Below are positions 1-64,000 of a DNA stretch of 64,000 bases, one piece after another. The first letter of the stretch is position 1. Each line of letters starts with the position of its first letter. The DNA comes from Pontibacter liquoris. GTDB lineage: Bacteria; Bacteroidota; Bacteroidia; Cytophagales; Hymenobacteraceae. Both the position numbers and the translations under genes were made by a program. Under the pieces are notes generated by a model. That model saw nothing but the letters and a program-made list of their open reading frames with translations, had not been told where the DNA came from and ran no database searches. The DNA lies in contig NZ_JALEBG010000001.1 in assembly GCF_022758235.1 (NCBI RefSeq), positions 1,178,001 to 1,242,000 on the forward strand. Reading direction: 5' to 3'.

Positions 1-590
1 GCGATGTCAAACAGTTCGTTCCCCGGCTGCTGAGGAGTGCCTGCAGTTTTGTGCTGGTTGCCGGGATAGAGCATGCTGTCTTTGACGGCGGCGGCGTAGC
101 GTTTTGCCAGATCGGCAGGTGCTCCTATGCCATGCAGGTGCATGTAGAAAATACGCGGCTCCTCGTAAAAGAAGTGGTTGTGGAGGGCGCTTACCTCTAA
201 CCCGCTGGTCTGGGCTGCTGAGATCAAAGGGTTAACCTCTTCCTGCAGCAAGACTGTGTCGCTCATCAGCACAGCCGATTTACCGTCGGTGGTTTTTTTT
301 ATGGCTACCCAACCGCCAAAGCCAAAGGGAATGGGCACGGGCTCCCCTTTAACCGAAATTTTCAGATCGTTGCGGGGAAGAGAGGTACTGTGCACGGCCT
401 GGTCTTCGTGGTACATACCCTTCTTCCCCAAAGCAGACTCTATGGCGGCTATTTCTGCCGTAGTCAGGGGTGGTGTTTTGACCCGCTGAGGCACAGCGCC
501 CAATACAGATTTCATATCCATCAAGCCGGCGGTACCCACCAGGGCCGTGGCAAATAGCGCCTGTCTTCGATTCAGTTTTGCAAAACGCAT
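1..590 (-). CDS. DUF1259 (LppY/LpqO family) protein, 3' end outside window
   Basis: This reading frame stays open on the minus strand from an ATG at 588-590 to the window edge, so about 196 residues are visible and the C-terminus is missing. The N-terminus (MRFAKLNRRQALFATALVGT) looks like an exported-protein leader. The body carries features I associate with DUF1259 proteins: GMYHEDQAVHSTSLPR, PFGFGGWVA, EEVNPLISAAQTSGLEVSAL, HNHFFYEEPRIFYMHLHG and the start of a second domain. The HNHFF and HLHG segments look metal-binding, but the biochemical role of the family is not established. It starts 304 bp from the next gene. Family identity is likely; function is unknown. Confidence 0.8.
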   Translation of the reverse strand, partial: MRFAKLNRRQALFATALVGTAGLMDMKSVLGAVPQRVKTPPLTTAEIAAIESALGKKGMYHEDQAVHSTSLPRNDLKISVKGEPVPIPFGFGGWVAIKKTTDGKSAVLMSDTVLLQEEVNPLISAAQTSGLEVSALHNHFFYEEPRIFYMHLHGIGAPADLAKRYAAAVKDSMLYPGNQHKTAGTPQQPGNELFDI

Positions 591-893
591 GTCCGTGATT
601 TTTTAAGACCCATAAACAACTTTATACTATGTACTTACGGCGTAGCGCCATAACGGTCTGTGGTGTCCACGCTACTTTCGCTTAGCTGAAGAAGTACAGA
701 GGCAAACCCAGACGGCCTGTGCCCGGAAAAACAAATACAACGGCTCACTGTAACTGTATGCGGTAGAGCACCAGTAGGCAGACCTTGGGTTTGCGGCTTG
801 CGCTAAGTTGTTTTGCCGTTTAATATCAAAGATTTCACCGGTTTACGCAGAAATAAATACGTGATTTCACCGGAACGAATCTGCATTTGACTC
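591..893. other. intergenic region without a recognised gene
   Basis: About 300 bases lie between the DUF1259 gene start and the end of the hydroxylase gene. The short reading frames here are shadows with no recognisable protein. I see no strong terminator or RNA gene. A promoter for the DUF1259 gene should lie here, but I cannot place one with confidence. Confidence 0.4.
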
Positions 894-1760
894 CTAGGGG
901 TATAGTTTAACAAGAGGTTGTCTTTCCTGCCGCTGGGGTACAGTGCCATCTGGTTGCTGCCATGTACGCTGTTTCTTAAACGGGATGGCAAAAAGGTTGA
1001 AGGCGGACTGCTCATTTGGGTCCCGGTATGCAGGTACGCCAATCGTAATATCAGCCTGTGCAACATGCAGGAGCAGGGACTTGTGCAGGCGGTCCCACCA
1101 TGAGAAAATAACGGTGAAGTTACTGTTGGTCTCCCTTGCCACTATGGAATGGTGGATGCCGTGCATACGGGGTGTTACCATGATACGGCAAAGCCACTGT
1201 TCAGCTTTAACGGGTAACCGCAGGTTGGAATGATGAAAGGCAGTACAACCTTCAAAAATTACTTCATAAAACAACACGAGTGGCGCAGGTATCCCAATAA
1301 GGGCAACAGCAGCATTTCGGCAAGGTGCTGACGCAATGTTTTCGCCTACATGGAAGCGCCAGGCAGTGGAGTGATCCAAATCAAGGTCCATGTGATGCAC
1401 GTTATGAAAACGCCACAATAAATCAGATTTATGTAGCAGCACATGCCACATGTAGTTGGTATAATCGAGCAGTAGAAATCCGGCTACGTAGTGGAACCAT
1501 TTGGGCATACCTGACCAATACAGGAGCCCCATTCTATACTTTGCAGCTTTTTGGGCCGATGCATACCTACAGGGTAACAGCAATAGCCGCAAAGCAGGAA
1601 GTGCTAGGGCCGCTACCCCGGCATTTTCTTTCAATCGCTGCGGTTTGAGGCGTGTGCGTTTTCTGAGTTGGCGTTTAGATTCAAGCACAAATAAGAGGAG
1701 TGCAGTTGTGCCAAGCAGGCTCATTCCTATGGTGTCAAAATATGGAAATCTGACTTTCAT
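894..1760 (-). CDS. sterol desaturase / fatty acid hydroxylase family protein
   Basis: The 288-residue protein belongs to the di-iron membrane hydroxylase superfamily. The histidine boxes are HVLLH (residues 106-110), HNVHH (119-123), HH (176-177) and HGIHH (200-204), matching the HX3H, HX2HH, HX2HH layout. Hydrophobic stretches near residues 10-26, 46-63 and 90-100 fit membrane segments. Such enzymes use O2 and an external electron donor to hydroxylate or desaturate lipids or carotenoids; the substrate cannot be read from the sequence. The ATG at 1758-1760 gives a normal N-terminal hydrophobic segment. Neither neighbour suggests a pathway. Confidence 0.85.
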   Translation of the reverse strand: MKVRFPYFDTIGMSLLGTTALLLFVLESKRQLRKRTRLKPQRLKENAGVAALALPALRLLLLPCRYASAQKAAKYRMGLLYWSGMPKWFHYVAGFLLLDYTNYMWHVLLHKSDLLWRFHNVHHMDLDLDHSTAWRFHVGENIASAPCRNAAVALIGIPAPLVLFYEVIFEGCTAFHHSNLRLPVKAEQWLCRIMVTPRMHGIHHSIVARETNSNFTVIFSWWDRLHKSLLLHVAQADITIGVPAYRDPNEQSAFNLFAIPFKKQRTWQQPDGTVPQRQERQPLVKLYP

Positions 1761-2508
1761 GTTTAGAGTTACCTCATGGGCTAACGCTTTGTTATTGGCC
1801 GAGGGTTTAAACTTGGTTTTAGCCAGGTATAAGCCAGCGGTAAATGCCTCGTCAGAGCACTATCAAAGACGTATCTTGTGTACACACAATAGAAGAATTA
1901 TTGCTGCGGCAAAGGCTGTTGAGATTACCTTTCATCCTGGGCTGGCCGGTGCGCACACTTATTGGATATTGGTATGCATTGGTTCTGGCCGGAAATAGCC
2001 TTTGTTGATAAAGGTGATAGGCACTAAAGAGGAGGTGCCACAGATCCAGGCGGCTTCTAGTGTTCGGGTTAGAGTAGTCAAGGTTTGTTTTACGTTTGTA
2101 GGGAGCCTGCAGTGTAAAAACGCGTATATTTTAGTTCAGGTAAGTTCAGGTACGACACGCATCACCTACCATTAAATTAAAAAAGCACCACAAGAGCGGT
2201 GGAATGCGGGATGTTAATAGGAGACTGTGTAGTTTTATAGGTAAGAAAGGGAACGAAGAAGCGCCACATAAGTAGGAGCAAACCCCGTAAGGACTAAGAG
2301 TAGAAAGAAAGGAGAGTCTTGCGGCTTGCCAGCGGAGCCCACGGCAGTGTCCCTATAGGTAAGCAGAGAAAATCACGATAACTGTCAGCAAAGGGAAGCT
2401 ATCTTCGTAAAGCTGTTTTTTAACTCTACACTATTATCCTTTGCTCATAAAGTATGCTTCTAGGAACAGCTACAGGGGTGTAAAAAAACCAACCGGAAGG
2501 GTCATGAA
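1761..2508. other. 748-bp intergenic region, no gene recognised
   Basis: No convincing coding frame is present; the 1501-1998 plus-strand frame is antisense to the hydroxylase and runs into this gap. The only pattern I see is an exact tandem 10-mer, AGTTCAGGTA, at 2133-2142 and 2143-2152. Promoters for the two flanking, divergently read genes should be here but are not obvious. Confidence 0.4.
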
Positions 2509-3861
2509 ATGATTAACGCCATCACATTACTACTCATTGACGATGAACATAACCTGCGTCTGGTACTGGCACGGGTGCTCGAGTTGGAAGGCTATCAGGT
2601 ACTGCAGGCCAAAAACGCTCGCGATGGCCTTGAGCTGCTGGAAAACCAGGCAGATGAAATAGGGGTAGTACTCTGCGATGTGAAGCTGCCCGACGGCAAC
2701 GGGTTACATATACTACGTAGAATAAAGGAAAAATTCCCGCAGCCGGAGGTGATTCTCATGACTGCTTTTGGGACCATACAGGATGGAGTAAGCGCCATGA
2801 AGCAGGGAGCCTTCGACTACCTGACAAAAGGGGATAGTGATGACCAGCTATTAGTTGCCGTCGCCCGGGCCGCTGAAAAAGCCACTTTACGCAGACGGGT
2901 AGCCGAACTAGAGGAGCAGGTCGGGGCTAAGTACAGCCTGGATAGTATTATCGGCAGCACCGCTGCGCTAGAGAAAGCCAAGGAACTGATAACCCGAGTG
3001 GCGGTTACAGATTCGACGGTGCTACTGGAAGGGGAAACGGGGGTTGGCAAAGAGCTCTTTGCGCAAGCTGTGCATAGCGCCAGCCCTAGGCGCAGTAAGC
3101 CATTTATCGCCATTAACTGCAGTGCATTCCCTCGGGATTTGCTGGAATCAGAGTTTTTTGGGTACAGGAAAGGGGCCTTTACAGGAGCCGTGCGAGATAA
3201 AAAAGGACTCTTTGAAGAGGCAAACGGCGGAACTATCTTTCTAGATGAGATAAGTGAAATGCCCTCCGAATTGCAGGCAAAGTTCCTAAGGGTGCTTGAG
3301 ACGCAATCTTTCACCAAACTAGGGGACACCAAACCTGTCACCATTAATGTGCGCCTGGTGGCTGCTACCAACCGCAACCTACAGGCGGAGGCCGAAGCGG
3401 ACCGTTTTCGCCCTGACCTGTATTACCGCCTCTCTGTTTTCAAAATTCGTGTGCCGACCCTGCGAGAGCGGCAGGGGGACATTCCCTTGCTGGCACGGCA
3501 TTTTTTACAACTTAACAATGCCAAAATGAACCGCCGCATTGAGGGGATGAGCGAGGAATTTATCGGGATGCTGGCAGCCTATCCCTGGAAGGGCAACATA
3601 CGGGAGCTCAAGAATGTAATCGAGCGTGCCGTTATACTGGCTGACGACACGATTTTAACGCCTGAGCACCTACCGGTAGATTTTTGGACAGGAGCTCCCG
3701 CATTGCAGGTTGCTAACAGCGACACGGCCCTTAGCACCGTGGAGCGCAGCCATATACTGAAGGTGCTGGAAGCGGTAGGTGGCAACAAAACAGAGGCCGC
3801 CCGCCGGCTACACATCGGCCTGACCACCTTATACCGTAAGATCCAGGAATATGGGTTGTGA
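2509..3861 (+). CDS. sigma54-dependent (NtrC-type) response regulator
   Basis: The 450-residue protein has the full three-domain NtrC architecture. The receiver domain (about 1-125) has the acidic pair D11/D12, phospho-acceptor D57 in LCDVKLPDGNG, and K107. The AAA+ domain (about 140-385) has Walker A GETGVGKE (175-182), the sigma54-contact loop GAFTGA (222-227) and Walker B GGTIFLDEI (240-248). A Fis-type helix-turn-helix closes the C-terminus (NKTEAARRLHIGLTTLYRKI). It should activate sigma54 RNA polymerase when phosphorylated, most likely by the sensor kinase at 5838. Dyad sites and a -24/-12 promoter lie downstream, before the porin gene. In Bacteroidetes kdp loci, as I recall them, a similar regulator sits in front of kdpFABC. 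Confidence 0.93.
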   Translation: MINAITLLLIDDEHNLRLVLARVLELEGYQVLQAKNARDGLELLENQADEIGVVLCDVKLPDGNGLHILRRIKEKFPQPEVILMTAFGTIQDGVSAMKQGAFDYLTKGDSDDQLLVAVARAAEKATLRRRVAELEEQVGAKYSLDSIIGSTAALEKAKELITRVAVTDSTVLLEGETGVGKELFAQAVHSASPRRSKPFIAINCSAFPRDLLESEFFGYRKGAFTGAVRDKKGLFEEANGGTIFLDEISEMPSELQAKFLRVLETQSFTKLGDTKPVTINVRLVAATNRNLQAEAEADRFRPDLYYRLSVFKIRVPTLRERQGDIPLLARHFLQLNNAKMNRRIEGMSEEFIGMLAAYPWKGNIRELKNVIERAVILADDTILTPEHLPVDFWTGAPALQVANSDTALSTVERSHILKVLEAVGGNKTEAARRLHIGLTTLYRKIQEYGL

Positions 3862-4126
3862 GGGTGGGAATGGTACTGCAGCACCCGTTTTTTAAAGGGG
3901 AGCCCATCAAAGGACACAGGAAGCGTGCCGCCAGGGAACGCCGGAAGGTCTACTTGTTCTGGTCGGGTAAATCCCTGTATCCGCGTCTGTCCGGTGCCTT
4001 CCCTAGCACCGTTTTTGTACTACGAGGGTGAGGGCGCCCGACCTCTAATCCCTTTCCCGGGGAGCCGGTCAGTTTGCTATGGCCGAAGCAGCAGGGAAGA
4101 GAACCGGCCTTCCTTTTCTGTTGTCC
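3862..4126. other. intergenic spacer upstream of the enhancer-like sites
   Basis: This is the first part of a 730-bp gap between the response regulator and the porin. The 83-aa frame from 3925 has no recognisable features and is rich in Pro, Cys and Arg, as expected of a chance frame. In the kdp-like loci this arrangement resembles, the K+-ATPase genes would occupy this gap; I see no kdp remnant here. Confidence 0.35.
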
Positions 4127-4169
4127 ACCCTACCAAAATGATATGCCTACCCTGTCGAAATGATAGGGT
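4127..4169. promoter_or_regulatory. two tandem enhancer-like sites (candidate binding sites of the NtrC-type regulator)
   Basis: Two 21-bp sites at 4127-4147 and 4149-4169 share the pattern ACCCTNNCNAAATGATA. The second is a near-perfect dyad, ACCCTGTC and GATAGGGT around GAAAT. They start 22 bp apart, two helical turns, so dimers would sit on the same DNA face. Their position between a sigma54 activator gene and its probable target, about 320-370 bp before a -24/-12 promoter, fits upstream activating sequences. That they bind this regulator is inference. Confidence 0.5.
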
Positions 4170-4203
4170 GCCGTGAGGTTCACCACACGTTGAGTAACAC
4201 AAA

Positions 4204-4239
4204 AGCATCTATATGGGTGTTTAGGGCCATCTAGATGCT
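4204..4239. repeat. inverted repeat upstream of the porin gene
   Basis: AGCATCTA (4204-4211) pairs with TAGATGCT (4232-4239). A mismatch follows, then ATGG (4213-4216) pairs with CCAT (4227-4230), leaving a 10-base loop. It lacks a T-run, so it is more likely an operator or structural element than a terminator. Confidence 0.4.
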
Positions 4240-4491
4240 TAGCCCTTCCTTAGCGCCTTTCTGGCACACGTTTGGAATAACTATAGCTGCCACCAACGCA
4301 AGGGGGTGCAGTGAGAGCCATGCAAGACCCAACGCAGCTACCGGGCGCAGTAAAGCAATAGCCTGCTGTTTTCTCCGTATCGTTGACTTCAAAGGGGCGA
4401 CGTGCAAGCAGCGATAGCACTTCCGTAGCACTTCGTCATCACCTGGCTTAACTGCTGGTAGACATGAGCGAGTTACCTGCATAGGAGGCTA

Positions 4492-4507
4492 TGGCTCAGG
4501 ATATGCT
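4492..4507 (+). promoter_or_regulatory. candidate sigma54 (-24/-12) promoter of the porin gene
   Basis: TGGCTCAGGATATGCT matches the sigma54 consensus TGGCAC-N5-TTGCW at TGGC.C and .TGCW. GG (4493-4494) and GC (4505-4506) are separated by exactly 10 bases. Transcription would begin near 4518, about 76 bases before the porin start. Together with the adjacent NtrC-type activator gene this is a plausible target, but it is a sequence match only. Confidence 0.5.
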
Positions 4508-4593
4508 CCTGAAGCGGAAATTGGAGGTCCGGGACGCTTAGGAAAAGGTAACCACCCTTATACCCGTCCGTTCACGATAGGCAAAGAAACAGC

Positions 4594-5703
4594 ATGAACA
4601 TGGTGCAAAAGCATGAAGGCTCTTACCTGATAACATTGACATTGCTTTGCCTCCTGATCAGTGGGGCTGCAAAGGCGCAGACAATTGACTCTTTGGGGGT
4701 GCCAGCAAAGCACAGTCCTTTCCGGGTCAGTGGCGGTCTGGACGTCTATTACGCTTATGATTTTACAAAACCTTTCGACCAGGACAGGCTATATACCACG
4801 CAGGCATTCCGCCACAATGAGTTTAACATCAATTGGGGATTCCTTAGGGGGGACTACACCACCGAAGCTGTTCGGGCCACGCTTGCTCTTCAAACAGGTA
4901 CCTATGTGCAAGCCAACTACGCCGCCGAGCCAAAGGAACTGACACGGCTGATTGCACAGGCGCATGCGGGGGTAAGGCTGGCTAAGGGGGTTTGGCTGGA
5001 CATGGGCATTCTGCCTTCCCATATCGGCTATGAGAGCACATTCTCGCTCGATAACGAAATCTACACCCGGGCCCTGATGGCCGAGAACTCCCCCTATTTT
5101 GAGGCTGGGGCGCAGCTCACAGGCGAGGTGTCAGACAAAGTGACCATCAAGTTTCTGGTTTTGAACGGATGGCAGATTGTTAGGGAAACTAATGAAGCCA
5201 AATCGCTCGGCTTTGGCATCAGCTATACGCCTGCGGAGAAGCTGTCCTTAAGTTACAACAACTATTATGGCAATGAAGCACCGGAAGGCATGGCACCCAA
5301 GCGGAGGTTCTTCCATAACGTCTATGCCGGCTATACTCTGACCGATAGGATCGATCTGGCGGGGAGTGTGGATTATGGACGACAGGAACTGTTCGGTAGC
5401 GGAGAAAAAGGCATCTGGTATGCCGGCATGCTGTTGGCACACTACCGGTTAGGGGAGGGATTTGCCTTAGCCGGGCGCCTGGAGCACTACAATGATCGAA
5501 AGCAGCTTATCGTTGCGACCCATACCCCTAATGGTTTCCAGACCTCCAGCGCCTCTATCAACTTCGACTACATCCCGGCCCCAAACTTCCTATGGCGGGC
5601 GGAGGTCCGTGGCTATGACTCCAAGGACAGCGTGTTCAGGGGTAGGGAAGGAGCAAGGAAGAAAAACCTGCTGCTGGTCACTTCATTCGCCCTCAAGTTT
5701 TAA
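4594..5703 (+). CDS. outer-membrane porin, OmpL-like beta-barrel (Bbp2 type)
   Basis: The 369-residue protein starts with a signal peptide (hydrophobic run ending in GAAKAQ, cleavage near residue 28-30). It continues as alternating aromatic/polar segments typical of a beta barrel and ends FALKF, with a C-terminal Phe as in outer-membrane proteins. Phrases such as GGLDVYYAYDF, FNINWGFL, DMGILPSHIGYES and SLSYNNYYGNE are what I expect of putative OmpL-like porins. It sits between the response regulator and the sensor kinase and probably admits ions into the periplasm for the K+ transporter. A start at MVQKH (4600) is also possible. Its promoter is probably the sigma54 site at 4492. Confidence 0.82.
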   Translation: MNMVQKHEGSYLITLTLLCLLISGAAKAQTIDSLGVPAKHSPFRVSGGLDVYYAYDFTKPFDQDRLYTTQAFRHNEFNINWGFLRGDYTTEAVRATLALQTGTYVQANYAAEPKELTRLIAQAHAGVRLAKGVWLDMGILPSHIGYESTFSLDNEIYTRALMAENSPYFEAGAQLTGEVSDKVTIKFLVLNGWQIVRETNEAKSLGFGISYTPAEKLSLSYNNYYGNEAPEGMAPKRRFFHNVYAGYTLTDRIDLAGSVDYGRQELFGSGEKGIWYAGMLLAHYRLGEGFALAGRLEHYNDRKQLIVATHTPNGFQTSSASINFDYIPAPNFLWRAEVRGYDSKDSVFRGREGARKKNLLLVTSFALKF

Positions 5704-5837
5704 ACGCAGTAGAAGGGAATGATGACGATGCGTTACCGGTAAACCCAATACCTGCTGGGCAGCGGGATGGGGAGGTGGAGAGCAGGAAGCGGAGAAGAGA
5801 GCATTACGCTGTGCATTCAATACTAAAAAGCATTGGA

Positions 5838-7673
5838 ATGAAATTCAAGACCAAAATAATGCTTGGCTATCTCACCATATTATTGGTGTTGCTGGTCATG
5901 GGCATTTATTCGATCATTAATCTAAACTCGCTCGACAGTGCGGCCACCAATATCCTAAAGGACAACCTGTTTACCGTACAGTTGAGCCAGCGCATGGTAC
6001 TGGAACTGGATAAGATGCAAGTGACCAGACAGCAGTTGATTCCCTCTGAGACAATGCCTCCTGTTTTTGAGAAGGCGATACGGGAAAGCGTCCATGCCTT
6101 TGAGGTGAACCTGCGAAAGGAACAAGATAACATAACCGAGGCGGGAGAGCGTGCGCTTACAGCCAGTATGGCCGATGTGTTCGAAGAGTACCAGGACCTT
6201 CTGCTGCAGCAAAGGATGAGCCCAGGCGACTATGGCACCGAGCTTCTGCCGCGTTACCAATTGATTCGTGACCAGCTGGATCAGCTCATGAGCATGAACA
6301 TAGAGGCTATGGCAAAAAAAAGCGACCAAGAGCAACGGATAGCGCAACAAACAAAGTTCTACACCTTTACATTCCTGGCGGTGGCTTTGCTGCTGGGGCT
6401 GGGTTTTCTGCTGACCGTGCCCGCGGCCCTGTCCAAGCCAACCAGGCACCTGGTCGACTCTATCCAGGCAGCCGCCAGGAAAGACTTCACGCAACGCCTG
6501 CCGACGCGCGGCAAGGATGAATTTGGCAAGATCGCCAAGGTATATAACAGCATGCTTAAAAAGCTAAGCGAGTACGAGTTCTCTAACCTGAATGAGCTGC
6601 TGACCGAGAAAAGGCGCATCGAGTTGATATTGCAGAGCTTAGACGAGGGAATATTGCTGTTGGACCAAAACCTGAAGATTACCGAGGCCAACCCTACCGC
6701 CTGTAGGATATTGGGAGTGGGGCGGGAAGATCTGGTAGGCAAGCAATCCCAGGTGGTGGAGAACGAAAATGCCCTGTACAGGGAAATAGTCAAAGATATT
6801 ATGATAGGCACTACTTCGGGGGACCACCTTGTTACCGTGAGGGAGGCCAAGGAAGAGGCATTTTACCGCAAAAGCATCGTGGAAATCGTCTCCTACAACG
6901 AATTGCTGGAGCGCAGCGAACTGTCGGGCTATGTGATCTCGCTGCGAAATGTTAGCGATTTCAAACGCCTGGACCAGGCCAAGTCCGGCTTCCTGGCCAC
7001 TGTTTCGCATGAGCTGAAGACCCCTCTGGCTGCCATTGGCTATAGTCTTAAGCTGCTGCAGGATGAGCGGGTGGGACGGGTAAACCCTGAGCAGCGGGAC
7101 ATTCTCGCCACAGTAAAGCAGGAGACTGGCAGGCTGCAGCGCATCGTAGGACAGCTGATGGATGTGTCACGTCTGGAGTCTGGGAACATACAGCTGAACA
7201 TACAGCAGGCCAACCTCGCCGACATCATCCGCTTTGCTGAGCAGGTTATTGGCCTGCAAATGGTGCCTAAGGGGCTCCGGCTGGAGGTCAGGATAGAGAA
7301 CGAGTTGACAGATGTGCTGGTGGATGCGGAAAAAACGGCCTGGGTTCTCATCAACCTGCTCAGCAACGCCGTCCGCTACTCACCCGAGAATGATGTCATC
7401 ACCCTCTCTACACAGGACCGGGAGCATGAAGTGCTGGTACGGATCCATGACAACGGTCCGGGTATTGACCCGGCGGACCATCAAATGATATTTGAGAAGT
7501 TTGTGCAAATCGCCGGGAAGACGCAGTACAAAGGCAGCTCCGGCTTGGGATTGTCTATCTCGCAAGAGTTTGTCCGGTCGCAGGGCGGCCGTATCTGGGT
7601 GGAGAGTGAGCTGGGCACAGGGAGTACCTTCGTCCTTTCGCTGCCATTGTATATGCCATTCAGGGCGGAATGA
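5838..7673 (+). CDS. membrane sensor histidine kinase (HAMP-PAS-HisKA-HATPase)
   Basis: I chose the ATG at 5838 (MKFKTKIMLGYLTILL) because it places a transmembrane helix at the N-terminus; the open frame begins at 5775. The 611 residues contain two membrane helices around a roughly 150-residue periplasmic four-helix sensor region, HAMP (SKPTRHLVDSI onwards), a PAS domain (EGILLLDQNLKITEANPTAC), the phospho-acceptor box SHELKTPLAA (about 389-398), N box NLLSNAVRYS (about 504), and G boxes DNGPGID (about 537) and GSSGLGLS (about 566). It is the likely partner of the response regulator at 2509, and with the porin and Kup forms a K+-response module. The KdpD-type N-terminal domain is absent, so its stimulus is unknown. 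Confidence 0.9.
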   Translation: MKFKTKIMLGYLTILLVLLVMGIYSIINLNSLDSAATNILKDNLFTVQLSQRMVLELDKMQVTRQQLIPSETMPPVFEKAIRESVHAFEVNLRKEQDNITEAGERALTASMADVFEEYQDLLLQQRMSPGDYGTELLPRYQLIRDQLDQLMSMNIEAMAKKSDQEQRIAQQTKFYTFTFLAVALLLGLGFLLTVPAALSKPTRHLVDSIQAAARKDFTQRLPTRGKDEFGKIAKVYNSMLKKLSEYEFSNLNELLTEKRRIELILQSLDEGILLLDQNLKITEANPTACRILGVGREDLVGKQSQVVENENALYREIVKDIMIGTTSGDHLVTVREAKEEAFYRKSIVEIVSYNELLERSELSGYVISLRNVSDFKRLDQAKSGFLATVSHELKTPLAAIGYSLKLLQDERVGRVNPEQRDILATVKQETGRLQRIVGQLMDVSRLESGNIQLNIQQANLADIIRFAEQVIGLQMVPKGLRLEVRIENELTDVLVDAEKTAWVLINLLSNAVRYSPENDVITLSTQDREHEVLVRIHDNGPGIDPADHQMIFEKFVQIAGKTQYKGSSGLGLSISQEFVRSQGGRIWVESELGTGSTFVLSLPLYMPFRAE

Positions 7674-7768
7674 AAATGTGATGTAAAGCAACTACAGGTC
7701 CTACCATCAGCAGATTTTGTAAATACTTCAGCACGAGAGAATATTTGACTAACCTAAAAACTATATTA

Positions 7769-9673
7769 ATGAATCCTCAATCTCTTACTGACCCGGTTCT
7801 GGCTCCTCAAGGTCGCAGTACGAAATACCTCCTGCTCCTTTCGCTCAGTGCACTTGGGGTCGTCTACGGCGATATTGGCACCAGCCCACTCTATGCCATC
7901 CGGGAATGCTTTTACGGGGAGTATGGTGTACCACCTGTTCACGACAATATTTTAGGAGTGCTGTCGCTGGTATTCTGGTCCCTCATTCTGGTGATTTCGT
8001 TTAAATACCTGATTGTGGTGATGCGGGCAGACAACGAAGGGGAGGGAGGGATTCTGGCGCTGATGGAGTTGGTCCTGCCCAACAGTAAAAAGTGGTATCA
8101 TGGGATGGTACTGGTCATGGGCCTGTTCGGGGCCGCCCTTTTATATGGCGACGGGATGATCACGCCTGCCATCTCGGTGCTCAGTGCTGTAGAAGGTCTA
8201 AATGTGGCTACGCCCCTCTTCAAGCCCTATGTCATCCCCATCACCATTGCTATTCTGCTGGGCCTTTTCGTGCTGCAGCGGAAAGGCACCGGGGGGGTCG
8301 GTAAGATTTTCGGCCCCATCGTTTTCCTTTGGTTCCTGGTATTGGCCGTGCTTGGGGTTTCAGCCATTATCAAAAACCCGGTGGTGCTGGAGGCGATGAA
8401 CCCCTATTATGCGGTGGTCTTCTTTCAGTTGCATGGCGCCAAGGGGCTGTTGGTACTGGGCGCGGTTTTTCTGGTAGTTACTGGTGGTGAGGCCTTGTAT
8501 GCGGATATGGGGCACTTTGGCCGTTTGCCCATCCGCCTTGCCTGGTTCATTATGGTGCTGCCCTGTCTTGTGCTGAACTATTTTGGCCAGGGGGCTTTGC
8601 TGCTGGATCACCCGGAGCTGGCTGTTAATCCCTTCTTCCATCTTGCTCCAGCGTGGGCGCTGTACCCCTTGGTAATCCTCTCTACCTTCGCTACTGTTAT
8701 CGCGTCTCAGGCTGTCATTTCCGGCGCTTTCTCCCTCACTTACCAGGCGCTGAACCTGGGTTACTTCCCGCGCGTCTCGGTCCTGCATACCTCGGAGCGG
8801 GAGCGAGGTCAGATCTACATCCCGCAGATCAACTGGCTTATCTTTGCAGCCACAGTGGGCCTGGTGATCGGCTTTGGCAGCTCTACCAACCTGGCAGCGG
8901 CCTATGGCGTGGCTGTCACCACGACCATGGTCATCACCAGTATCCTGGCTTTCATAGCCATGCGCAAGCTTTGGAAATGGACGACGCCCCTAGCAGTCGC
9001 CCTGACCGTATTTTTCCTGATCCTGGACCTTTCCTTTTTCGGCGCTAACATTCTCAAGGTGGCGGAAGGTGGCTGGTTTCCACTTGCCATCGGCGGTATA
9101 ATCTATCTTTTGATGCGCACCTGGATGTCAGGGCGGCGCGTGCTGAAAAGCATGCTTCGCAGTCTTACACCTCCCCTGTCCTCCTTTATTCAAGGTTTGA
9201 CGAATCGGCACTACACCATAGTAGAGGGAACAGCCATTTACATGACTGGTAACCCAAAGACGACGCCCCCGGCACTGGCGTTGAACTTGCAGCACAACAA
9301 GGTGCTGCATGAGCAGGTCATCATTTACAGTTTGAAGGTAGAGAAAGTGCCTCATATCATGAATAGGAACAAGCTTCGCGTGGACGAAATAGCTCCTCGC
9401 TTCTATCGGGTTGTAGAAACGTATGGTTATATGGATAAAGTAGACATCGAACAATCTATCAAGGCCTTGCAGCAGATGCCGGCTACCCTGAAGCTACATG
9501 ATGTGACCTTCTTTATTGGCCGAGAAACGCTTATTCCTTCCAGGGACGTGGGGATGAAAGATTGGCAAGCCAGGTTATTCGCGGCCTTGACCATTAGCTC
9601 GCAACGTGCCACCAAGTACTTCAACATCCCCTCGAAACAGGTGTTTGAGGTAGGCACACAAGTGAAGATTTGA
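7769..9673 (+). CDS. kup: Kup-type low-affinity potassium transporter
   Basis: The protein is 634 residues from the ATG at 7769; a TTG at 7745 would add eight residues. It begins with the family signature GVVYGDIGTSPLYAIREC and contains DNEGEGGILALMEL, LLYGDGMITPAISVLSAVEG and GGEALYADMGHFG, followed by about 12 hydrophobic segments and a C-terminal cytosolic domain (from about residue 460). E. coli Kup has 622 residues. Kup proteins import K+ together with H+. The gene follows the sensor kinase by 95 bp and is probably controlled with the two-component system, which suggests that Kup replaces the Kdp ATPase in this locus. Confidence 0.95.
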   Translation: MNPQSLTDPVLAPQGRSTKYLLLLSLSALGVVYGDIGTSPLYAIRECFYGEYGVPPVHDNILGVLSLVFWSLILVISFKYLIVVMRADNEGEGGILALMELVLPNSKKWYHGMVLVMGLFGAALLYGDGMITPAISVLSAVEGLNVATPLFKPYVIPITIAILLGLFVLQRKGTGGVGKIFGPIVFLWFLVLAVLGVSAIIKNPVVLEAMNPYYAVVFFQLHGAKGLLVLGAVFLVVTGGEALYADMGHFGRLPIRLAWFIMVLPCLVLNYFGQGALLLDHPELAVNPFFHLAPAWALYPLVILSTFATVIASQAVISGAFSLTYQALNLGYFPRVSVLHTSERERGQIYIPQINWLIFAATVGLVIGFGSSTNLAAAYGVAVTTTMVITSILAFIAMRKLWKWTTPLAVALTVFFLILDLSFFGANILKVAEGGWFPLAIGGIIYLLMRTWMSGRRVLKSMLRSLTPPLSSFIQGLTNRHYTIVEGTAIYMTGNPKTTPPALALNLQHNKVLHEQVIIYSLKVEKVPHIMNRNKLRVDEIAPRFYRVVETYGYMDKVDIEQSIKALQQMPATLKLHDVTFFIGRETLIPSRDVGMKDWQARLFAALTISSQRATKYFNIPSKQVFEVGTQVKI

Positions 9674-9904
9674 TACGGCAGAAAAAGAGGCGCCGGAAGC
9701 TGCTTTGAGGATAGTATAGCCTGCAGTTAAAAAAAGGCAAATCAAGAGGAACAACGAACCGCTAACACGGGCTTTGCGTTAGTGAGCGGACGGTGCGGAT
9801 AGAAACAATGGAGCAATTAATAAACGTTGGTGCAAGCAGACAGTTTACGGTTTCAAAAGCCCACCAACCCAAAGCCCTTCACCGTTGAGTGAAATAAATA
9901 ATCA
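9674..9904. other. junction region between kup and the conjugative element
   Basis: Base composition drops here and codon structure is lost between kup and the element's first genes. A left attachment site would be expected near here if the element ends at this point. I found no copy of the tRNA-Arg 3' end and no obvious direct repeat of the recombinase-side sequence. Confidence 0.3.
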
Positions 9905-10083
9905 ATGAAAAAGGATTTTTAGCTTTGATACTTTCAGTTTTTTGTTGCCTGTCTTGTAGTTCAGACAAAGATGTAGAAGTTGAAACTCTTGCAATTATAA
10001 AAGGGTCTTCAACGAAACTAGTTGAAGAAGTCAGACGGGAATACTGTTCTCCCGCCCATGATATTTATAAAGAAGCTACGTAG
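9905..10083 (+). pseudogene. small lipoprotein gene with a frameshift at the start
   Basis: The ATG at 9905 runs into a stop after five codons (MKKDF). If one A is added to the A5 run, the frame reads MKKGFLALILSVFCCLSCSSD and continues to a TAG at 10081-10083, about 59 residues in total. The N-terminus is then a lipoprotein signal peptide with lipobox LSCS. The exact 179-base length, one short of a multiple of three, fits a single-base deletion, either a real inactivation or an assembly error in a homopolymer. No function is assigned. Confidence 0.45.
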
Positions 10084-10102
10084 CAGCATGATTAAAATGA
10101 AC

Positions 10103-10124
10103 AAAAAGGGGCTATAAAAGCCCC
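10103..10124 (-). terminator. intrinsic terminator of radC-like gene
   Basis: GGGGCT (10108-10113) pairs with AGCCCC (10119-10124) around ATAAA. On the minus strand the hairpin is followed by TTTTT (10107-10103). It overlaps the stop codon of the RadC/JAB gene. Confidence 0.75.
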
Positions 10125-10576
10125 TCGTCCGCCAGCGAGTAATAACTCTCGCTGGTCAGGATGATATGATCCAGGACCGCGATGTCGAGCAGTTCCCCGC
10201 CCTGCTTCATCTTCTTGGTCAGCAGCAGGTCCGCTGCACTGGGCTTGAGGTTGCCCGAAGGGTGGTTGTGGCAGAGGATGATGCCGGAGGCGCAGGCTTT
10301 CAGGGCAGCCACGAAGATGAGCTTGGGGTCGGCCACCGTGCCCGCTACCCCGCCGGTGGAGACCTCGTACATGCCCAGCACGCGGTTGGCCCGGTTGAGG
10401 AGCAGCACCTTGAACTGCTCTACAAATTCAATTCTTCCCAGGTCCCAGCCGGCTTTGAGCACCAGGTAACTGTCGGCAGAGGAGGTGACCTGGGGCCTCT
10501 CGCCCGGCTTTACCCGGTTGCGGTAGGTGAGCTTGATTTCGGCTACTCTGGCGAAGGTTTTAGTTGTCTTTTCCAT
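10112..10576 (-). CDS. radC: RadC-like JAB/JAMM domain protein of a conjugative element
   Basis: The 154-residue protein is a short RadC homologue of the type common in Bacteroidetes conjugative transposons. The JAMM metal-binding motif is intact in LCHNHPSGNLKPSAADLLLT (H-x-H, then Ser and Asp at the expected spacing). FVEQFKVLLLNRANRVLG precedes it. The N-terminal helix-hairpin-helix part of chromosomal RadC is absent. JAMM proteins are often zinc isopeptidases, but no activity has been settled for mobile RadC proteins. It is read opposite to the tra operon and marks the left part of the element. Confidence 0.88.
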   Translation of the reverse strand: MEKTTKTFARVAEIKLTYRNRVKPGERPQVTSSADSYLVLKAGWDLGRIEFVEQFKVLLLNRANRVLGMYEVSTGGVAGTVADPKLIFVAALKACASGIILCHNHPSGNLKPSAADLLLTKKMKQGGELLDIAVLDHIILTSESYYSLADEGLL

Positions 10577-11146
10577 AATCCTGAACTTTTTAAAGTGAGA
10601 AATTGATTATGGCGCCCCATTGCCCCGGGGCCGGACTAAAGGCAAGGTGGAGACAAAGAAAATGCGGAGGCTCCGCCCACAGCGGATACCCATTTTGTTT
10701 GTACGACCTTGCTTCCTGTGTCCGGACGCGGCGGCTACCTTTGTGCCTGCAGGAATGACGATTCAATTGTTTGCAGCAGGCTGCAGGATGCCAATGGCAG
10801 CAGGTTGTGGTCATAGCTGCTTTGCGAAGGGTGGGTAATGTTTGACTAGGCAGGCTGGCAGCCCGTTTGCTTGGCCGGCTTTGTTTCCAGCTTATAGAAA
10901 TCCTTAAGAGTCCCGGTTCGCAGCAGCTGCGCCCCCATAGGGCGCATCCCGCCAGCGACCTTCCCGGTTTGCTACTTTCTGGTTCAGGCGGGGAGATTCC
11001 TGGTTCATCCCCAGTTATTCGTAGTTCAAACATCAATTCTTTTAACCGCCTCATAACATAGCGTAAACCGGACAATCAGAGATGATCCTGCGCTGCCAAC
11101 GGGGGAAGGCGCCAGGTCCGGAAATTGTCACCAAACGCAACCTGTT
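10577..11146. other. 570-bp non-coding stretch between radC and rteC
   Basis: The frame at 10590-11075 (minus) and those on the plus strand show no recognisable protein. A TACCTTTG at 10736-10743 fits the Bacteroidetes -7 consensus TANNTTTG on the plus strand, with TTG at 10709-10711 upstream. The 24-base spacing is longer than usual. It would read toward rteC. Such regions may hold a transfer origin, but I see no diagnostic sequence. Confidence 0.35.
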
Positions 11147-11986
11147 ATGATACAGTTCGCCAACAGCCTGTATGCCCGGATGAACGAAGGGCTGCAGCGC
11201 ATCGCCCTCGAAGCGGAGAACCCCCTGCAGCGGGCCGAGCAGTCCTGCCGCGCCATAGAAGCCGCGCTGGAAGAGCTCAAAGCCTTTATCCAAGACTACG
11301 TATTCGCCGACACGCAGGCAGAGATCACCTTCTTTAAAGAAATCAAGCCCCGCTTCCTGAGGGAATTGCTCTACTTCATCGAGCTTTTTTACCTGGAGGC
11401 CTGCAAACCTGTCGGCAGCACGGACATGCAGCGGGCCTACCTGCTGCAGGCCATGGACCGGATTGCCGCCTTTGTGGATCGCAACCAGTGGCTCTACAGC
11501 TATTACCGCATGAACCAGTGCCACCTGGACCACCTGCTTTTCGTGCGGGGGGACCATGACGTGCCGCGCTGGCCCGGCTTCTCGCTGGAGCTGGACCCCG
11601 GTTTTTCGACCCTGCACAGTTTCCAGCTCTCCAAGCTGCAGGCCTATGAGGCCTTGCGCGACCATGTACAAAGCCTGCTGCACGCCCTGGGCAACGAGCA
11701 GCCCCCGGAAGGGGAGAAGGCCCGGGGCCCCCGGTTGAGCTGGACCGACTCAAAAGCGTCCCTGATCGAGCTGGTTTATGCCCTGCGGGCGCGCGGGGCG
11801 GTCAACCACGGCAAGTCGGATGTCAAGGAGCTCATCAATGCGCTCGAAGCGCTTTTCAATATCCGGCTCGGCAATTTTTACAGGGTCTACCAGGGCATGC
11901 GCATCCGCAAAAAGAGCCGGACGCCTTTTCTGGAGGCGCTCCGGGAAAGCCTGGAGCGGCGCATGGACGAAGCGGACGAGGCATAA
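11147..11986 (+). CDS. rteC: RteC-domain regulator
   Basis: The 279-residue protein resembles RteC of CTnDOT: an N-terminal helical segment (AIEAALEELKAFI), FFKEIKPRFLRELLYFIELF, DRNQWLYSYYRMN, then a C-terminal part (LSWTDSKASLIELVYALRARGAV and LFNIRLGNFYRVYQGMRIRK) that fits its DNA-binding winged-helix-like domain. In CTnDOT, RteC drives expression of excision genes; here it probably controls transfer or excision. It precedes the tra operon by about 240 bp. The RteA/RteB two-component pair found in CTnDOT is not in the window. Confidence 0.85.
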   Translation: MIQFANSLYARMNEGLQRIALEAENPLQRAEQSCRAIEAALEELKAFIQDYVFADTQAEITFFKEIKPRFLRELLYFIELFYLEACKPVGSTDMQRAYLLQAMDRIAAFVDRNQWLYSYYRMNQCHLDHLLFVRGDHDVPRWPGFSLELDPGFSTLHSFQLSKLQAYEALRDHVQSLLHALGNEQPPEGEKARGPRLSWTDSKASLIELVYALRARGAVNHGKSDVKELINALEALFNIRLGNFYRVYQGMRIRKKSRTPFLEALRESLERRMDEADEA

Positions 11987-12003
11987 AGCAAAATTTTTAC
12001 CCC

Positions 12004-12147
12004 AATTTCTTTTTGTTAGCTCCCACGGCAGTGGCAGCACCGATGCCCCATGGGATCCCTGGGGAAGAAGTATTCCCTGCTGCCAGCTGCCACGATAGCA
12101 ATACGCTCCCCGGGGGACAGCAAATTTATTTTTGTTAGCTCACACGG
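12004..12147. repeat. pair of 25-bp direct repeats before the tra operon
   Basis: Two nearly identical 25-bp units at 12004-12028 and 12123-12147 (23 of 25 positions match) share AATTT, TTTTTGTTAGCTC and CACGG. They lie 119 bp apart between rteC and the first tra-operon gene. Candidate roles are regulator binding sites, promoter -33 regions or part of a transfer origin. Confidence 0.55.
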
Positions 12148-12149
12148 GC

Positions 12150-12184
12150 TTGTCCCTTATCCCTTGTCCGGCGATGCACCTTTG
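12150..12184 (+). promoter_or_regulatory. candidate promoter of the tra operon
   Basis: CACCTTTG at 12177-12184 matches the Bacteroidetes -7 consensus TANNTTTG at all defined positions except the first. TTG at 12150-12152 could serve as the -33 element, though the 24-base spacing is long. It lies about 40 bases before the first gene of the operon. Confidence 0.35.
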
Positions 12185-12225
12185 TCTTAACACAAGGGGA
12201 AACGGGTCCCCGGTAAACGAAAATT

Positions 12226-12654
12226 ATGTTAAACGGCATATCATGGCATCTTTACCTGGCTGGTGCCGGGGCGCTGCTGGGTGGCTATTACCTGGCCGCC
12301 GGCCTGTGGCTCTACCGGCAGGAACTGCAGGCGCTGCTGCTCAGAAAGCAGCGGGCTGCCGGCGCAACATCACCTGAAGAGCGCGGGGACGAAGCGCCCC
12401 GATATTTATCCTATGAAGAATTAGAGCATGTGGCGTCCCAGATACGCCGCGGCATCCTGGAGGCAGGCAAAGAAGCCAGCAAGCAGGATCTGTTAAGACG
12501 GATCAAAGCAAGCCTGGCCACCTCCGGCGGGTTACGCCTGCCTGCCTCCCGGGGTGCCATCAACCACTATATCGTGCAGCAGGCACAGGAGATCTGCGGG
12601 GTAGTGTTCAGCGAGGAAGAGCTCGAGCAGGAGTGGGAAACACTACCCCGGTAA
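12226..12654 (+). CDS. conserved membrane protein at the head of the tra operon
   Basis: The 142-residue protein has one N-terminal membrane segment (LYLAGAGALLGGYYLAAGLW) followed by a soluble region of charged helices (EELEHVASQIRRGILEAGKE and DLLRRIKASLATSGG). I recognise it only as a protein often placed just before the TraE gene in Bacteroidetes elements; no function is known to me. It stands 112 bp before traE and is read in the same direction. Confidence 0.6.
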   Translation: MLNGISWHLYLAGAGALLGGYYLAAGLWLYRQELQALLLRKQRAAGATSPEERGDEAPRYLSYEELEHVASQIRRGILEAGKEASKQDLLRRIKASLATSGGLRLPASRGAINHYIVQQAQEICGVVFSEEELEQEWETLPR

Positions 12655-12766
12655 TCAGGGCACTTCCGGTCTCCCGGGGCAAAAATCAGCAGGAGCCGGA
12701 AGTGTTTTTCCTGCCAGGAGGCAGGCAGGCAACAGAAAAAATCATCGACCATTAAAATAAACGAAC

Positions 12767-13120
12767 ATGAAAAAGGGAACAAAACAACACGGGGAGAACG
12801 GGAGGCCGGCAATTCGTAGCAACCGCTGGCGTACCTTCTGCCTGGTGGCCGTCGGCACGCTCTGCAGCTTTTGGGCACAGGCCCAGGATGGCCTGGCGGG
12901 CATCAACGAGGCCAACCAGAAGGTGCGCAGTTATTTTGATGCGGGCACGCAGCTCATGTATGGGGTGGGAGCGCTGCTGGGGCTGATCGGGGCCGTGAAG
13001 GTCTACCAGAAATGGAATGCCGGGGACCAGGACACCGGGAAGGTGGCCGCCGCCTGGTTTGGCAGCTGCGTCTTCCTGGTGGTGGTGGCCACCGTGATCA
13101 AGTCCTTCTTCGGCGTCTGA
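12767..13120 (+). CDS. traE: TraE-type conjugation protein (DUF4134)
   Basis: The 117-residue protein has a signal-like hydrophobic segment ending WAQAQD, then GINEANQKVRSYFDAGTQLM, a hydrophobic helix (YGVGALLGLIGAVKVYQK), WNAGDQDTGKVAAAWFGSCV and a second helix. This is the layout of DUF4134 (TraE of CTnDOT), a small membrane protein that by size and topology resembles VirB2/VirB3-type components of the mating channel. It is followed directly by traF and the TraG ATPase. Confidence 0.88.
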   Translation: MKKGTKQHGENGRPAIRSNRWRTFCLVAVGTLCSFWAQAQDGLAGINEANQKVRSYFDAGTQLMYGVGALLGLIGAVKVYQKWNAGDQDTGKVAAAWFGSCVFLVVVATVIKSFFGV

Positions 13121-13161
13121 GCCGGGATCTGCCTGGCAGCCAGCGCCTTTAAACCGCGACC

Positions 13162-13494
13162 ATGCGCAACAGTGTGTATCCAATCAACAAAGGCATCAAC
13201 AAGCCCATCGAGTTTAAAGGGCTCAAGGCCCAGTACATCTGGTACCTGGGCGGGGCCGTGATCGGGCTGCTTTTGCTCTTTACCATCCTCTATGCCCTGG
13301 GCCTGCATGCGTTTCTGTGCCTGGGGATCATCCTGGTAACGGGCGGGCTGCTGACCCGGCGGATCTACCGGCTCAGCAATACCTATGGGCGCTACGGGAT
13401 GATGAAAAAAGTGGCCCGGCGGCGGGTGCCTGCGGTGGTCACCTCCTCGGGCAGGGCCCTCTTCCTGGGGAAGGAAATCAAACAGGACGCCTAG
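13162..13494 (+). CDS. traF: TraF-type conjugation protein (DUF4133)
   Basis: The 110-residue protein begins with YPINKGINKPIEFKGLKAQY, the usual opening of DUF4133 (TraF). Two adjacent membrane segments follow (YLGGAVIGLLLLFTILYALG and FLCLGIILVTGGLLTRRIY), then a short basic tail. It resembles VirB3 in size and in its position before the VirB4-like ATPase. It lies 41 bp after traE and 30 bp before traG. Confidence 0.88.
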   Translation: MRNSVYPINKGINKPIEFKGLKAQYIWYLGGAVIGLLLLFTILYALGLHAFLCLGIILVTGGLLTRRIYRLSNTYGRYGMMKKVARRRVPAVVTSSGRALFLGKEIKQDA

Positions 13495-13524
13495 CAGGTC
13501 TGTCACCAGTTTAATCAAGTGCAG

Positions 13525-16011
13525 ATGAAAAAGAAGTTACACGATATCTGGCCCCTGATGGGCGTGGAGCATGATTGCATCCTCTCGCGGCAGGGAGACA
13601 TCACGCTCGTCTACCAGGCAACGCTCCCGGAGATATTCACCCTCTCGGACGCGGAATACGAGGCCTTCCACCAGGTGTGGGTCAAAGCCCTCAAGGCCCT
13701 GACGCCCGATACGGTTTTCCACAAGCAGGACTGGTTCCTCGACAGCCGCTTTGCCCCCGATTTCACCCGGGGGGAGGCCAGTTTCCTGTCCCGCAGCAGC
13801 GACCGCTTTTTTAACGAGCGTCCCTACTTACACCATGCCTGCTACCTGCTGCTCACCCGGCAGCCGGCCGGGCGGCGGCGCGCCAGCTCCCTGCTCTCCA
13901 ACCTGGTGCGCCCCGCGCTGGTACCCGACCTAACGCTGCAGCCGGCCCTCTTGCAGGCTTTCCTGGACAACGCCGACCAGTTCCGGCACATCCTGCAGGA
14001 CAGCGGCTTTGTGCAGCTAACCCGCCTGCGGGCTGGGGAGCTGCTGAGCCACCGCCGAAAGGCCGGCCTGATCGAGCGCTACTGTACCCTGGCGGGGGGC
14101 GGAGAGGGTTTGCTGGTGAAGGATATCGCCTTTGCCGAAGGCATCCGGGTAGGCGACCAGCTGGGGCAGTTGTATACCCTGGCCGACGCTGCGGACCTGC
14201 CGGCCTGGTGTGGCTCGCGCATCAACTACGAGCGCTACTCGTCTGATAAAATAAAGTTCAGCGTAGGTTTTGCCGCCACGCTGGGGCAGCTGCTGCCCTG
14301 TAACCACCTCTACAACCAGTACATTTTCCCGCAGGATGCCCGGCAGACGATCCGCCGGCTTGAAAGCAAGCGGCTGCGGCTGCAGTCCCTGGCTGCCTAT
14401 TCCCGGGAAAACGCCCTTGCCCGCGATGCGACCAATGCCTTCCTCAACGAAGCGGTCAGCCAGCAGCGCCTGCCGGTGAAGGCCCATTTCAATGTGCTGG
14501 CCTGGACAGACAGCCGCCAGGAGGAGAAGCACCTCAAGAACCTGGTGGCAGCGGCCCTGGCCCAGCTCGATGCGGTGGCCAAACAGGAAACGGTGGGCGC
14601 CCCGCAGATCTTCTGGGCGGGCATACCCGGCAACGAAGGAGATTTCCCGCGCAACGAGACCTTTGACACCTTTGCCGAGCAGGCCGCCTGCTTTCTCAAC
14701 CTGGAGACCAGCTACCGCTCCTCGCTTAGCCCGGTGGGCCTGCGGCTGGGCGACCGCCAGACAGGAAAGCCCGTGCATGTGGACATCAGTGACGAGCCGG
14801 TTAAAAAGGGCATCTGCACCAACCGCAACAAATTCATCCTGGGGCCCTCGGGCAGCGGCAAGTCCTTTTTTACCAACCACCTGGTCCGCAGTTACTACGA
14901 GCAGGGCACCCACATCGTGCTGGTGGATGTCGGCCACAGTTACCGGGGGCTCTGCGAGCTGGTCAAGGGTTACTATTTTACTTATGACGAGCAGCACCCG
15001 ATCTGCTTCAACCCCTTTTATACCGGCGACGGGCTGGCGCCCGACACCGAGAAAAAAGAAAGCATCAAAACGCTGCTGCTGGCCCTGTGGAAAAAAGACA
15101 ACGAGACCTTCAACCGCTCGGAGTACGTGGCCCTGTCGAGCGCCCTGCAGAACTACTATGCGCAGCGGGCCGGCCGGCCGGGGCAGGCGGCGGACTTCAA
15201 CGGGTTTTACGAGTACGTGCGGGATGAATTCAGCGTGTGCCTGCAACAGGAGGGCGTCAAAGAAAAGGACTTTGACCTCGGCAACTTCCTCTACGTGCTG
15301 CGGCCCTATTACCGGGGCGGCGAGTTCGACTTCCTGCTCAACGCCACCCGGAACCTGGACCTGCTGCAGGAGCGCTTCATCGTCTTCGAGCTCGACAATA
15401 TCAAGGACCACCCGATCCTCTTCCCGGTGGTGACCATCATCATCATGGAGGTCTTCATCTCCAAGATGCGCAGGCTCAAAGGGGTGCGCAAGATGATCCT
15501 CATCGAGGAAGCCTGGAAAGCGATCGCCCGCGAGGGCATGGCCGAATACATCCGCTACCTGTTCAAGACGGTGCGCAAGTTCTACGGGGAGGCCGTCGTG
15601 GTGACACAGGAAGTAGAGGACATCATCTCCTCTCCCGTGGTCAGGCAGGCCATCATCAACAACTCGGACTGCAAGATCCTGCTCGACCAGTCAAAATACC
15701 AGAACAAGTTCGGGCCGATACAGGAGTTGCTGGGACTCACCGAAAAGGAGAAAGCGCTGGTGCTCTCGGTCAACAGGGCCAACGACCCGGCCCTGAAATA
15801 CAAGGAAGTGTTCATCAGCCTGGGCGGCACCCTTTCCCGCGTGTACCGCACGGAAGTGTCCCCGGAAGAGTACCTGGCCTATACCACCGAGGAGACCGAA
15901 AAGGTAAAGGTGCAGCAGTACGCCCGCCGGTATGGCAGCATGCAGCAGGGGATTGCCGCCCTGGCCGCAGACCTGCAGGCGGAAGCAGGACAGGACGAAC
16001 CCGATAACTGA
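13525..16011 (+). CDS. traG: TraG-type conjugation ATPase (VirB4-like)
   Basis: The 828-residue protein (ATG at 13525; a GTG at 13519 is alternative) is the energising ATPase of Bacteroidetes type IV secretion. The N-terminal half begins with IWPLMGVEHDCILSRQGDIT. The ATPase domain has Walker A GPSGSGKSF at about residues 440-448, Walker B MILIEEAWKAI at about 655-665, and VVTQEVEDI and LLDQSK motifs further on. The length is normal for the family. Despite its name it is not a coupling protein; that role belongs to MobC/VirD4-type proteins, which I do not see here. Confidence 0.94.
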   Translation: MKKKLHDIWPLMGVEHDCILSRQGDITLVYQATLPEIFTLSDAEYEAFHQVWVKALKALTPDTVFHKQDWFLDSRFAPDFTRGEASFLSRSSDRFFNERPYLHHACYLLLTRQPAGRRRASSLLSNLVRPALVPDLTLQPALLQAFLDNADQFRHILQDSGFVQLTRLRAGELLSHRRKAGLIERYCTLAGGGEGLLVKDIAFAEGIRVGDQLGQLYTLADAADLPAWCGSRINYERYSSDKIKFSVGFAATLGQLLPCNHLYNQYIFPQDARQTIRRLESKRLRLQSLAAYSRENALARDATNAFLNEAVSQQRLPVKAHFNVLAWTDSRQEEKHLKNLVAAALAQLDAVAKQETVGAPQIFWAGIPGNEGDFPRNETFDTFAEQAACFLNLETSYRSSLSPVGLRLGDRQTGKPVHVDISDEPVKKGICTNRNKFILGPSGSGKSFFTNHLVRSYYEQGTHIVLVDVGHSYRGLCELVKGYYFTYDEQHPICFNPFYTGDGLAPDTEKKESIKTLLLALWKKDNETFNRSEYVALSSALQNYYAQRAGRPGQAADFNGFYEYVRDEFSVCLQQEGVKEKDFDLGNFLYVLRPYYRGGEFDFLLNATRNLDLLQERFIVFELDNIKDHPILFPVVTIIIMEVFISKMRRLKGVRKMILIEEAWKAIAREGMAEYIRYLFKTVRKFYGEAVVVTQEVEDIISSPVVRQAIINNSDCKILLDQSKYQNKFGPIQELLGLTEKEKALVLSVNRANDPALKYKEVFISLGGTLSRVYRTEVSPEEYLAYTTEETEKVKVQQYARRYGSMQQGIAALAADLQAEAGQDEPDN

Positions 16012-16017
16012 AAAAAG

Positions 16018-16689
16018 ATGAAAAAGCTTTTTCTACTGCTCGTGCTGGCCGGTATCCTGGCTCCCTGGCAGCGCGCGCAGGCGCAGGTCCCGGTGGCCGA
16101 GGTGATCAAGGCCGGCGTGGTGAAGGTGATCCGGGCGGTGGATTTGCAGATCCAACGGCAGCAAAACAAGGTCATCTGGCTGCAGAACGCCCAGAAGGCC
16201 CTGGAAAACGCCATGGCCCAACTGCAGCTGGAGGAAATCACGGACTGGACGGAAAAGCAACGCGCCCTCTACCAGGCCTATTATGCCGAGCTCTACCAGG
16301 TAAAAAGCCTGGTGTCGGGTTACCGGCAGATCCGGGACATGGCCCGCCTGCAGGCCCAGCTGCTGGCAGACTACCAGCGGGTATGGCCCCTGTTGCGGCA
16401 GGATGACTCCTTCACCCTGGCCGAACGCGCCTATATGGCGCAGGTGTACGCCGGCATCCTGGCCCAAAGTGCCCGGCACATGGACCAGGTGCTCCTGGTA
16501 GTGGAGGACCTTGCCACGCAGATGGACGATGCCGCCCGGCTGGAACTGATCCGGGCGGCGGCCGGCGAGCTGGCGGCCACTTACAACGACCTGCAGCTTT
16601 TTAACCGCCAGAACCTGCAGCTGCGGATGCAGCGGGCGGGGGACCGGCAGGCGGTGGCCGCCGTCAAGCGGCTCTACGGACTGCCCTGA
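16018..16689 (+). CDS. traI: TraI-type exported conjugation protein
   Basis: The 223-residue protein has a signal peptide (MKKLFLLLVLAGILAPWQ, cleavage after AQAQ). It is rich in Gln-containing amphipathic helices (LQIQRQQNKVIWLQNAQKAL), then YQVKSLVSGYRQIRDMARLQ, and ends AVKRLYGLP. This fits TraI of Bacteroidetes elements, placed right after traG. It starts 7 bp past the traG stop. The next two genes have the same design, so this may be a tandem paralogue series. Confidence 0.78.
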   Translation: MKKLFLLLVLAGILAPWQRAQAQVPVAEVIKAGVVKVIRAVDLQIQRQQNKVIWLQNAQKALENAMAQLQLEEITDWTEKQRALYQAYYAELYQVKSLVSGYRQIRDMARLQAQLLADYQRVWPLLRQDDSFTLAERAYMAQVYAGILAQSARHMDQVLLVVEDLATQMDDAARLELIRAAAGELAATYNDLQLFNRQNLQLRMQRAGDRQAVAAVKRLYGLP

Positions 16690-16728
16690 GCGGATCACAC
16701 AGACACTGAACCCCTAAAAACCATACCC

Positions 16729-17379
16729 ATGAAAAAACTACTCGTCTTGCTGCTGCTGCTGGCCGCCACCGGGGCGCGGGCCCAGGCCTTGGCCGAATGG
16801 TTCCGGCAGGGAAAAACGCAAAGAGCTTATTTACTCGAGCAGCTGGCGGCCCTGCAGCTCTACCAGGGCTATGCCCGCCAGGGGTATGCCCTGGCCGCGG
16901 AGAAACTCGGCGGGATCGGCCAGCGCAAGGAAGCGGAGGCCGGCCTGCACGAAACCTACTTCCGGTCCCTGGAGCGGGTAAACCCGGCGGTGCGGCACGC
17001 GGGGAAAGTGGCCGCGATCGTCTCGCTCCAGGCCCGGCTCATCGCCGTTCTGGACGCCACCTGCCGGCAGCTGCTGGCTTCCTCCATTCTGGAGCCAACA
17101 GAGCAGGCCTACGTCTACCGGGTATGCCGCAGCGTGCTGCGCGACTGCGCAGCCGACATGCAGGCACTCGTGGAAGTGACCACCGACGGGAAGCTGGCGA
17201 TGACGGACGCCGAGCGGCTGCAGCGCCTGGACGCGCTTTACCGGGCCATGCAGGAAAAGTACCTGTTTGCAAAAGGGTTTGGTGCCGAAGCGGGCCTGCT
17301 GGCCGTCGCCCGCCTGCAGGCCGAAAATGACGGACGCGCCAGTCGGCTGCTGCACGGCATAAGGCGGGAGGAGCCATGA
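16729..17379 (+). CDS. exported helical protein of the tra operon, TraI/TerB-like paralogue 1
   Basis: The 216-residue protein has a signal peptide (MKKLLVLLLLLAATGARAQA) and an all-helical mature part with LEQLAALQLYQGYARQGYAL, RVNPAVRHAGKVAAIVSLQA and TDAERLQRLDALYRAMQEK. In databases such proteins are often labelled TerB-family, which I consider a loose match. Its layout parallels the next gene, whose start overlaps its stop. It is probably a periplasmic accessory of the mating channel; no specific role is known to me. Confidence 0.65.
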   Translation: MKKLLVLLLLLAATGARAQALAEWFRQGKTQRAYLLEQLAALQLYQGYARQGYALAAEKLGGIGQRKEAEAGLHETYFRSLERVNPAVRHAGKVAAIVSLQARLIAVLDATCRQLLASSILEPTEQAYVYRVCRSVLRDCAADMQALVEVTTDGKLAMTDAERLQRLDALYRAMQEKYLFAKGFGAEAGLLAVARLQAENDGRASRLLHGIRREEP

Positions 17380-18005
17380 AAAGGCGCCTCACCCTGCTGC
17401 TCTTTGTCCTGATGCTGGCCACCCGCGTTTGGGCCCAGGAACAGGAAATACAACAGCTCCTGCTCAACGTGGAGAAGCTGGCCCGGCTCAAGGAGATCCT
17501 CGGCGAGATGGAAAATGGCTACCAGGTCCTCAGCGCCGGCTACACCAGGGTCCGGGACATCTCGCAGGGCAGTTTCCACCAGCACCAGACCTACCTGGCG
17601 GGGCTGCTGCAGGTGAGCCCCACTGTTAAAAACTACCACAAGGTAGCCCGGATCATCCGCTACCAGGTGCTGCTGGTGCGCGAATACAGGCAGGCTTATA
17701 CCCGGTTCAAGGCGGACGGCAACTTTAGCCCGCAGGAACTTGACTATATGCGCGGGGTATACGAGCGCCTGTTCCGGCAGAGCCTCGATAACCTGGATGC
17801 CCTGACCACGGTGGTCACGGCCACGGCGCTGCGCATGACGGATGATGAGCGCCTGCAGGCCATCGATGCCCTCTTCCGGGAGATGGAGGAGGCCCTGCTC
17901 TTTCTGCGGCACTTCAACAAGAGCACCACGCTGCTGGCCGTGCAGCGGCACCGGGCAAAAAGCGATGTGGCCGCGCTGCGCAGAAGCTACGGAATCAACC
18001 ACTAA
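17376..18005 (+). CDS. exported helical protein of the tra operon, TraI/TerB-like paralogue 2
   Basis: The 209-residue protein has a signal peptide ending WAQEQ and a helical body with LLNVEKLARLKEILGEMENG, YTRVRDISQGSFHQHQTYLA and MTDDERLQAIDALFREMEE. The last phrase closely parallels the MTDAERLQRLDALYRAMQE of the preceding gene. Its ATG lies within the end of that gene (4-bp ATGA overlap at 17376-17379), so the two are probably translated together. The ending, RSYGINH, recalls the RLYGLP end of the TraI-type protein. Confidence 0.65.
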   Translation: MKRRLTLLLFVLMLATRVWAQEQEIQQLLLNVEKLARLKEILGEMENGYQVLSAGYTRVRDISQGSFHQHQTYLAGLLQVSPTVKNYHKVARIIRYQVLLVREYRQAYTRFKADGNFSPQELDYMRGVYERLFRQSLDNLDALTTVVTATALRMTDDERLQAIDALFREMEEALLFLRHFNKSTTLLAVQRHRAKSDVAALRRSYGINH

Positions 18006-18017
18006 ACAAACAAGGAT

Positions 18018-19235
18018 ATGGCAACATGGCAAAAAGCTGCGCTTCTGGCAGTGCTGGCAACAGGATGGCCGGTGCTTTTGCAGGCACAAGGCCTGGCGGG
18101 GGAGACGGGCAGCCTGCACGGGGTGCTGGACCAGCTCTACGGGGAGATGGTGCCCCTGAGCAGCAAGCTCATCGGCGTGAGCCGGGGAATAGCGGGTTTT
18201 GCCGCTACCTGGTATATCGCCCTGCGGGTGTGGCGACACATCGCCCAGGCCGAGCCCATTGACTTTTACCCCTTGTTCCGCCCCTTCGTGCTGGGCTTTG
18301 CCATTGTCATCTTCCCGTCTGTGCTGGACCTGCTCAACGGGGTGCTGCAGCCCACGGTCACTGCCACGGCGCAGATGGTGGGGGATACCGATAAAGCGGT
18401 TGCCCTGCTGCTCGAGCAGAAGGAAGCGGCCATCCGCCACTCGAGTGCCTGGCAGATGTACATCGGCGAGAGCGGGGAGGGGGACCGGGACAGGTGGTAT
18501 AAATACACGCACGACGACCAGGACCCTGTCGGGGAAGGGCTGATGGAGCAGGTGGGCAATGACGTGAAGTTCGCCATGGCGAAGGCTTCCTACAGCTTTC
18601 GCAACTCGGTGAAAGCATGGATGAGTGAAGTGTTGCACCTGCTCTTTGAGGCGGCGGCCCTCTGCATCGATACCATCCGCACCTTTCAGCTGGTGGTGCT
18701 GGCCATCCTGGGGCCCCTGGTCTTCGGCCTGGCGGTCTTCGACGGTTTCCAGCACACGCTGACCGTGTGGGCCGCCCGCTACATCAACGTGTTCCTGTGG
18801 CTGCCGGTAGCCAATATTTTCAGTGCCATCCTGGGCAAGATCCAAGAAAAGATGCTCGCCCTCGACATTGCCCAGGTCGAGGGAGCGGGGGACACGTTCT
18901 TCAGCACGACCGATACGGGGTACCTGATCTTCCTGGTCATGGGCATTGTCGGCTACTTCACGGTCCCCTCCGTGGCCAACTACATCGTGCATGCCAGCGG
19001 GGGCAACACGCTGCTTTACAAGGTCAACAACCTGTTGAGCAGCACCTCGCGCAGCGCCGTGCACACCGTCTCCGGGGGCGCCGGCATGGTAGCCGATGCC
19101 CTGGGGGACACGGCAGGGCGGATGGGCAGCAGCATGAGCAGCAACGCGGCCAGTGCCGGCTATTTCCGGGAGCCGGGGCCCGTGCAAAACACCCCCAGCT
19201 CCCTGCCAGGCAAACTGGCAGGCAACCAGGAGTGA
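18018..19235 (+). CDS. traJ: TraJ-type conjugation protein (polytopic membrane protein)
   Basis: The 405-residue protein has an N-terminal signal-like segment, several membrane segments (about GIAGFAATWYIALRVW, FVLGFAIVIFPSVLDLL, LVVLAILGPLVFGLAVFDG and YLIFLVMGIVGYFTVPSVAN) and a Ser/Gly-rich C-terminal tail. FDGFQHTLTVWAARYINVFL and WLPVANIFSAILGKIQ are typical of TraJ of Bacteroidetes elements, which by topology corresponds to VirB6. It follows the helical protein pair by 12 bp and precedes traK. Confidence 0.88.
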   Translation: MATWQKAALLAVLATGWPVLLQAQGLAGETGSLHGVLDQLYGEMVPLSSKLIGVSRGIAGFAATWYIALRVWRHIAQAEPIDFYPLFRPFVLGFAIVIFPSVLDLLNGVLQPTVTATAQMVGDTDKAVALLLEQKEAAIRHSSAWQMYIGESGEGDRDRWYKYTHDDQDPVGEGLMEQVGNDVKFAMAKASYSFRNSVKAWMSEVLHLLFEAAALCIDTIRTFQLVVLAILGPLVFGLAVFDGFQHTLTVWAARYINVFLWLPVANIFSAILGKIQEKMLALDIAQVEGAGDTFFSTTDTGYLIFLVMGIVGYFTVPSVANYIVHASGGNTLLYKVNNLLSSTSRSAVHTVSGGAGMVADALGDTAGRMGSSMSSNAASAGYFREPGPVQNTPSSLPGKLAGNQE

Positions 19236-19262
19236 GACAGGACCTTTAACAGCTAAAGCACC

Positions 19263-19880
19263 ATGTTCAGACAAATGAAAAACTTAGACACGGCCTTTCA
19301 GCAGGTACGCACCTTTACCCTGGCCGTGGTCACCGCCAGCACCTTGCTCTGCGGCTTTGCACTCTATAAAAGTTATGCGCTGGTCGCCGGCATGCAAAGC
19401 AAGGTGTATATCCTGGCGAACGGCAAAGTCCTGGAAGCCTACGCGGTGGCCGGCAAGGATAACCTCCCCGTGGAGGCCCGGGATCATGTGCGCACATTTC
19501 ACCGGCTTTTCTTTACCCTGGACCCGGATGATGCCGTCATCCAGGCGAACATGGCCCAGGCCCTTTACCTGGCAGATGCATCGGCCAAAAGGGCGTACGA
19601 CAACCTCCGTGAGAGCGGCTATTACACGGGCCTTATCGCCGGGAACATCAGCCAGCGGGTGGCCGTGGACAGCGTGGCAGTGGACGTGCGCCAGGATCCT
19701 TATTTTTTCCGCTGCTATGCCACCCAGCGCCTGGTCCGCGCGACCAGCATCCTTGTCCGGAGCCTGGTCACCGAAGGCTACCTGCGCCGCGTCAGCCGGT
19801 CGGACAACAACCCGCACGGCTTCCTGATTGAACGCTGGGTGACGGTTGAAAACCGGGACCTACAAAACATAAAGCGGTGA
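19263..19880 (+). CDS. traK: TraK-type conjugation protein (VirB8-like)
   Basis: The 205-residue protein opens with MKNLDTAFQQVRTFTLAVV, a single membrane anchor, then a soluble domain with GKVLEAYAVAGKDNLPVEAR, DHVRTFHRLFFTLDPDD and RATSILVRSLVTEGYLRRV. This is the TraK pattern and matches VirB8 in topology: short cytoplasmic start, one membrane segment, periplasmic domain. Its TGA overlaps the GTG start of the next gene, indicating coupled translation. Confidence 0.9.
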   Translation: MFRQMKNLDTAFQQVRTFTLAVVTASTLLCGFALYKSYALVAGMQSKVYILANGKVLEAYAVAGKDNLPVEARDHVRTFHRLFFTLDPDDAVIQANMAQALYLADASAKRAYDNLRESGYYTGLIAGNISQRVAVDSVAVDVRQDPYFFRCYATQRLVRATSILVRSLVTEGYLRRVSRSDNNPHGFLIERWVTVENRDLQNIKR

Positions 19881-20143
19881 GGCTGCCTTTTCGGGAGGGG
19901 CAGCAGGCTGCGCGCCTGCCGCGCCGCGCCCAGCTGGCAGCGCTGGTGCTTTTCTGCCTGCTGGGTGGCGGCTTCAGCAAGCACCTGCTCCTGGCCAGCA
20001 TCGAAGGGGAAACGTCCTTTCCGCGGCCCGGCAGCCTGGCTCGCAGGCCGCGGGCGGGGAAGGGGCGGCAGGCCGCGGGTGATGCCCGCGAGTATTTCTT
20101 TCCCTGGGAGTGCCCGGATAATTCGCAACCTATAAAAAAGTAA
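19877..20143 (+). CDS. small TraL-like protein of the tra operon
   Basis: The 88-residue protein starts at GTG 19877, overlapping the traK stop (GTGA). It has a basic N-terminus, one hydrophobic segment (LAALVLFCLLGGGFSKHLLL) and a Pro/Gly/Arg-rich tail. Position between TraK and TraM and size match TraL-type small membrane proteins; the sequence itself is too short to confirm. It ends 2 bp before the traM start. Confidence 0.55.
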   Translation: MRLPFREGQQAARLPRRAQLAALVLFCLLGGGFSKHLLLASIEGETSFPRPGSLARRPRAGKGRQAAGDAREYFFPWECPDNSQPIKK

Positions 20144-20145
20144 AA

Positions 20146-21414
20146 ATGAAACACGTAGCCCATTCTCCACACTTTCTGAGGCGCCGCCGGTTCCTGCTGG
20201 TGCTGCCGCTGCTGGTCATGCCCTTTCTGACCCTGTTCTTCTGGGCGATGGGCGGTGGCCGGACAAACCCCCAGGCCGCGCCGGCCCCTGCCGGCCTTCG
20301 CCCCGATTTGCCGGACGCCCGCCTGCCCGAAGCAAGGACGCCCGATAAGCTGACGTCCTACAAGCAGGCGCTTGCTGATTCTTCCAGCTTAAAAGCACTG
20401 CTTCGTGAAGGCCCCTTTGAGGACTGGGGAGCCAATGGGGCAGGGGGGAGCTTTCCAACGCCACCCCTGGGCGGGGCATTGGAAACGGCGGATTCCAGCG
20501 AGGCCCGCGTTTACCGGAAACTGGAGCGCCTGCAAGCGGTTCTCGCAGAGGAGCCCTCCCTTTCCCACGTGTCCGGACAAGGTGCCGCCCCTGCCACCCG
20601 CCCGGCCAGGATACCGGCTGGCGGAGGGGAGCTGCGCCACCTTGAGCAGGTGATGCAGGCTGCCGGGCAAACAGGCAGCGGGGATGGGGAATTGCAAGAG
20701 CTAAACGGCATGCTGGAAAAGATACTCGATATCCAGCATCCCCGGCGCGTCGAGGAAAAGATCCGGCAGTCTTCCGAAAGCCGGCAAGGGCAGGTCTATG
20801 CCGTGGCGGCCAGCCGGCCGGGTGCTGCCGTATCCCTGCTGGGGCGCGGCCGGCAGGACGGCGCAGGGGCTGCTCCCGCTCCCGGGGATGCCCCTGCCGC
20901 CAACAGGTTCTACTCCACTGCGGCGGATCGGGGAGACGATCCCCAGCAGAATGCCCTCGCAGCCGTCGTAGAGGAAACGCAGTCGCTGGTTTCGGGGGCT
21001 ACCCTGAAGCTGCGCCTGACCGGCCCGGTAGCTGTTAACGGCACGCTGATCCCACCGGGCACCTTGCTGTATGGGACGGCAACCCTGGCCGGGGAGCGGC
21101 TGCAGGTCACCATCAAAAACATCCGCTACCAGCAGGCCCTTTTCCCGGTTGCCCTGTCAGTCTATGACCTGGATGGCCTGGCAGGCCTTTATATCCCGGG
21201 CACCCTGACCCGGGAAGTTGCCCGGCAGTCTGCGGACCGGGCGGTGCAGGATCTGGGCCTTTCTTCCCTGCATCCTTCCCTGCAGGTGCAGGCAGCCAGT
21301 GCCGGGGTGGAAACGGCCAGGCACCTGCTTGCCCGGCAGGCCAGGCTCATCAAAGCCACCGTCCCGGCTGGCTACCGGGTGTTGTTGCGGGACGAAAAAA
21401 AGCAGAACCGCTAA
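20146..21414 (+). CDS. traM: TraM-type conjugation protein (VirB10-like)
   Basis: The 422-residue protein has a basic N-terminus, a membrane anchor (FLLVLPLLVMPFLTLFFWAM), a long Pro/Ala/Gly-rich linker and a C-terminal domain. That domain contains LKLRLTGPVAVNGTLIPPGT, LLYGTATLAGERLQVTIKNI and PVALSVYDLDGLAGLYIPGT. TraM is the VirB10-like component that spans the envelope and links inner and outer membrane parts of the channel. It lies between the TraL-like gene and traN. Confidence 0.9.
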   Translation: MKHVAHSPHFLRRRRFLLVLPLLVMPFLTLFFWAMGGGRTNPQAAPAPAGLRPDLPDARLPEARTPDKLTSYKQALADSSSLKALLREGPFEDWGANGAGGSFPTPPLGGALETADSSEARVYRKLERLQAVLAEEPSLSHVSGQGAAPATRPARIPAGGGELRHLEQVMQAAGQTGSGDGELQELNGMLEKILDIQHPRRVEEKIRQSSESRQGQVYAVAASRPGAAVSLLGRGRQDGAGAAPAPGDAPAANRFYSTAADRGDDPQQNALAAVVEETQSLVSGATLKLRLTGPVAVNGTLIPPGTLLYGTATLAGERLQVTIKNIRYQQALFPVALSVYDLDGLAGLYIPGTLTREVARQSADRAVQDLGLSSLHPSLQVQAASAGVETARHLLARQARLIKATVPAGYRVLLRDEKKQNR

Positions 21415-21464
21415 GCCCCGCATCTTACCACAAAGCAGATCAACTCACTTTAAAATGCATACAG

Positions 21465-22352
21465 ATGAAAAAGCTAAAATTACTATTGGTCCAGCTGAGC
21501 CTGCTGGTGCTGGGTTACAGCCCGGCCTACGCGCAGCAAAGCGCCGGGCCGGGACCGGCCGTCGGCGTCACACCGTCTTCCCTGGCCGTCTCCCTTTACA
21601 AAACAAGCCACCTGGTCTTTCCCTTCGCGGTGAAAAGCGTGGACAGGGGGAGTGGCGAGATCCTGGTCGAGCAGGATGCGGCCCTGGGAAATGTCCTCCG
21701 GGTAAAAGCCGGTAAGCCGGGTTTCAGGGAGACAAACCTCACCGTCATCACGGCGGATGGCGGGCTGTATTCTTTCCTGGTAACCTATGCTGCAGACCCG
21801 GCCGTGCTCACCCTGCTGTTGCCGGAAGCCACGCCTCCCGGGTCCGTACCGGCCCTTGTGGGTGAGACAGGCTGCAATGAAGCGTCCGCGCAACGGGATG
21901 CCGCGCGCGTGGCAGCAGACAAAACACCCCTTCCCGGGCGCAGGGATAATAAGTTCGGAATGCAGTTAGCGTTGCGCGGCATCTACGTCCGGGGAGAGAC
22001 GATGTACTACCGGCTCAGGCTCCGCAACAACTCTGACATCCCCTACGCGGCAGACGGGCTGCGCTTTCTTATCCGGGATAAACAGCATACCCGGCGCACG
22101 GCCACCCAGGAGCAGGAACTGCAACCCTGCTATGTTTACGGCGGCCCGGCGAGCGTGGCAGCTCAGTCGGAGCGGGACCTGGTCGTTGCCCTGCCCAAGG
22201 TGACACTCCCGGCCACCAAGTACCTGGCTATCCGGCTGATGGAGAAAAACGGCGGCAGGCACCTGCAGCTCAAAGTGCCTTATCACATGCTCCTGCGTGC
22301 AAAGCCGTTTTCCCTTCCCAAAGGGGCGGATGACAGGATTGTTTCATTTTAA
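21465..22352 (+). CDS. traN: TraN-type conjugation protein (DUF4138, VirB9-like)
   Basis: The 295-residue protein has a signal peptide (MKKLKLLLVQLSLLVLGYSP, cleavage after AYAQ). The mature part has SLYKTSHLVFPFAVKSVDRG, GEILVEQDAALGNVLRVKAG and, in the C-terminal half, QLALRGIYVRGETMYYRLRL and RNNSDIPYAADGLRFLIRD. This is DUF4138 (TraN), which by fold and position corresponds to VirB9 of the outer-membrane complex. It follows traM by 50 bp. Confidence 0.9.
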   Translation: MKKLKLLLVQLSLLVLGYSPAYAQQSAGPGPAVGVTPSSLAVSLYKTSHLVFPFAVKSVDRGSGEILVEQDAALGNVLRVKAGKPGFRETNLTVITADGGLYSFLVTYAADPAVLTLLLPEATPPGSVPALVGETGCNEASAQRDAARVAADKTPLPGRRDNKFGMQLALRGIYVRGETMYYRLRLRNNSDIPYAADGLRFLIRDKQHTRRTATQEQELQPCYVYGGPASVAAQSERDLVVALPKVTLPATKYLAIRLMEKNGGRHLQLKVPYHMLLRAKPFSLPKGADDRIVSF

Positions 22353-22363
22353 TAATATGTGCC

Positions 22364-23173
22364 ATGAACGAGAAAAATTTCGAGTATCTGCGGGATCAGC
22401 TAAAATACACCGGCTTCGGTGAGGGGTTGGAAAAGGAGCTGCGGGAAAAGATGGAGCAGAAAACGCCCGAGTTCGAGTTGTTCCATCAGGCCGCCTTTGG
22501 AAAGGACCAGGCGGTTGCTGTCCTGCAGTTCAGGAAGTCTGAGCAGGACATGTACTTCTTCAACCGCTACCTGGTGGCCCTCCGGGGAGAGAAACCCGCT
22601 GATATCCTCGAGCAGACGTTTCATATCAACAAGGGAAACAACATCACCCTGAAGGAGGCCTACAACCTGATGCAGGGCCGGGCGGTCAACAAGGATCTAA
22701 CCAGCAGGGAGGGGCAGGGCTACAACGCCTGGCTGCAGCTGGACTTCAAACAGGCAGACCCTGCCGGTAATTACCAGGTCAAGCAGTACCATGCCAACTA
22801 TGGCTTTGACCTGGAGAAAACGCTCGAGCGGTTTTACATCAAAGAGTTGGAAGACCCGCAGCAAAAAGAACAGTTGATCCATTCCCTGAAAAAGGGAAAC
22901 CAGCAACTGATAACCGCCCTGGAGGAGGGATACGAGGTGAAGCGCTACATTGAGGCCAGCCCCCAGTTCAAGACCATCAACGTCTACAACGAGCAGCGGC
23001 AGCGGGCCATGCGCGAGACCATCCAGCGGCAGGAGCCCACGCCGGGGGAGTCCCTCCAACAACAGGCGGCTGCCCGGCAGGAGCGCCGCAAGGAAAAGCA
23101 GCAGCAGGAGCAGGGAGAGGAACCTGGGCCCGGGAAAAGGACAGTCCGCAAAAGCCGGTCCCTCAAACCCTGA
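22364..23173 (+). CDS. DUF3945-like protein of the conjugative element
   Basis: The 269-residue soluble protein contains ITLKEAYNLMQGRAVNKDL, YNAWLQLDFKQADPAGNYQV, KQYHANYGFDLEKTLERF and a PQFKTINVYNEQRQ segment, which I associate with DUF3945 proteins carried by Bacteroidetes mobile elements. The C-terminal 55 residues are a highly charged Gln/Glu/Arg/Lys tail. Function is unknown; its place after traN suggests a role in DNA processing, transfer or establishment. It starts 11 bp after traN. Confidence 0.72.
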   Translation: MNEKNFEYLRDQLKYTGFGEGLEKELREKMEQKTPEFELFHQAAFGKDQAVAVLQFRKSEQDMYFFNRYLVALRGEKPADILEQTFHINKGNNITLKEAYNLMQGRAVNKDLTSREGQGYNAWLQLDFKQADPAGNYQVKQYHANYGFDLEKTLERFYIKELEDPQQKEQLIHSLKKGNQQLITALEEGYEVKRYIEASPQFKTINVYNEQRQRAMRETIQRQEPTPGESLQQQAAARQERRKEKQQQEQGEEPGPGKRTVRKSRSLKP

Positions 23174-23233
23174 AGCAAAGGGCACGTGCACGGACGGGCC
23201 CCTGCCTGAGAGAACCCATGAAAGGACGAGCTT

Positions 23234-23566
23234 ATGAATGGGAACACACCGGTCAAATTCCCCGAATCTGCTGGGCAGCAAGAGCTGTTAAGCAGGTTCT
23301 TCGGGGCTATTCTGCAGGACCCGCGCATCGGGCCTGCCCACATCGCCTTGTACGCCGCCCTGTACCATTGTTGGCTGGCCGTGGGCGGGAGAGGGGCGGT
23401 TTGCGCTTACAGCCACGAAATGATGCCTGTTGCCAAGCTATCGAGCAGTGCGACCTACCACCGGGTCCTGCGGGAGCTGGACAAGTGGGGTTACCTGCGG
23501 TACGAACCTTCTTACAGCCGCCTGCGGCGCAGCAGGGTGTTGCTGGCCTGGGACGACAGTTCCTGA
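23234..23566 (+). CDS. small winged-helix-like protein
   Basis: The 110-residue protein reads as a compact helix-turn-helix fold: IALYAALYHCWLAVGG, then KLSSSATYHRVLRELDKWGY and LRYEPSYSRLRRSRVLLAW as recognition helix and wing. Similar small proteins accompany Bacteroidetes conjugative elements. It may regulate the element, but its target is unknown. The ATG at 23234 is preceded by an in-frame-unrelated ATG at 23218, which I consider a shadow start. Confidence 0.55.
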   Translation: MNGNTPVKFPESAGQQELLSRFFGAILQDPRIGPAHIALYAALYHCWLAVGGRGAVCAYSHEMMPVAKLSSSATYHRVLRELDKWGYLRYEPSYSRLRRSRVLLAWDDSS

Positions 23567-23669
23567 AGGGGCCAGGGAGCCCGGGAGGAAATTTTCCGGG
23601 GCTAAAGGCGGAACGCAGGTTCCGCCTTTTTTATGAACCAGGATCGAATCATCAGGAAAGCGAGAGAGG

Positions 23670-23834
23670 ATGAAACCACGGGAAAAAGACAGGATAAGCC
23701 CTGAAAAAGCGAAGGAAATGCTGCGGCGCGAGGGCGTGGAAGTCTCCCTGTCGGAGGCGAAAGCAGTTTTGGAATTCTTGCGATTATTTGCTAAAATAGC
23801 TGTAAATCAATATTTAAGGAATGGAAACAGCTGA
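23670..23834 (+). CDS. small conserved protein upstream of the serine recombinase
   Basis: A 54-residue protein runs from ATG 23670 to TGA 23832-23834 and overlaps the recombinase start by 14 bp. It opens with basic residues and reads SPEKAKEMLRREGVEVSLSE, then AKAVLEFLRLFAKIAVNQYL. From memory, a short protein of this form (REG-E-hydrophobic-EAK-VLEFL) regularly precedes serine recombinases in Bacteroidetes. The overlap suggests coupled translation; it may assist or direct the recombinase. Function is not known. Confidence 0.65.
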   Translation: MKPREKDRISPEKAKEMLRREGVEVSLSEAKAVLEFLRLFAKIAVNQYLRNGNS

Positions 23835-25431
23835 TTTGTACATACGGGTGAGCACCGATGAGCAGGCAGACAAAGGCTATTCACAACGCGACCAGGAAGA
23901 GCGTTTGCGGCATTACTGTGAGCTACAGGGCATACGCGTCCGCCATGCCATCTACGAAGACCACTCGGCCAAGACCTTCAACCGCCCGGCCTGGCAGAAA
24001 CTGCTGCTGGAACTGAAAAAGCAAAAAGGAAAAACGGACCTGGTGCTCTTCACCAAGTGGGACCGCTTCAGCCGAAATGCCGGGGATGCCTACCAGATGA
24101 TCAGCACCCTGCGGCGGTTGGGCGTAGATCCGCAGGCCATCGAACAGCCGCTGGACCTGGCGGTGCCGGAAAACAAAATGATGCTCGCTTTTTATCTGGC
24201 AGCACCGGAAGTGGAAAATGACCGGCGGGCCCTGAACGTGATCCGGGGCATGCGCAAGGCCAAAAAGGAAGGCCGCTGGATGGGGGCCGCTCCCATCGGT
24301 TACAAGAACAGGATCAGCGAAGGCGGAACCAAATACATTGCTCCCGAAGAGCCGGCAGCCTCCATCGTACGCTGGGCCTTCGAGGAGCTGGCCTCCGGCC
24401 GCTTCAACACCGAGCAGATCTGGAAAGTAGCCAGGGAAAAAGGACTCACGTGCCAGAAGAGCAATTTCTGGCGTGTTATCCGCAACCCTGTTTATTGCGG
24501 CAAGATCTTTATCCCCGGTTACAAGGACGAGGAGAGCTGCTTTGTGCAAGGGCTGCACGAACCCCTGATCACAGAGGACATCTACTACCGGGTGCAGGAT
24601 GTGCTGGACGGGCGGGGCAGGTTCTACCGCCCGCAAGTGGAAACACAGGATGAGTTTCCACTGCGGGGCTACCTGGTATGCCCGATATGCGAAAGGATGC
24701 TCACGGCCAGTAAGTCGAAGGGGAGGCATGCCTACTACGCCTACTACCACTGCAACAAGGGCTGCCCTTTCCGCTCCAGGGCAGCCGAGGTGCACGAGGC
24801 TTTCGGGCAGGAGCTAAAGCAGTATGTGCCGCGCAAGGAGTTCCACAGCCTTTACCGCAGCCTGCTGCTGGAGGCCTTCAACGAGCAGACCCATGAACAG
24901 GGCAGCGAAAGAAGACAGCTGCTCAACCGGGTGAAGGAACTGGAGAAGCGCGTCTCCCATTCCCGCGATCTGATCGCAAGCGCACAAATCGAACCGGAAG
25001 ACTTCCGAAAGATCAAGGCAGACTGTGCGGCCGCTATCGAGAAATTGGAGGCAAAAATCAGCGCACTAACGCAGGAAACGGACTTGCAGGGGCTGTTAAA
25101 ACAGGGTCTGGATCACCTGATGCGCCTGGAAAATTTGTACGAAAACGGCAGTAACCGGGAGAAACGCCTGCTGATCGGTTCGATGTTCCCTGAAAATCTG
25201 GTGTTTGAAGGTGGAAGCGTTCGAACCGCTCGGGTGAACGAAGTAGCGCGTGTAATATATCTGATTAACAGGCTGTTAGGGCCTAAAAAAAACTGGACAA
25301 AAAGCAAAAACTGCCTTCTGTCCAGTAAGGTGCACCCGAGAGGATTCGAACCCCTAACCCTCGGAGCCGAAATCCGATATTCTATCCAGTTGAACTACGG
25401 GTGCGTTGATGCGTGCAAAAATAGCAAGTAA
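23821..25431 (+). CDS. large serine recombinase (integrase of the element)
   Basis: The 536-residue protein has the resolvase catalytic domain (LYIRVSTDEQ with Ser11; SQRDQEERLRHYCELQGI; LVLFTKWDRFSRNAGDAYQM), a recombinase domain (PIGYKNR, NPVYCGKIF), a zinc ribbon (CPICERML and YHCNKGCPFRS) and a coiled coil (about 360-430). It should integrate and excise the element. The family motif RTARVNEVARVIYLIN lies at 25220-25267. Beyond it the frame has no stop and passes through a terminator hairpin and antisense through tRNA-Arg; HPRGFEPLTLGAEIR is translated tRNA. The final roughly 45 residues are therefore probably supplied by the chromosomal target. Confidence 0.9.
   Translation: METADLYIRVSTDEQADKGYSQRDQEERLRHYCELQGIRVRHAIYEDHSAKTFNRPAWQKLLLELKKQKGKTDLVLFTKWDRFSRNAGDAYQMISTLRRLGVDPQAIEQPLDLAVPENKMMLAFYLAAPEVENDRRALNVIRGMRKAKKEGRWMGAAPIGYKNRISEGGTKYIAPEEPAASIVRWAFEELASGRFNTEQIWKVAREKGLTCQKSNFWRVIRNPVYCGKIFIPGYKDEESCFVQGLHEPLITEDIYYRVQDVLDGRGRFYRPQVETQDEFPLRGYLVCPICERMLTASKSKGRHAYYAYYHCNKGCPFRSRAAEVHEAFGQELKQYVPRKEFHSLYRSLLLEAFNEQTHEQGSERRQLLNRVKELEKRVSHSRDLIASAQIEPEDFRKIKADCAAAIEKLEAKISALTQETDLQGLLKQGLDHLMRLENLYENGSNREKRLLIGSMFPENLVFEGGSVRTARVNEVARVIYLINRLLGPKKNWTKSKNCLLSSKVHPRGFEPLTLGAEIRYSIQLNYGCVDACKNSK
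25285..25326 (-). terminator. intrinsic terminator of tRNA-Arg, inside the recombinase reading frame
   Basis: ACTGGACA (25292-25299) and TGTCCAGT (25319-25326) form a perfect 8-bp stem with a 19-base loop. Read on the minus strand it is followed by eight T (25292-25285), and it begins 4 bases past the tRNA 3' end. It therefore fits transcription termination of the tRNA. Confidence 0.7.
25331..25404 (-). tRNA. tRNA-Arg (anticodon TCG)
   Basis: On the minus strand the sequence folds as a cloverleaf. The acceptor is GCACCCG/CGGGTGC plus discriminator A, the D stem is GTTC/GAAT, and the anticodon stem is TCGGA/TCCGA around loop TTTCGGC (anticodon TCG). The T arm contains GGTTCGAATCC. No CCA is encoded. 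Anticodon TCG reads CGA and other CGN Arg codons. The 3' end faces the serine recombinase, the usual geometry of an integration target. Confidence 0.93.
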
Positions 25432-25591
25432 ACTGACAATACGAAACTCTATAGCTAAAAAATATCTGCCACCAATGCTGTTTACGTTCCCTTTTGCGCC
25501 TTCTGCGGTGAATATCACCTGTTTGCAAACCTTTGCCTGTTTTTAATGTTTAGAGGCTTACGGATCAAAGGCTAATCAAAACGGAAAACGT

Positions 25592-26008
25592 ATGGAAAAA
25601 ATGTATACGGCAGAGGTAACTGCCACTGGCGGCCGCAGAGGCCATGTAAAGTCATCAGACGGTATAATTGATATGCAACTGGCTATGCCTACCCACATGG
25701 GCGGCCAAGGCGATAAGACAAACCCTGAGCAGTTGTTTGCAGCAGGCTATGCGGCCTGCTTCCAGAGTGCGCTATTGGTAGTTGCTGCCCGCCACAAAGA
25801 GCGCCTCGACCCTGATGCAACTGTCACCGCTCATGTCGACCTGCTCAAGCTGGACGACAATGGCTTTGGGCTGGGCGTAAAGTTAGTGGTGAACCTGAAG
25901 GGCACAGATGCTGCCAAGGCCCGGCAAATGGTAGATGAAGCGCACCAGATATGCCCTTACTCTGTTGGCACGCGCGGCAACATTGATGTGCAGCTGGAAG
26001 TGGTTTAG
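25592..26008 (+). CDS. ohr: organic hydroperoxide resistance protein, Ohr/OsmC family
   Basis: The 138-residue protein has the normal Ohr length. Both reactive cysteines are present: C56 in GYAACFQSA and C121 in HQICPYSVGTRGN. NPEQLFAAGYAACF and the final GNIDVQLEV are typical. Ohr reduces organic peroxides by a thiol mechanism with lipoylated proteins as reductant. It is a single gene, ending at the bidirectional terminator region shared with sucC. This is the first chromosomal gene right of the element. Confidence 0.94.
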   Translation: MEKMYTAEVTATGGRRGHVKSSDGIIDMQLAMPTHMGGQGDKTNPEQLFAAGYAACFQSALLVVAARHKERLDPDATVTAHVDLLKLDDNGFGLGVKLVVNLKGTDAAKARQMVDEAHQICPYSVGTRGNIDVQLEVV

Positions 26009-26205
26009 GAAGTTAGAGAGTTAGAAGGTTAGAAAGAGTTTGTGAGGAAGTGGGGCCTTTCTTTTGCCAGCAAATTCAGCTTCTATACTTGCCTTTTTTA
26101 CTGCTGTGTATACAGCAGCAAGTTCGGGATCAGGGCTAACGGCAACTACGTTGCAGTATCATGTTACCCTTCTCTAACTTTCTAACCTTTTAACTCTCTA
26201 ACTTC
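26009..26205. repeat. intergenic element with 28-bp terminal inverted repeats
   Basis: A 28-bp arm at 26009-26036 and its inverted copy at 26178-26205 differ at one position. Each arm is built of tandem 8-mers of the form GTTAGARR (GTTAGAGA, GTTAGAAG, GTTAGAAA). The interior is 141 bp of unremarkable sequence. The left arm begins directly after the ohr stop. A second element of the same plan with a different arm sequence is at 37369-37533. Confidence 0.7.
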
Positions 26206-26272
26206 TTACAAGTATAAAAACAAAAAAAGGCTGCCAATTCTGGCAGCCTTTTTTTGTTTTTATACTTGTAAG
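26205..26272. terminator. bidirectional terminator, perfect 32-bp stem, between ohr and sucC
   Basis: Positions 26205-26236 and 26241-26272 are exact inverted copies around the loop ATTC. The GC core GGCTGCCA/TGGCAGCC is flanked by A7/T7 and then A5/T5, so a U-tract follows the core on both strands. It serves convergent ohr and sucC. The outer stem contains AAGTATA and its complement, the motif enriched throughout this side of the window. Confidence 0.9.
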
Positions 26273-26275
26273 AGA

Positions 26276-27478
26276 CTAGGCTCCTGCTTCCGCAAGCACC
26301 TGCTTCACTTTTTCTGCGGCTTCTTTGAGCACTACGGCTGAGTATACTTTCAGACCGGACTCGTCGATGATACGTGCGCCTTCTTCGGCGTTAGTGCCTT
26401 GCAGGCGAACGATGATCGGAACGCGGATATCGCCAATGTTCTTGTAAGCTTCCACAACCCCGTTGGCCACGCGGTCGCAACGCACGATACCACCAAAGAT
26501 GTTGATCAGGATCGCTTTTACATTCGGGTCTTTCAGGATAATACGGAAACCGGCTTCTACGGTCTGGGCGTTGGCGCCACCACCTACGTCCAGGAAGTTA
26601 GCAGGCTCGCCGCCGGATAGCTTGATAATATCCATGGTAGCCATGGCCAGGCCGGCGCCGTTCACCATGCAACCAACGTTACCGTCCAGTTTTACATAGT
26701 TCAGGTTGTGCTCACCGGCTTCTACTTCCAACGGATCTTCTTCGGAAATATCGCGCAGGGCAGCCAGGTTCTTGTGGCGGAACAGGGCGTTATCGTCCAG
26801 GTTCACTTTGGCATCTACCGCCAGTATTTTATTGTCCGATGTTTTCAGCACCGGGTTGATTTCAAACATAGAGGAGTCAGTCTCCACGTACGCCTTGTAG
26901 AGGTTGGTCACAAATTTCACCATCTCTTTGAAGGCTTCTCCCTCCAGACCAAAGGCAAAAGCAACTTTACGGGCCTGGAAAGGCTGTAAACCTGTTGCCG
27001 GGTCGATCCACTCTTTGATGATCTTCTCAGGCGATTTCTCCGCAACCTCTTCAATGTCCATACCCCCTTCGGTAGAGGCCATGATCACGTTCTGGCCCTT
27101 GGCGCGGTCCAGCAGGATGCTCAGATAAAATTCTTTCGGCTCCGAAGCGCCGGGATAGTATACATCCTGTGCCACCAGCACTTTCTGCACCAGCTTGCCT
27201 TCAGGGCCTGTCTGGTGCGTTACCAGTGTCATGCCCAGGATCTGGCCGGCGATTTCTTTCACCTGCTCCAGGTTTTTGGCCAGCTTTACGCCGCCCCCTT
27301 TGCCACGGCCACCCGCATGGATCTGTGCTTTGATTACGTGCCAGCCTGTGCCGGTTTCCTCAGTCAGTCGTTTAGCAGCCGCTACAGCCTCTTCGGGCGT
27401 GTCAGCCACAATCCCTTCCTGGATCCGTACACCGTAGCTTTTTAATATGTCTTTAGCCTGATATTCGTGTATGTTCAT
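26276..27478 (-). CDS. sucC: succinyl-CoA synthetase, beta subunit (ADP-forming)
   Basis: The 400-residue protein starts at [12 protein letters not shown] (ATG 27476-27478); the open frame reaches further upstream but that extension is not family-like. It has an ATP-grasp domain ([12 protein letters not shown]) and the C-terminal ligase part with [13 protein letters not shown] and [19 protein letters not shown]. With the alpha subunit (sucD, not in the window) it makes ATP and succinate from succinyl-CoA in the TCA cycle. Length matches E. coli SucC (388). Confidence 0.97.
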
Positions 27479-27500
27479 GCTTTCAGTTTTAATGGACGCA

Positions 27501-27531
27501 CGAAAGTACGCCATTATCCCCTCAAATTCAA
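27501..27531 (-). promoter_or_regulatory. candidate promoter of sucC
   Basis: On the minus strand TTG (27531-27529), a 20-base spacer and TACTTTCG (27508-27501) fit the Bacteroidetes primary-sigma pattern TTG-N19-21-TANNTTTG with one mismatch. It lies 23 bases before the sucC start. Confidence 0.4.
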
Positions 27532-27751
27532 GAAAAGCGTTTTTAAAATATTGCGCCCGCAGGCGGCTTTTCCACTGTGCCTGCCATACTTGCCGGCAGC
27601 TCCTGTAGCCTGCCTGAAACAGGCACTATCCGGAAAAAGGCTAATCCGGGTGCAAACCTATTTTAAAGTCAGATTAACAAAGTATAGCGTTTGTTTTGTA
27701 GCTTTGGAGGGTTTATACATTAGCCATTGCTTTTCTATTAATTGCCACGCT

Positions 27752-28420
27752 GTGCTACAGGTCTCTAATATCTACAAGAAATACGGTTCGCTTCCGGTGC
27801 TCAAAGGCATCGACATGTCTATTGCTGCCGGCGAGGTGGTGTCTATTGTGGGTGCATCCGGTGCCGGCAAAAGCACCCTGTTGCACATTCTGGGCACCCT
27901 GGATACAGCCGATTCCGGTGAGGTGATGTTTGATGGCAAGAATATAGCCCGCCTGAACGCCACTGAAATGGCCCGTTTCCGCAACAGGCACATTGGCTTT
28001 ATTTTCCAGTTTCATAACCTTCTGCCCGAGTTCACGGCCCTGGAGAATGCCTGTTTGCCGGGCTTCCTGGCCGGCCGGCCCGAGCAGGAAGTGCGCGAGC
28101 GCGCCGAGCAACTGCTGGATATGCTCAACCTCTCGCATCGCCTGCACCACAAACCATCCGAGCTGTCGGGTGGGGAGCAGCAACGCACGGCCGTGGCCCG
28201 CGCGCTCATCAACTCGCCCCGCATTATTTTTGCCGATGAGCCCAGCGGTAACCTGGATTCTAAAAACGCGCAGGAGCTGCACGACATCTTTTTCCGGTTG
28301 CGCCAGGAGTTCAACCAGACCTTTGTGATCGTGACGCACAACGAGCAACTTGCCGCCATGGCCGACCGTACCCTGGTAATGAAGGATGGCCTGATCGTGC
28401 AGGAGTCGCCGGTGCTATAG
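27752..28420 (+). CDS. ABC transporter ATP-binding protein, LolD-like
   Basis: From GTG 27752 ([19 protein letters not shown]) the protein has 222 residues, the normal size for the LolD/MacB ATPase group; the open frame upstream to 27467 is not family-like. It has Walker [10 protein letters not shown], signature [15 protein letters not shown], Walker [14 protein letters not shown] and switch His in VIVTHN. LolD-type ATPases power lipoprotein release or other substrate extraction with a membrane partner; none is adjacent, so the assignment within the group is tentative. A TAGCTTTG (-7-like) lies at 27699-27706. Confidence 0.88.
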
Positions 28421-28674
28421 GTACAATTCTTTTTTTCGTTCCATTTCAGATTCTTATGCCGCCCGTATACCTACCGGCGAAATCCCCGTATATATACATC
28501 CCCTTTACGCAAAATTTAGCTTTAGCCAACAGCTGCAACCGACGGTGAAATTATTTTTAAAATAATTTGCAACGTATTGATTATCAGTAGTATGAAATAG
28601 GTGATTTATTTAATAAAATGCACCATTTTATAGGCGGTTGTGTTTATTATTTGTACCATCTAAAGGAAAGCTAA

Positions 28675-29481
28675 GTGGAAATGAATCAACCAAATAAGGA
28701 AACAAAAGTGCTGAAGAAGTCCAAGATCGAGAGCTATGATATAGCCAAATCGGACGAGACGCTGCACCTGGCTGTGGACTTGGCAAAGTTCATAAAGGAA
28801 AACCGCCTGTACCAGAACATTCAGGGGAAGGAGTATGTGAATGTGGAAGGCTGGCAGTACGCCGGTTCCCGTTTAGGTATTCTGCCTATAGTGGAGCACG
28901 TAGTGAACGTGAGCACCGACGATGAGATTAAGTACCAGGCCAAGGTGAACCTGCTGGACCTGCGCAGCGAACAGGTGGTGGGTGCTGGTTTTGCTATCTG
29001 CTCTAACCGTGAGCAGGGCAAAAAGTACTACCAGGAATTTGCTATTGCCTCGATGGCGCAGACGCGTGCTATTGGTAAAGCCTACCGTAACATACTGGCC
29101 TGGATCATTCGTGCCGCAGGGTATGAGCCGACACCAGCTGAGGAAATGGACTACAGTGGCAACGACCAGGCGAAGCATGCCATCCCGACGGAGAAGAAGC
29201 CTACTATGAAGGCAGCGGCCAGCACAGCGAAGGTAGCAGAAGCGCCAGCTCCGGCAGCAGCAGAAACTGTGGCGGAGGAATCGACCAGCGTACGGTATGC
29301 ATCGGCCAAGCAGAAGGAGGAAATTATCCGCCTGCTGAACAACCCGGTGATCACGCGCCAGGAGAAAACCAAAATGCTGCTCAACATCAACCGTTTCGAT
29401 GAGGAGCGTGCTGCCCAGGCGATCGAGAAACTGAAGAAAGTGATCGAAGACCGGGAAGACGGTCAGTCAGCGGCAGCATAA
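28675..29481 (+). CDS. Erf/single-strand-annealing-like protein
   Basis: The 268-residue protein is not a standard housekeeping gene. Its core reads YVNVEGWQYAGSRLGILPIV, then YQAKVNLLDLRSEQVVGAGF, FAIASMAQTRAIGKAYRNIL and AAGYEPTPAEEMD. Phrases of the form MAQTRAIGKA-R...AGYE-TPAEEM are what I know from phage Erf-like recombination proteins. A low-complexity Ala/Pro linker (about 175-205) leads to a helical C-terminal domain (ASAKQKEEIIRLLNN) of the kind that follows such domains in phages. ATG 28681 (MNQPN) is an alternative start. It sits alone between two unrelated genes with no other phage genes. Role in DNA repair is inference. Confidence 0.5.
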   Translation: MEMNQPNKETKVLKKSKIESYDIAKSDETLHLAVDLAKFIKENRLYQNIQGKEYVNVEGWQYAGSRLGILPIVEHVVNVSTDDEIKYQAKVNLLDLRSEQVVGAGFAICSNREQGKKYYQEFAIASMAQTRAIGKAYRNILAWIIRAAGYEPTPAEEMDYSGNDQAKHAIPTEKKPTMKAAASTAKVAEAPAPAAAETVAEESTSVRYASAKQKEEIIRLLNNPVITRQEKTKMLLNINRFDEERAAQAIEKLKKVIEDREDGQSAAA

Positions 29482-29502
29482 GCAACCACTTATACCTCAA
29501 CG

Positions 29503-29534
29503 AAAGCCTGCTCCTCTTGGAGCGGGCTTTTTTT
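29503..29534 (+). terminator. intrinsic terminator after the Erf-like gene
   Basis: AAAGCCTGCTCC (29503-29514) pairs with GGAGCGGGCTTT (29519-29530) with one G-T pair around TCTT, followed by a T-run to 29534. Confidence 0.85.
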
Positions 29535-29618
29535 ATGCAAAAAAATGTGCCTGCGCCCTTCCAACATTAGCCTATACTTAGCGGATTGGCCGTATACGTC
29601 TCAAAATAACGCTAAAGG

Positions 29619-30407
29619 ATGGTACTGAAAGATACACTCAGCAAGAAAGTATGGCTGCTGGCTTTGGGTATGGTGTTGCTGCTGGCCGGCAAAGGGCATG
29701 CCCAGGAACAGGAAAACATTGAGACGGCCCGGCCCACCGAGGCACAAAGTGCCACCATTGTTCCGCTTAGAACCTTGCAGTTTGAAACGGGCTTCCGCTG
29801 GCAGCACGACACCAAAGCAGGCGTAACCGAGATCAACCATGCGTATCCGGAAGTGATGCTGCGGGCAGGAGTGCTTAAATGGCTGGAGCTACGCGTAGAA
29901 GCGGCCTGGCAAGACACGGTGCAGGAAGGTATAAGCCGGCGCGTGGCGCACGGCATAGGCCCGGTACGCGCGGGTGGGCAGGTGCAGTTCTGGCAGGCCA
30001 GGGGGTGGCTGCCGGCGGCGGGATTGCTGGCCATGGTTACTCTGCCGGTAGGGAGCAGCGACCTTCGGCCCGACAGAGCCGAGCCCGAGCTGATGCTGGC
30101 CCTGACCCAGGAGCCTACCCAAAAGCTGCAGCTGACTTACAATGTGGGCTATAGTTGGCAGGAGCAGGACCCGGAGAAAAGCTATGTGGTGAACATGGAA
30201 GGGGAGCTAAACGACAAATTCTCGGTTTATGGCGAAGTTTTCGGGAAAAAACCAGCCGAACAAAAGGCTGCGCACCAGGCGGGTGCCGGCTTGCTTTTCA
30301 GGCCGCGGCCCAACATGCAGCTGGATGTCGCGGCAGGGCTGGGCCTGAATAAAGCAGCACCCGACTATTTTGTGCTGACCGGTTTCTCGATCAGGCTTCC
30401 GCAATAG
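29619..30407 (+). CDS. outer-membrane transporter-like beta-barrel protein (PF13557 type)
   Basis: The 262-residue protein has a signal peptide (LALGMVLLLAGKGHAQ, cleavage near residue 29). The motif IETARPTEAQSATIVPLRTL at the mature N-terminus is followed by FETGFRW, alternating beta segments, PELMLALTQ and a final strand GFSIRLPQ. This is the layout of small barrels grouped with the phenol-degradation MetA-pathway family. The name does not establish a substrate. It precedes recQ by 93 bp but is unlikely to share its function. Confidence 0.7.
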   Translation: MVLKDTLSKKVWLLALGMVLLLAGKGHAQEQENIETARPTEAQSATIVPLRTLQFETGFRWQHDTKAGVTEINHAYPEVMLRAGVLKWLELRVEAAWQDTVQEGISRRVAHGIGPVRAGGQVQFWQARGWLPAAGLLAMVTLPVGSSDLRPDRAEPELMLALTQEPTQKLQLTYNVGYSWQEQDPEKSYVVNMEGELNDKFSVYGEVFGKKPAEQKAAHQAGAGLLFRPRPNMQLDVAAGLGLNKAAPDYFVLTGFSIRLPQ

Positions 30408-30500
30408 CTAGCCGCTTTTATACTTGCGGCGGCAATTTCTGCCACACGGCTTCCGAGTTTTGAGTTCTCTGTGTTATCTTAGCAGGTAAATCTCCTCGCC

Positions 30501-32408
30501 TTGCAAGACATCCACCACATCCTTAAAACCTACTGGGGCTTCGACCGTTTCCGGCCGCTGCAGGAGGAGATCATCCAGTCTGTGCTGGCGGGGCAGGATA
30601 CACTGGCCCTGCTGCCCACCGGTGGAGGCAAGTCCATCTGCTTCCAGGTGCCGGCGCTGGCCTTGGATGGGCTTTGCCTGGTGATCACGCCGCTCATCGC
30701 GCTAATGAAGGATCAGGTGGAACAGCTGAAAAAACGGGGCATTGCGGCCGTGGCCATTTACTCGGGCATGCACCGCCGCGAGATCGATATTGCCTTGGAC
30801 AATTGCGTGTATGGCAACGTGAAGTTCCTGTATCTCTCGCCGGAACGTTTGCTCACCGAGCTCTTCCAGGAACGCGTAAAGCGCATGAAGGTGCGTTTGC
30901 TGGCAGTGGATGAGGCGCACTGTATCTCGCAATGGGGCTACGATTTCAGGCCGCCCTATTTACAGTTAGCTGAACTGCGGGAGTCGCTGCCCGGTGTGCC
31001 GGTCATTGCCCTGACGGCTACCGCTACCGAGCAGGTGAAGCAGGACATCCAGGCGCAGCTCCGGTTTCCGAAGCCAAATGTGTTTCAGAAGAGCTTTGCC
31101 CGCGCGAACCTTTCCTATTCCTGCCTGCCCACCGAAGACAAAGCCAGCCGCTTGCTGGAGATGTTGCAGCGCCTGCCCGGCCAGAGCATTGTGTATGTAC
31201 GCAGCCGCCGCCAAACCGCCGAGCTGGCTAGGTTCCTGCAGAGCCGCCGCATTGCGGCAGCTGCCTATCATGCTGGTTTAAAGTTTGAAGACCGCAATGC
31301 GGTACAGCAGGCCTGGATCACGGACAAAGTGCGTGTGATGGTAGCCACCAATGCCTTCGGAATGGGTATCGACAAACCCGATGTGCGGCTGGTGGTGCAC
31401 CTGGACCTGCCCGAAAGCCTGGAGGCCTATTACCAGGAGGCCGGGCGCGCCGGGCGCGATGAGCAGTATGCGTACGCAGCCATACTTTACGGCCCCAACG
31501 ATGTGGCCGAGCTGCAGCGCAAAGTGGAAGAAGCTCACCCTGCTGTAGATTATATCCGGCGGGTGTACCAGTGCCTGGCCAATTATTTCCAGCTGGCCGT
31601 GGGCAGCGGCCTGATGAGCAGCTTCGACTTTGAACTGGGGCCATTTGCCAAAAACTATAAACTGCAGACTCTGGAAGTGCACCACGCCATCAAGCGCCTG
31701 GAGCAGGAAGGCTATCTGCAACTGAACGAGAGCTATTATATGCCCTCGCGGCTGATGCTGGCTCTTGAAAACACCGCCCTCTACGACTTTCAGTTAAAGA
31801 ACCCGGAGCATGACAAGCTTATCCGTATGCTGCTGCGCATGTATGGCGGCGAAGCGTTTGTCAATTTTGTGAAGGTGTCGGAACGACGGCTAGCCGAATA
31901 CCTGAAATTACCGGAGCCTGACCTGCGCCGCAAACTCGAATACTTGCACAAGCTGCAGGTCATCCAGTATGAACCACAGCACGACTCGCCGCAACTCATT
32001 TTTACAGCGCCACGGCAGGATGCAGGCGGGTTAAAGCTGGATGTGAAGCGGCTGAATGCCCTGCGTGAGCGGGCGCTGCTCCAGGCCAGAGAGATGGGCC
32101 GCTACGTAGAAACAACAAACCGCTGCCGCACCCAGCTGCTGCTCGAATACTTCGGTGAGCTGACCGACACCCGCTGCCGCATCTGCGACTACTGCCTGGC
32201 TGAACGCAAAAAGGAGCGGCAAGGTCAGGAACAGGAGGCCTTGCGTACTAGACTAATGGAACTGGTGCAGGTTGCGCCCTACCTGCCCAAAGAACTGGTG
32301 CAGGCCTTTGAACCCAAACATGCCGAAATTATCACCGCCCTGATCCGCGAACTAATAGATCTGGGCCGGCTCAAGTATAAAGAAAGTGGTAAGCTGGAGG
32401 TGGCGTAA
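30501..32408 (+). CDS. recQ: ATP-dependent DNA helicase RecQ
   Basis: The 635-residue protein starts at TTG 30501 (MQDIHHILKTYWGFDRFRPL). It shows the Q-motif region, Walker A LPTGGGKSI, the DEAH box AVDEAHCISQWGYDFRP, motif III ALTATA, motif V FGMGIDKPDVR and motif VI QEAGRAGRD. The RecQ-C zinc site is near the C-terminus (NRCRTQLLLEYFG and RCRICDYC), preceded by the winged helix. No clear HRDC domain follows. RecQ unwinds DNA for recombination and fork repair. It is probably a single gene. Confidence 0.96.
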   Translation: MQDIHHILKTYWGFDRFRPLQEEIIQSVLAGQDTLALLPTGGGKSICFQVPALALDGLCLVITPLIALMKDQVEQLKKRGIAAVAIYSGMHRREIDIALDNCVYGNVKFLYLSPERLLTELFQERVKRMKVRLLAVDEAHCISQWGYDFRPPYLQLAELRESLPGVPVIALTATATEQVKQDIQAQLRFPKPNVFQKSFARANLSYSCLPTEDKASRLLEMLQRLPGQSIVYVRSRRQTAELARFLQSRRIAAAAYHAGLKFEDRNAVQQAWITDKVRVMVATNAFGMGIDKPDVRLVVHLDLPESLEAYYQEAGRAGRDEQYAYAAILYGPNDVAELQRKVEEAHPAVDYIRRVYQCLANYFQLAVGSGLMSSFDFELGPFAKNYKLQTLEVHHAIKRLEQEGYLQLNESYYMPSRLMLALENTALYDFQLKNPEHDKLIRMLLRMYGGEAFVNFVKVSERRLAEYLKLPEPDLRRKLEYLHKLQVIQYEPQHDSPQLIFTAPRQDAGGLKLDVKRLNALRERALLQAREMGRYVETTNRCRTQLLLEYFGELTDTRCRICDYCLAERKKERQGQEQEALRTRLMELVQVAPYLPKELVQAFEPKHAEIITALIRELIDLGRLKYKESGKLEVA

Positions 32409-32714
32409 AGCATAATATAATTTGTCTGCACACAAGTATACCTTAAGGTATGGGAACAAGCTACTTTCAACTTGCTACAGAATAACCAAATTAATTCCCG
32501 TACAAACCCTTTGTGAAGAACAGGTACAAAAGACAGCCAGGCAGCAAAAAGATAAAATGCGGGCGCAATTAATTCATGTTTTCAGTTTTGGTGAGAGGGC
32601 CGAAGTACCTATACAAGTAGAAACCCGGTAACCATCAGAGAAGTAGTAGCAATAGCAGGTCAGCTGAGAAAATATACCTGCAACTACATCATCCACCTAA
32701 GACACGATACAAGT
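32409..32714. other. intergenic region with a 14-bp palindrome
   Basis: I see no gene between recQ and the DinB-like gene. ATACCTTAAGGTAT at 32438-32451 is a perfect palindrome that overlaps one AAGTATA copy; it may be an operator. The short frame at 32422-32631 has no recognisable features. Confidence 0.35.
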
Positions 32715-33230
32715 ATGGCAACACCAACTAAACCAGAAGTATGGCTGCGCGGGCCTTTGCCCGGTGTGCCGGGACTTTTGCAGCCGGTTGCGCATGCGCT
32801 GCTGCAGGCGCAGGAAGAAGTAGAAGCACTCATGCAGCACTTCCCCAGGGAGCTGCTCTGGGAAAAGCCTGCCGGCGTGGCCTCAGTTGGTTTTCACCTG
32901 CAGCACTTGCGCGGTGTGCTCGACCGGTTGTTTACGTATGCCCGCGGCGAGCAGCTCACCGAAGCGCAGCTGCAGGCCCTGAAAGCAGAAGGAAAACCGC
33001 CGGAAGTGCAAAATAATGTACAGGAACTGGTGCAGCACTTCAGCCGGCAGGTAAGCGTGGCCCTGGAGCAGCTTCGCCATACCGATGCAGGGCAACTGCA
33101 GGAACCGCGGGGCGTAGGGCGGGCGCAACTTCCGTCTACCGTTTTAGGGTTACTGGTGCATGCGGCCGAGCACACGCAGCGGCATGTGGGGCAGTTGCTG
33201 GTAACAGCCCGCGTGCTGCAAGGCACCTGA
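32715..33230 (+). CDS. DinB-like four-helix protein
   Basis: The 171-residue protein is helical, with WLRGPLPGVPGLLQPVAHAL, then SVGFHLQHLRGVLDRLFTYA and VLGLLVHAAEHTQRHVGQLL near the end. The spaced histidines (FHLQHL, HAAEH, QRHVGQ) match the metal site of DinB/YfiT-type proteins. These are putative thiol-dependent transferases or hydrolases; the substrate is not known. It stands alone. Confidence 0.78.
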   Translation: MATPTKPEVWLRGPLPGVPGLLQPVAHALLQAQEEVEALMQHFPRELLWEKPAGVASVGFHLQHLRGVLDRLFTYARGEQLTEAQLQALKAEGKPPEVQNNVQELVQHFSRQVSVALEQLRHTDAGQLQEPRGVGRAQLPSTVLGLLVHAAEHTQRHVGQLLVTARVLQGT

Positions 33231-33334
33231 ACCACCACTTATACCTGCGAAAACAGAGACCTTATGCCAAAAGGGAAACCGGCAGCGAGTAGGCCAAACT
33301 ATTCATCCCGTTTCGGACCGGTACAGGTGCCAGG

Positions 33335-34381
33335 TTAGCTACCAGATGGTTTCTGCTGCGCGGCAACCGCTTTGATAAAATTGATCACGCCGTTCATGTA
33401 TACCTGCTGGTCGTCCCACATGGCCAGGTGGCTGCCGTTGGGGCAGTAGAGGTATTGCCCATTTTGTACCAGCCGGCTCATCTCCTTCATTTCCTCGGGG
33501 TTCATGGTATCATACTTCGCGCCAACGGTGAGGGTGGGCACCGTAATCTTTTTCAGGTCGCTCCAGCGGTCCCAGTTTTGCAGAATGCCGCCAGGCACAA
33601 ACTCGCTTGGCCCCTGCATGTACTCGTATACTTTCTGGTTCACGTGGCCTAAGCTGCGCATCACGGCTTCCGGCCATACTTCGAGGCGGCACAGGTGCTT
33701 GCGATAGTAATTATCGAACACCAGCTGCTGGTACACGGGGTTCATGAAGTCGTTTTTCTTTTCGTATACTTCCAGCGAGTCGATGAGGGAAGGGCGCATT
33801 TCGGCCCGCAGCTTGGCGTTGTAGGTCGCATACTTCGGGAAGCTGGCCGTCATGTTGCAGATGATGAGGCCTTTGAGGTTGTCCTGGTGCTTCAAAGCGT
33901 ACTCAAGGGCCAGCATGCCACCCCAGGAGTTGCCCAGCAAATAAAAGTTGTCCTTGTTCATACCCAGCTGCTGGCGCACCTGCTCTACCTCTTCCACAAA
34001 GCGGTTGATGTTGTAGAGACTCATATCGTCGGGCTGGTCGGAGTAAGCAGAACCCAGCTGGTCATACTCATAAAACTCGATGTTGGCTTGCGGGAAAAAG
34101 CTCTCGAAAGCTTCCATGTATTCGTGCGTCATGGCGGGGCCGCCATGCAGGAGCAGCACTTTCATGGTCGGGCTGTTGCCAAAGCGCTTCGTCCATACTT
34201 TGTAGCCTTCTTTTAGCTGGATCATCTGCACGCCACCAGCCTGCACCGGGGTAGGCGTTTTAAAGTCGAGGTAATCTGCTGTGGTGGCGGTAGTGGCAGC
34301 TTCCGGTTCGGTACGCTGGCAGCCGGTAGTTAGCAGGAGTAGGCCCAGGCAGGCGATCAGAAAAGAGAAAGGCTTTTTCAT
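33335..34381 (-). CDS. proline iminopeptidase-like alpha/beta hydrolase, lipoprotein
   Basis: From ATG 34381 (MKKPFSFLIACLGLLLLTTG followed by CQRTEP) the protein has 348 residues and a lipoprotein signal peptide with Cys in TTGC. The open frame extends 20 codons further, but this start gives the signal. The mature part is an alpha/beta hydrolase: oxyanion region LLLHGGPAMTHEY, nucleophile LLGNSWGGMLALEYA, Asp in GAKYDTMNPEEM and His in CPNGSHLAMWDD. These are features of proline iminopeptidases (family S33), which remove N-terminal proline from peptides. It is probably anchored to a membrane and faces the periplasm or outside. Confidence 0.9.
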   Translation of the reverse strand: MKKPFSFLIACLGLLLLTTGCQRTEPEAATTATTADYLDFKTPTPVQAGGVQMIQLKEGYKVWTKRFGNSPTMKVLLLHGGPAMTHEYMEAFESFFPQANIEFYEYDQLGSAYSDQPDDMSLYNINRFVEEVEQVRQQLGMNKDNFYLLGNSWGGMLALEYALKHQDNLKGLIICNMTASFPKYATYNAKLRAEMRPSLIDSLEVYEKKNDFMNPVYQQLVFDNYYRKHLCRLEVWPEAVMRSLGHVNQKVYEYMQGPSEFVPGGILQNWDRWSDLKKITVPTLTVGAKYDTMNPEEMKEMSRLVQNGQYLYCPNGSHLAMWDDQQVYMNGVINFIKAVAAQQKPSGS

Positions 34382-34713
34382 GTATAACAGCAGGTTTAAG
34401 GTGAGACGGTTTAACGGAACAGTGCCGCAGCTAAAGGCCACGGGAGCTAAAAGATAAAGTTATTTCTGCTGAAAATCGTAAGGTGCTGCTGATAAAAGTT
34501 TTAGATGGAGCAACGTGCCATTTCCCGGCCCATCTCTCTGGCTCATCCCGCATACTTGACGCAAGCGTCCACCTGTGCCGTGCGTAGCAAAATCGATTAC
34601 TGTATCCTGGCTATTTGTTAATGTACACGTTATTGCTGTTCCATTGCCACTTAAGTATAGGCATATGCGGACGCTTGCTTCATTTACGTTTTAGGAGCAC
34701 ATCTACTTCAGGC
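34382..34713. other. intergenic region between hydrolase and LLM gene
   Basis: No gene is seen. The hydrolase promoter should lie near 34400-34560 on the minus strand. Two AAGTAT-type copies occur (near 34552 and 34654). The region ends in the terminator of the LLM gene. Confidence 0.35.
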
Positions 34714-34747
34714 AAAAAAAGAACCCTGCGGCTTCAAGGCTGCAGGG
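34714..34747 (-). terminator. intrinsic terminator after the LLM monooxygenase gene
   Basis: CCCTGCGGC (34724-34732) pairs with GCTGCAGGG (34739-34747) with one G-T pair. On the minus strand a run of seven T (34720-34714) follows. It closes the peptide/ATP-grasp/LLM unit. Confidence 0.85.
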
Positions 34748-34788
34748 CTCAAGGTCAGTTTAGTTTAGGTTTATTGTTTGTTAGGTTC

Positions 34789-35826
34789 TTATGCTGTTTG
34801 TTTTTGTGGAGAGAAAGCCCTGATCACGGAGTCGGAGAAGCGCTCCATCTCCTCGAGTTGCGGACTGCACTGCAGCAGGAAGAAATCCACCCCCACTGCC
34901 TCGAAGGCGGCGATGCGGTCCTGGATCTGGGCAGGCGTGCCGGTCAGGCCGCTGCGCAGGCCGCGGTTGGATACCGAGTAATCCTGCAGCGACACCTGCT
35001 GCTCGAGCTGCGTGCCGGCCAGCCACTGCTGGTAGTTGCCATAGCCGGCAGCCGAGGCCTGCACGTTGGTAATGCGGTCGAGTTCTTTTTTCACTTCCGC
35101 CTCCGTGTTGCGCACAATGCTGTAGGCCGCTACCCCGAATTTCATCGGCGGCAGGCCCAGTATCTCGCGGCGGCGGCGCATGTCGGCAATGCGCTCCCCG
35201 ATCTTTTCAGGCGAATCGCCGTGCATCACGTAGCCGTCGCATTGCGTGCTGATCATGGTTTTAGCAGTTTCCGACTCGCCTCCGGCATAAATAAATGGCT
35301 TTTTGGCAGGCTTGGGCTGCAGCACGTTATCTTCCACCTTGTAGTAGTTGCCGCTGTAAGTCACGTGGTCGCGTTCCCACACGCTGGTCACCACGTCCAG
35401 CCACTCTTTGGTGCGGGCGTAGCGGTCGTCGTGCTGCTCAAACTGGATGCCATACTTGGTCGCCTCATCGCGCCACCAGCTCGATACCACATTCAGCGAC
35501 AGGCGGCCATTGCTGATCAGGTCGATGTTGGCGGCCTGCTTAGCCAGCTGCGCCGGGTTGTGGAACGTAGGGCGCACGGCCACCATGATCTCCAGCTGCT
35601 GGGTCACAGCGGCCAGCGCCGCTGCCGTAGACCAGGCATCGAGGGCCGGTGCTTCCTGCCCTTTGATATCATTTAAGTATAACTCTGCGATCAACGACAG
35701 GTGGTAGCCCCAGCTCTCGCTTTTTTGCGCCAGTTTTTTAACGTAATCCCAGGAGGTGTCCATTCCTTCGTCCGGAATGTTGCGGAGCCATCCTCCGAAA
35801 ACGGGTAACCAATAGCCGAATTCCAT
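34789..35826 (-). CDS. SsuD-like LLM-class FMN-dependent monooxygenase
   Basis: The 345-residue protein is a luciferase-like TIM-barrel flavoenzyme: MEFGYWLPVFGGWLR, then FHNPAQLAKQAANIDLISNG, RLSLNVVSSWWRDEATKYGI, HDDRYARTKEWLDVVTSVWE, YYKVEDNVLQPKPAKKPFIY and AGGESETAK. The NVVSSWW and DDRYARTKEW phrases are close to alkanesulfonate monooxygenase SsuD and its relatives, which use reduced FMN and O2 to cleave C-S bonds. The substrate here is unknown. The ATG lies 2 bp after the stop of the ATP-grasp gene, so the two are co-translated. No flavin reductase or sulfonate transporter is adjacent. Confidence 0.85.
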   Translation of the reverse strand: MEFGYWLPVFGGWLRNIPDEGMDTSWDYVKKLAQKSESWGYHLSLIAELYLNDIKGQEAPALDAWSTAAALAAVTQQLEIMVAVRPTFHNPAQLAKQAANIDLISNGRLSLNVVSSWWRDEATKYGIQFEQHDDRYARTKEWLDVVTSVWERDHVTYSGNYYKVEDNVLQPKPAKKPFIYAGGESETAKTMISTQCDGYVMHGDSPEKIGERIADMRRRREILGLPPMKFGVAAYSIVRNTEAEVKKELDRITNVQASAAGYGNYQQWLAGTQLEQQVSLQDYSVSNRGLRSGLTGTPAQIQDRIAAFEAVGVDFFLLQCSPQLEEMERFSDSVIRAFSPQKQTA

Positions 35827-35828
35827 GC

Positions 35829-36812
35829 TTATACCTCCTGTAGTTTAAGTTGCGCTTTCTTCTCCAGGAAATCTACCAGGCGGGCGTGTGGGTTAAAGCC
35901 GATCACGTTCACGGCATCGGCCACAAAATTAGACAGCGCGTTGATGTCGTAGTAGTAGATCCTACCATCGCGGTCGTCCACCATGTACTCAATGCCACCC
36001 ACGTCGATGCCGGCTTCCTGCACAATGCGTTCGATGTTGTCGATTACTTCCTGCGGCGGGGTATAGGCTTCCACGCGCATGCCATTCTTAGGCGCATCCA
36101 GGGCGCAGGCATTGCGGCTCAGTTCCTTGCCGTTGGTGGTCTGGCAAATGTCGGCCGGGCAGAGGTTGAAGCTCTCGCCGGAAGTATACACGTTGATGCC
36201 GTAGAGGTATTTGCCGCCCAAGGTTTCGATGCGGGTGATATGGCCGCCGCGGGCTACCACATACTCCTGCACCAGCGCCGTGTGGTCGATGCCCAGCTTC
36301 ACCTCGGCGGCAGCCACAGCTTGCGCGAGTTCCTCCACAGAATCATAGCGCACAATGCCGGCGCCGCTGCCCCCAATATTGGCTTTCACCACCACCGGGA
36401 AGCGCAGCCCTTCGGAGGCTTTCACCGCCTGCGAGGCATGGTTGATGATGCGCGCTTTTGGGTAAGGCAAGCCCAGTTTTTCGAGCAGCGTGATCTGCAG
36501 CGCTTTGGAGGTTTCGTACTGAAAGGCCTTGTAGCCGTTCACCACCGGCACACCGGTCGTTTCGAGGTAGGCCAGCAGGCTCAGCGTATAAAAGATACTG
36601 TTCTCGTTGTTGCGCAGGTAAGCCGAAGGGCTAGTGCGGTTAAAGAACAGGCTGTAAGGTACTTCCTTTTCGGCCGGATCATAGGTATGGGCGGCGGCAT
36701 TCAGGCGTTCGTAGCCAATGCCACGGGCGTCCAGTTCATTTAACAAGGGGCGGAACCAGTCCGGGTGCTCGTGAAAAATGGCAATGGGTTTATCGGTGGT
36801 GTACGTTGACAT
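35829..36812 (-). CDS. RimK-like ATP-grasp ligase
   Basis: The 327-residue protein has the ATP-grasp fold: FNRTSPSAYLRNNENSIFYT, ALQITLLEKLGLPYPKARII, LRFPVVVKANIGGSGAGIVR (nucleotide-binding Lys and Gly-rich loop), ALVQEYVVARGGHITRIETL and the metal-binding YYYDINALSNFVADA. Such enzymes join an amine to a carboxylate through an acyl phosphate, often on a peptide or protein. It is preceded, 218 bp upstream, by a 40-residue peptide ending in four cysteines and followed by the LLM enzyme, an unusual set. Its substrate could be that peptide, or a small molecule. No maturase other than the LLM protein is nearby. Confidence 0.82.
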   Translation of the reverse strand: MSTYTTDKPIAIFHEHPDWFRPLLNELDARGIGYERLNAAAHTYDPAEKEVPYSLFFNRTSPSAYLRNNENSIFYTLSLLAYLETTGVPVVNGYKAFQYETSKALQITLLEKLGLPYPKARIINHASQAVKASEGLRFPVVVKANIGGSGAGIVRYDSVEELAQAVAAAEVKLGIDHTALVQEYVVARGGHITRIETLGGKYLYGINVYTSGESFNLCPADICQTTNGKELSRNACALDAPKNGMRVEAYTPPQEVIDNIERIVQEAGIDVGGIEYMVDDRDGRIYYYDINALSNFVADAVNVIGFNPHARLVDFLEKKAQLKLQEV

Positions 36813-36923
36813 AAGTTCTGGTTTTTGAAGTTAGAAGTATAAAGCAGCGGATTATGCACCGCTACAGGCTTTGTTAAATTAAAGAAAGAAGTATGGAATA
36901 AAGGGTCAGAAAGCCCCGGAAAC

Positions 36924-37013
36924 GGCCTGAACAGGTACAAACAGGCCATGCCTTTCCCGCAAAGCTGCACACAGATAGGCTGGCAAGTGGGCGCGCCACA
37001 ATGCATCAGCCTA
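36924..37013 (-). promoter_or_regulatory. two hairpins in the leader between peptide and ATP-grasp gene
   Basis: Hairpin 1: TAGGCTG (36976-36982) pairs with CAGCCTA (37007-37013), with an inner stem GTGG/CCAC (36987-36990 and 36996-36999). Hairpin 2: GGCCTG (36924-36929) pairs with CAGGCC (36942-36947). Neither is followed by a clear U-tract. They could be attenuator structures or processing sites. Confidence 0.35.
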
Positions 37014-37030
37014 CCGCCAAAGCAGCAGGA

Positions 37031-37153
37031 CTAGCGACAACAACAGCAACCGTAGGCCGGCGCTACAGAAGTATAAACAGAGGTGTTTTCGGAGAAAATC
37101 CGGTTAAAAAGGCCCGCCAGTACGGCAGCAAAAGCGATAATAGTAGTTTGCAT
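37031..37153 (-). CDS. 40-residue peptide with C-terminal tetra-cysteine
   Basis: ATG 37153 to TAG 37031 encodes a 40-residue peptide. It opens MQTTIIAFAAVLAGLFNRIF, a hydrophobic, membrane- or leader-like segment, continues SENTSVYTSVAPAYG and ends CCCCR. It has its own upstream palindrome (37172-37186) and is read toward the ATP-grasp/LLM pair 218 bp away. Two readings fit: a precursor peptide modified by the ligase and flavoenzyme, or a leader peptide whose Cys codons sense charged tRNA-Cys to control a sulfur-related operon, as described for polycysteine leaders in mycobacteria. The gene is short, so chance cannot be excluded, but a tetra-Cys end just before a stop is rare. Confidence 0.5.
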   Translation of the reverse strand: MQTTIIAFAAVLAGLFNRIFSENTSVYTSVAPAYGCCCCR

Positions 37154-37171
37154 TATTAGTAATTTATATGC

Positions 37172-37186
37172 CCTAAATAATTTAGG
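37172..37186. promoter_or_regulatory. 15-bp palindrome upstream of the tetra-Cys peptide
   Basis: CCTAAATAATTTAGG has perfect 7-bp arms around one base. Its near edge is 18 bp upstream of the peptide start codon, where a repressor or activator site could control the peptide/ATP-grasp/LLM unit. Confidence 0.4.
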
Positions 37187-37368
37187 CAGGATGTAGCACC
37201 TGGTTATGCAACTGGTTGCTAGAAGTTCACAGAGCCTGTTCTCTCCCTTCTTCTTTATAAATCAAATACTTGTGAGGGTAATTGACTTGATGAATGCAAA
37301 ATTCGGAGCTGCGATTTACATTTCCAAATTTTTACCTAAAAATAATGTTGGTACACCATTTAAGTTTT

Positions 37369-37533
37369 GACAAAGGATAATTTGACAAAGGACAAAAGAA
37401 CATTGAACAGGGAGAATGATAAAGCAAGTTTAGCAGTTGAATGTTGAAGTATAGCAGGCGGTAAGGCCGGCCTCTGTCCATTTAAAGTTCTTTTCCTGTT
37501 ACTCTTTTGTCCTTTGTCAAATTATCCTTTGTC
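37369..37533. repeat. 165-bp element with perfect 30-bp terminal inverted repeats
   Basis: Positions 37369-37398 and 37504-37533 are exact inverted copies, 30 of 30. Each arm contains GACAAAGGATAATTT followed by GACAAAGGACAAAAG, two related 15-mers. The right arm ends 8 bp before the amidohydrolase stop codon (minus strand). The interior shows no gene. It has the same plan as 26009-26205 but with a different arm. Confidence 0.8.
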
Positions 37534-37541
37534 CTAAACGC

Positions 37542-38981
37542 CTACTTTTTCAGCCACTCCAATAATTGCTTCAGCTCGGCAGCAGTATAAACCTTTCCTC
37601 CGAAGATCACCGCTTCAATGGCTTCGGTATTGCGGATGTCTTCCAATGGGTTCTTGCTGAGCAGTACCAGGTCGGCTACTTTACCGGTAGCGATGGTGCC
37701 ATACTGATCGGCTTTACCCATCACGGTAGCGCCGTTCAGGGTAGCTGTTCGTAGGGTCTGGGCGGGTGTCAGGCCGGCTTCCTGCAGCGTTCTAAGCTCC
37801 TGGTGCAGCGACTGGCCCGGGTATACATACGAGTTAAAGGCACCGGCATCGGAGCCGGCCAGTATCGTAACGCCTGCGGCCTGCATTTGCGGTACCATGC
37901 CGGTAAACTTGTCTTCCAGGTCATGTATAAACGCTCTTGCTTCCGGCGTCTGGCGCTTGGCGCTGTTTTCTCTGCCAGCGTAGGTTTTAATGATACCGTC
38001 CTTGATATAGTGCAGGTATTCGTCGTGGCTGTGGTCGGCTTGCGACAGGTTGTTGAGCACGCGGCCAATGTATAAGGTAGGCGTAACGGCGGTATGATGC
38101 GCGGCCATCTTCTGGTAGATCTGCGCCGCCGTGGCCGGATCATAGGTGTCGTAGAGCCAGTGGAGGGCCGTGTAAAAACCAACCGGCTTGCCTGTTTTTT
38201 CGCCAGCCCGGATCACGTTGGTGATGCTGTCTTCTTTGGTAGAGGCAGCTTTAAAAGTATAGTATAAATGTTCGGTGATATCCAGTCCATTGTCAATCGC
38301 ATCGCCCAATTTTACGCTAAAGGGCATGTGACCGGCCGTGAGCATGCCCCGGGCCTGGGCCTCTTTGACAATGGCCAGAAACACATCCCCCGAAATAGTG
38401 CTGTCATAGATCTTTACAAAATCGACACCCAGCTTTTGCAAGGAATCCAGGGCCACAGGCACCTGTGCTACAGTGGCTACTTCAATAGAGCCGGCCCAGG
38501 TGGGCTTGGGGCCATCCAGCTTGGGGCCTGCCGAAATAATGCGCGGACCAACCAGCTTATTGGCTGCAATCGCTTCGCGCCACGCCTGAACGGCCGGGTA
38601 CAGGTCGCCGCCCGCGTCGCGTACCGTGGTGATACCGTTGATGATGTAAAGCGGGAGCAGGTCTTTGTTGGCTTCCTCCAGTTGGGCGCCGCCGCGCAGG
38701 TGCACGTGGTTGTCCCAAAGCCCGGGGATCAGGTACTGGCCTTTGGCATCCAGCGTAGTGGCGGCCTTATACTTGTTGCGGGCACCGGCATCGCCGATCT
38801 CCTGGATGAGGCCCGCATTGATCCAGACGGTTCTGTTGCGGAGCAGTTTTCCCTGTTCCACATCCACCACGTTCACGTGTGTCAGCAGCAGGTCGTAGGT
38901 CTGGGGCGGCCGGGCGGTGGTGCAGCTCAAAAGTGAGAGGCTCAGCAGCAGGAGCAAAGCAAAAAAGGCAGGGTTTCTCAT
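37542..38981 (-). CDS. amidohydrolase family protein, lipoprotein
   Basis: The 479-residue protein has a lipoprotein signal peptide (hydrophobic run then LLSCTTARP). The metal-dependent hydrolase signature is complete: DNHVHLRGG (HxH), TVRDAGGD, FVKIYDSTISGDVF (candidate metal-bridging Lys), TAGHMPFS, DITEHLYY and ILAGSDAGAFN. The C-terminal part (GKVADLVLLSKNPLEDIRN) rebuilds the small beta domain. Members hydrolyse amide or cyclic bonds, for example in imidazolone-propionate-like or dipeptide substrates; the substrate is not evident. The start ATG lies within a short tandem GACCGATG repeat. Confidence 0.9.
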   Translation of the reverse strand: MRNPAFFALLLLLSLSLLSCTTARPPQTYDLLLTHVNVVDVEQGKLLRNRTVWINAGLIQEIGDAGARNKYKAATTLDAKGQYLIPGLWDNHVHLRGGAQLEEANKDLLPLYIINGITTVRDAGGDLYPAVQAWREAIAANKLVGPRIISAGPKLDGPKPTWAGSIEVATVAQVPVALDSLQKLGVDFVKIYDSTISGDVFLAIVKEAQARGMLTAGHMPFSVKLGDAIDNGLDITEHLYYTFKAASTKEDSITNVIRAGEKTGKPVGFYTALHWLYDTYDPATAAQIYQKMAAHHTAVTPTLYIGRVLNNLSQADHSHDEYLHYIKDGIIKTYAGRENSAKRQTPEARAFIHDLEDKFTGMVPQMQAAGVTILAGSDAGAFNSYVYPGQSLHQELRTLQEAGLTPAQTLRTATLNGATVMGKADQYGTIATGKVADLVLLSKNPLEDIRNTEAIEAVIFGGKVYTAAELKQLLEWLKK

Positions 38982-39137
38982 CGGTCACATCGGTCAGATC
39001 AAAAGCCAAGTTAAGGATTCCTGCCGCGTGTGCAATACCCGCAACAGCAGGCCGGCGGGCCTGGAAGTATAAAGTTGTTGTGTGATTGGAATTCCGCACT
39101 AAATGCGAGTGAAATCGGGTGGCCTTCAGGTAGTAGC

Positions 39138-39614
39138 CTACTTTTTACGGGGAGCTAATTCCAGCACCATGTGTTGGGTGGATACCTTAAAACCCTGCGC
39201 CTCCCAGAAGCGCACCCCTGTAGGATTATTGATGGCTACCTGCAACTCCAGGTGATCGGCGCCATGGTCTATGAGCCACTTTTTGGCTGCTTCAAACAGC
39301 ACTTTGCCTACGCCGCTACCGCGGTATTTTTCCTTCACCACTGTTTCGGCTACGTAGCCTTTGTGGGCCAGCTTTAGTCCCGGGGTAGCTTTGCGCATGC
39401 TGGCGATCAGCAGGCCCTGCCATTCATCGTCCTGCACAAAACCAAAGATGCGGGTGTCCTTGTCTTTCATGCGGTAAAGCAGCTCGGCTTTAAGGGCTTG
39501 CTCCTGCTCGGGGTAGTAGGCAAACACCCGGTGCAGGGGCTGGTGGTAGTCCAGCAGTTCGCGCCACAGCTCAAAAACATCATCTATATCGTCGGGTTCT
39601 GCTATTTGTATCAT
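39138..39614 (-). CDS. GNAT-family N-acetyltransferase
   Basis: The 158-residue protein has the GNAT fold. The acetyl-CoA loop VVKEKYRGSGVGKVLFEAAK (R-G-S-G-V-G-K) is clear, followed by HLELQVAINNPTGVRFWEAQ and GFKVSTQHMVLEL. It transfers acetyl from acetyl-CoA to an unknown amine. It stands as a single gene. Confidence 0.9.
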   Translation of the reverse strand: MIQIAEPDDIDDVFELWRELLDYHQPLHRVFAYYPEQEQALKAELLYRMKDKDTRIFGFVQDDEWQGLLIASMRKATPGLKLAHKGYVAETVVKEKYRGSGVGKVLFEAAKKWLIDHGADHLELQVAINNPTGVRFWEAQGFKVSTQHMVLELAPRKK

Positions 39615-39716
39615 CTCTCCTGCAAAATTGCTGTTGCTTTACTAACGGCAGGCAGTGCTTTTAGATGCTCCCAAACTGCAGGAAAGGAGGCCTTCTAAAC
39701 GGCCGGCCAGCGCAGC

Positions 39717-39938
39717 TTACTTATACCGGATGGTTTTGAGGTATAGCTCTTCTACTTTCTGGCGGGCCCAGGGTGTTTTCCGTAAAAAGGTCAGGCTCGA
39801 TTTGATACTGGGATCCGACTTAAAACAATTGATATTGATCTTATGCCCCAGGTGTTCCCAGCCATAGAAATCCACCAGGTACTCAAGTATCGCCTGCAGC
39901 GTAATGCCATGCAGCGGGTTGTTCTTCTGTTCTTCCAT
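39717..39938 (-). CDS. VF530 family small DNA-binding protein
   Basis: The 73-residue protein from [20 protein letters not shown] (ATG 39938; ATG 39947 would add MQG) contains [19 protein letters not shown] and [20 protein letters not shown]. This is the complete VF530 (DUF2132) motif set, with PLHG and KTPWAR. The family fold was solved structurally and DNA binding was proposed; the cellular role is unclear. Confidence 0.92.
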
Positions 39939-40028
39939 ACCCTGCAAAAGTAGCGAATGTGCCGAACTTAAACAGCGCAGGTCAGGGCTGTTTTCCGGGG
40001 CCAGGGCTTTTAAACGGCAAAGTATAGC

Positions 40029-40589
40029 TTAAAAGCCAAGGGGCTTACCAGCTTCAAAGTCCAGCACCAGCGAGTTCATGCAGAAACGCTTATAGGTAGG
40101 AGGAGGGCCGTCATCAAACAAATGGCCCAGGTGCGCACCACAACGGCCGCACAACACTTCGGTGCGCTCCATGCCAAAGGAGTGATCGGGCTTGTACAGG
40201 ACGCCATTCTTGCGGATGGGCTCAAAAAAGCTGGGCCAGCCGCAATCGCTTGCAAACTTGGCATCAGACCGGAACAGGGCATTGCCACAGGCCGCGCAAT
40301 AATAGGTGCCAATGCCGGTCGCGTTCCAGTATTTTCCGGAAAAGGCGCGCTCCGTGGCTTTGCCGCGTGCGACCTGGTATACGTCGTCGGGTAGAATTTT
40401 TTTCCAGGTAGCATCCGGCAGGTTTAGTTTAGCGGTGTCGGTGCGGGAATAATAGGGATTTTTAGGGTGTTGTGCCTGGGCCGCAGCTGGCTGGGATTTG
40501 GCTGTGGCAGCAGCAGCGGGCTTGTTCTGGCCCTGGCAACTTAACAGCGTAGTGGCTGCCAGGGTAAGTATAAGAATGATTCGTTGCAT
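40029..40589 (-). CDS. msrB: peptide-methionine (R)-S-oxide reductase, lipoprotein form
   Basis: The 186-residue protein has a lipoprotein signal (LTLAATTLLSCQGQ), an Ala/Lys/Gln-rich linker and an MsrB domain. The zinc cysteines are in YYCAACGNALF and CGRCGAHLG; DCGWPSFFEPI and the catalytic end RFCMNSLVLDF are present. It repairs oxidised methionine in periplasmic or outer-membrane proteins. A lipid anchor fits an extracytoplasmic role. Confidence 0.95.
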   Translation of the reverse strand: MQRIILILTLAATTLLSCQGQNKPAAAATAKSQPAAAQAQHPKNPYYSRTDTAKLNLPDATWKKILPDDVYQVARGKATERAFSGKYWNATGIGTYYCAACGNALFRSDAKFASDCGWPSFFEPIRKNGVLYKPDHSFGMERTEVLCGRCGAHLGHLFDDGPPPTYKRFCMNSLVLDFEAGKPLGF

Positions 40590-40808
40590 TTTGCAGAAGT
40601 ATAACGGTCTGTTCTAATAAACGTATTTGCTGCAGGGGCGGATTGCCTGCTTAGTTGTGAGCACTGCAAAAACTGTGCGACACTGGCTGGTTTTGAAAAT
40701 AAAGCAAAACCATTGGCACTGCATCCTTGGTTTATGCCCGTACCGCAGGCATAAAGGAACCTGATTTGGCGGGGACATCAGCCCAAACAAGTATGAAGCA
40801 AGTATAAA

Positions 40809-40858
40809 GGCAGCACCAGCAAAACCGCCCAGGCGAGGGTTTGTTTGCTGGTGCTGCC
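40809..40858 (-). terminator. terminator-like hairpin after malQ
   Basis: A 15-bp perfect stem (40809-40823 with 40844-40858, GGCAGCACCAGCAAA and its complement) lies 22 bp past the malQ stop on the minus strand. A short T-rich stretch (TTTATACTT) follows on that strand. Confidence 0.65.
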
Positions 40859-40880
40859 ATTAAATTATTTTAATATGCGA

Positions 40881-42398
40881 TCAGGCGCGGCCGTAAAGCG
40901 CCGTGAGTTCCTGCAGGTAGGCGACCTGCTCCTTGCCGAACTGCCCGGCTTTGAGGCGCCATTCCCAGTTGCCTTTGCCTACGGAAGGCTTGTTCATGGT
41001 GGCTTCGGCACCCAGGCCCAGCACGTCCTGTACCGGCACCACCGCTAACTGGGCCACCGAGCCGAAAGCCAGATGCAGCAGCACCTCGTGCACATTTTCT
41101 TTGGTAATGTGCTTGTCGGTATACTCGCTCAGGCGGTGCTTATCCTCGGAGCTCATATCCTTCTCAAACCAGCAGCGCACGGTGCTGTTGTCGTGGGTGC
41201 CGGTATACACAATGCTGTTTTTGCTGTGGTTGTGGGGTGCATACGGGTTACGGGGCAGGTCCTCGCCAAAAGCAAAAAGCAGCACCAGCATGCCCGGTAG
41301 GTCAAATTCCCGCATCAACTCGCGCACGGGCTCGTCAATCTCGCCCAGGTCCTCGGCAATAATGGGCAAAGGGTGCTCCTGATGCTGCTGCTGCACAAGG
41401 CGCAGTATGGCCTCGCCGGGCGATTTTGCCCACTTGCCGTTTACAGCAGTTTTCTCCCCGGCACATATCTCCCAGTAAGCTGAAAAAGCCCGGAAATGAT
41501 CGAGGCGCAAAAGCCCGAACAACTTCAGGTTATGTTCAATGCGGTGTATCCACCAGTCAAACTCGTGGCGGGCCAGCACCTGCCAGTTAAACACGGGCGT
41601 GCCCCACAGCTGCCCGGTCTCGCTGAAATAATCCGGCGGCACACCCGACACATGGGTTGGCTGCCCTTCCTTGTCGAGCTTAAAATACGTCGGGTGCATC
41701 CACACATCGGCACTGTCGTGGCTCACATAAAAGGGCATGTCGCCAAAAAAGGCAATGGCCTTGTCCTCGCAAAAGGCCTTTAACTTAAACCACTGGCGGT
41801 AAAACAGAAACTGCTGGAATTTGACAAAATTTATCTCGTTCGTTAGTTCGCCGGCCAGGGCTTCCACTTCCTTTTTATGCTGATGCCGTATTTCTTCAGG
41901 CCATTCTACCCAGCTTTTGTGGCCGAAGTGCTGCTTAAAGGCTGCAAAGCGCGCAAAGGGTTCCAGCCAGTGCTGCTCGTCTTCCTCAAACCGGGCAAAA
42001 GCCTTTTTCAGGACTGCAGGCGGCGCGGAAGTATGCTGCTGCCAGGCTTTCTCCAGGAGTGCCCTTTTAAAGGAAGTGACCTTTTCAAAATCAACCTTGT
42101 CGTCCGGAAAGGCCGTGTCGGGCTGCAGGTCTTCTTTGCCGAGCAGGCCTTCTTCGGCCAGTAGTTCGGGGCTGATGAGCAGGGGGTTGCCGGCAAAAGC
42201 AGAATGGCTGCTGTAAGGCGAGTTGCCATACCCAGTTTCGGTAGGGTTGAGCGGCAGGATCTGCCAGAACCGCTGGCCGGCTGCTGCCAGCTGTTCGGCA
42301 AAACGATACGCCTCCGGCCCCAGGTCGCCGATACCGAACGGGGAGGGGAGCGAGGTGATATGGAGGAGCAGGCCGCTGCTGCGGTTGTTTAGTATCAT
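40881..42398 (-). CDS. malQ: 4-alpha-glucanotransferase (amylomaltase)
   Basis: The 505-residue protein is a family GH77 enzyme: SSGLLLHITSLPSPFGIGDL, WQILPLNPTETGYGNSPYSS, FFGDMPFYVSHDSADVW, nucleophile region LLRLDHFRAFSAYWEI, acid/base IIAEDLGEID and TGTHDNSTVRCW. It shuffles maltooligosaccharide chains, feeding longer glucans to TreY, GlgB and other enzymes here. Its ATG overlaps the treY stop by 4 bp, so it is the last gene of the treZ-GH57-treY-malQ operon. Confidence 0.96.
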   Translation of the reverse strand: MILNNRSSGLLLHITSLPSPFGIGDLGPEAYRFAEQLAAAGQRFWQILPLNPTETGYGNSPYSSHSAFAGNPLLISPELLAEEGLLGKEDLQPDTAFPDDKVDFEKVTSFKRALLEKAWQQHTSAPPAVLKKAFARFEEDEQHWLEPFARFAAFKQHFGHKSWVEWPEEIRHQHKKEVEALAGELTNEINFVKFQQFLFYRQWFKLKAFCEDKAIAFFGDMPFYVSHDSADVWMHPTYFKLDKEGQPTHVSGVPPDYFSETGQLWGTPVFNWQVLARHEFDWWIHRIEHNLKLFGLLRLDHFRAFSAYWEICAGEKTAVNGKWAKSPGEAILRLVQQQHQEHPLPIIAEDLGEIDEPVRELMREFDLPGMLVLLFAFGEDLPRNPYAPHNHSKNSIVYTGTHDNSTVRCWFEKDMSSEDKHRLSEYTDKHITKENVHEVLLHLAFGSVAQLAVVPVQDVLGLGAEATMNKPSVGKGNWEWRLKAGQFGKEQVAYLQELTALYGRA

Positions 42399-45115
42399 AG
42401 GGTTTGGGCGGTTAAAAGGGCTACCGGAAAAGTTTGCAACACCGACGCTGCGGCTAGTGAGCCGTTTGCATGCAGCGTGGTGTTATCCAGGGCATGGTGC
42501 CACTGGGCGGGCGCATCAGGGGGCAGTACCAGGGCGGTGTCCTGCCATACTTTTTCTCCCAGGGGCAGCTCCTCGTTTGAGATCAACTCCACCAGCAGGC
42601 GCGGCACCACCACCAGGCACCATTGTTTCTGGTAACGGCGCGCGTACGCAAACAGGTGCCGGCTATACTTGCCCGTAATGCTTACCGGAATATATTCGCC
42701 TTCTTCAAAAAGGTCCGGCCATTGCAGGCGCACATGCAGCACTTTGTACAAAAGGTAGAGCTTCACCTGGCCGCTGGCCGGCTGGTGCAGGAGCTTTGCA
42801 TGCAAGTGCGTGCTGTTCTCTTCCTGCTGCTTTATTTCGTGCAGGAACGCTTGTCGCTGGGCGTAATCGACTGGGCGGCGGTTGTCGGGGTCTACCAGGC
42901 TGAAGTCCCACAGCTCGCAGCCCTGGTACACATCGGGCACCCCGGGGCAGGTGGTTTTTAACAGCACCTGGCACAGCGAGTAGAGCCAGCCGTAGTGGGC
43001 AATTTTCCGGAAAAAAGGATAAAAGGATTGCCAGAATGCTTCGTCTTCCTGCAACAATTTTTGGACCAGTTCCTTTACGGCCTCCTCATAGTTTTCATTC
43101 GGGTCGGCCCAGTCGGTTTTTACTTTTGCCTCGCGCAAGGCCTTGGTCAGGTATTCCTGCAGGCGCTCCACCAGGGTGTCATCAGCCTGGGTATCTTCCA
43201 TAGGCAGCGCGCCCAGCATGGTCTGGAACATAAAGTACAGGTCGTTGGCGGTGGGCTTCTGGGTATACTTGCGCGCAATGGTGTACCACTGCTGCACATG
43301 CTGTTCCCAGACTTCGGGCAGCTCCGTCAACACGTTCAGGCGCACGCGGGCGCCTTCGCCGCGTTTGGTATCGTGGGTGGCCGTGGCGTTGAGCGAGTGC
43401 GGGTAGGTTAGCTGCCGGTGCTGCATTTTGGCGTGGAACTCGTCGGGCTCCAGGTGGAAAATGTTAGGACTGTTGCCTACCTCGTTCAGCGATATCAGGC
43501 GGTTATAGTTGTAGAAGGTGGTATCCTCCACACCCTTTGCTGCCAAGGGGCCCGTAAACTGCTGGCTGCGCATTACAAAGTATAGCTTGTTGTGTTTGCG
43601 TTCCTCACTATCCTCTGGCTCCAATGTGAAGAGGCGGTGCAGCCCGTCGAGTTGTTCGGTTTGGCCGGGGGCCTGCTTTCGGGCTTCGGCAAAGGCCTCG
43701 TCTACAACCGCCATTTCCTGTTTTGACAGCGGCAGGCGGTTACCATAAATGCAGTATACCGGAAACGCAGCCAGCAGGGCAGCCAGCGCCTTGCGCCACT
43801 GGTCTTCAGGCTCGGCCGGGATCAGCTGCCGCTCCTGCAGCAGGCGTAGCAGGTTTTTCAGCTCGCCCTGCATGTAGTTGTTGAGGATGAAGATCTTTTT
43901 ATCATAGACCAGCTGCTCATAGTTCAGGGGGGCATTGGGCACCAGGTGGCGGTAACTGTCGGTGAGCTTGCGGCGACCGGCCCCTGAAGTATACAGGTTG
44001 CTGACCTGCGCCAGGAAATCGTAGCCACTGTTGCCCTGTATGGGCCAGCGCTCGGGCAGGTGCTCTTCTCCCTCCAGGATTTTCTCTACGATTAGGTAAG
44101 CTTCCGGGCCGGCCAGCTGGCGTAGCCGCTTGAGGTAGGTAGTGGGGTCAAACAGGCCATCTACATGGTCTACGCGCAGGCCCTGCACCAGCCCTTCTTC
44201 ACAGAGCTGCTGAATAAACTGGTGGTACTGGTCAAACACTTCGGGCCGCTCCATACTCAGGCAGATAAGATCATTTACCGTAAAAAAGCGGCGGTAATTG
44301 ATGCGCTTTTCGGTTTCCTGCCAGAAACAAAGGATGAAGTGTTGCTGTGCCAGCACTTCCTGCAGCTGTGCCGGGTCCTCGTTCAGGCGCGCTACCACCT
44401 GCTGCAGCGCCTGGCTTATTGTTTCCTGCTGTTGGCCGGCGCGGTATACTTTGGTTTTGAAGTTGGTCCAGGCGGCAGGCGTGATGCTCGTTTCCTGCGC
44501 AAACTTCTCTAATTCCTTTAGCAGGGAGGCCACCAGCGTACTCACCTCTGGCGCGCCCGACAGCTGGCGGGCCTTTTCCAGCAGCGTGCGGTAAGTGGCT
44601 ATACTTACCGGATAAGCATTGTCGAAGTAATGGAGGGTAAGCCCCTGCTCGCTGAGTTTGAGCTGCAGTTCTTTTTTTTCCAGCACCTGCTCCAGCGGTT
44701 CGCCCAGAAAAGGCACCATCACCTGCCCGGCAAAATCGGGGTGGTTAAAATCAATGTCGAAGAAAGTATAAAAAGGCGACTGCGGCCCTTTCTCCAGCAC
44801 ATCCATCAGCCAGACATTGTCCGGGTGAAAGGCCATGTGGTTGGGCACAATGTCCTGCATCCAGCCCATACCGCGTTGTTTGAGTTCCTTCACGATTTCC
44901 TGGAACTCGTCCATGGTGCCGATCTCGGGGTTAATGCGGTAGGGTGCTGTAACGTCATAGCCGTGCTCGCTTCCGGGGCGGGCAACGAAAAAAGGTGCCG
45001 CGTAAATGGTGCCGATGCCCAGGGCATGCAGGTAAGGGATGATCTCCCGCACCTGCTGCAAGGTAAAGCCATGCGAAAGTTGCAGCCTGTAAGTGGAGGA
45101 TGGATTATATGTCAT
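42395..45115 (-). CDS. treY: malto-oligosyltrehalose synthase
   Basis: The 906-residue protein isomerises the reducing-end glucose of maltooligosaccharides to a trehalose unit. GH13 motifs are present: STYRLQLSHGFTLQQVREII, DIVPNHMAFHPDN, nucleophile region GLRVDHVDGLFDPTTYL, YLIVEKILEGEEHLPERW and, toward the end, NATATHDTKRGEGARVR. Length is somewhat above the usual 720-800 because of insertions (about 160-260). TreZ, in the same operon, releases trehalose from the product. Confidence 0.96.
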   Translation of the reverse strand: MTYNPSSTYRLQLSHGFTLQQVREIIPYLHALGIGTIYAAPFFVARPGSEHGYDVTAPYRINPEIGTMDEFQEIVKELKQRGMGWMQDIVPNHMAFHPDNVWLMDVLEKGPQSPFYTFFDIDFNHPDFAGQVMVPFLGEPLEQVLEKKELQLKLSEQGLTLHYFDNAYPVSIATYRTLLEKARQLSGAPEVSTLVASLLKELEKFAQETSITPAAWTNFKTKVYRAGQQQETISQALQQVVARLNEDPAQLQEVLAQQHFILCFWQETEKRINYRRFFTVNDLICLSMERPEVFDQYHQFIQQLCEEGLVQGLRVDHVDGLFDPTTYLKRLRQLAGPEAYLIVEKILEGEEHLPERWPIQGNSGYDFLAQVSNLYTSGAGRRKLTDSYRHLVPNAPLNYEQLVYDKKIFILNNYMQGELKNLLRLLQERQLIPAEPEDQWRKALAALLAAFPVYCIYGNRLPLSKQEMAVVDEAFAEARKQAPGQTEQLDGLHRLFTLEPEDSEERKHNKLYFVMRSQQFTGPLAAKGVEDTTFYNYNRLISLNEVGNSPNIFHLEPDEFHAKMQHRQLTYPHSLNATATHDTKRGEGARVRLNVLTELPEVWEQHVQQWYTIARKYTQKPTANDLYFMFQTMLGALPMEDTQADDTLVERLQEYLTKALREAKVKTDWADPNENYEEAVKELVQKLLQEDEAFWQSFYPFFRKIAHYGWLYSLCQVLLKTTCPGVPDVYQGCELWDFSLVDPDNRRPVDYAQRQAFLHEIKQQEENSTHLHAKLLHQPASGQVKLYLLYKVLHVRLQWPDLFEEGEYIPVSITGKYSRHLFAYARRYQKQWCLVVVPRLLVELISNEELPLGEKVWQDTALVLPPDAPAQWHHALDNTTLHANGSLAAASVLQTFPVALLTAQTL

Positions 45116-45233
45116 AGATAAAAAGATACAAAGCGTAGGTTATTAGCGGGCAGATCCGTTTGTTTTTAGTGTTGGTCCGCTACAGGTTATACATTGAAAG
45201 AAAGCGGGATGAAGCGTTTTGCCCAGTGCACGG

Positions 45234-47666
45234 TTATACTTTAAGGTTGAGGATGTTATAGAGCGCATCAAACGCGTTGCACCATTCCGTCGCAGCGGCA
45301 TCGCCCTGGTCCATCCGTTCCCTAAAGGCATCATATTCGTTTTGTTTTATCCGGAAAGCCACGTTCTGGGCCAGCCAGTAATCGGGTTCCATTTCCGAAC
45401 TTTCCAGCTGCGTGATCAGCTCAACCAGCACCTGCATGAGCCTGGAGTTATCCGGGTGCTCGCCCAGGCGCTTCATCAGCTGGTCTATTTGCTGGGTGGC
45501 GGCAAAGTTGAGAGTTTCAGTGTTGAGCTTCAGCTTCATAAGCACTGCCTCCGCCCGCAGGTCCTTCAGCTCAGTTATGTCCGGCAGGGCCGCCTCCAGC
45601 ACCCGCTTTAGTTTGGTGTCCACAATATACTCCACAGTCTGTTGCAGGGCGCGGGGCAGGTGCATGTTCAGGCTTTTCATGGCCACCATCAGCGGGTAGT
45701 TGTTGTCGTAGATCTGCTGAAAATCGTTTTCGATGTTTTGCATGGTCCGCGTCAGCACTTTGGTCAAGATCTTTTCCTGATCATCTTTAAAGAGGTGCCA
45801 GAACGAATAACTGTGCGACTCAAAATGCTTATCGAGCAGCATGATGGTCTCGCTGGTGTTTCCCTTTTCAAAGGCGGCCGACAGGTCTGCCTGCATCAAA
45901 CCGAAGGCTTCTTCGCTTACAAACTCGCGTACGCCGCCAAACAGCTGATGGTCTCCCAGGTGCAGCACCCCAAAGGTGACGAAGATCTCCTGCCAGGTGA
46001 TTTTGGAGGTGATGGTGGCCTGTCCGACAGCGAGTTTCTGGCGGCCCACCGTCCGCATCTGGTAGTGTTTGGTAGCGGCATGAAAGCTGTAGAAGTCGAT
46101 GTTATCGGGGTAGGCGGCAAACAGCGAGGAAATAGCATAGTGCGCGCTAACCCGCAGCAGGTCGACCATGGTAGGCTTCACAATGGTGATGTAGGCGTGC
46201 CCTGCATCTACCTGACTTTTGATGTTGCTCTTTGCCAGCGACAGCAGCTCTATAAAATGGGCTTCGAGGTTAGCCTGGCTGATGAGCTGCGCCAGCTGCA
46301 GGGCACGGGCCGCATAAAAAATGTCCTGCATCGTCTCGATGCCGGTTACCTCGTCAAAAAACCAGCCGCAGCTGGTATACATCAGCATGGTGTGGTACTG
46401 CATTTCGAGCAGCTCCAGAAAGCGCACTTTTTCTTCGGGTGTGAGCTCCCGGGAAGTATGGCTTTTGATGAACTTCTCGACATTCTTTTCGGAACGGTCC
46501 ATCACAATCTGAATATAATCGTTGCGGGCGGCCCAGGGGTCCTCCGGGGTAAGTTTCTGCATTTCCTGCTCATAGAGGGGCACGAGCTGGTCGCGAAGCC
46601 AGTCGAATGCATTGCGGAGCGGGGCGCGCCATTCCTGGTTCCACTTGGGGTTGCCGCCCGAGTTGCAGCCGCAGTTGCTGCGCCAGCGCTCCACGCCGTG
46701 CACGCAGCTCCACGAGGTATTCTCGATGATCTCGACTTCGTACTGGGGCGGAAAAAGCTGCAGGTACTCGGCATAAATGGTGATCCTGGCCAGCTGCTCT
46801 TCTTCTATCTGGTGCATGGCATAGGAGAGGGCCATTTCGCCGAAGCGGTGGTGGTGGCCATAGGTCTCGCCGTCGGTGGCAATGTGCATCAGCTGCGGAT
46901 CCTTGCTTGTTTCGTCGTAGGATCCGGTCAGGCGCTTGGCCAGCACTTCGCCATTGTTCAGCAGGCCTTCAAAGGCAATGCCCTGCGATACGGGGGCATC
47001 GTAAAAAAACAACACGATCTCTTTGCCTGAGGGCAGGTGGCAGAGGTACGGTCGGCGCGGATTGATCTTGGCGCCTTCCACGTTCTCCCAGGCAGCATCA
47101 TCCCCGCCGATCTTGCGGAAGCGCCGGGCCTGGTACGGAGACAGGATGGTGAATTTAATACCTTGCGCAGCCAGGGCCTCCAGCGTAGGCGTGTCGGCAG
47201 CGGTCTCGGCCAACCACATGCCTTCGGGCAGGCGGCCAAAGCGTTTCCGGAAATCATAGATGCCCCAGATCACCTGCGTCTCTTTGTCGCGCTCATTGGC
47301 CAGGGGCATAATCAGGTGGTTGTATACCTGTGCCAGCGCCGAGCCATGCCCCGAAAAGCGTTCCATACTTTGCTTATCAGCATCCAGGATGGCCTGGTAC
47401 GTATCGGGTGCTTTCCGTTGCATCCACTCCAGCAGGGTAGGGCCAAAGTTGAAGCTCATCAGCGCATAGTTGTTGATGATGTCCACGATGTTGTTCTGGC
47501 CATTGAGAATGCGGGAGGCCGAGTTGCGGGCATAACATTCGTCGGTGATGCGCTCATTCCAGTCATGGTACGGGTAAGCCGATTCCTGCAGCTCTACTTC
47601 GTTCAGCCAGGGGTTCTCTCGGGGGGGCTGGTAAAAATGGCCGTGTACGCAGATATATTTGTTCAT
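45234..47666 (-). CDS. DUF3536 / GH57-like alpha-glucan-acting enzyme
   Basis: The 810-residue protein begins with MNKYICVHGHFYQPPRENPW, the GH57 N-terminal signature, and carries YPYHDWNERITDECYARN and the catalytic-type GMWLAETAADTPTLEALA. The C-terminal 500 residues contain the DUF3536 region (ENTSWSCVHGVERWRSNCGC). GH57 enzymes cleave or rearrange alpha-glucans with a Glu nucleophile. Here it is 1 bp from the treZ stop and sits between treZ and treY, so it may trim or debranch glucan for TreY/TreZ, a role normally taken by TreX or GlgX, which I do not see. Confidence 0.85.
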   Translation of the reverse strand: MNKYICVHGHFYQPPRENPWLNEVELQESAYPYHDWNERITDECYARNSASRILNGQNNIVDIINNYALMSFNFGPTLLEWMQRKAPDTYQAILDADKQSMERFSGHGSALAQVYNHLIMPLANERDKETQVIWGIYDFRKRFGRLPEGMWLAETAADTPTLEALAAQGIKFTILSPYQARRFRKIGGDDAAWENVEGAKINPRRPYLCHLPSGKEIVLFFYDAPVSQGIAFEGLLNNGEVLAKRLTGSYDETSKDPQLMHIATDGETYGHHHRFGEMALSYAMHQIEEEQLARITIYAEYLQLFPPQYEVEIIENTSWSCVHGVERWRSNCGCNSGGNPKWNQEWRAPLRNAFDWLRDQLVPLYEQEMQKLTPEDPWAARNDYIQIVMDRSEKNVEKFIKSHTSRELTPEEKVRFLELLEMQYHTMLMYTSCGWFFDEVTGIETMQDIFYAARALQLAQLISQANLEAHFIELLSLAKSNIKSQVDAGHAYITIVKPTMVDLLRVSAHYAISSLFAAYPDNIDFYSFHAATKHYQMRTVGRQKLAVGQATITSKITWQEIFVTFGVLHLGDHQLFGGVREFVSEEAFGLMQADLSAAFEKGNTSETIMLLDKHFESHSYSFWHLFKDDQEKILTKVLTRTMQNIENDFQQIYDNNYPLMVAMKSLNMHLPRALQQTVEYIVDTKLKRVLEAALPDITELKDLRAEAVLMKLKLNTETLNFAATQQIDQLMKRLGEHPDNSRLMQVLVELITQLESSEMEPDYWLAQNVAFRIKQNEYDAFRERMDQGDAAATEWCNAFDALYNILNLKV

Positions 47667-47667
47667 G

Positions 47668-49512
47668 CTATCCTATACTTTGTAAAATTAAAACCGATGC
47701 GGCGGGCAGGGTAATTTGCTGCTGCGCGGGCAGGGGTTGCGTCAACTCATCGCCCGGGCCGCCCCATACTTCAGCGGATGATTGAAGGAGCGGCTCCCAT
47801 GAATTGGTCTTATCGGTTGCGAGCAGTGTTGTTATCTGTGGTGTGTTTGTTATGTTAAACAGGCAATAGAGATGCGGCTCTTTCGAAGTATGCACCAGGT
47901 GCAGTACCAGCTTGTCGGCTTCCAGTTCAACACGCATCTGCTGCTTGTCTGGCCGGTCCAGCGCCGGGGCGGATTTGCGGAGCGCGATCAGGGCTTTATA
48001 AAATTCGCGCAGTTGGTTTTGCCGGGTATTGTGGGGATAGCTGTGCTGTAATTTAGAGTTGTTAAAGGTTTCCTCGCTTTGGGGGTCGGGTACTTCGCCT
48101 TCCCAGGTAAAGGCTTTGAATTCTTCTTTGCGCCCTTTGCGCACGGCTTCCACCAGTTCCTCGTCGGTGTGGCTCACAAAGTATAAAAAGGGGCTCTGCT
48201 CGCCATACTCCTCGCCCATAAACAGCATTGGTACATACGGCGAAAGTAAAATAAGGCCCGCAACGGCTTTGAGCATTTCAAAAGAAACCAGCTGCGTGAG
48301 GCGCTCGCCCAGCATGCGGTTGCCTATCTGGTCGTGGTTCTGCGCGCAGACCACAAACTGCTGCGCGGGCGTAAGGGTGGCATCAGAGCCCACGGTTTTG
48401 CGACGGTGCTCCGAGTAAAGGCCGTTATAGACAAAGGTCTGTTCCAGCGCTTTCTGCAACTGGGCCGGCTTGCCGAAGTCTTCGTAATAACCCTCCTTTT
48501 CGCCTGTGATCAGGGTATGGATGGCGTGGTGGTAATCATCAAACCATTGGGCATCCAGCCCGTAGCCTCCTTGTGCTGTGGGGTTCAGCAGGCGCACATC
48601 GCTTTGGTCACTTTCTGCAATGAGCAGGTAGGCCCGGCCCGTTTCCCGTTCCAGCTCCAGGGTATGTTCTTTGAGTTCCTGCAGAAAATGGCGGGCACCC
48701 GTATCGTAAATGGCATGCACGGCATCCAGCCGGAGCGCATCAATGTGGAACTCGCGCAGCCACATGAGCGCGTTCTGGAAAAAGAAATTCCGCACATGGT
48801 CCGAGTCGGCATCGTCGAAGTTGAGGGCGTTACCCCAGGGCGTGTTATACTTGCTGGTGAAGTAGGGTCCAAAGTCGTTGAGGTAGTTTCCTTCCGGGCC
48901 CATATGGTTGTAGACCACGTCCAGCACCACCGCAATGCCCTGCGCATGGCAGGCATTTACCAGCCGCTTCAGCCCTTCGGGGCCACCATAGGAGTTCTGC
49001 GCGGCAAAGGGATAAACGCCATCGTAACCCCAGTTGCGGCCGCCGGCAAACTGGGCCACCGGCATCAGCTCAATGGCCGTAATACCTAGGTCTTGTAGCT
49101 CTGGCAACTTACGTATGATCCCCTCAAAGGTACCTTCCTGGGAGAACGTGCCTACATGCAGTTCATAGATGATGAGCTGTTCCAGGGGCAGGCTTTTCCA
49201 ATGTTCATCAGTCCAGGCAAAATTTTGCTGGGCCAAAACAGCCGATGGGCTATGCACGCCATCCGGCTGAAAACGGGAGGCGGGGTCGGGGCGTTCCAGC
49301 TCGCCATCCAGCTGAAACAGGTAGCGGTCGCCGGGAGCCCCTGCTTCGTTGAGGCCGGTCCAGTATCCAAAGTCCTCCCGCTGCAAGGTAATCGTGCGGT
49401 TTGCGGGCGCCGTAAGCCGGACGGTCACCTGCTTGGCTTCCGGTGCCCACACCGTGTAAACGGTCCCTTTTTCAGGAGTATATACAGCGCCAATCTCTCT
49501 TAAAATTCCCAT
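47668..49512 (-). CDS. treZ: malto-oligosyltrehalose trehalohydrolase
   Basis: The real start is ATG 49512 (MGILREIGAVYTPEKGTVYT); the frame stays open for another 2.2 kb antisense to glgE, which is a shadow. The 614 residues contain an N-terminal beta-sandwich (VWAPEAKQVTVRL), IIYELHVGTFSQEGTFEGII, GYDGVYPFAAQNSYGG, nucleophile region LRLDAVHAIYDTGARHF, LLIAESDQSDVRLL and NHDQIGNRMLGERL. It hydrolyses maltooligosyl-trehalose to trehalose plus a shorter glucan. It is the first gene of its operon and diverges from glgE across 213 bp. Confidence 0.95.
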   Translation of the reverse strand: MGILREIGAVYTPEKGTVYTVWAPEAKQVTVRLTAPANRTITLQREDFGYWTGLNEAGAPGDRYLFQLDGELERPDPASRFQPDGVHSPSAVLAQQNFAWTDEHWKSLPLEQLIIYELHVGTFSQEGTFEGIIRKLPELQDLGITAIELMPVAQFAGGRNWGYDGVYPFAAQNSYGGPEGLKRLVNACHAQGIAVVLDVVYNHMGPEGNYLNDFGPYFTSKYNTPWGNALNFDDADSDHVRNFFFQNALMWLREFHIDALRLDAVHAIYDTGARHFLQELKEHTLELERETGRAYLLIAESDQSDVRLLNPTAQGGYGLDAQWFDDYHHAIHTLITGEKEGYYEDFGKPAQLQKALEQTFVYNGLYSEHRRKTVGSDATLTPAQQFVVCAQNHDQIGNRMLGERLTQLVSFEMLKAVAGLILLSPYVPMLFMGEEYGEQSPFLYFVSHTDEELVEAVRKGRKEEFKAFTWEGEVPDPQSEETFNNSKLQHSYPHNTRQNQLREFYKALIALRKSAPALDRPDKQQMRVELEADKLVLHLVHTSKEPHLYCLFNITNTPQITTLLATDKTNSWEPLLQSSAEVWGGPGDELTQPLPAQQQITLPAASVLILQSIG

Positions 49513-49725
49513 ATTCCCTTGTTTTGCATAGCTGATTATAACTGGCAGAAAAGAGTTTAGGTTATAGGTATTTAGTAAAGGAGGGCTTGAGCAGGCGCAA
49601 ATGCAGCAGGGCATGGCAGCCAGGAAAAGCGGCAGCGGCCGTAATACAGGCTTAACACCTGCTGTACGTAACCTAATTGCCAGAGTACAGTACCTATGAC
49701 TTACGAACGAAGAACTCTTAGCTAA

Positions 49726-51750
49726 ATGGAAGACCTCGAAGGAACCAAGCGTATTGTAATCGAACATGTACAACCTCAGATAAATTGCGGTAAATATCCG
49801 GCCAAGCGGGTGGTAGGGGAGGAACTGGTGGTAACAGCCGATGTTTTCGGTGATGGCCACGACGAAGTGAAAGCCCAGCTCGTGTACCGCCATTCTAAGA
49901 AAAAAACCTGGAGCCAGGTGCCCATGCAGTTTCTGGGCAACGACCGCTGGCAGGCTGCTTTTACCCCCGATACTATGGGGCGTTATGAGTATACCGTGCA
50001 GGGTTGGATAGACCATTTTTATACCTGGCAAAAGGGCCTGAAGAAGAAATTTGAAGCCAACCAGGATGTTACTGTAGAGCTGCAGATCGGAGCCCAGCAA
50101 CTGGAAGCCGCCGCCGAAACGGCAAAGCCAGGCCAGCAGAAACGCCTGCGCAAATGGGCCGGGCAGCTGCGCAGCAACACCTCGGCCGCCGATGCGGTAG
50201 CCTGGGCCACCGGCCCCGAAGTAAGCGAGCTGATGCACGCCTGCTGCGAGCGGCAGAACGTGACCACTTATGCTAAAACCCTGCAGCTGGATGTGGAACG
50301 CCAGAAAGCCCTGTTCAGCACCTGGTATGAGTTCTTTCCGAGGTCGGCCGCGCAGGAAGCTGGCCAGCATGGCACCTTTAAGGACTGCGCGCGCCTTTTG
50401 CCGCGCATTGCCGAAATGGGCTTCGATACCATTTACCTGCCACCTATTCATCCCATTGGCCGGGCTTTCCGGAAGGGCAAGAATAACTCGCCCACTTCCG
50501 ATCCGGGAGAGCCGGGCTCGCCCTGGGCTATCGGGGCAGCCGAAGGAGGACACAAGGCTATTTTGCCGGAGCTGGGTACGCTCGAGGATTTCCGCGAATT
50601 TGTGCACCAGGCCCGCGAGCATGGCATAGAGGTAGCCCTGGACTTTGCCATCCAGTGCTCGCCTGACCACCCGTATGTAAAGGAGCACCCGGCTTGGTTT
50701 AAGTGGCGCCCGGACGGCACGGTGCAATACGCTGAAAACCCTCCCAAAAAATACCAGGACGTATTGCCGGTGAACTTCGAAACAGAAGACTGGCAGAACC
50801 TGTGGCAGGAGATGAAAAGCATCCTGATGCACTGGATCGAGCAGGGCGTGTTCATCTTCCGGGTAGATAACCCGCACACCAAAGCGTTTGGTTTCTGGGA
50901 GTGGGTAATTGCCGAGGTACACAAAAGCTACCCGCAGGTCATCTTCCTGGCCGAAGCCTTTACCCGCCCGCGCGTAATGGAGCAGCTGGCCAAGATCGGC
51001 TTCACGCAGTCCTATACCTATTATACCTGGCGCAACACCGCCGAGGAACTCAAGCAGTACATGACAGAGCTGACGCAAACCGAGATGCGGGAGTATTTCC
51101 GGCCTAACTTCTGGCCAAATACGCCCGATATTCTGCCGTACGCGCTGCAGGAAGGCGGCGAGGCAGCCCACATTACACGGGTGGTGATGGCAGCAACGCT
51201 CTCTTCTAACTATGGCTTGTACGGGCCAGTTTATGAGTTTGGTATCAACACGCCTGTTCCAGGCAAGGAAGAGTATTATAACTCCGAGAAGTATGAAGCT
51301 ATGCACTGGGACTGGGGCCGGCTCACCAAGACCCGCGAGGTCATCACGCTCATCAACAAGATCCGGAAAGTGAACCCGGCGCTGCAAACCACCTGGAACA
51401 TTGCTTTCTGCGACACGGATAATCCACAGTTGTTTAGTTATGTTAAGTGGAGCAGCGATTTTAAAAACCTGATGCTGATGGTGGTGAACCTGGACCCGCA
51501 CAACACGCAGGCCGGATGGGTGAAGGTGCCGCTCTGGCAGCTGCGCATGCCGCAGGACCAGCAATACCAGGTGCACGACCTGCTCTCGGAGCACAAGTAT
51601 ACCTGGACCTCGGAGTGGAACTACGTGGAGCTGCGGCCGCACGAAATGCCCGTACACGTGTTCCGCATCGAAACCACCACCCCGGGCATGGGCCACGATA
51701 ATTTAGATGATACCTGGCTTCCCAACGACCATCATACTTCAAACGAATAA
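49726..51750 (+). CDS. glgE: alpha-1,4-glucan:maltose-1-phosphate maltosyltransferase
   Basis: The 674-residue protein is a GH13_3 enzyme. It opens with the N-terminal domain (RIVIEHVQPQINCGKYPAKR), then TWYEFFPRSAAQEAGQHGTF, MGFDTIYLPPIHPIGRAFRK, nucleophile region GVFIFRVDNPHTKAFGFWEW, acid/base FLAEAFTRPRVM and FTQSYTYYTWRNT. GlgE extends alpha-1,4-glucan with maltose from maltose-1-phosphate. The next genes encode TreS fused to maltokinase and GlgB, completing the GlgE pathway. This is the first gene of the rightward operon. Confidence 0.96.
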   Translation: MEDLEGTKRIVIEHVQPQINCGKYPAKRVVGEELVVTADVFGDGHDEVKAQLVYRHSKKKTWSQVPMQFLGNDRWQAAFTPDTMGRYEYTVQGWIDHFYTWQKGLKKKFEANQDVTVELQIGAQQLEAAAETAKPGQQKRLRKWAGQLRSNTSAADAVAWATGPEVSELMHACCERQNVTTYAKTLQLDVERQKALFSTWYEFFPRSAAQEAGQHGTFKDCARLLPRIAEMGFDTIYLPPIHPIGRAFRKGKNNSPTSDPGEPGSPWAIGAAEGGHKAILPELGTLEDFREFVHQAREHGIEVALDFAIQCSPDHPYVKEHPAWFKWRPDGTVQYAENPPKKYQDVLPVNFETEDWQNLWQEMKSILMHWIEQGVFIFRVDNPHTKAFGFWEWVIAEVHKSYPQVIFLAEAFTRPRVMEQLAKIGFTQSYTYYTWRNTAEELKQYMTELTQTEMREYFRPNFWPNTPDILPYALQEGGEAAHITRVVMAATLSSNYGLYGPVYEFGINTPVPGKEEYYNSEKYEAMHWDWGRLTKTREVITLINKIRKVNPALQTTWNIAFCDTDNPQLFSYVKWSSDFKNLMLMVVNLDPHNTQAGWVKVPLWQLRMPQDQQYQVHDLLSEHKYTWTSEWNYVELRPHEMPVHVFRIETTTPGMGHDNLDDTWLPNDHHTSNE

Positions 51751-51771
51751 GCAACCCTTTTGACCATTCTT

Positions 51772-54700
51772 ATGGCTGACGAAAAAGAACAGTTAGACGA
51801 TAACATTCATTGGTATAAAGACGCCATTATTTACGAGCTCCACATCAAGGCTTTTAAAGATGGCAACGGCGACGGCATCGGCGATTTTAAGGGGCTGATG
51901 CAGAAGCTTGATTATCTGGAAGACTTAGGGGTAACTGCTATCTGGCTGCTGCCCTTTTACCCTTCCCCGCTGAAAGACGATGGCTATGATATTGCTGATT
52001 ATCTCAGCATCAATCCCTCTTACGGCGACATGCAGGACTTTAAGCTATTTGTGCGGGAAGCGCACAGCCGCGGACTCAAAGTGATCACCGAGCTTGTTAT
52101 CAACCATACTTCCGACCAGCACCCCTGGTTCCAGCGGGCACGGCAGGCGAAGAAAGGATCCAAATTCCGCGACTGGTATGTATGGAGCGACGACCCCAAC
52201 AAGTATAAGGATGTGCGCATCATCTTTACCGATACCGAGCAGAGCAACTGGTCCTGGGACCCGGTGGCCGGCCAGTATTACTGGCACCGCTTTTTCTCGC
52301 ACCAGCCCGACCTGAACTACGATAACCCTGATGTGCAGAAAGAGGTGTTCAAGGTGCTCGAGTACTGGTTCGACCTGGGGGTAGACGGGTTCCGCCTGGA
52401 TGCTGTGCCTTACCTGTTTGAGCGTGAAGGCACCAACGGTGAAAACCTGCCTGAAACCCACGACTTCCTTAAAAAGCTGCGTGCACACGTTGATAAGAAG
52501 TATGTGGGTAAGCTGCTGCTGGCTGAAGCAAACATGTGGCCCGAAGATTCTGCTGCCTACTTTGGCAATGGTGACGAATGCCATATGAACTACCACTTTC
52601 CTATTATGCCGCGCCTGTTCATGTCGGTGAAAATGGAAGACCGGTATCCCATCATCGATATTTTTGACCAGACGCCAGCCATACCGGAAAACTGCCAGTG
52701 GGCCATGTTTTTGCGCAACCACGACGAGCTGACGCTGGAAATGGTGACCGACGAGGAGCGGGACTACATGTATAAAGTATACGCTACAGACCCGCTGGCG
52801 CGCATTAACCTGGGCATTCGGCACCGCCTGGCCCCGCTGCTGGGCAACGACCGCAATAAAATTGAGCTCATGAACATGCTGCTCTTTTCCATGCCCGGTA
52901 CCCCGGTGGTATACTATGGCGATGAGATCGGTATGGGCGACAACTATTACCTAGGCGACCGCGACGGCGTGCGTACGCCGATGCAGTGGGACGATAACCG
53001 CAACGCCGGCTTCTCGGATGCCAACCCGCAGAAACTATACCTGCCCATCATCATTGACCCTGAGTATAAGTATGAATCGGTGAACGTGGACACGCAGAAC
53101 CACAATGCCAACTCGCTACTCTGGTGGATGCGCCGCACCATTAACATGCGCAAGCGCTACAAAGCGTTTGGCCGCGGAAGTATAAAATTCCTGAATCCGA
53201 GCAATTCCAAAGTGCTGGCTTTTATCCGCGAATACCAGGACGAAACCATCCTGGTGATCGCCAACCTGTCGCGCTTTCCGGAAGCGGTGGAACTGGACCT
53301 GCAGGACTACAAAGGCCGGATGCCGGTAGAAGTGTTCAGCAAAAACAAGTTCCCGGCCATCAAAGATGATAATTACCTGTTCACCGTCAGCGGCTACGGG
53401 TATTACTGGATGGAGCTCAAACTTTCGGAGGCAAACGAAAAAATAGGCGAGGAGGGGCAGCGCCCGGCCCTGCAACTGGGCAGCCTGCGCAATGTGCTGG
53501 ACGGCAAAACCCTGAAAGGGCTGGAGGCGCGCATCATCCCGAACTATGTGGTGAAGCGCCGCTGGTTCGGTGGCAAAGCGCGTACCATTCAGCGCATGCA
53601 GGTGGTGAGCAACATGCCGCTGGCCGCTGGCAAGTATGGCTCCGCGTTGCTGTTTATCGAGGTAACCTATAACGAAGGGCTGCCCGAACTTTACCAGTTG
53701 CCGGTGTCTTTTGCTACCGGCGAGCAGGAGCAGCTCCTGCGCGAGCAGTTCCCCAATAGCGTGATCGCCCGAGTGGCGGTGGATGGCAAAGAAGGCATAT
53801 TGTATGATGCCCTCTACAGCGAGGATTTCAGGCAGGAACTGCTGCAGCTGATGGCCAAACGCAAAACGGTAAAAGCAGGCCAGGGCGAGCTCGAAGGCTA
53901 CAGCCATCGCAGCGTAGCCGCTGAAATCAAAAATGCCGGGCAGCCGCTTACCTCCCGCATTTTGCAGGCCGAGCAAAGCAACACGTCCATCCTTTACGGC
54001 AATGCTTACTTTATGAAAGTATACCGCAAGCTGGACCGCACCATGAACCCCGATGTGGAAGTGGTGCAGATGCTGACCGACCAGTTGCACTTCCCGAACG
54101 TGCCACGCTACATGGGCTCCATTGAGCAGCAGGAAGCAGGCAAGCAGCCGATGGTGCTGGTGATGCTGCAGGAACTGGTGCCCAACCAGGGCGATGCCTG
54201 GAGCTACATGCAGGATGCCCTGAAGCGTTTTTACGAGCGCATCCGCACGCAGAGCGAACGGCAGAAACTGAAGCCCATTTTAGGTACCCTGGCCGAGCCG
54301 GTGGCCTTCGCCGACATACCCGAAGAGTTACAGCTGGAGCTGGGCGGAGCCCACGTGGAGAGGGTGGAGCTGCTGGGGCAGCGCACCGCGGAAATGCACC
54401 AGGCGCTTATCTCGGCTACCAACAACCGGGACTTTGCACCGGAAGATTTCTCGCTGCATTATCAGCGGTCGCTCTTCTCGTCGCTCACCTCGCTGGTGCG
54501 CAGCAATTTCGACAGCCTAAAAAAGCACCTGCCAAACCTACCTGAGCATGTGCGGGCAGAAGCCGAGGAAGTGTTGCAGATGCGGCAGGAGGTGCTTACC
54601 CGCCTCAAGCGCATTTTCGCACACAAGATCGATACCAAGAAGATCCGTAACCACGGCGACTACCACCTGGGCCAGGTGCTGTTTACGGGCAAGGATTTTT

Positions 54701-55101
54701 ATATCATCGATTTTGAAGGCGAGCCGGCCCGCTCGTTTAGCGAACGCCGCCTGAAGCGGTCTGCGCTGCGTGATGTGGCCGGTATGATCCGCTCGTTCCA
54801 TTACGCCGCCTACAATGCCCTTTTCCAGCAGGACAGCCTGCGCAAGGAGGATGTAGACTACCTGGACGGCTGGGCGGAGCAGTGGCACCATTATGCCAGC
54901 GGTTTCTTTATGCACAGCTATCTTACCCGCACCAAAGGAACTGGCCTGGTACCCGCTTCTTCCGAGGATTTTGAGATCCTGATGGAGACCTATTTGCTCG
55001 AAAAAGCGATTTATGAGCTGGGCTATGAACTGAACAACCGGCCGGATTGGGTGCTCATCCCAATCAGAGGCATAAAGTATATCATGCAAAAGTATAAGTG
55101 A
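51772..55101 (+). CDS. treS: trehalose synthase fused to maltokinase (TreS-Mak)
   Basis: The 1109-residue protein (ATG 51772; a TTG at 51760 would add four residues) has two parts. Residues 1-560 are TreS: IHWYKDAIIYELHIKAFKDG, nucleophile region DGFRLDAVPYLFEREGTN, LLLAEANMWPEDSAAYFG and FLRNHDELTLEMV. The C-terminal about 500 residues are a maltokinase: IIPNYVVKRRWFGGKARTIQ and the kinase core HGDYHLGQVLFTGKDFYIID followed by FEGEPARS. TreS interconverts trehalose and maltose; the kinase makes maltose-1-phosphate for GlgE. The fusion, known in other bacteria, would channel the intermediate. Its TGA overlaps the glgB start (TGATG). Confidence 0.96.
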   Translation: MADEKEQLDDNIHWYKDAIIYELHIKAFKDGNGDGIGDFKGLMQKLDYLEDLGVTAIWLLPFYPSPLKDDGYDIADYLSINPSYGDMQDFKLFVREAHSRGLKVITELVINHTSDQHPWFQRARQAKKGSKFRDWYVWSDDPNKYKDVRIIFTDTEQSNWSWDPVAGQYYWHRFFSHQPDLNYDNPDVQKEVFKVLEYWFDLGVDGFRLDAVPYLFEREGTNGENLPETHDFLKKLRAHVDKKYVGKLLLAEANMWPEDSAAYFGNGDECHMNYHFPIMPRLFMSVKMEDRYPIIDIFDQTPAIPENCQWAMFLRNHDELTLEMVTDEERDYMYKVYATDPLARINLGIRHRLAPLLGNDRNKIELMNMLLFSMPGTPVVYYGDEIGMGDNYYLGDRDGVRTPMQWDDNRNAGFSDANPQKLYLPIIIDPEYKYESVNVDTQNHNANSLLWWMRRTINMRKRYKAFGRGSIKFLNPSNSKVLAFIREYQDETILVIANLSRFPEAVELDLQDYKGRMPVEVFSKNKFPAIKDDNYLFTVSGYGYYWMELKLSEANEKIGEEGQRPALQLGSLRNVLDGKTLKGLEARIIPNYVVKRRWFGGKARTIQRMQVVSNMPLAAGKYGSALLFIEVTYNEGLPELYQLPVSFATGEQEQLLREQFPNSVIARVAVDGKEGILYDALYSEDFRQELLQLMAKRKTVKAGQGELEGYSHRSVAAEIKNAGQPLTSRILQAEQSNTSILYGNAYFMKVYRKLDRTMNPDVEVVQMLTDQLHFPNVPRYMGSIEQQEAGKQPMVLVMLQELVPNQGDAWSYMQDALKRFYERIRTQSERQKLKPILGTLAEPVAFADIPEELQLELGGAHVERVELLGQRTAEMHQALISATNNRDFAPEDFSLHYQRSLFSSLTSLVRSNFDSLKKHLPNLPEHVRAEAEEVLQMRQEVLTRLKRIFAHKIDTKKIRNHGDYHLGQVLFTGKDFYIIDFEGEPARSFSERRLKRSALRDVAGMIRSFHYAAYNALFQQDSLRKEDVDYLDGWAEQWHHYASGFFMHSYLTRTKGTGLVPASSEDFEILMETYLLEKAIYELGYELNNRPDWVLIPIRGIKYIMQKYK

Positions 55102-57404
55102 TGGCGAAGAAAAAAGAAGGCGCAGCAACAGATAACACCGGAAAAGAAGCAGGAACTCCCAAATCAAAGGCAACAGCAAAAGCTCCGAAAGCGAGTGCAG
55201 CTGATGACACAACGCCTGTCCGCCGCGGAAGGCCAAAAAAAGAAACCGATACGGCTGCCGCTGCCGCTGCTAGGAGCACTGTTGCTGGTGAGGCAAAGCC
55301 TGCATTGCGTAGCAGAAAAAAGAAAACGGATCCCGCGGCTCCGGAGGCAAGCGTTGCCATACCGGTAGCCACCTCTGAGGCAGTGCAGGAGCTGGTCGTG
55401 GTGAAACCCCAGGAACCAGGGCATAAACCGGTGGCCGGGAAAACCATATCCGAAGTGAGCCAGCAAAGTGCGCAGAAAGAGATGGAAGAGGGCGTATACT
55501 ATACTGTGAGCCGCTTTACCGAGTTTGATGTATACCTGTTCCGCGAAGGCAAACATTATACATTGTACGAGAAGTTTGGCGCGCACCTGATGGAGTACCT
55601 GGGCATGCAAGGCACTTACTTTGCCGTATGGGCGCCTAATGCTGAACAGGTAGCTGTGATGGGCGACTTTAACAGCTGGAACCGCGAGAGCCACCCGCTG
55701 CAGGCCCGCCCCGACGGCTCGGGCATCTGGGAAGGCTTTATCCCGAAAGTAAGTACGGGCGTGCTCTACAAGTATCATATCAAGTCGCGCTACAACCTGT
55801 ACCATGTCGAGAAAAGTGATCCTTTTGCTTTCTGCCGCGAGGTGCCTCCGCAAACCGCCTCAGCGGTGGCCAACCTAAACTATAACTGGCAGGATACCGG
55901 CTGGCTGCAACGCCGCAGTGAACTGAAAGGCGTGCCGCAACCCTACAGTGTGTATGAGCTGCATGTGGGCTCGTGGCGCAGGAAAGCGGAAGATAACAAC
56001 CGCCCGCTCACCTACCGCGAACTGGCCGAGGAACTGCCAAAATACATCCGCGAAATGGGTTTCACACACGTGGAGTTCATGCCGGTGATGTATCACCCCT
56101 TTAATGGCTCGTGGGGTTACCAGATCACGGGCTATTTTGCTGCGGCCAGCACCTATGGCTCGCCGCAGGACCTGATGCACCTGGTCGATGCGCTGCACCA
56201 GGAAGGGATCGGCGTTATTCTGGACTGGGTGCCGTCACATTTTCCGTCTGATGAACACGGCCTGGCTTACTTTGACGGCACACACCTCTATGAGCATGCC
56301 GATCCGCGAAAAGGTTATCATCCGGACTGGAACAGCTATATCTTTAACTATGGCCGCAACGAGGTACGCGCTATCCTGATCAGCAATGCCCTGTTCTGGC
56401 TCGACAAATACCATGTGGACGGGCTGCGGGTAGATGCGGTGGCCTCGATGTTATACCTGGATTACAGCCGCAAACAGGGCGAGTGGATTCCCAATGAGCA
56501 CGGCGGACGCGAAAACCTGGAAGCAATCTCTTTCCTGAAAGAATTTAACGAAGCCGTGCATGCCCGCTTCCCGGATGCCGTGACGGTGGCCGAAGAATCT
56601 ACGGCCTGGCCAGCGGTAACGGGCCCTGTCGCACACGGGGGGCTGGGCTTTGACATGAAGTGGATGATGGGCTGGATGCATGACACGCTGGACTATTTTT
56701 CCAAAGACGCCATTTACCGCCGCTACCACCAGGGCGAGATCACCTTCAGCTTGATGTATGCGTTTACCGAGCGTTTCATGCTGCCCCTGTCACACGACGA
56801 GGTGGTGCACGGCAAAGGCGCTCTGCTGCGTAAAATGCCTGGCGATGAGTGGCAGCAGTTCGCCAATTTGCGGGCACTCTATGGCTATATGTATGCGCAC
56901 CCGGGTACAAAACTGCTGTTTATGGGCGCTGAAATTGCGCAGACCTCCGAATGGAACCACGACAGCAGCCTGGACTGGCACCTGTTGCAATACGGGTACC
57001 ATGCAGGCGTGCAGCAGGAGCTGCAGGTGCTCAACCAGCTGTACCGGCAGGAGCCGGCCCTGTACGCACACAGCTTTGATGCGCAGGGCTTTGAATGGGT
57101 GGATTATAATGATGCCCACAACAGCGTGCTCAGCTTCCTGCGCAAAGGCAACACCCCCGAAGAAGTGCTGTTGGTCGTATGCAATTTGACGCCTGCCGTG
57201 CACGACCATTACCGCTTAGGTGTGCCGATGGCCGGGCATTGGGAAGAACTGTTCAACAGCGACGACGCGCGATTTGGCGGCAGCCATTACCGGGGCAACC
57301 CGGAGGCGCTGCATTCGGTTCCGGACCCTTACCATGGCCGTGACTTCTCGCTGGAACTGAAACTGCCACCGCTTGCCGTACTGTATTTTAAGTGGCGGCC
57401 CTGA
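55101..57404 (+). CDS. glgB: 1,4-alpha-glucan branching enzyme with a basic N-terminal extension
   Basis: The 767-residue protein starts at ATG 55101 inside TGATG. From about residue 150 it is a standard GlgB: an N-terminal carbohydrate-binding fold (FAVWAPNAEQVAVMGDFNSW), SVYELHVGSWRRKAEDN, nucleophile region DGLRVDAVASMLYLDYSR, acid/base VTVAEESTAWPAVT and LPLSHDEVVHGKGALLRKMP. The first about 125 residues are low-complexity Lys/Ala/Thr/Pro and contain RRGRPKKE, an AT-hook-like motif. Such an extension is unusual for the enzyme. GlgB adds alpha-1,6 branches to the glucan made by GlgE. Confidence 0.95.
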   Translation: MAKKKEGAATDNTGKEAGTPKSKATAKAPKASAADDTTPVRRGRPKKETDTAAAAAARSTVAGEAKPALRSRKKKTDPAAPEASVAIPVATSEAVQELVVVKPQEPGHKPVAGKTISEVSQQSAQKEMEEGVYYTVSRFTEFDVYLFREGKHYTLYEKFGAHLMEYLGMQGTYFAVWAPNAEQVAVMGDFNSWNRESHPLQARPDGSGIWEGFIPKVSTGVLYKYHIKSRYNLYHVEKSDPFAFCREVPPQTASAVANLNYNWQDTGWLQRRSELKGVPQPYSVYELHVGSWRRKAEDNNRPLTYRELAEELPKYIREMGFTHVEFMPVMYHPFNGSWGYQITGYFAAASTYGSPQDLMHLVDALHQEGIGVILDWVPSHFPSDEHGLAYFDGTHLYEHADPRKGYHPDWNSYIFNYGRNEVRAILISNALFWLDKYHVDGLRVDAVASMLYLDYSRKQGEWIPNEHGGRENLEAISFLKEFNEAVHARFPDAVTVAEESTAWPAVTGPVAHGGLGFDMKWMMGWMHDTLDYFSKDAIYRRYHQGEITFSLMYAFTERFMLPLSHDEVVHGKGALLRKMPGDEWQQFANLRALYGYMYAHPGTKLLFMGAEIAQTSEWNHDSSLDWHLLQYGYHAGVQQELQVLNQLYRQEPALYAHSFDAQGFEWVDYNDAHNSVLSFLRKGNTPEEVLLVVCNLTPAVHDHYRLGVPMAGHWEELFNSDDARFGGSHYRGNPEALHSVPDPYHGRDFSLELKLPPLAVLYFKWRP

Positions 57405-57458
57405 CCGGGTGCTTAAATCCGGCGTATCTTTTGCCACATAAACAACTATAAAATTTGG

Positions 57459-57490
57459 AATGGGAACATCAGCTGATGTTCCCATTTTTT
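57459..57490 (+). terminator. intrinsic terminator after glgB
   Basis: A perfect 28-bp palindrome (arms 57459-57472 and 57473-57486, ATGGGAACATCAG and its complement) ends in a T-run to 57490. It closes the glgE-treS-glgB operon. Confidence 0.85.
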
Positions 57491-57610
57491 TGCGCAGCAG
57501 GGTAGGATAGGGCACCAGCTTTGTAAGTATAAGATGGTTGGTATAGCAAGTATAAAAGTAATGCAACTACTTCGTGTGATTAGCTTATACTTTCGGAGCA
57601 ACAACTTAAA

Positions 57611-58699
57611 TTAAAATGGCTTTGAAAAATTGGAAGGCGGGAGCCCGCTGAGCTCGGCACGCACTTTTGGCAGCGAGGCCGGGTGCTGTTGCTGCAGGAA
57701 AGTAACTAGTTTCTCGCGTACCAGGCAGCGCAGGTCCCAAGCAATGGCCGAGTTGCTGGCACTCATCAGCGCACGTAGCTCCAGGGTTCCTTCTTTGGAG
57801 TCCGTTACCTGCAGGCCCTGTACCCGCTTATCCCATAGATCGGTTTTCTCCAGTATGCGTGCCAGTTCCTGCCGCAGGGCCTCCACAGGCACATCGTAAT
57901 CGGTGTAGAGGTACACCGTGGCCAGGATGTCCGAGCCGGTGCGGGTCCAGTTCTGGAAAGGTTTTTCGATGAAATAGTTCAGCGGCAGGATCAGGCGGCG
58001 GTTGTCCCAGAGGCGCAGCACCACATAGGTCAGCGTAATTTCCTCCACCCGGCCAAACTCATTTTCAACTACCAGCACATCATCCAGGCGAATGGGCTGG
58101 GTAAAGGCCAGTTGCAGGCCGGCCAGCAGGTTGGCAATAGAGCGCTGCGCAGCAAAGCCGATCACAATGCCCGCCACGCCGGCAGAGGTCAACAGGCCGG
58201 TGCCCAGTTTCCGAACGGGCTCAAAGCTTAGCAGGATAATGGCCACCGCAAGAAAGACGATGATCACCAGCGCCAGCCGGCGCAGAAATTGCAGTTGGGT
58301 GAAAAGCTTGCGCTCCCGGTAATTGTCAGCTTTGTCGATGGCGTATTTGTGCCGCACCATGTCGCGCGCAACATCAGTCAACTTAATCAGCATCCAGGCA
58401 AACGTGATGATATCCAGGATCTCGATCAGGCGCGCCAGAAACTCGGTATGCGCCGGTGAAAGGGGCATGAGCGGCAACGAAACAGACACGAACAACAGCG
58501 GGATAAAAAGGCCCATCGGGCCGCTCAGGTGCTGGGTAAGCGAACGCACCAGCAAGGGGTTACGGTGCCTGTTATAGAAATCAAGGAGCTTAAAGATTAC
58601 ATATTTTGCCAAGATACCTACTACAATAGCCGCCACAAAAATCATCAGACTGGTAATCAGGTCGGGGAACTGATCAAACAAAGCAGTAAGCTTTTCCAT
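57611..58699 (-). CDS. small-conductance mechanosensitive channel (MscS family)
   Basis: The 362-residue protein has four or five membrane segments, the pore helix GVAGIVIGFAAQRSIANLLA and LAFTQPIRLDDVLVVENEF, then a soluble beta/alpha domain (TLTYVVLRLWDNRRLILPLN). MscS channels open under membrane tension to release osmolytes after a drop in osmolarity. Its presence between the glgE operon and otsA-otsB matches a role in osmotic balance beside trehalose metabolism. It is convergent with glgB and read away from otsA-otsB. Confidence 0.9.
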   Translation of the reverse strand: MEKLTALFDQFPDLITSLMIFVAAIVVGILAKYVIFKLLDFYNRHRNPLLVRSLTQHLSGPMGLFIPLLFVSVSLPLMPLSPAHTEFLARLIEILDIITFAWMLIKLTDVARDMVRHKYAIDKADNYRERKLFTQLQFLRRLALVIIVFLAVAIILLSFEPVRKLGTGLLTSAGVAGIVIGFAAQRSIANLLAGLQLAFTQPIRLDDVLVVENEFGRVEEITLTYVVLRLWDNRRLILPLNYFIEKPFQNWTRTGSDILATVYLYTDYDVPVEALRQELARILEKTDLWDKRVQGLQVTDSKEGTLELRALMSASNSAIAWDLRCLVREKLVTFLQQQHPASLPKVRAELSGLPPSNFSKPF

Positions 58700-58991
58700 A
58701 GTATAAACGGGGTTTTGCCGGTAGCCTGCAGTGCCTGCCGCAAGCTTCTTTTTAAATCTAAGGGTACTGGAAAGGCCGCTGCAGGGTTATAAACCGGCCG
58801 CCTGGGAACAAAACAGATTGATAGACATTATTTTATAGCTAAACGGCTATATAGGCTAAACGATGCGCGGTTTGTTTTCGTAAGAGAAAAAAGAGAAGCT
58901 GCGGAGATCTGGCAGCAGCCAAAAACATTACTGGATAGCAGCGCTACAATTACCGGGCGATGCCTAAACTGCCGGAGTTAACTAAAAATAC

Positions 58992-61211
58992 ATGGCAAAA
59001 CTTATTATCGTTTCTAACAGACTTCCTGTAAAGCTGCAAGAAAAGGACGGAGAGCTAACTTATAAAACCAGCGAAGGCGGCCTGGCAACAGGGTTGGGGT
59101 CGATTTACAAGAAGGATGATAACATCTGGATCGGTTGGCCCGGCCTGGTGATAGAAGAAGAGGAGAAGCAAAAGCAAATTGCCAGCGATCTGCGGCAGGA
59201 AAGCATGCGCCCTGTTTTTTTAACTGAAACCGAGATCAAGGAGTTTTACGAAGGCTTCAGCAACGAAACGCTGTGGCCTACTTTCCACTACTTCAGCCAG
59301 TACGCCGTGTACGACCAGCAGTTATGGGAAACGTATGTGAGCGTAAACCAGAAGTACTGCGACGAAGTGGTAAAGCAGGCGGGCCCCGACGATACCATCT
59401 GGGTGCACGATTACCAGCTGCTGTTGCTGCCTTGTATGCTGCGCAGCAGGCTGCCCAATATTACCATCGGCTTTTTCCAGCACATCCCGTTCCCTTCTTA
59501 CGAGATATTCCGCATCCTGCCCTGGCGCAAGGAAATACTGGAAGGTATGCTGGGCTCCGATCTGATCGGTTTCCATACCTACGATGACATGCGCCACTTC
59601 CTGAGCGCCGTGAACCGCATTGTGGGCTATGGCAGCATGCATGGCTGGATCAACACCAACAACCGCTCGCTGCTGGTAGACTCTTTCCCGATGGGCATTG
59701 ATTACGAGAAGTATGCCGACACGGCCAACCTGGAGGAAGTAAAGAAGCGCGAGAAGATCTACCGCTCCAATCTGGCGGCAAAAAAGATCGTCCTTTCCAT
59801 CGACCGGCTCGACTATTCAAAAGGCATTCCGCAGCGCTTGCAGGCGTTTGAGCTTTTCCTGGAGAAGTATCCCGAGTTTCATGAAAAGGTAACGCTCGTG
59901 ATGCTGGTGGTACCCAGCCGCGATGCCGTGGACAAGTATAAGGAGCTGAAAGAAGAAATTGATGAAATGGTAGGCCGCATCAATGGCCGGTACAGCCACA
60001 TCAACTGGAACCCGATTCAGTATTTCTACCGCTCATACCCCATTGAAACACTCTCGGCTTTTTACAGGATGGCCGATGTGGCGTTGGTTACCCCGATGCG
60101 CGACGGCATGAACCTGGTATGCAAGGAGTATGTGGCCAGCCGCCTGGATCATACCGGCGTGCTGATCCTGAGCGAAATGGCGGGTGCTTCCAAGGAGCTT
60201 TCCGAGGCCCTGCTCATCAACCCGAACGATATCAACCAGCTGGTCGAAACCCTGCACACGGCCCTGACCATGCCGGAAGAGGAACAGAAGGCGCATATGA
60301 GCAGCATGCAGGACACGTTGCGCCGCTATAACATCCATCACTGGGTAAACATGTTCATGGACCGGCTTTCTTACGTCAAGATCAAGCAGATGTCGCTGGC
60401 AACGACGTACCTGGACGAGGCGACCTTTATGGAAATGAGCGATTCGTACGATTCGGCCAGCTCCCGCCTGTTCTTCCTGGAGTATGACGGTGCCCTGGTA
60501 GACTACAAGAACAAGCCTTTGATGGCGCGGCCGGATGAAGAGCTGATGGAGTTGCTGGAGCGCCTGTGCAACGATCCTAAAAACCGCGTAGTGATTGTGA
60601 GCAGCCGCGAAAAGGCAAACATGCAGGACTGGCTGGGCCATCTCAACATCGATATCATAGCGGAGCATGGCGTCTGGATAAAGCAGCGCGGCACCGGCTG
60701 GCAAACCATGCTGAGCTTGATGGACGACTGGAAAAAAGACATCCGCCTGATCCTGGACCTTTACGTAGATCGCACGCCGGGCTCTTTTATAGAAGAAAAG
60801 CAGTACTCGCTGGTATGGCACTACCGCAAGGTAGAGACAGGGCTTGGCGAGATGCGTGCCCGCGAACTGGTGAGCCACCTCAATTTTCTGGCGGCCAACA
60901 GCAACCTGCAGGTGCTCGACGGGCAAATGGCCGTGGAGATCAAAGCCCAGGAAATCAACAAAGGCAAGGCAAGCAGTTTCTGGCTGAATAAATACCCGCA
61001 CAAGTTTGTGATGGCAGTTGGCGACGACTGGGGTGACGAAGACATCTTCAAAGCCATGCCGCGCGAAGCGTATACGATTAAGATCGGCAATGCTTACTCG
61101 GTGGCCAAGTATCACCTCGATTCATGCGACGAAGTCCGGGAAACCCTCACTAAACTTCTGCAGGTGCGCCGGCAGGAATCCGCTTCCGGTGGTGCCCTCA
61201 TGACAGGCTGA
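58992..61211 (+). CDS. otsA: fused trehalose-6-phosphate synthase / phosphatase-like protein
   Basis: The 739-residue protein has an OtsA part (residues 1-480: LIIVSNRLPVKLQEKDGELT, SEGGLATGLGSIYKKDD, VHDYQLLLLPCMLR, IGFFQHIPFPSYEIFR, DRLDYSKGIP and RDGMNLVCKEYVAS), a glucosyltransferase making trehalose-6-phosphate. An OtsB-like HAD part follows (about 490-720). Its first HAD motif reads FLEYDGALVDYKNKP, with Glu497 where the nucleophile Asp is expected (DxDGT/AL). The later motifs VIVSSREKANM and GDDWGDEDIFKAMP are intact. The phosphatase may be weak or inactive. The gene stands alone between mscS and xseB. Confidence 0.93.
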   Translation: MAKLIIVSNRLPVKLQEKDGELTYKTSEGGLATGLGSIYKKDDNIWIGWPGLVIEEEEKQKQIASDLRQESMRPVFLTETEIKEFYEGFSNETLWPTFHYFSQYAVYDQQLWETYVSVNQKYCDEVVKQAGPDDTIWVHDYQLLLLPCMLRSRLPNITIGFFQHIPFPSYEIFRILPWRKEILEGMLGSDLIGFHTYDDMRHFLSAVNRIVGYGSMHGWINTNNRSLLVDSFPMGIDYEKYADTANLEEVKKREKIYRSNLAAKKIVLSIDRLDYSKGIPQRLQAFELFLEKYPEFHEKVTLVMLVVPSRDAVDKYKELKEEIDEMVGRINGRYSHINWNPIQYFYRSYPIETLSAFYRMADVALVTPMRDGMNLVCKEYVASRLDHTGVLILSEMAGASKELSEALLINPNDINQLVETLHTALTMPEEEQKAHMSSMQDTLRRYNIHHWVNMFMDRLSYVKIKQMSLATTYLDEATFMEMSDSYDSASSRLFFLEYDGALVDYKNKPLMARPDEELMELLERLCNDPKNRVVIVSSREKANMQDWLGHLNIDIIAEHGVWIKQRGTGWQTMLSLMDDWKKDIRLILDLYVDRTPGSFIEEKQYSLVWHYRKVETGLGEMRARELVSHLNFLAANSNLQVLDGQMAVEIKAQEINKGKASSFWLNKYPHKFVMAVGDDWGDEDIFKAMPREAYTIKIGNAYSVAKYHLDSCDEVRETLTKLLQVRRQESASGGALMTG

Positions 61212-61231
61212 TCATGATAAACAGCTAAACT

Positions 61232-61281
61232 AAAAACGGCAGCTGCCCTGAAAATCATTATTCAGGGCAGCTGCCGTTTTT
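61232..61281. terminator. bidirectional terminator, perfect 21-bp stem, between otsA-otsB and xseB
   Basis: Positions 61232-61252 and 61261-61281 are exact inverted copies around an 8-base loop. A5 and T5 tracts lie at the outer ends of a GC-rich core, so it can end both convergent transcripts. Confidence 0.85.
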
Positions 61282-61298
61282 AGGCTATACACCAGCGT

Positions 61299-61562
61299 CT
61301 AGAAAAGGGTATTGCCAGTCGGCTTGCCTTCTGCTTTTGGTTTGGCAGGCGCCTCGCAGTTCTCTTCGTTAAACACTTGGTCGATGGCCTTTTCGGCATT
61401 GCGCAGTTTGTCTTTGCAAAGCTTTATCAATTGCGACGAACGTTGTACCTTTTGCGTCAGCTCGTCCACATCCACTGCATCGTTCTCAATGGCACGAAGT
61501 ATTTCTTCCAGCTCCTGGGTTGCCTCGCGGTACGTTAAATCTTTTAGCTCCTTATTCATCAT
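61299..61562 (-). CDS. xseB: exodeoxyribonuclease VII small subunit
   Basis: The 87-residue protein (ATG 61562; a TTG at 61571 gives MTEMMN) carries the family pattern DLTYREATQELEEILRAIEN and VDELTQKVQRSSQLIKLCKD, a helical hairpin that binds XseA. It follows xseA on the minus strand and overlaps its stop by 11 bp, so the two are coupled. With XseA it degrades single-stranded DNA. Confidence 0.93.
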   Translation of the reverse strand: MMNKELKDLTYREATQELEEILRAIENDAVDVDELTQKVQRSSQLIKLCKDKLRNAEKAIDQVFNEENCEAPAKPKAEGKPTGNTLF

Positions 61563-63114
61563 TTCCGTCAATATTAACTACCATACTATGGAGGGTGCCA
61601 TCCTGCATCTTCGTTTGTATCACGTCTCCGTTTTTCGTTTCTTTTATACTTTTAATGATCTTTCCGTTCACCAAGGTTAAGGTATAACCCCGCAGCAGCA
61701 GCCGTTCCGGGTCGTTAGCGGCAATGCTCATCTCCAGCAGCTTCATGCGGTGGTTTTCGTGCTGGAGTTTATTTTGCGCCCCATACTTCAGCTTGTCGTC
61801 TAGGCGGGTGGCGCGTAACTGTTCCTGCTGCAGCGTGTCTTTGGCTTCTGTTTCAAGGCAGTGCACCAGGTGGTTCAGCTCATGTTCTTTCATGTGCAGG
61901 TAGCGCTGGCTCTTGCCCTCCACACAAACCGAGAGTTCCTGCAGCTGGGTATGCTGGGCATGGAGCAGGTCTTTGGTCGAGGCGCTGATGTCTTTGTCGA
62001 GGTTACTGACCAGGTGCTTCTGTGCTTCCAGGTAGGTTTTGGGTTTGAGCACCAGCCCCCGCGAGAGCTGTTCCAGCTGGTCTTTGTTTGTTTGCAGCAG
62101 CGCCTTTGTCTGGTTGGTGTAGCGCAGGCGCAGGCGCTCAAGCCTGTCCTCGGTCAGCCGGAGCTGTTGCGCCGAAAACATGCGGATGCTATCGTAAAAG
62201 CCTTCGGCCAGTTCCTCGGCTTCCCGAAATGTATCGAGCAAAAAATTGGCTACCGCGGTCGGTGTTTTCAGGCGGGTATGCGCCACCAGGTCCGCAATGC
62301 TTTCGTCGCGCTCGTGGCCGATACCCGTGAGCACCGGTAGGGGAGCGTGGCCGATAGCCGCTGCGATACTATAATCATCAAAGCAACTGAGGTCTGTCTG
62401 CGAGCCACCGCCCCGGATCAGCACAATGGCGTCGAAGCGGTCTTTGTACCGGGCCACCAGGTCCATGGCGCGTTTTACCGAAGCGGGCGCCTCGTTGCCC
62501 TGTACCGTCGCCGGAAAAAGGGTGGTATCGAAGGTATAGCCGAATGTATTATGCCGGAGCTGGTGAATAAAGTCCTGGTACCCGGCGGCGGTAGCTGACG
62601 AAATAATGGCTAGGCGTTGCGGCACCAGCGGCAGCTCCAGGGCTTTGTTGGCTTCCAGCAGACCTTCAGCTTCCAGCCGTTTCAGGGTTTCCTGCCGCTG
62701 GCGGGCCAGGTCTCCGATGGTATAGTTCGGATCGATGTTAACGATATCCAGGCTTAAGCCATACAGCTCATGAAAGCGCACGGTAGCCTGGAACAGGATC
62801 TTGAGGCCTGCTTTCAGGGGGTGCCCTGTTTTCTCCTCAAAGTAGCGGCCCAGCATCTGGAAACGTGCGCTCCAGATCGTGGCCCGCGCCTGCGCCAGCA
62901 TCTGGCGGGCATCGTCGCCTTTGTCCACCAGGGTCAGGTAGCAGTGGCCTTTGCGGCGGTCGGGCGATACCTGTGCCACCTCGGCCACCACCCAATAGCT
63001 TTCCGGAAACGCTACTTCCAGCTCCTCCCGAATCTGCTGGTGCAGCTGGTAAAGCGAAAGCGGCGTTTGCAACTCCTGGTAAGCGGATGTCTGCTTAAAA
63101 ATAAACTGCGCCAT
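61552..63114 (-). CDS. xseA: exodeoxyribonuclease VII large subunit
   Basis: The 520-residue protein starts at ATG 63114 (MAQFIFKQTSAYQELQTPLS); the open frame continues 22 codons upstream. It has the OB-fold nucleic-acid domain (ELEVAFPESYWVVAEVAQVS), the catalytic region with IVLIRGGGSQTDLSCFDDYS, VLTGIGHERDESIADLVAHT and LKTPTAVANFLLD, and a long coiled coil (about 320-440). It is the catalytic subunit of Exo VII, acting on single-stranded DNA in repair. It lies upstream of and overlaps xseB. Confidence 0.96.
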   Translation of the reverse strand: MAQFIFKQTSAYQELQTPLSLYQLHQQIREELEVAFPESYWVVAEVAQVSPDRRKGHCYLTLVDKGDDARQMLAQARATIWSARFQMLGRYFEEKTGHPLKAGLKILFQATVRFHELYGLSLDIVNIDPNYTIGDLARQRQETLKRLEAEGLLEANKALELPLVPQRLAIISSATAAGYQDFIHQLRHNTFGYTFDTTLFPATVQGNEAPASVKRAMDLVARYKDRFDAIVLIRGGGSQTDLSCFDDYSIAAAIGHAPLPVLTGIGHERDESIADLVAHTRLKTPTAVANFLLDTFREAEELAEGFYDSIRMFSAQQLRLTEDRLERLRLRYTNQTKALLQTNKDQLEQLSRGLVLKPKTYLEAQKHLVSNLDKDISASTKDLLHAQHTQLQELSVCVEGKSQRYLHMKEHELNHLVHCLETEAKDTLQQEQLRATRLDDKLKYGAQNKLQHENHRMKLLEMSIAANDPERLLLRGYTLTLVNGKIIKSIKETKNGDVIQTKMQDGTLHSMVVNIDGNDE

Positions 63115-63269
63115 GTGCCTGGGGCCTTGTGCTACTGAAAGGTTAAACAGAGCCGGTCTAAGTGCCTGCTTCCGAGGCACAAGATAAGATTTTGTAGCTT
63201 CAGCGCCAAGCGAAGCCGCACCGGTTTTTGCTTTCTTTAATATAGGGGCAGCAGGATGTTATGTGAGTC

Positions 63270-63824
63270 TCAGGCGCTTGGTTCGTAAAAGCGTTCGTAT
63301 ACTTGTTCCCTAATTTTGGTAACGATATCTTCCAGCTCGGCGGGCTGCAGCATGGGTGGGCTCGTCATTAGGACCAGGGGCACGGGCTGCCCGTGGCGCT
63401 GGTAGGGCGGCTGCTGGTACGGGAAGGAGTCGTGCAGCGTAAAGCCCAGCCGTTCATAAAAGCCTACCCGCCGGGTGCTCAGTTTGTCGGTTGGGGCCTC
63501 TACTTCCAGTATGATCGGGACGTTTGTCTGCGCCAGCAGCCATTGTATGGCGCGCTCGCCCAGGTGCATTCCGCGCAGCGGGGGAATAATGGAAAGGTGC
63601 TCGAGAAAGAGAAAATCATCAAACTGCCAGTGTATACTGAATCCGGCAAATCGCCCGGCCGGCAACAAAGCATGTACGTGCATGTTGGGTTCTGAAAGCA
63701 GCTGCTGCAGTTGCGGTAGTGTGCGCCGCTGCTCCTCTACAAAGGCCATTTCATATAGTTGCTGCAGCGCCGGCAAATGAGGGTGGTCGCCGTGCTGTAT
63801 TCGGGTGACGTGGTACATGGGCAT
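63270..63824 (-). CDS. GNAT-like N-acetyltransferase
   Basis: The 184-residue protein starts at MPMYHVTRIQHGDHPHLPAL (ATG 63824). It shows a GNAT-like order: LQQLYEMAFVEEQRRTLPQL, FSIHWQFDDFLFLEHLSIIP, the acyl-CoA loop PPLRGMHLGERAIQWLL and EVEAPTDKLSTRRVGFYERL, then GFTLHDSFPYQQPPYQRHG. The substrate is unknown. It lies 155 bp upstream of the xseA start, on the same strand. Confidence 0.82.
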   Translation of the reverse strand: MPMYHVTRIQHGDHPHLPALQQLYEMAFVEEQRRTLPQLQQLLSEPNMHVHALLPAGRFAGFSIHWQFDDFLFLEHLSIIPPLRGMHLGERAIQWLLAQTNVPIILEVEAPTDKLSTRRVGFYERLGFTLHDSFPYQQPPYQRHGQPVPLVLMTSPPMLQPAELEDIVTKIREQVYERFYEPSA

Positions 63825-64000
63825 CTGCTGAGTTTGTATTTTTCGGTTACGTTTTTAATTATGTGTGGTTCTGATGTTTCAGAACGTGCCTCCGGCAAAG
63901 ATTCCGAAGGGCTTGTTACATCAGGTAAGCGGTATAAAAAGCTACTACGCCGGGCTACTAAGTATTTCCGGTCAGAAACGCGGCAATTTATACTTGGTGA
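63825..64000. other. window end, no gene recognised
   Basis: The last 176 bases hold no recognisable gene. They contain two copies of the AAGTAT-type motif (near 63959 and 63990). Confidence 0.3.

Follow-up and report, generated by a model that had tools for sequence, protein, structure and literature searches.

Across Bacteroidota, SAM-I riboswitches with an AU-rich closing helix (P1) are mostly followed by a short frame that ends in a run of cysteine codons, and this arrangement stands ahead of dozens of mostly sulfur-related genes. Such an RNA probably senses both SAM and cysteine, and in some cases methionine as well, before it turns on genes of sulfur acquisition. The locus that led to this finding lies in a 64,000-nucleotide stretch of Pontibacter liquoris DNA (the window), where an earlier note had described the frame and two following genes. 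We consider it likely that this frame encodes a leader peptide with a regulatory role, nested behind the riboswitch, and that the two are read stepwise, SAM first and Cys or Met second.

All features of the locus are on the minus strand. A full-length SAM-I aptamer (RF00162) with an AU-rich P1 is identified by the covariance model at 37161–37263 (cmscan 76 bits against a gathering score of 44.4, E = 2.4e-17, model positions 1–108), and SAM binding is predicted. Sequence and model alignment give GATTTATA as the P1 5′ strand (37256–37263); the 3′ strand, TATAAATT (37161–37168), appears to double as the A-rich part of the translation initiation region of the leader. The 15-bp palindrome that the earlier note had placed before the frame is present, CCTAAATTATTTAGG at 37186–37172, but by the same alignment it corresponds to hairpin P4 of the aptamer and so belongs to a riboswitch that the note had missed. 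The leader frame begins 7 nt past P1 and encodes MQTTIIAFAAVLAGLFNRIFSENTSVYTSVAPAYGCCCCR in 40 codons plus stop (37031–37153). Its four Cys codons, TGC TGT TGT TGT (37037–37048), end one codon short of the stop. An untranslated gap of 218 nt with more C than G (36813–37030), which may serve for Rho loading or as another switch, leads from the leader stop to the start of a RimK-like ATP-grasp protein of 327 aa (35829–36812; Pfam RimK 30.6 bits, cut-off 21). This protein does not reach the cut-off of the RimK family TIGR00768 in NCBIfam (65.9 versus 143.4). Two bp further on lies the gene for an LLM flavin monooxygenase of the SfnG/SsuD group (34789–35826, 345 aa; Pfam Bac_luciferase 190 bits; PDB 3rao, 8vw6 and 8t0u). 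It scored 239.8 against an equivalog cut-off of 382.95 for the SfnG dimethylsulfone monooxygenase TIGR04021, and its predicted class is kept at the level of the LLM family, with no substrate assigned. An intrinsic terminator closes the operon (34714–34750; hairpin of −19.4 kcal/mol, then seven T). The Cys-tailed frame of 40 residues, the order of the two genes, their spacing and the terminator were thus all confirmed in the sequence as first described.

The same arrangement was sought behind other SAM riboswitches. The sample of 231 loci was not random: it comprised the four of the Pontibacter liquoris genome, one riboswitch per genome, and 140 hand-picked among the matches listed. Five loci were not orientable automatically, four were ambiguous, and those five together with L160, one of the ambiguous four, were oriented by the strand of the riboswitch match. 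A short frame with at least three Cys in its last 12 residues was present at 82 of the 105 loci with an AU-rich P1 (103 loci, 81 with a leader, plus L195 with and L168 without one) and at 0 of the 126 loci with other P1 types (123 plus L194, L256 and L259). Fisher's test on 81/103 versus 0/123 gives p = 2.5e-41, a value that overstates independence, as the loci are related. Exceptions among the 103 AU-type loci include 17 short frames with fewer than three Cys in the last 12 residues, six of them Cys-free, and two loci with no near start codon. A Cys-tailed leader was also carried by 17 of 19 further loci picked by aptamer sequence alone. The earlier note had named the failure of a poly-Cys short frame to recur at homologous loci as grounds for refutation; such frames do recur, and its proposal was not refuted by this check.

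Cys-tailed frames stand behind riboswitches more often than chance would place them. Frames with at least four consecutive Cys near the stop occurred in the 400 nt downstream, in the sense direction, of 63/226 riboswitches; the controls gave 0/226 (antisense), 0/90 (400 nt upstream), 0/135 (300 nt upstream) and 1/223 (1000–1400 nt downstream). With at least three Cys, the count was 77/226, and the corresponding controls were 2/226, 1/90, 1/135 and 3/223. Within the Pontibacter liquoris genome, three of the four SAM riboswitches are followed by a Cys leader (ahead of a metY-like gene, a TonB receptor gene and the ATP-grasp gene), and the one at metH is not. A pattern scan of this genome for Cys-tailed frames returned 26 matches, 19 of which lay across other long frames; among the other seven, three rows (L352, L363 and L364) represent two known leaders. 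The scan excluded TAG stops and hence misses the leader of the window itself.

The position of the leader is tightly constrained. The CCC rule identified 76 leaders, and the start codon of 71 of them lies 6–12 nt past the aptamer, mostly 7–10 nt beyond the P1 3′ strand. Upstream of these 76 starts, position −14 is an A in 66 leaders, −12 in 59 and −13 in 52; at −3, where A is another positive determinant of initiation, only 33 have it. A-12 and A-13 are described as promoting initiation in F. johnsoniae (PMC6847099). At three loci from the same genus, a metZ-like gene itself starts at +10 of the same AU-type aptamer, with no leader between, as expected if P1 gates initiation.

The peptide body diverges across loci and even within one genome, while the Cys tail is kept. 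At locus L262, the ATP-grasp protein is 93% identical, yet the body of the leader is little conserved. The tail is 3–8 Cys codons long, abuts the stop in 56 of the 76 leaders and mixes both codons (TGT 236, TGC 132). In the same-genus metY cluster, Met accounts for 59/312 of the 12 residues before the Cys tract against 2/687 elsewhere in the body; the figures are 21/240 against 2/447 in the metY cluster from another family and 11/360 against 3/511 in leaders of other genes. Counts of ATG by reading frame were 80 in frame and 7 and 3 in the other two. Fifteen non-overlapping leader pairs, chosen by protein identity to replace 1786 loosely aligned, misaligned pairs, gave a dN/dS of 0.44, a value biased down on the dN side by that choice, and differences of 81/87/130 at the three codon positions. 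The recurring tail, the varying body, the mixed TGT and TGC and the many sulfur genes downstream strongly support the reading of the frame as a Cys-codon leader, one of two that the earlier note had offered.

The first genes after the leaders include metY-like, metX, cysH, sulfite-reductase-like and transporter genes as well as the ATP-grasp/LLM pair. Downstream genes were sorted by BLAST clusters, of which only the representatives were named by family search. The 'metY' cluster (n = 108) is mixed: 91 members have the HAG motif, used here as a sign of O-acetylhomoserine sulfhydrylases, and 45 of these have a leader; the remaining 17, two with a leader, include metZ- and metB-like enzymes. Leaders were found at 0 of 50 metH loci, and metH is served by SAM riboswitches of another P1 type that have no leader.

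From this anatomy, we propose a mechanism in three steps. The P1 3′ strand would be an A-rich landing site for ribosomes that translate the leader. With SAM bound, P1 would be closed and translation of the leader blocked; at low SAM, P1 would open. The ribosome would then pass the little-conserved body and meet the terminal run of 3–8 Cys codons, where, judging from codon content, scarcity of Cys-tRNA (or of Met-tRNA, at metY-like genes) would make it stall on the codon run. In the third and weakest step, a ribosome held at the leader's end would prevent the C-rich gap from switching the gene off, in the simplest form by blocking Rho-dependent termination. Ribosome-blocked Rho-dependent termination has a precedent in tnaC. 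Expression would stay low if the leader were not translated, or if ribosomes completed it and then left. The expected logic is a sulfur-starvation AND gate on sulfur-acquisition genes, on only when both SAM and Cys are low.

The third step places the switch in the gap, which has a median length of 141 nt (67 gaps). The hairpin-plus-U score reached −7 in 22 of the 67 (mean −4.8 versus −3.5 for shuffles), which does not amount to a general intrinsic terminator in these gaps. Pairing between the Cys run and the gap was not seen (mean z −0.14), and a search for pairing with the body gave no general signal. Short anti-Cys words were twofold in excess in the gaps (42 versus 20.7 expected). Conserved RNA structure was not found across five groups of gaps, with covariation terms near zero in all five. 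Two same-genus metY subgroups have shared hairpins (−33 and −30 kcal/mol) and the three other groups fold weakly; four of the five fold better than column-shuffled alignments (z −3.9 to −5.9), a weak control. A classical transcription attenuator of the trp/his type was rejected on three grounds: the lack of a general terminator, the near-zero covariation and the lack of pairing between gap and Cys run. C exceeds G in 67/67 whole gaps and in 63/66 when the last 40 nt are left out. Ordinary 5′ regions used as controls also lean this way (17/27 and 24/32), and a comparison of 39 same-genus gaps with such controls gave p = 0.002. Rho-dependent termination in the gap is only weakly suggested, and the link between the leader and the downstream gene is putative.

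A possible but less favored alternative keeps the nested riboswitch and Cys leader and has the stalled ribosome rearrange the RNA to unmask the start of the downstream gene, so that control would fall on translation and not on termination. The mycobacterial cys genes are described as being under translation attenuation (PMC13236596, citing Canestrari 2020), and the 67 gaps fold somewhat more stably than their shuffles (mean z −1.9). Against this stand the length of the gaps, the lack of pairing conserved across groups and the lack of complementarity to the Cys run. It is unlikely that the locus responds to SAM only, with the Cys run slowing or pausing ribosomes in a generic way, or belonging to an arrest peptide that senses a signal other than Cys-tRNA (e.g., redox, metal or persulfide); the chemistry of Cys would permit this, but the mixed codons, the tail of 3–8, the free body and the Met codons specific to metY-like genes point to pathway codon reading and not to one arrest sequence. 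A Cys-rich microprotein that binds metal or sulfur and came under SAM control by chance would suit the very high C-terminal Cys content; it is most improbable, and we rejected it, given the unconserved body, the strict position behind the aptamer and the differing bodies in one genome. Hardly credible at all, and also rejected, is the other reading of the earlier note, in which the peptide is a RiPP precursor modified by the adjacent ATP-grasp and LLM enzymes: some RiPP pathways do employ ATP-grasp ligases with peptide substrates, but most leaders of this type precede other first genes, the body is little conserved beside a closely related ATP-grasp protein, and 68 of 80 ATP-grasp relatives (five of the 80 with less than 600 nt of upstream sequence) are without the leader while 74 of 80 retain an LLM gene within the retrieved sequence.

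Riboswitches and leader peptides that sense amino acids are usually treated as separate subjects; at dozens of the loci examined here, the two appear to be nested. On balance, we lean toward the nested riboswitch and leader being a widespread natural RNA AND gate, spread over several Bacteroidia families, in which the output of the riboswitch is translation of an amino-acid-sensing leader, the codon run matches the pathway it serves (Cys at sulfur-acquisition genes, Met together with Cys at metY-like ones) and one transcript reads SAM and charged tRNA in series. The nesting suggests a target for SAM riboswitches of this class in Bacteroidota, predicts which genes respond to cysteine and offers a two-input logic that can be tested. 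It also provides a functional hint, sulfur acquisition, for the conserved and uncharacterized ATP-grasp/LLM pair, and draws attention to short peptides, which are easy to miss.

No account of a Cys leader placed behind a SAM riboswitch was found in searches of open-licence full texts. Mycobacterial poly-Cys leader frames are said to be leaderless; here, the full aptamer upstream in the same orientation would argue against a leaderless frame. In actinobacterial cys operons (Seliverstov 2005, PMC1262725), too, short frames ahead of the sulfur genes carry consecutive Cys codons close to their stop, no obvious terminator is present, and Rho termination of the tna type has been proposed; these leaders belong to another phylum, and the passages on them describe neither a riboswitch nor Met codons. 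In Rhodobacterales, uORFC-8-2 before cysS is an attenuator with tandem Cys codons, but there are two, inside a hairpin that is followed by a terminator, and its account mentions no SAM aptamer (PMC8632094). The B12 riboswitch of ppe2 in M. tuberculosis also has a translated uORF as its target, and this uORF in turn controls the gene that follows (PMC11260477); the system differs in its ligand and in its use of termination-reinitiation coupling, and no amino-acid codon run figures in the abstract. Within the same phylum, short-peptide leader attenuation has been proposed before amino-acid operons of Flavobacterium psychrophilum, where the passages on them name no Cys leader and no link to a SAM riboswitch (PMC9723704). 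The SAM-I riboswitch of Xanthomonas joins two inputs in one element, as proposed here, but its second input is described as uncharged initiator tRNA bound by the expression platform, with no translated leader (PMC7270179). Known SAM-I (S-box) riboswitches of RF00162 resemble these loci in having a complete aptamer that exceeds the gathering score and in standing ahead of methionine and sulfur genes; in the arrangement described here, the aptamer opens not onto a terminator or the gene's own start but onto the start of a leader, with the AU-rich P1 as its putative landing site.

On the minus strand of the window, a SAM-I riboswitch aptamer (37263-37161; 76 bits over the whole model, against a gathering score of 44.4) lies 7 nt ahead of a short frame ending AYGCCCCR (the leader, 37153-37031). 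The leader stop is separated by an untranslated gap of 218 nt from an ATP-grasp gene (36812-35829), which is followed after 2 bp by an LLM monooxygenase gene (35826-34789) and then by a terminator (34750-34714). The 15-bp palindrome described in an earlier note (37186-37172) is present, but the covariance model match identifies it as the P4 hairpin of the aptamer. Besides the SAM-I aptamer, no RNA family was matched in 34400-37600 at E values up to 1. Visual inspection also showed, in the interval that separates the riboswitch from the amidohydrolase gene, a long inverted repeat at about 37534-37503 and 37399-37367 (GACAAAGGATAATTTGACAAAGGAC... and its complement).

The 4.9-Mb genome containing the window has four SAM riboswitches, and a Cys-tailed short frame stands directly behind three of them. 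One is the window's leader, upstream of the ATP-grasp gene; MKKGIKPTQ...EAMCCCCC precedes a metY-like PLP enzyme of Cys/Met metabolism, and MNKQNTTPV...AAFLCCCCC precedes a SusC-like TonB receptor. The bodies of the three leaders show no visible relatedness. The metH riboswitch of this genome is without a Cys-tailed frame.

RF00162 searches gave matches in 50/50 same-genus genomes, 112/148 genomes of the order and 247/296 genomes of the phylum, from which 231 riboswitch loci were fetched as a non-random sample (226 in the main analysis; five were added and one re-oriented later). The short poly-Cys frame singled out in the earlier note does recur: under a strict rule (at least three consecutive Cys, no more than eight residues from the stop, within 700 nt) it is found at 77 of 226 SAM riboswitch loci, and also at further ATP-grasp/LLM pairs in Rufibacter, Sabulibacter, Salegentibacter and Gillisia. 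In 76 of the 77 the leader starts at the aptamer, mostly at a distance of 7, 9 or 10 nt. The remaining frame, at a locus from another family (L106, genome G454), lies 146 nt from the aptamer as a separate poly-Cys frame between a hairpin resembling an intrinsic terminator and a metY-cluster gene. At three loci (L004, L145 and L147), the stretch from the riboswitch to the next gene, which encodes a TonB receptor or an antiporter, holds two consecutive Cys-tailed short frames.

Within 400 nt downstream on the sense strand, 63/226 riboswitches have a frame with a run of at least four Cys near the stop, against 0/226 in antisense, 0/90 and 0/135 upstream in sense, and 1/223 at 1000-1400 nt. With at least three Cys, 77 downstream sense frames compare with 2 in antisense, 1 and 1 upstream, and 3 at 1000-1400 nt. 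The Cys tracts mix TGT (236) with TGC (132) codons; what is conserved is thus the amino acid and not a simple DNA repeat. Across 15 non-overlapping leader pairs, dN/dS was 0.44 (81, 87 and 130 differences at codon positions 1, 2 and 3), which is supporting but not decisive because the pairs were picked by protein identity. The best evidence that leader translation may be under selection is an in-frame ATG preference: the 36 nt before the Cys run of metY-cluster leaders hold 80 ATGs in frame versus 7 and 3 out of frame. Met makes up 59/312 of the 12 residues before the Cys run in same-genus metY-cluster leaders (2/687 elsewhere), 21/240 in those of other families (2/447 elsewhere) and 79/528 in the 44 leaders of HAG-motif enzymes only (4/1097 elsewhere); the value for leaders of non-metY genes is 11/360 (3/511 elsewhere). 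Judged from these compositions, leader codon content appears to follow the downstream pathway. Same-genus metY-cluster leaders (e.g., L001, L038, L057) have a conserved N-terminal MKKGI or MEKGT and a variable middle.

The closing helix of the aptamer, P1, is AU-rich in one class of loci (GATTTATA...TATAAATT or close variants) and mostly of the CTTATC...GATAAG type in the remainder. By a looser rule (at least three Cys in the last 12 residues, frame start 2-16 nt past the aptamer), leaders were found at 81/103 AU-class loci (82/105 with added loci) and at 0/123 loci with other P1 types (0/126 with added loci). Exceptions among the 103 included 11 short frames with one or two Cys in the last 12 residues, a few of which have a Cys cluster just beyond that stretch, six short frames without Cys there, and two without a near start; an added AU-class locus (L168) is a further frame with one or two Cys. 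Three others (L122, L146 and L159) are informative: they lack an intervening leader, and the start codon of a metZ-like gene stands at +10, directly behind the same type of aptamer. The best match for these genes is O-succinylhomoserine sulfhydrylase, at 514.5 bits, below the cut-off of 522. A search of 395 genomes of the class, with the 5' part of the AU-type aptamer as the pattern, gave matches in 31; the reversed control pattern had zero matches in the table. Thirty loci were returned, 11 already in the sample and 19 new; these 19, selected by aptamer alone, carry a Cys tail in 17 cases, and the set reaches families beyond the window's order. As for the two misses, L368 has the tail if the second ATG is taken as the start, and L393 has four Cys inside the last 18 residues.

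Upstream of 76 leader starts, A is frequent at -14 (66), -12 (59), -6 (53) and -13 (52), with only 33 at -3; in the AU class this A-rich block is supplied by the 3' strand of P1. Excerpts of a study of F. johnsoniae report that A at -12, -13, -6 and -3 favours initiation and that Shine-Dalgarno sequences are absent from the phylum (PMC6847099). SAM binding would close P1 and so hide the block upstream of the leader start. Pairing at the three P1 positions beyond the constant core is seen in 89%, 92% and 75% of loci.

As the putative link from leader to gene, we modestly rank Rho-dependent termination first. No general terminator was found in the gaps (22/67 reach a hairpin-plus-U score of -7), nor any pairing of the gap with the Cys run. 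The gaps are C-rich and G-poor, C exceeding G in 63/66 after removal of the last 40 nt; since ordinary 5' regions share this lean (17/27 and 24/32 in controls; p 0.002 for 39 same-genus gaps versus controls), the sign of Rho is modest. Translational coupling would rank second. Covariation terms of the gap RNA were near zero in the five groups examined; four of the five fold better than column-shuffled alignments, and two same-genus metY subgroups share hairpins. Many same-genus loci, among them L003, L047 and L129, share the word TATACTT in their gaps. As for the earlier proposal of a peptide modified by the neighbouring enzymes, nothing among the present data shows such a role.

Counted with strict-rule leaders, downstream genes include the ATP-grasp gene (7/7 loci), an NhaC-like antiporter (8/8), a protein with nitrite/sulfite reductase domains (2/2), an HPP membrane protein (2/2), cysH (3/5, with L141 continuing into cysD and cysN), TonB receptors (2/3, plus L206) and an amino-acid permease (2/3). 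The metY cluster, across all families, is mixed (47/108; 45/91 for HAG-motif members), and the metX cluster has leaders at 2/18. Strict-rule leaders were found at 0/50 metH loci, and the metH-like L160 and L256 have no Cys frame at the aptamer; metH requires homocysteine and fixes no sulfur. The probable Cys input thus falls mostly on genes of sulfur acquisition and sulfhydrylation. Solely from the leader pattern, we infer sulfur compounds as the possible cargo of the antiporter, permease and HPP proteins.

Relatives of the ATP-grasp/LLM pair occur in Bacteroidota, Planctomycetota, Gemmatimonadota, Acidobacteria and others. The LLM gene lies in the fetched stretch of 74/80 ATP-grasp loci (L262-L341), a two-gene unit kept over several phyla. 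The riboswitch/leader arrangement is missing from 68/80, five of the 80 having less than 600 nt upstream. Covariance models run on 20 of the 80 placed an aptamer upstream of the ATP-grasp gene in six (L262, L263, L269, L271, L275 and L284) and elsewhere in L293. The PDB entries nearest the LLM protein are 3rao and 8vw6, then SfnG and SsuD enzymes; it scored below the SfnG cut-off. The regulation of the pair suggests that it releases sulfur from some organosulfur compound.

Each half of the arrangement is already known, SAM-I riboswitches on one side and Cys leaders on the other, the latter in Actinobacteria. The mycobacterial cys leaders, in the portions consulted of Seliverstov et al. (PMC1262725), resemble ours in having Cys runs near the stop and no terminators; those authors suggested tna-like Rho termination, themselves terming it weak. 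Partial texts also describe a Cys uORF before cysS in Rhodobacterales (PMC8632094) and, in a flavobacterium, leader-peptide attenuation proposed for amino-acid operons (PMC9723704). In M. tuberculosis, a translated leader is reported to be under riboswitch control (PMC11260477), and one SAM-I element is reported to take tRNA as its second input (PMC7270179). No report of a SAM riboswitch joined to a Cys leader was found in the portions of the open-licence literature consulted; within that literature, the new part is the combination of the two.
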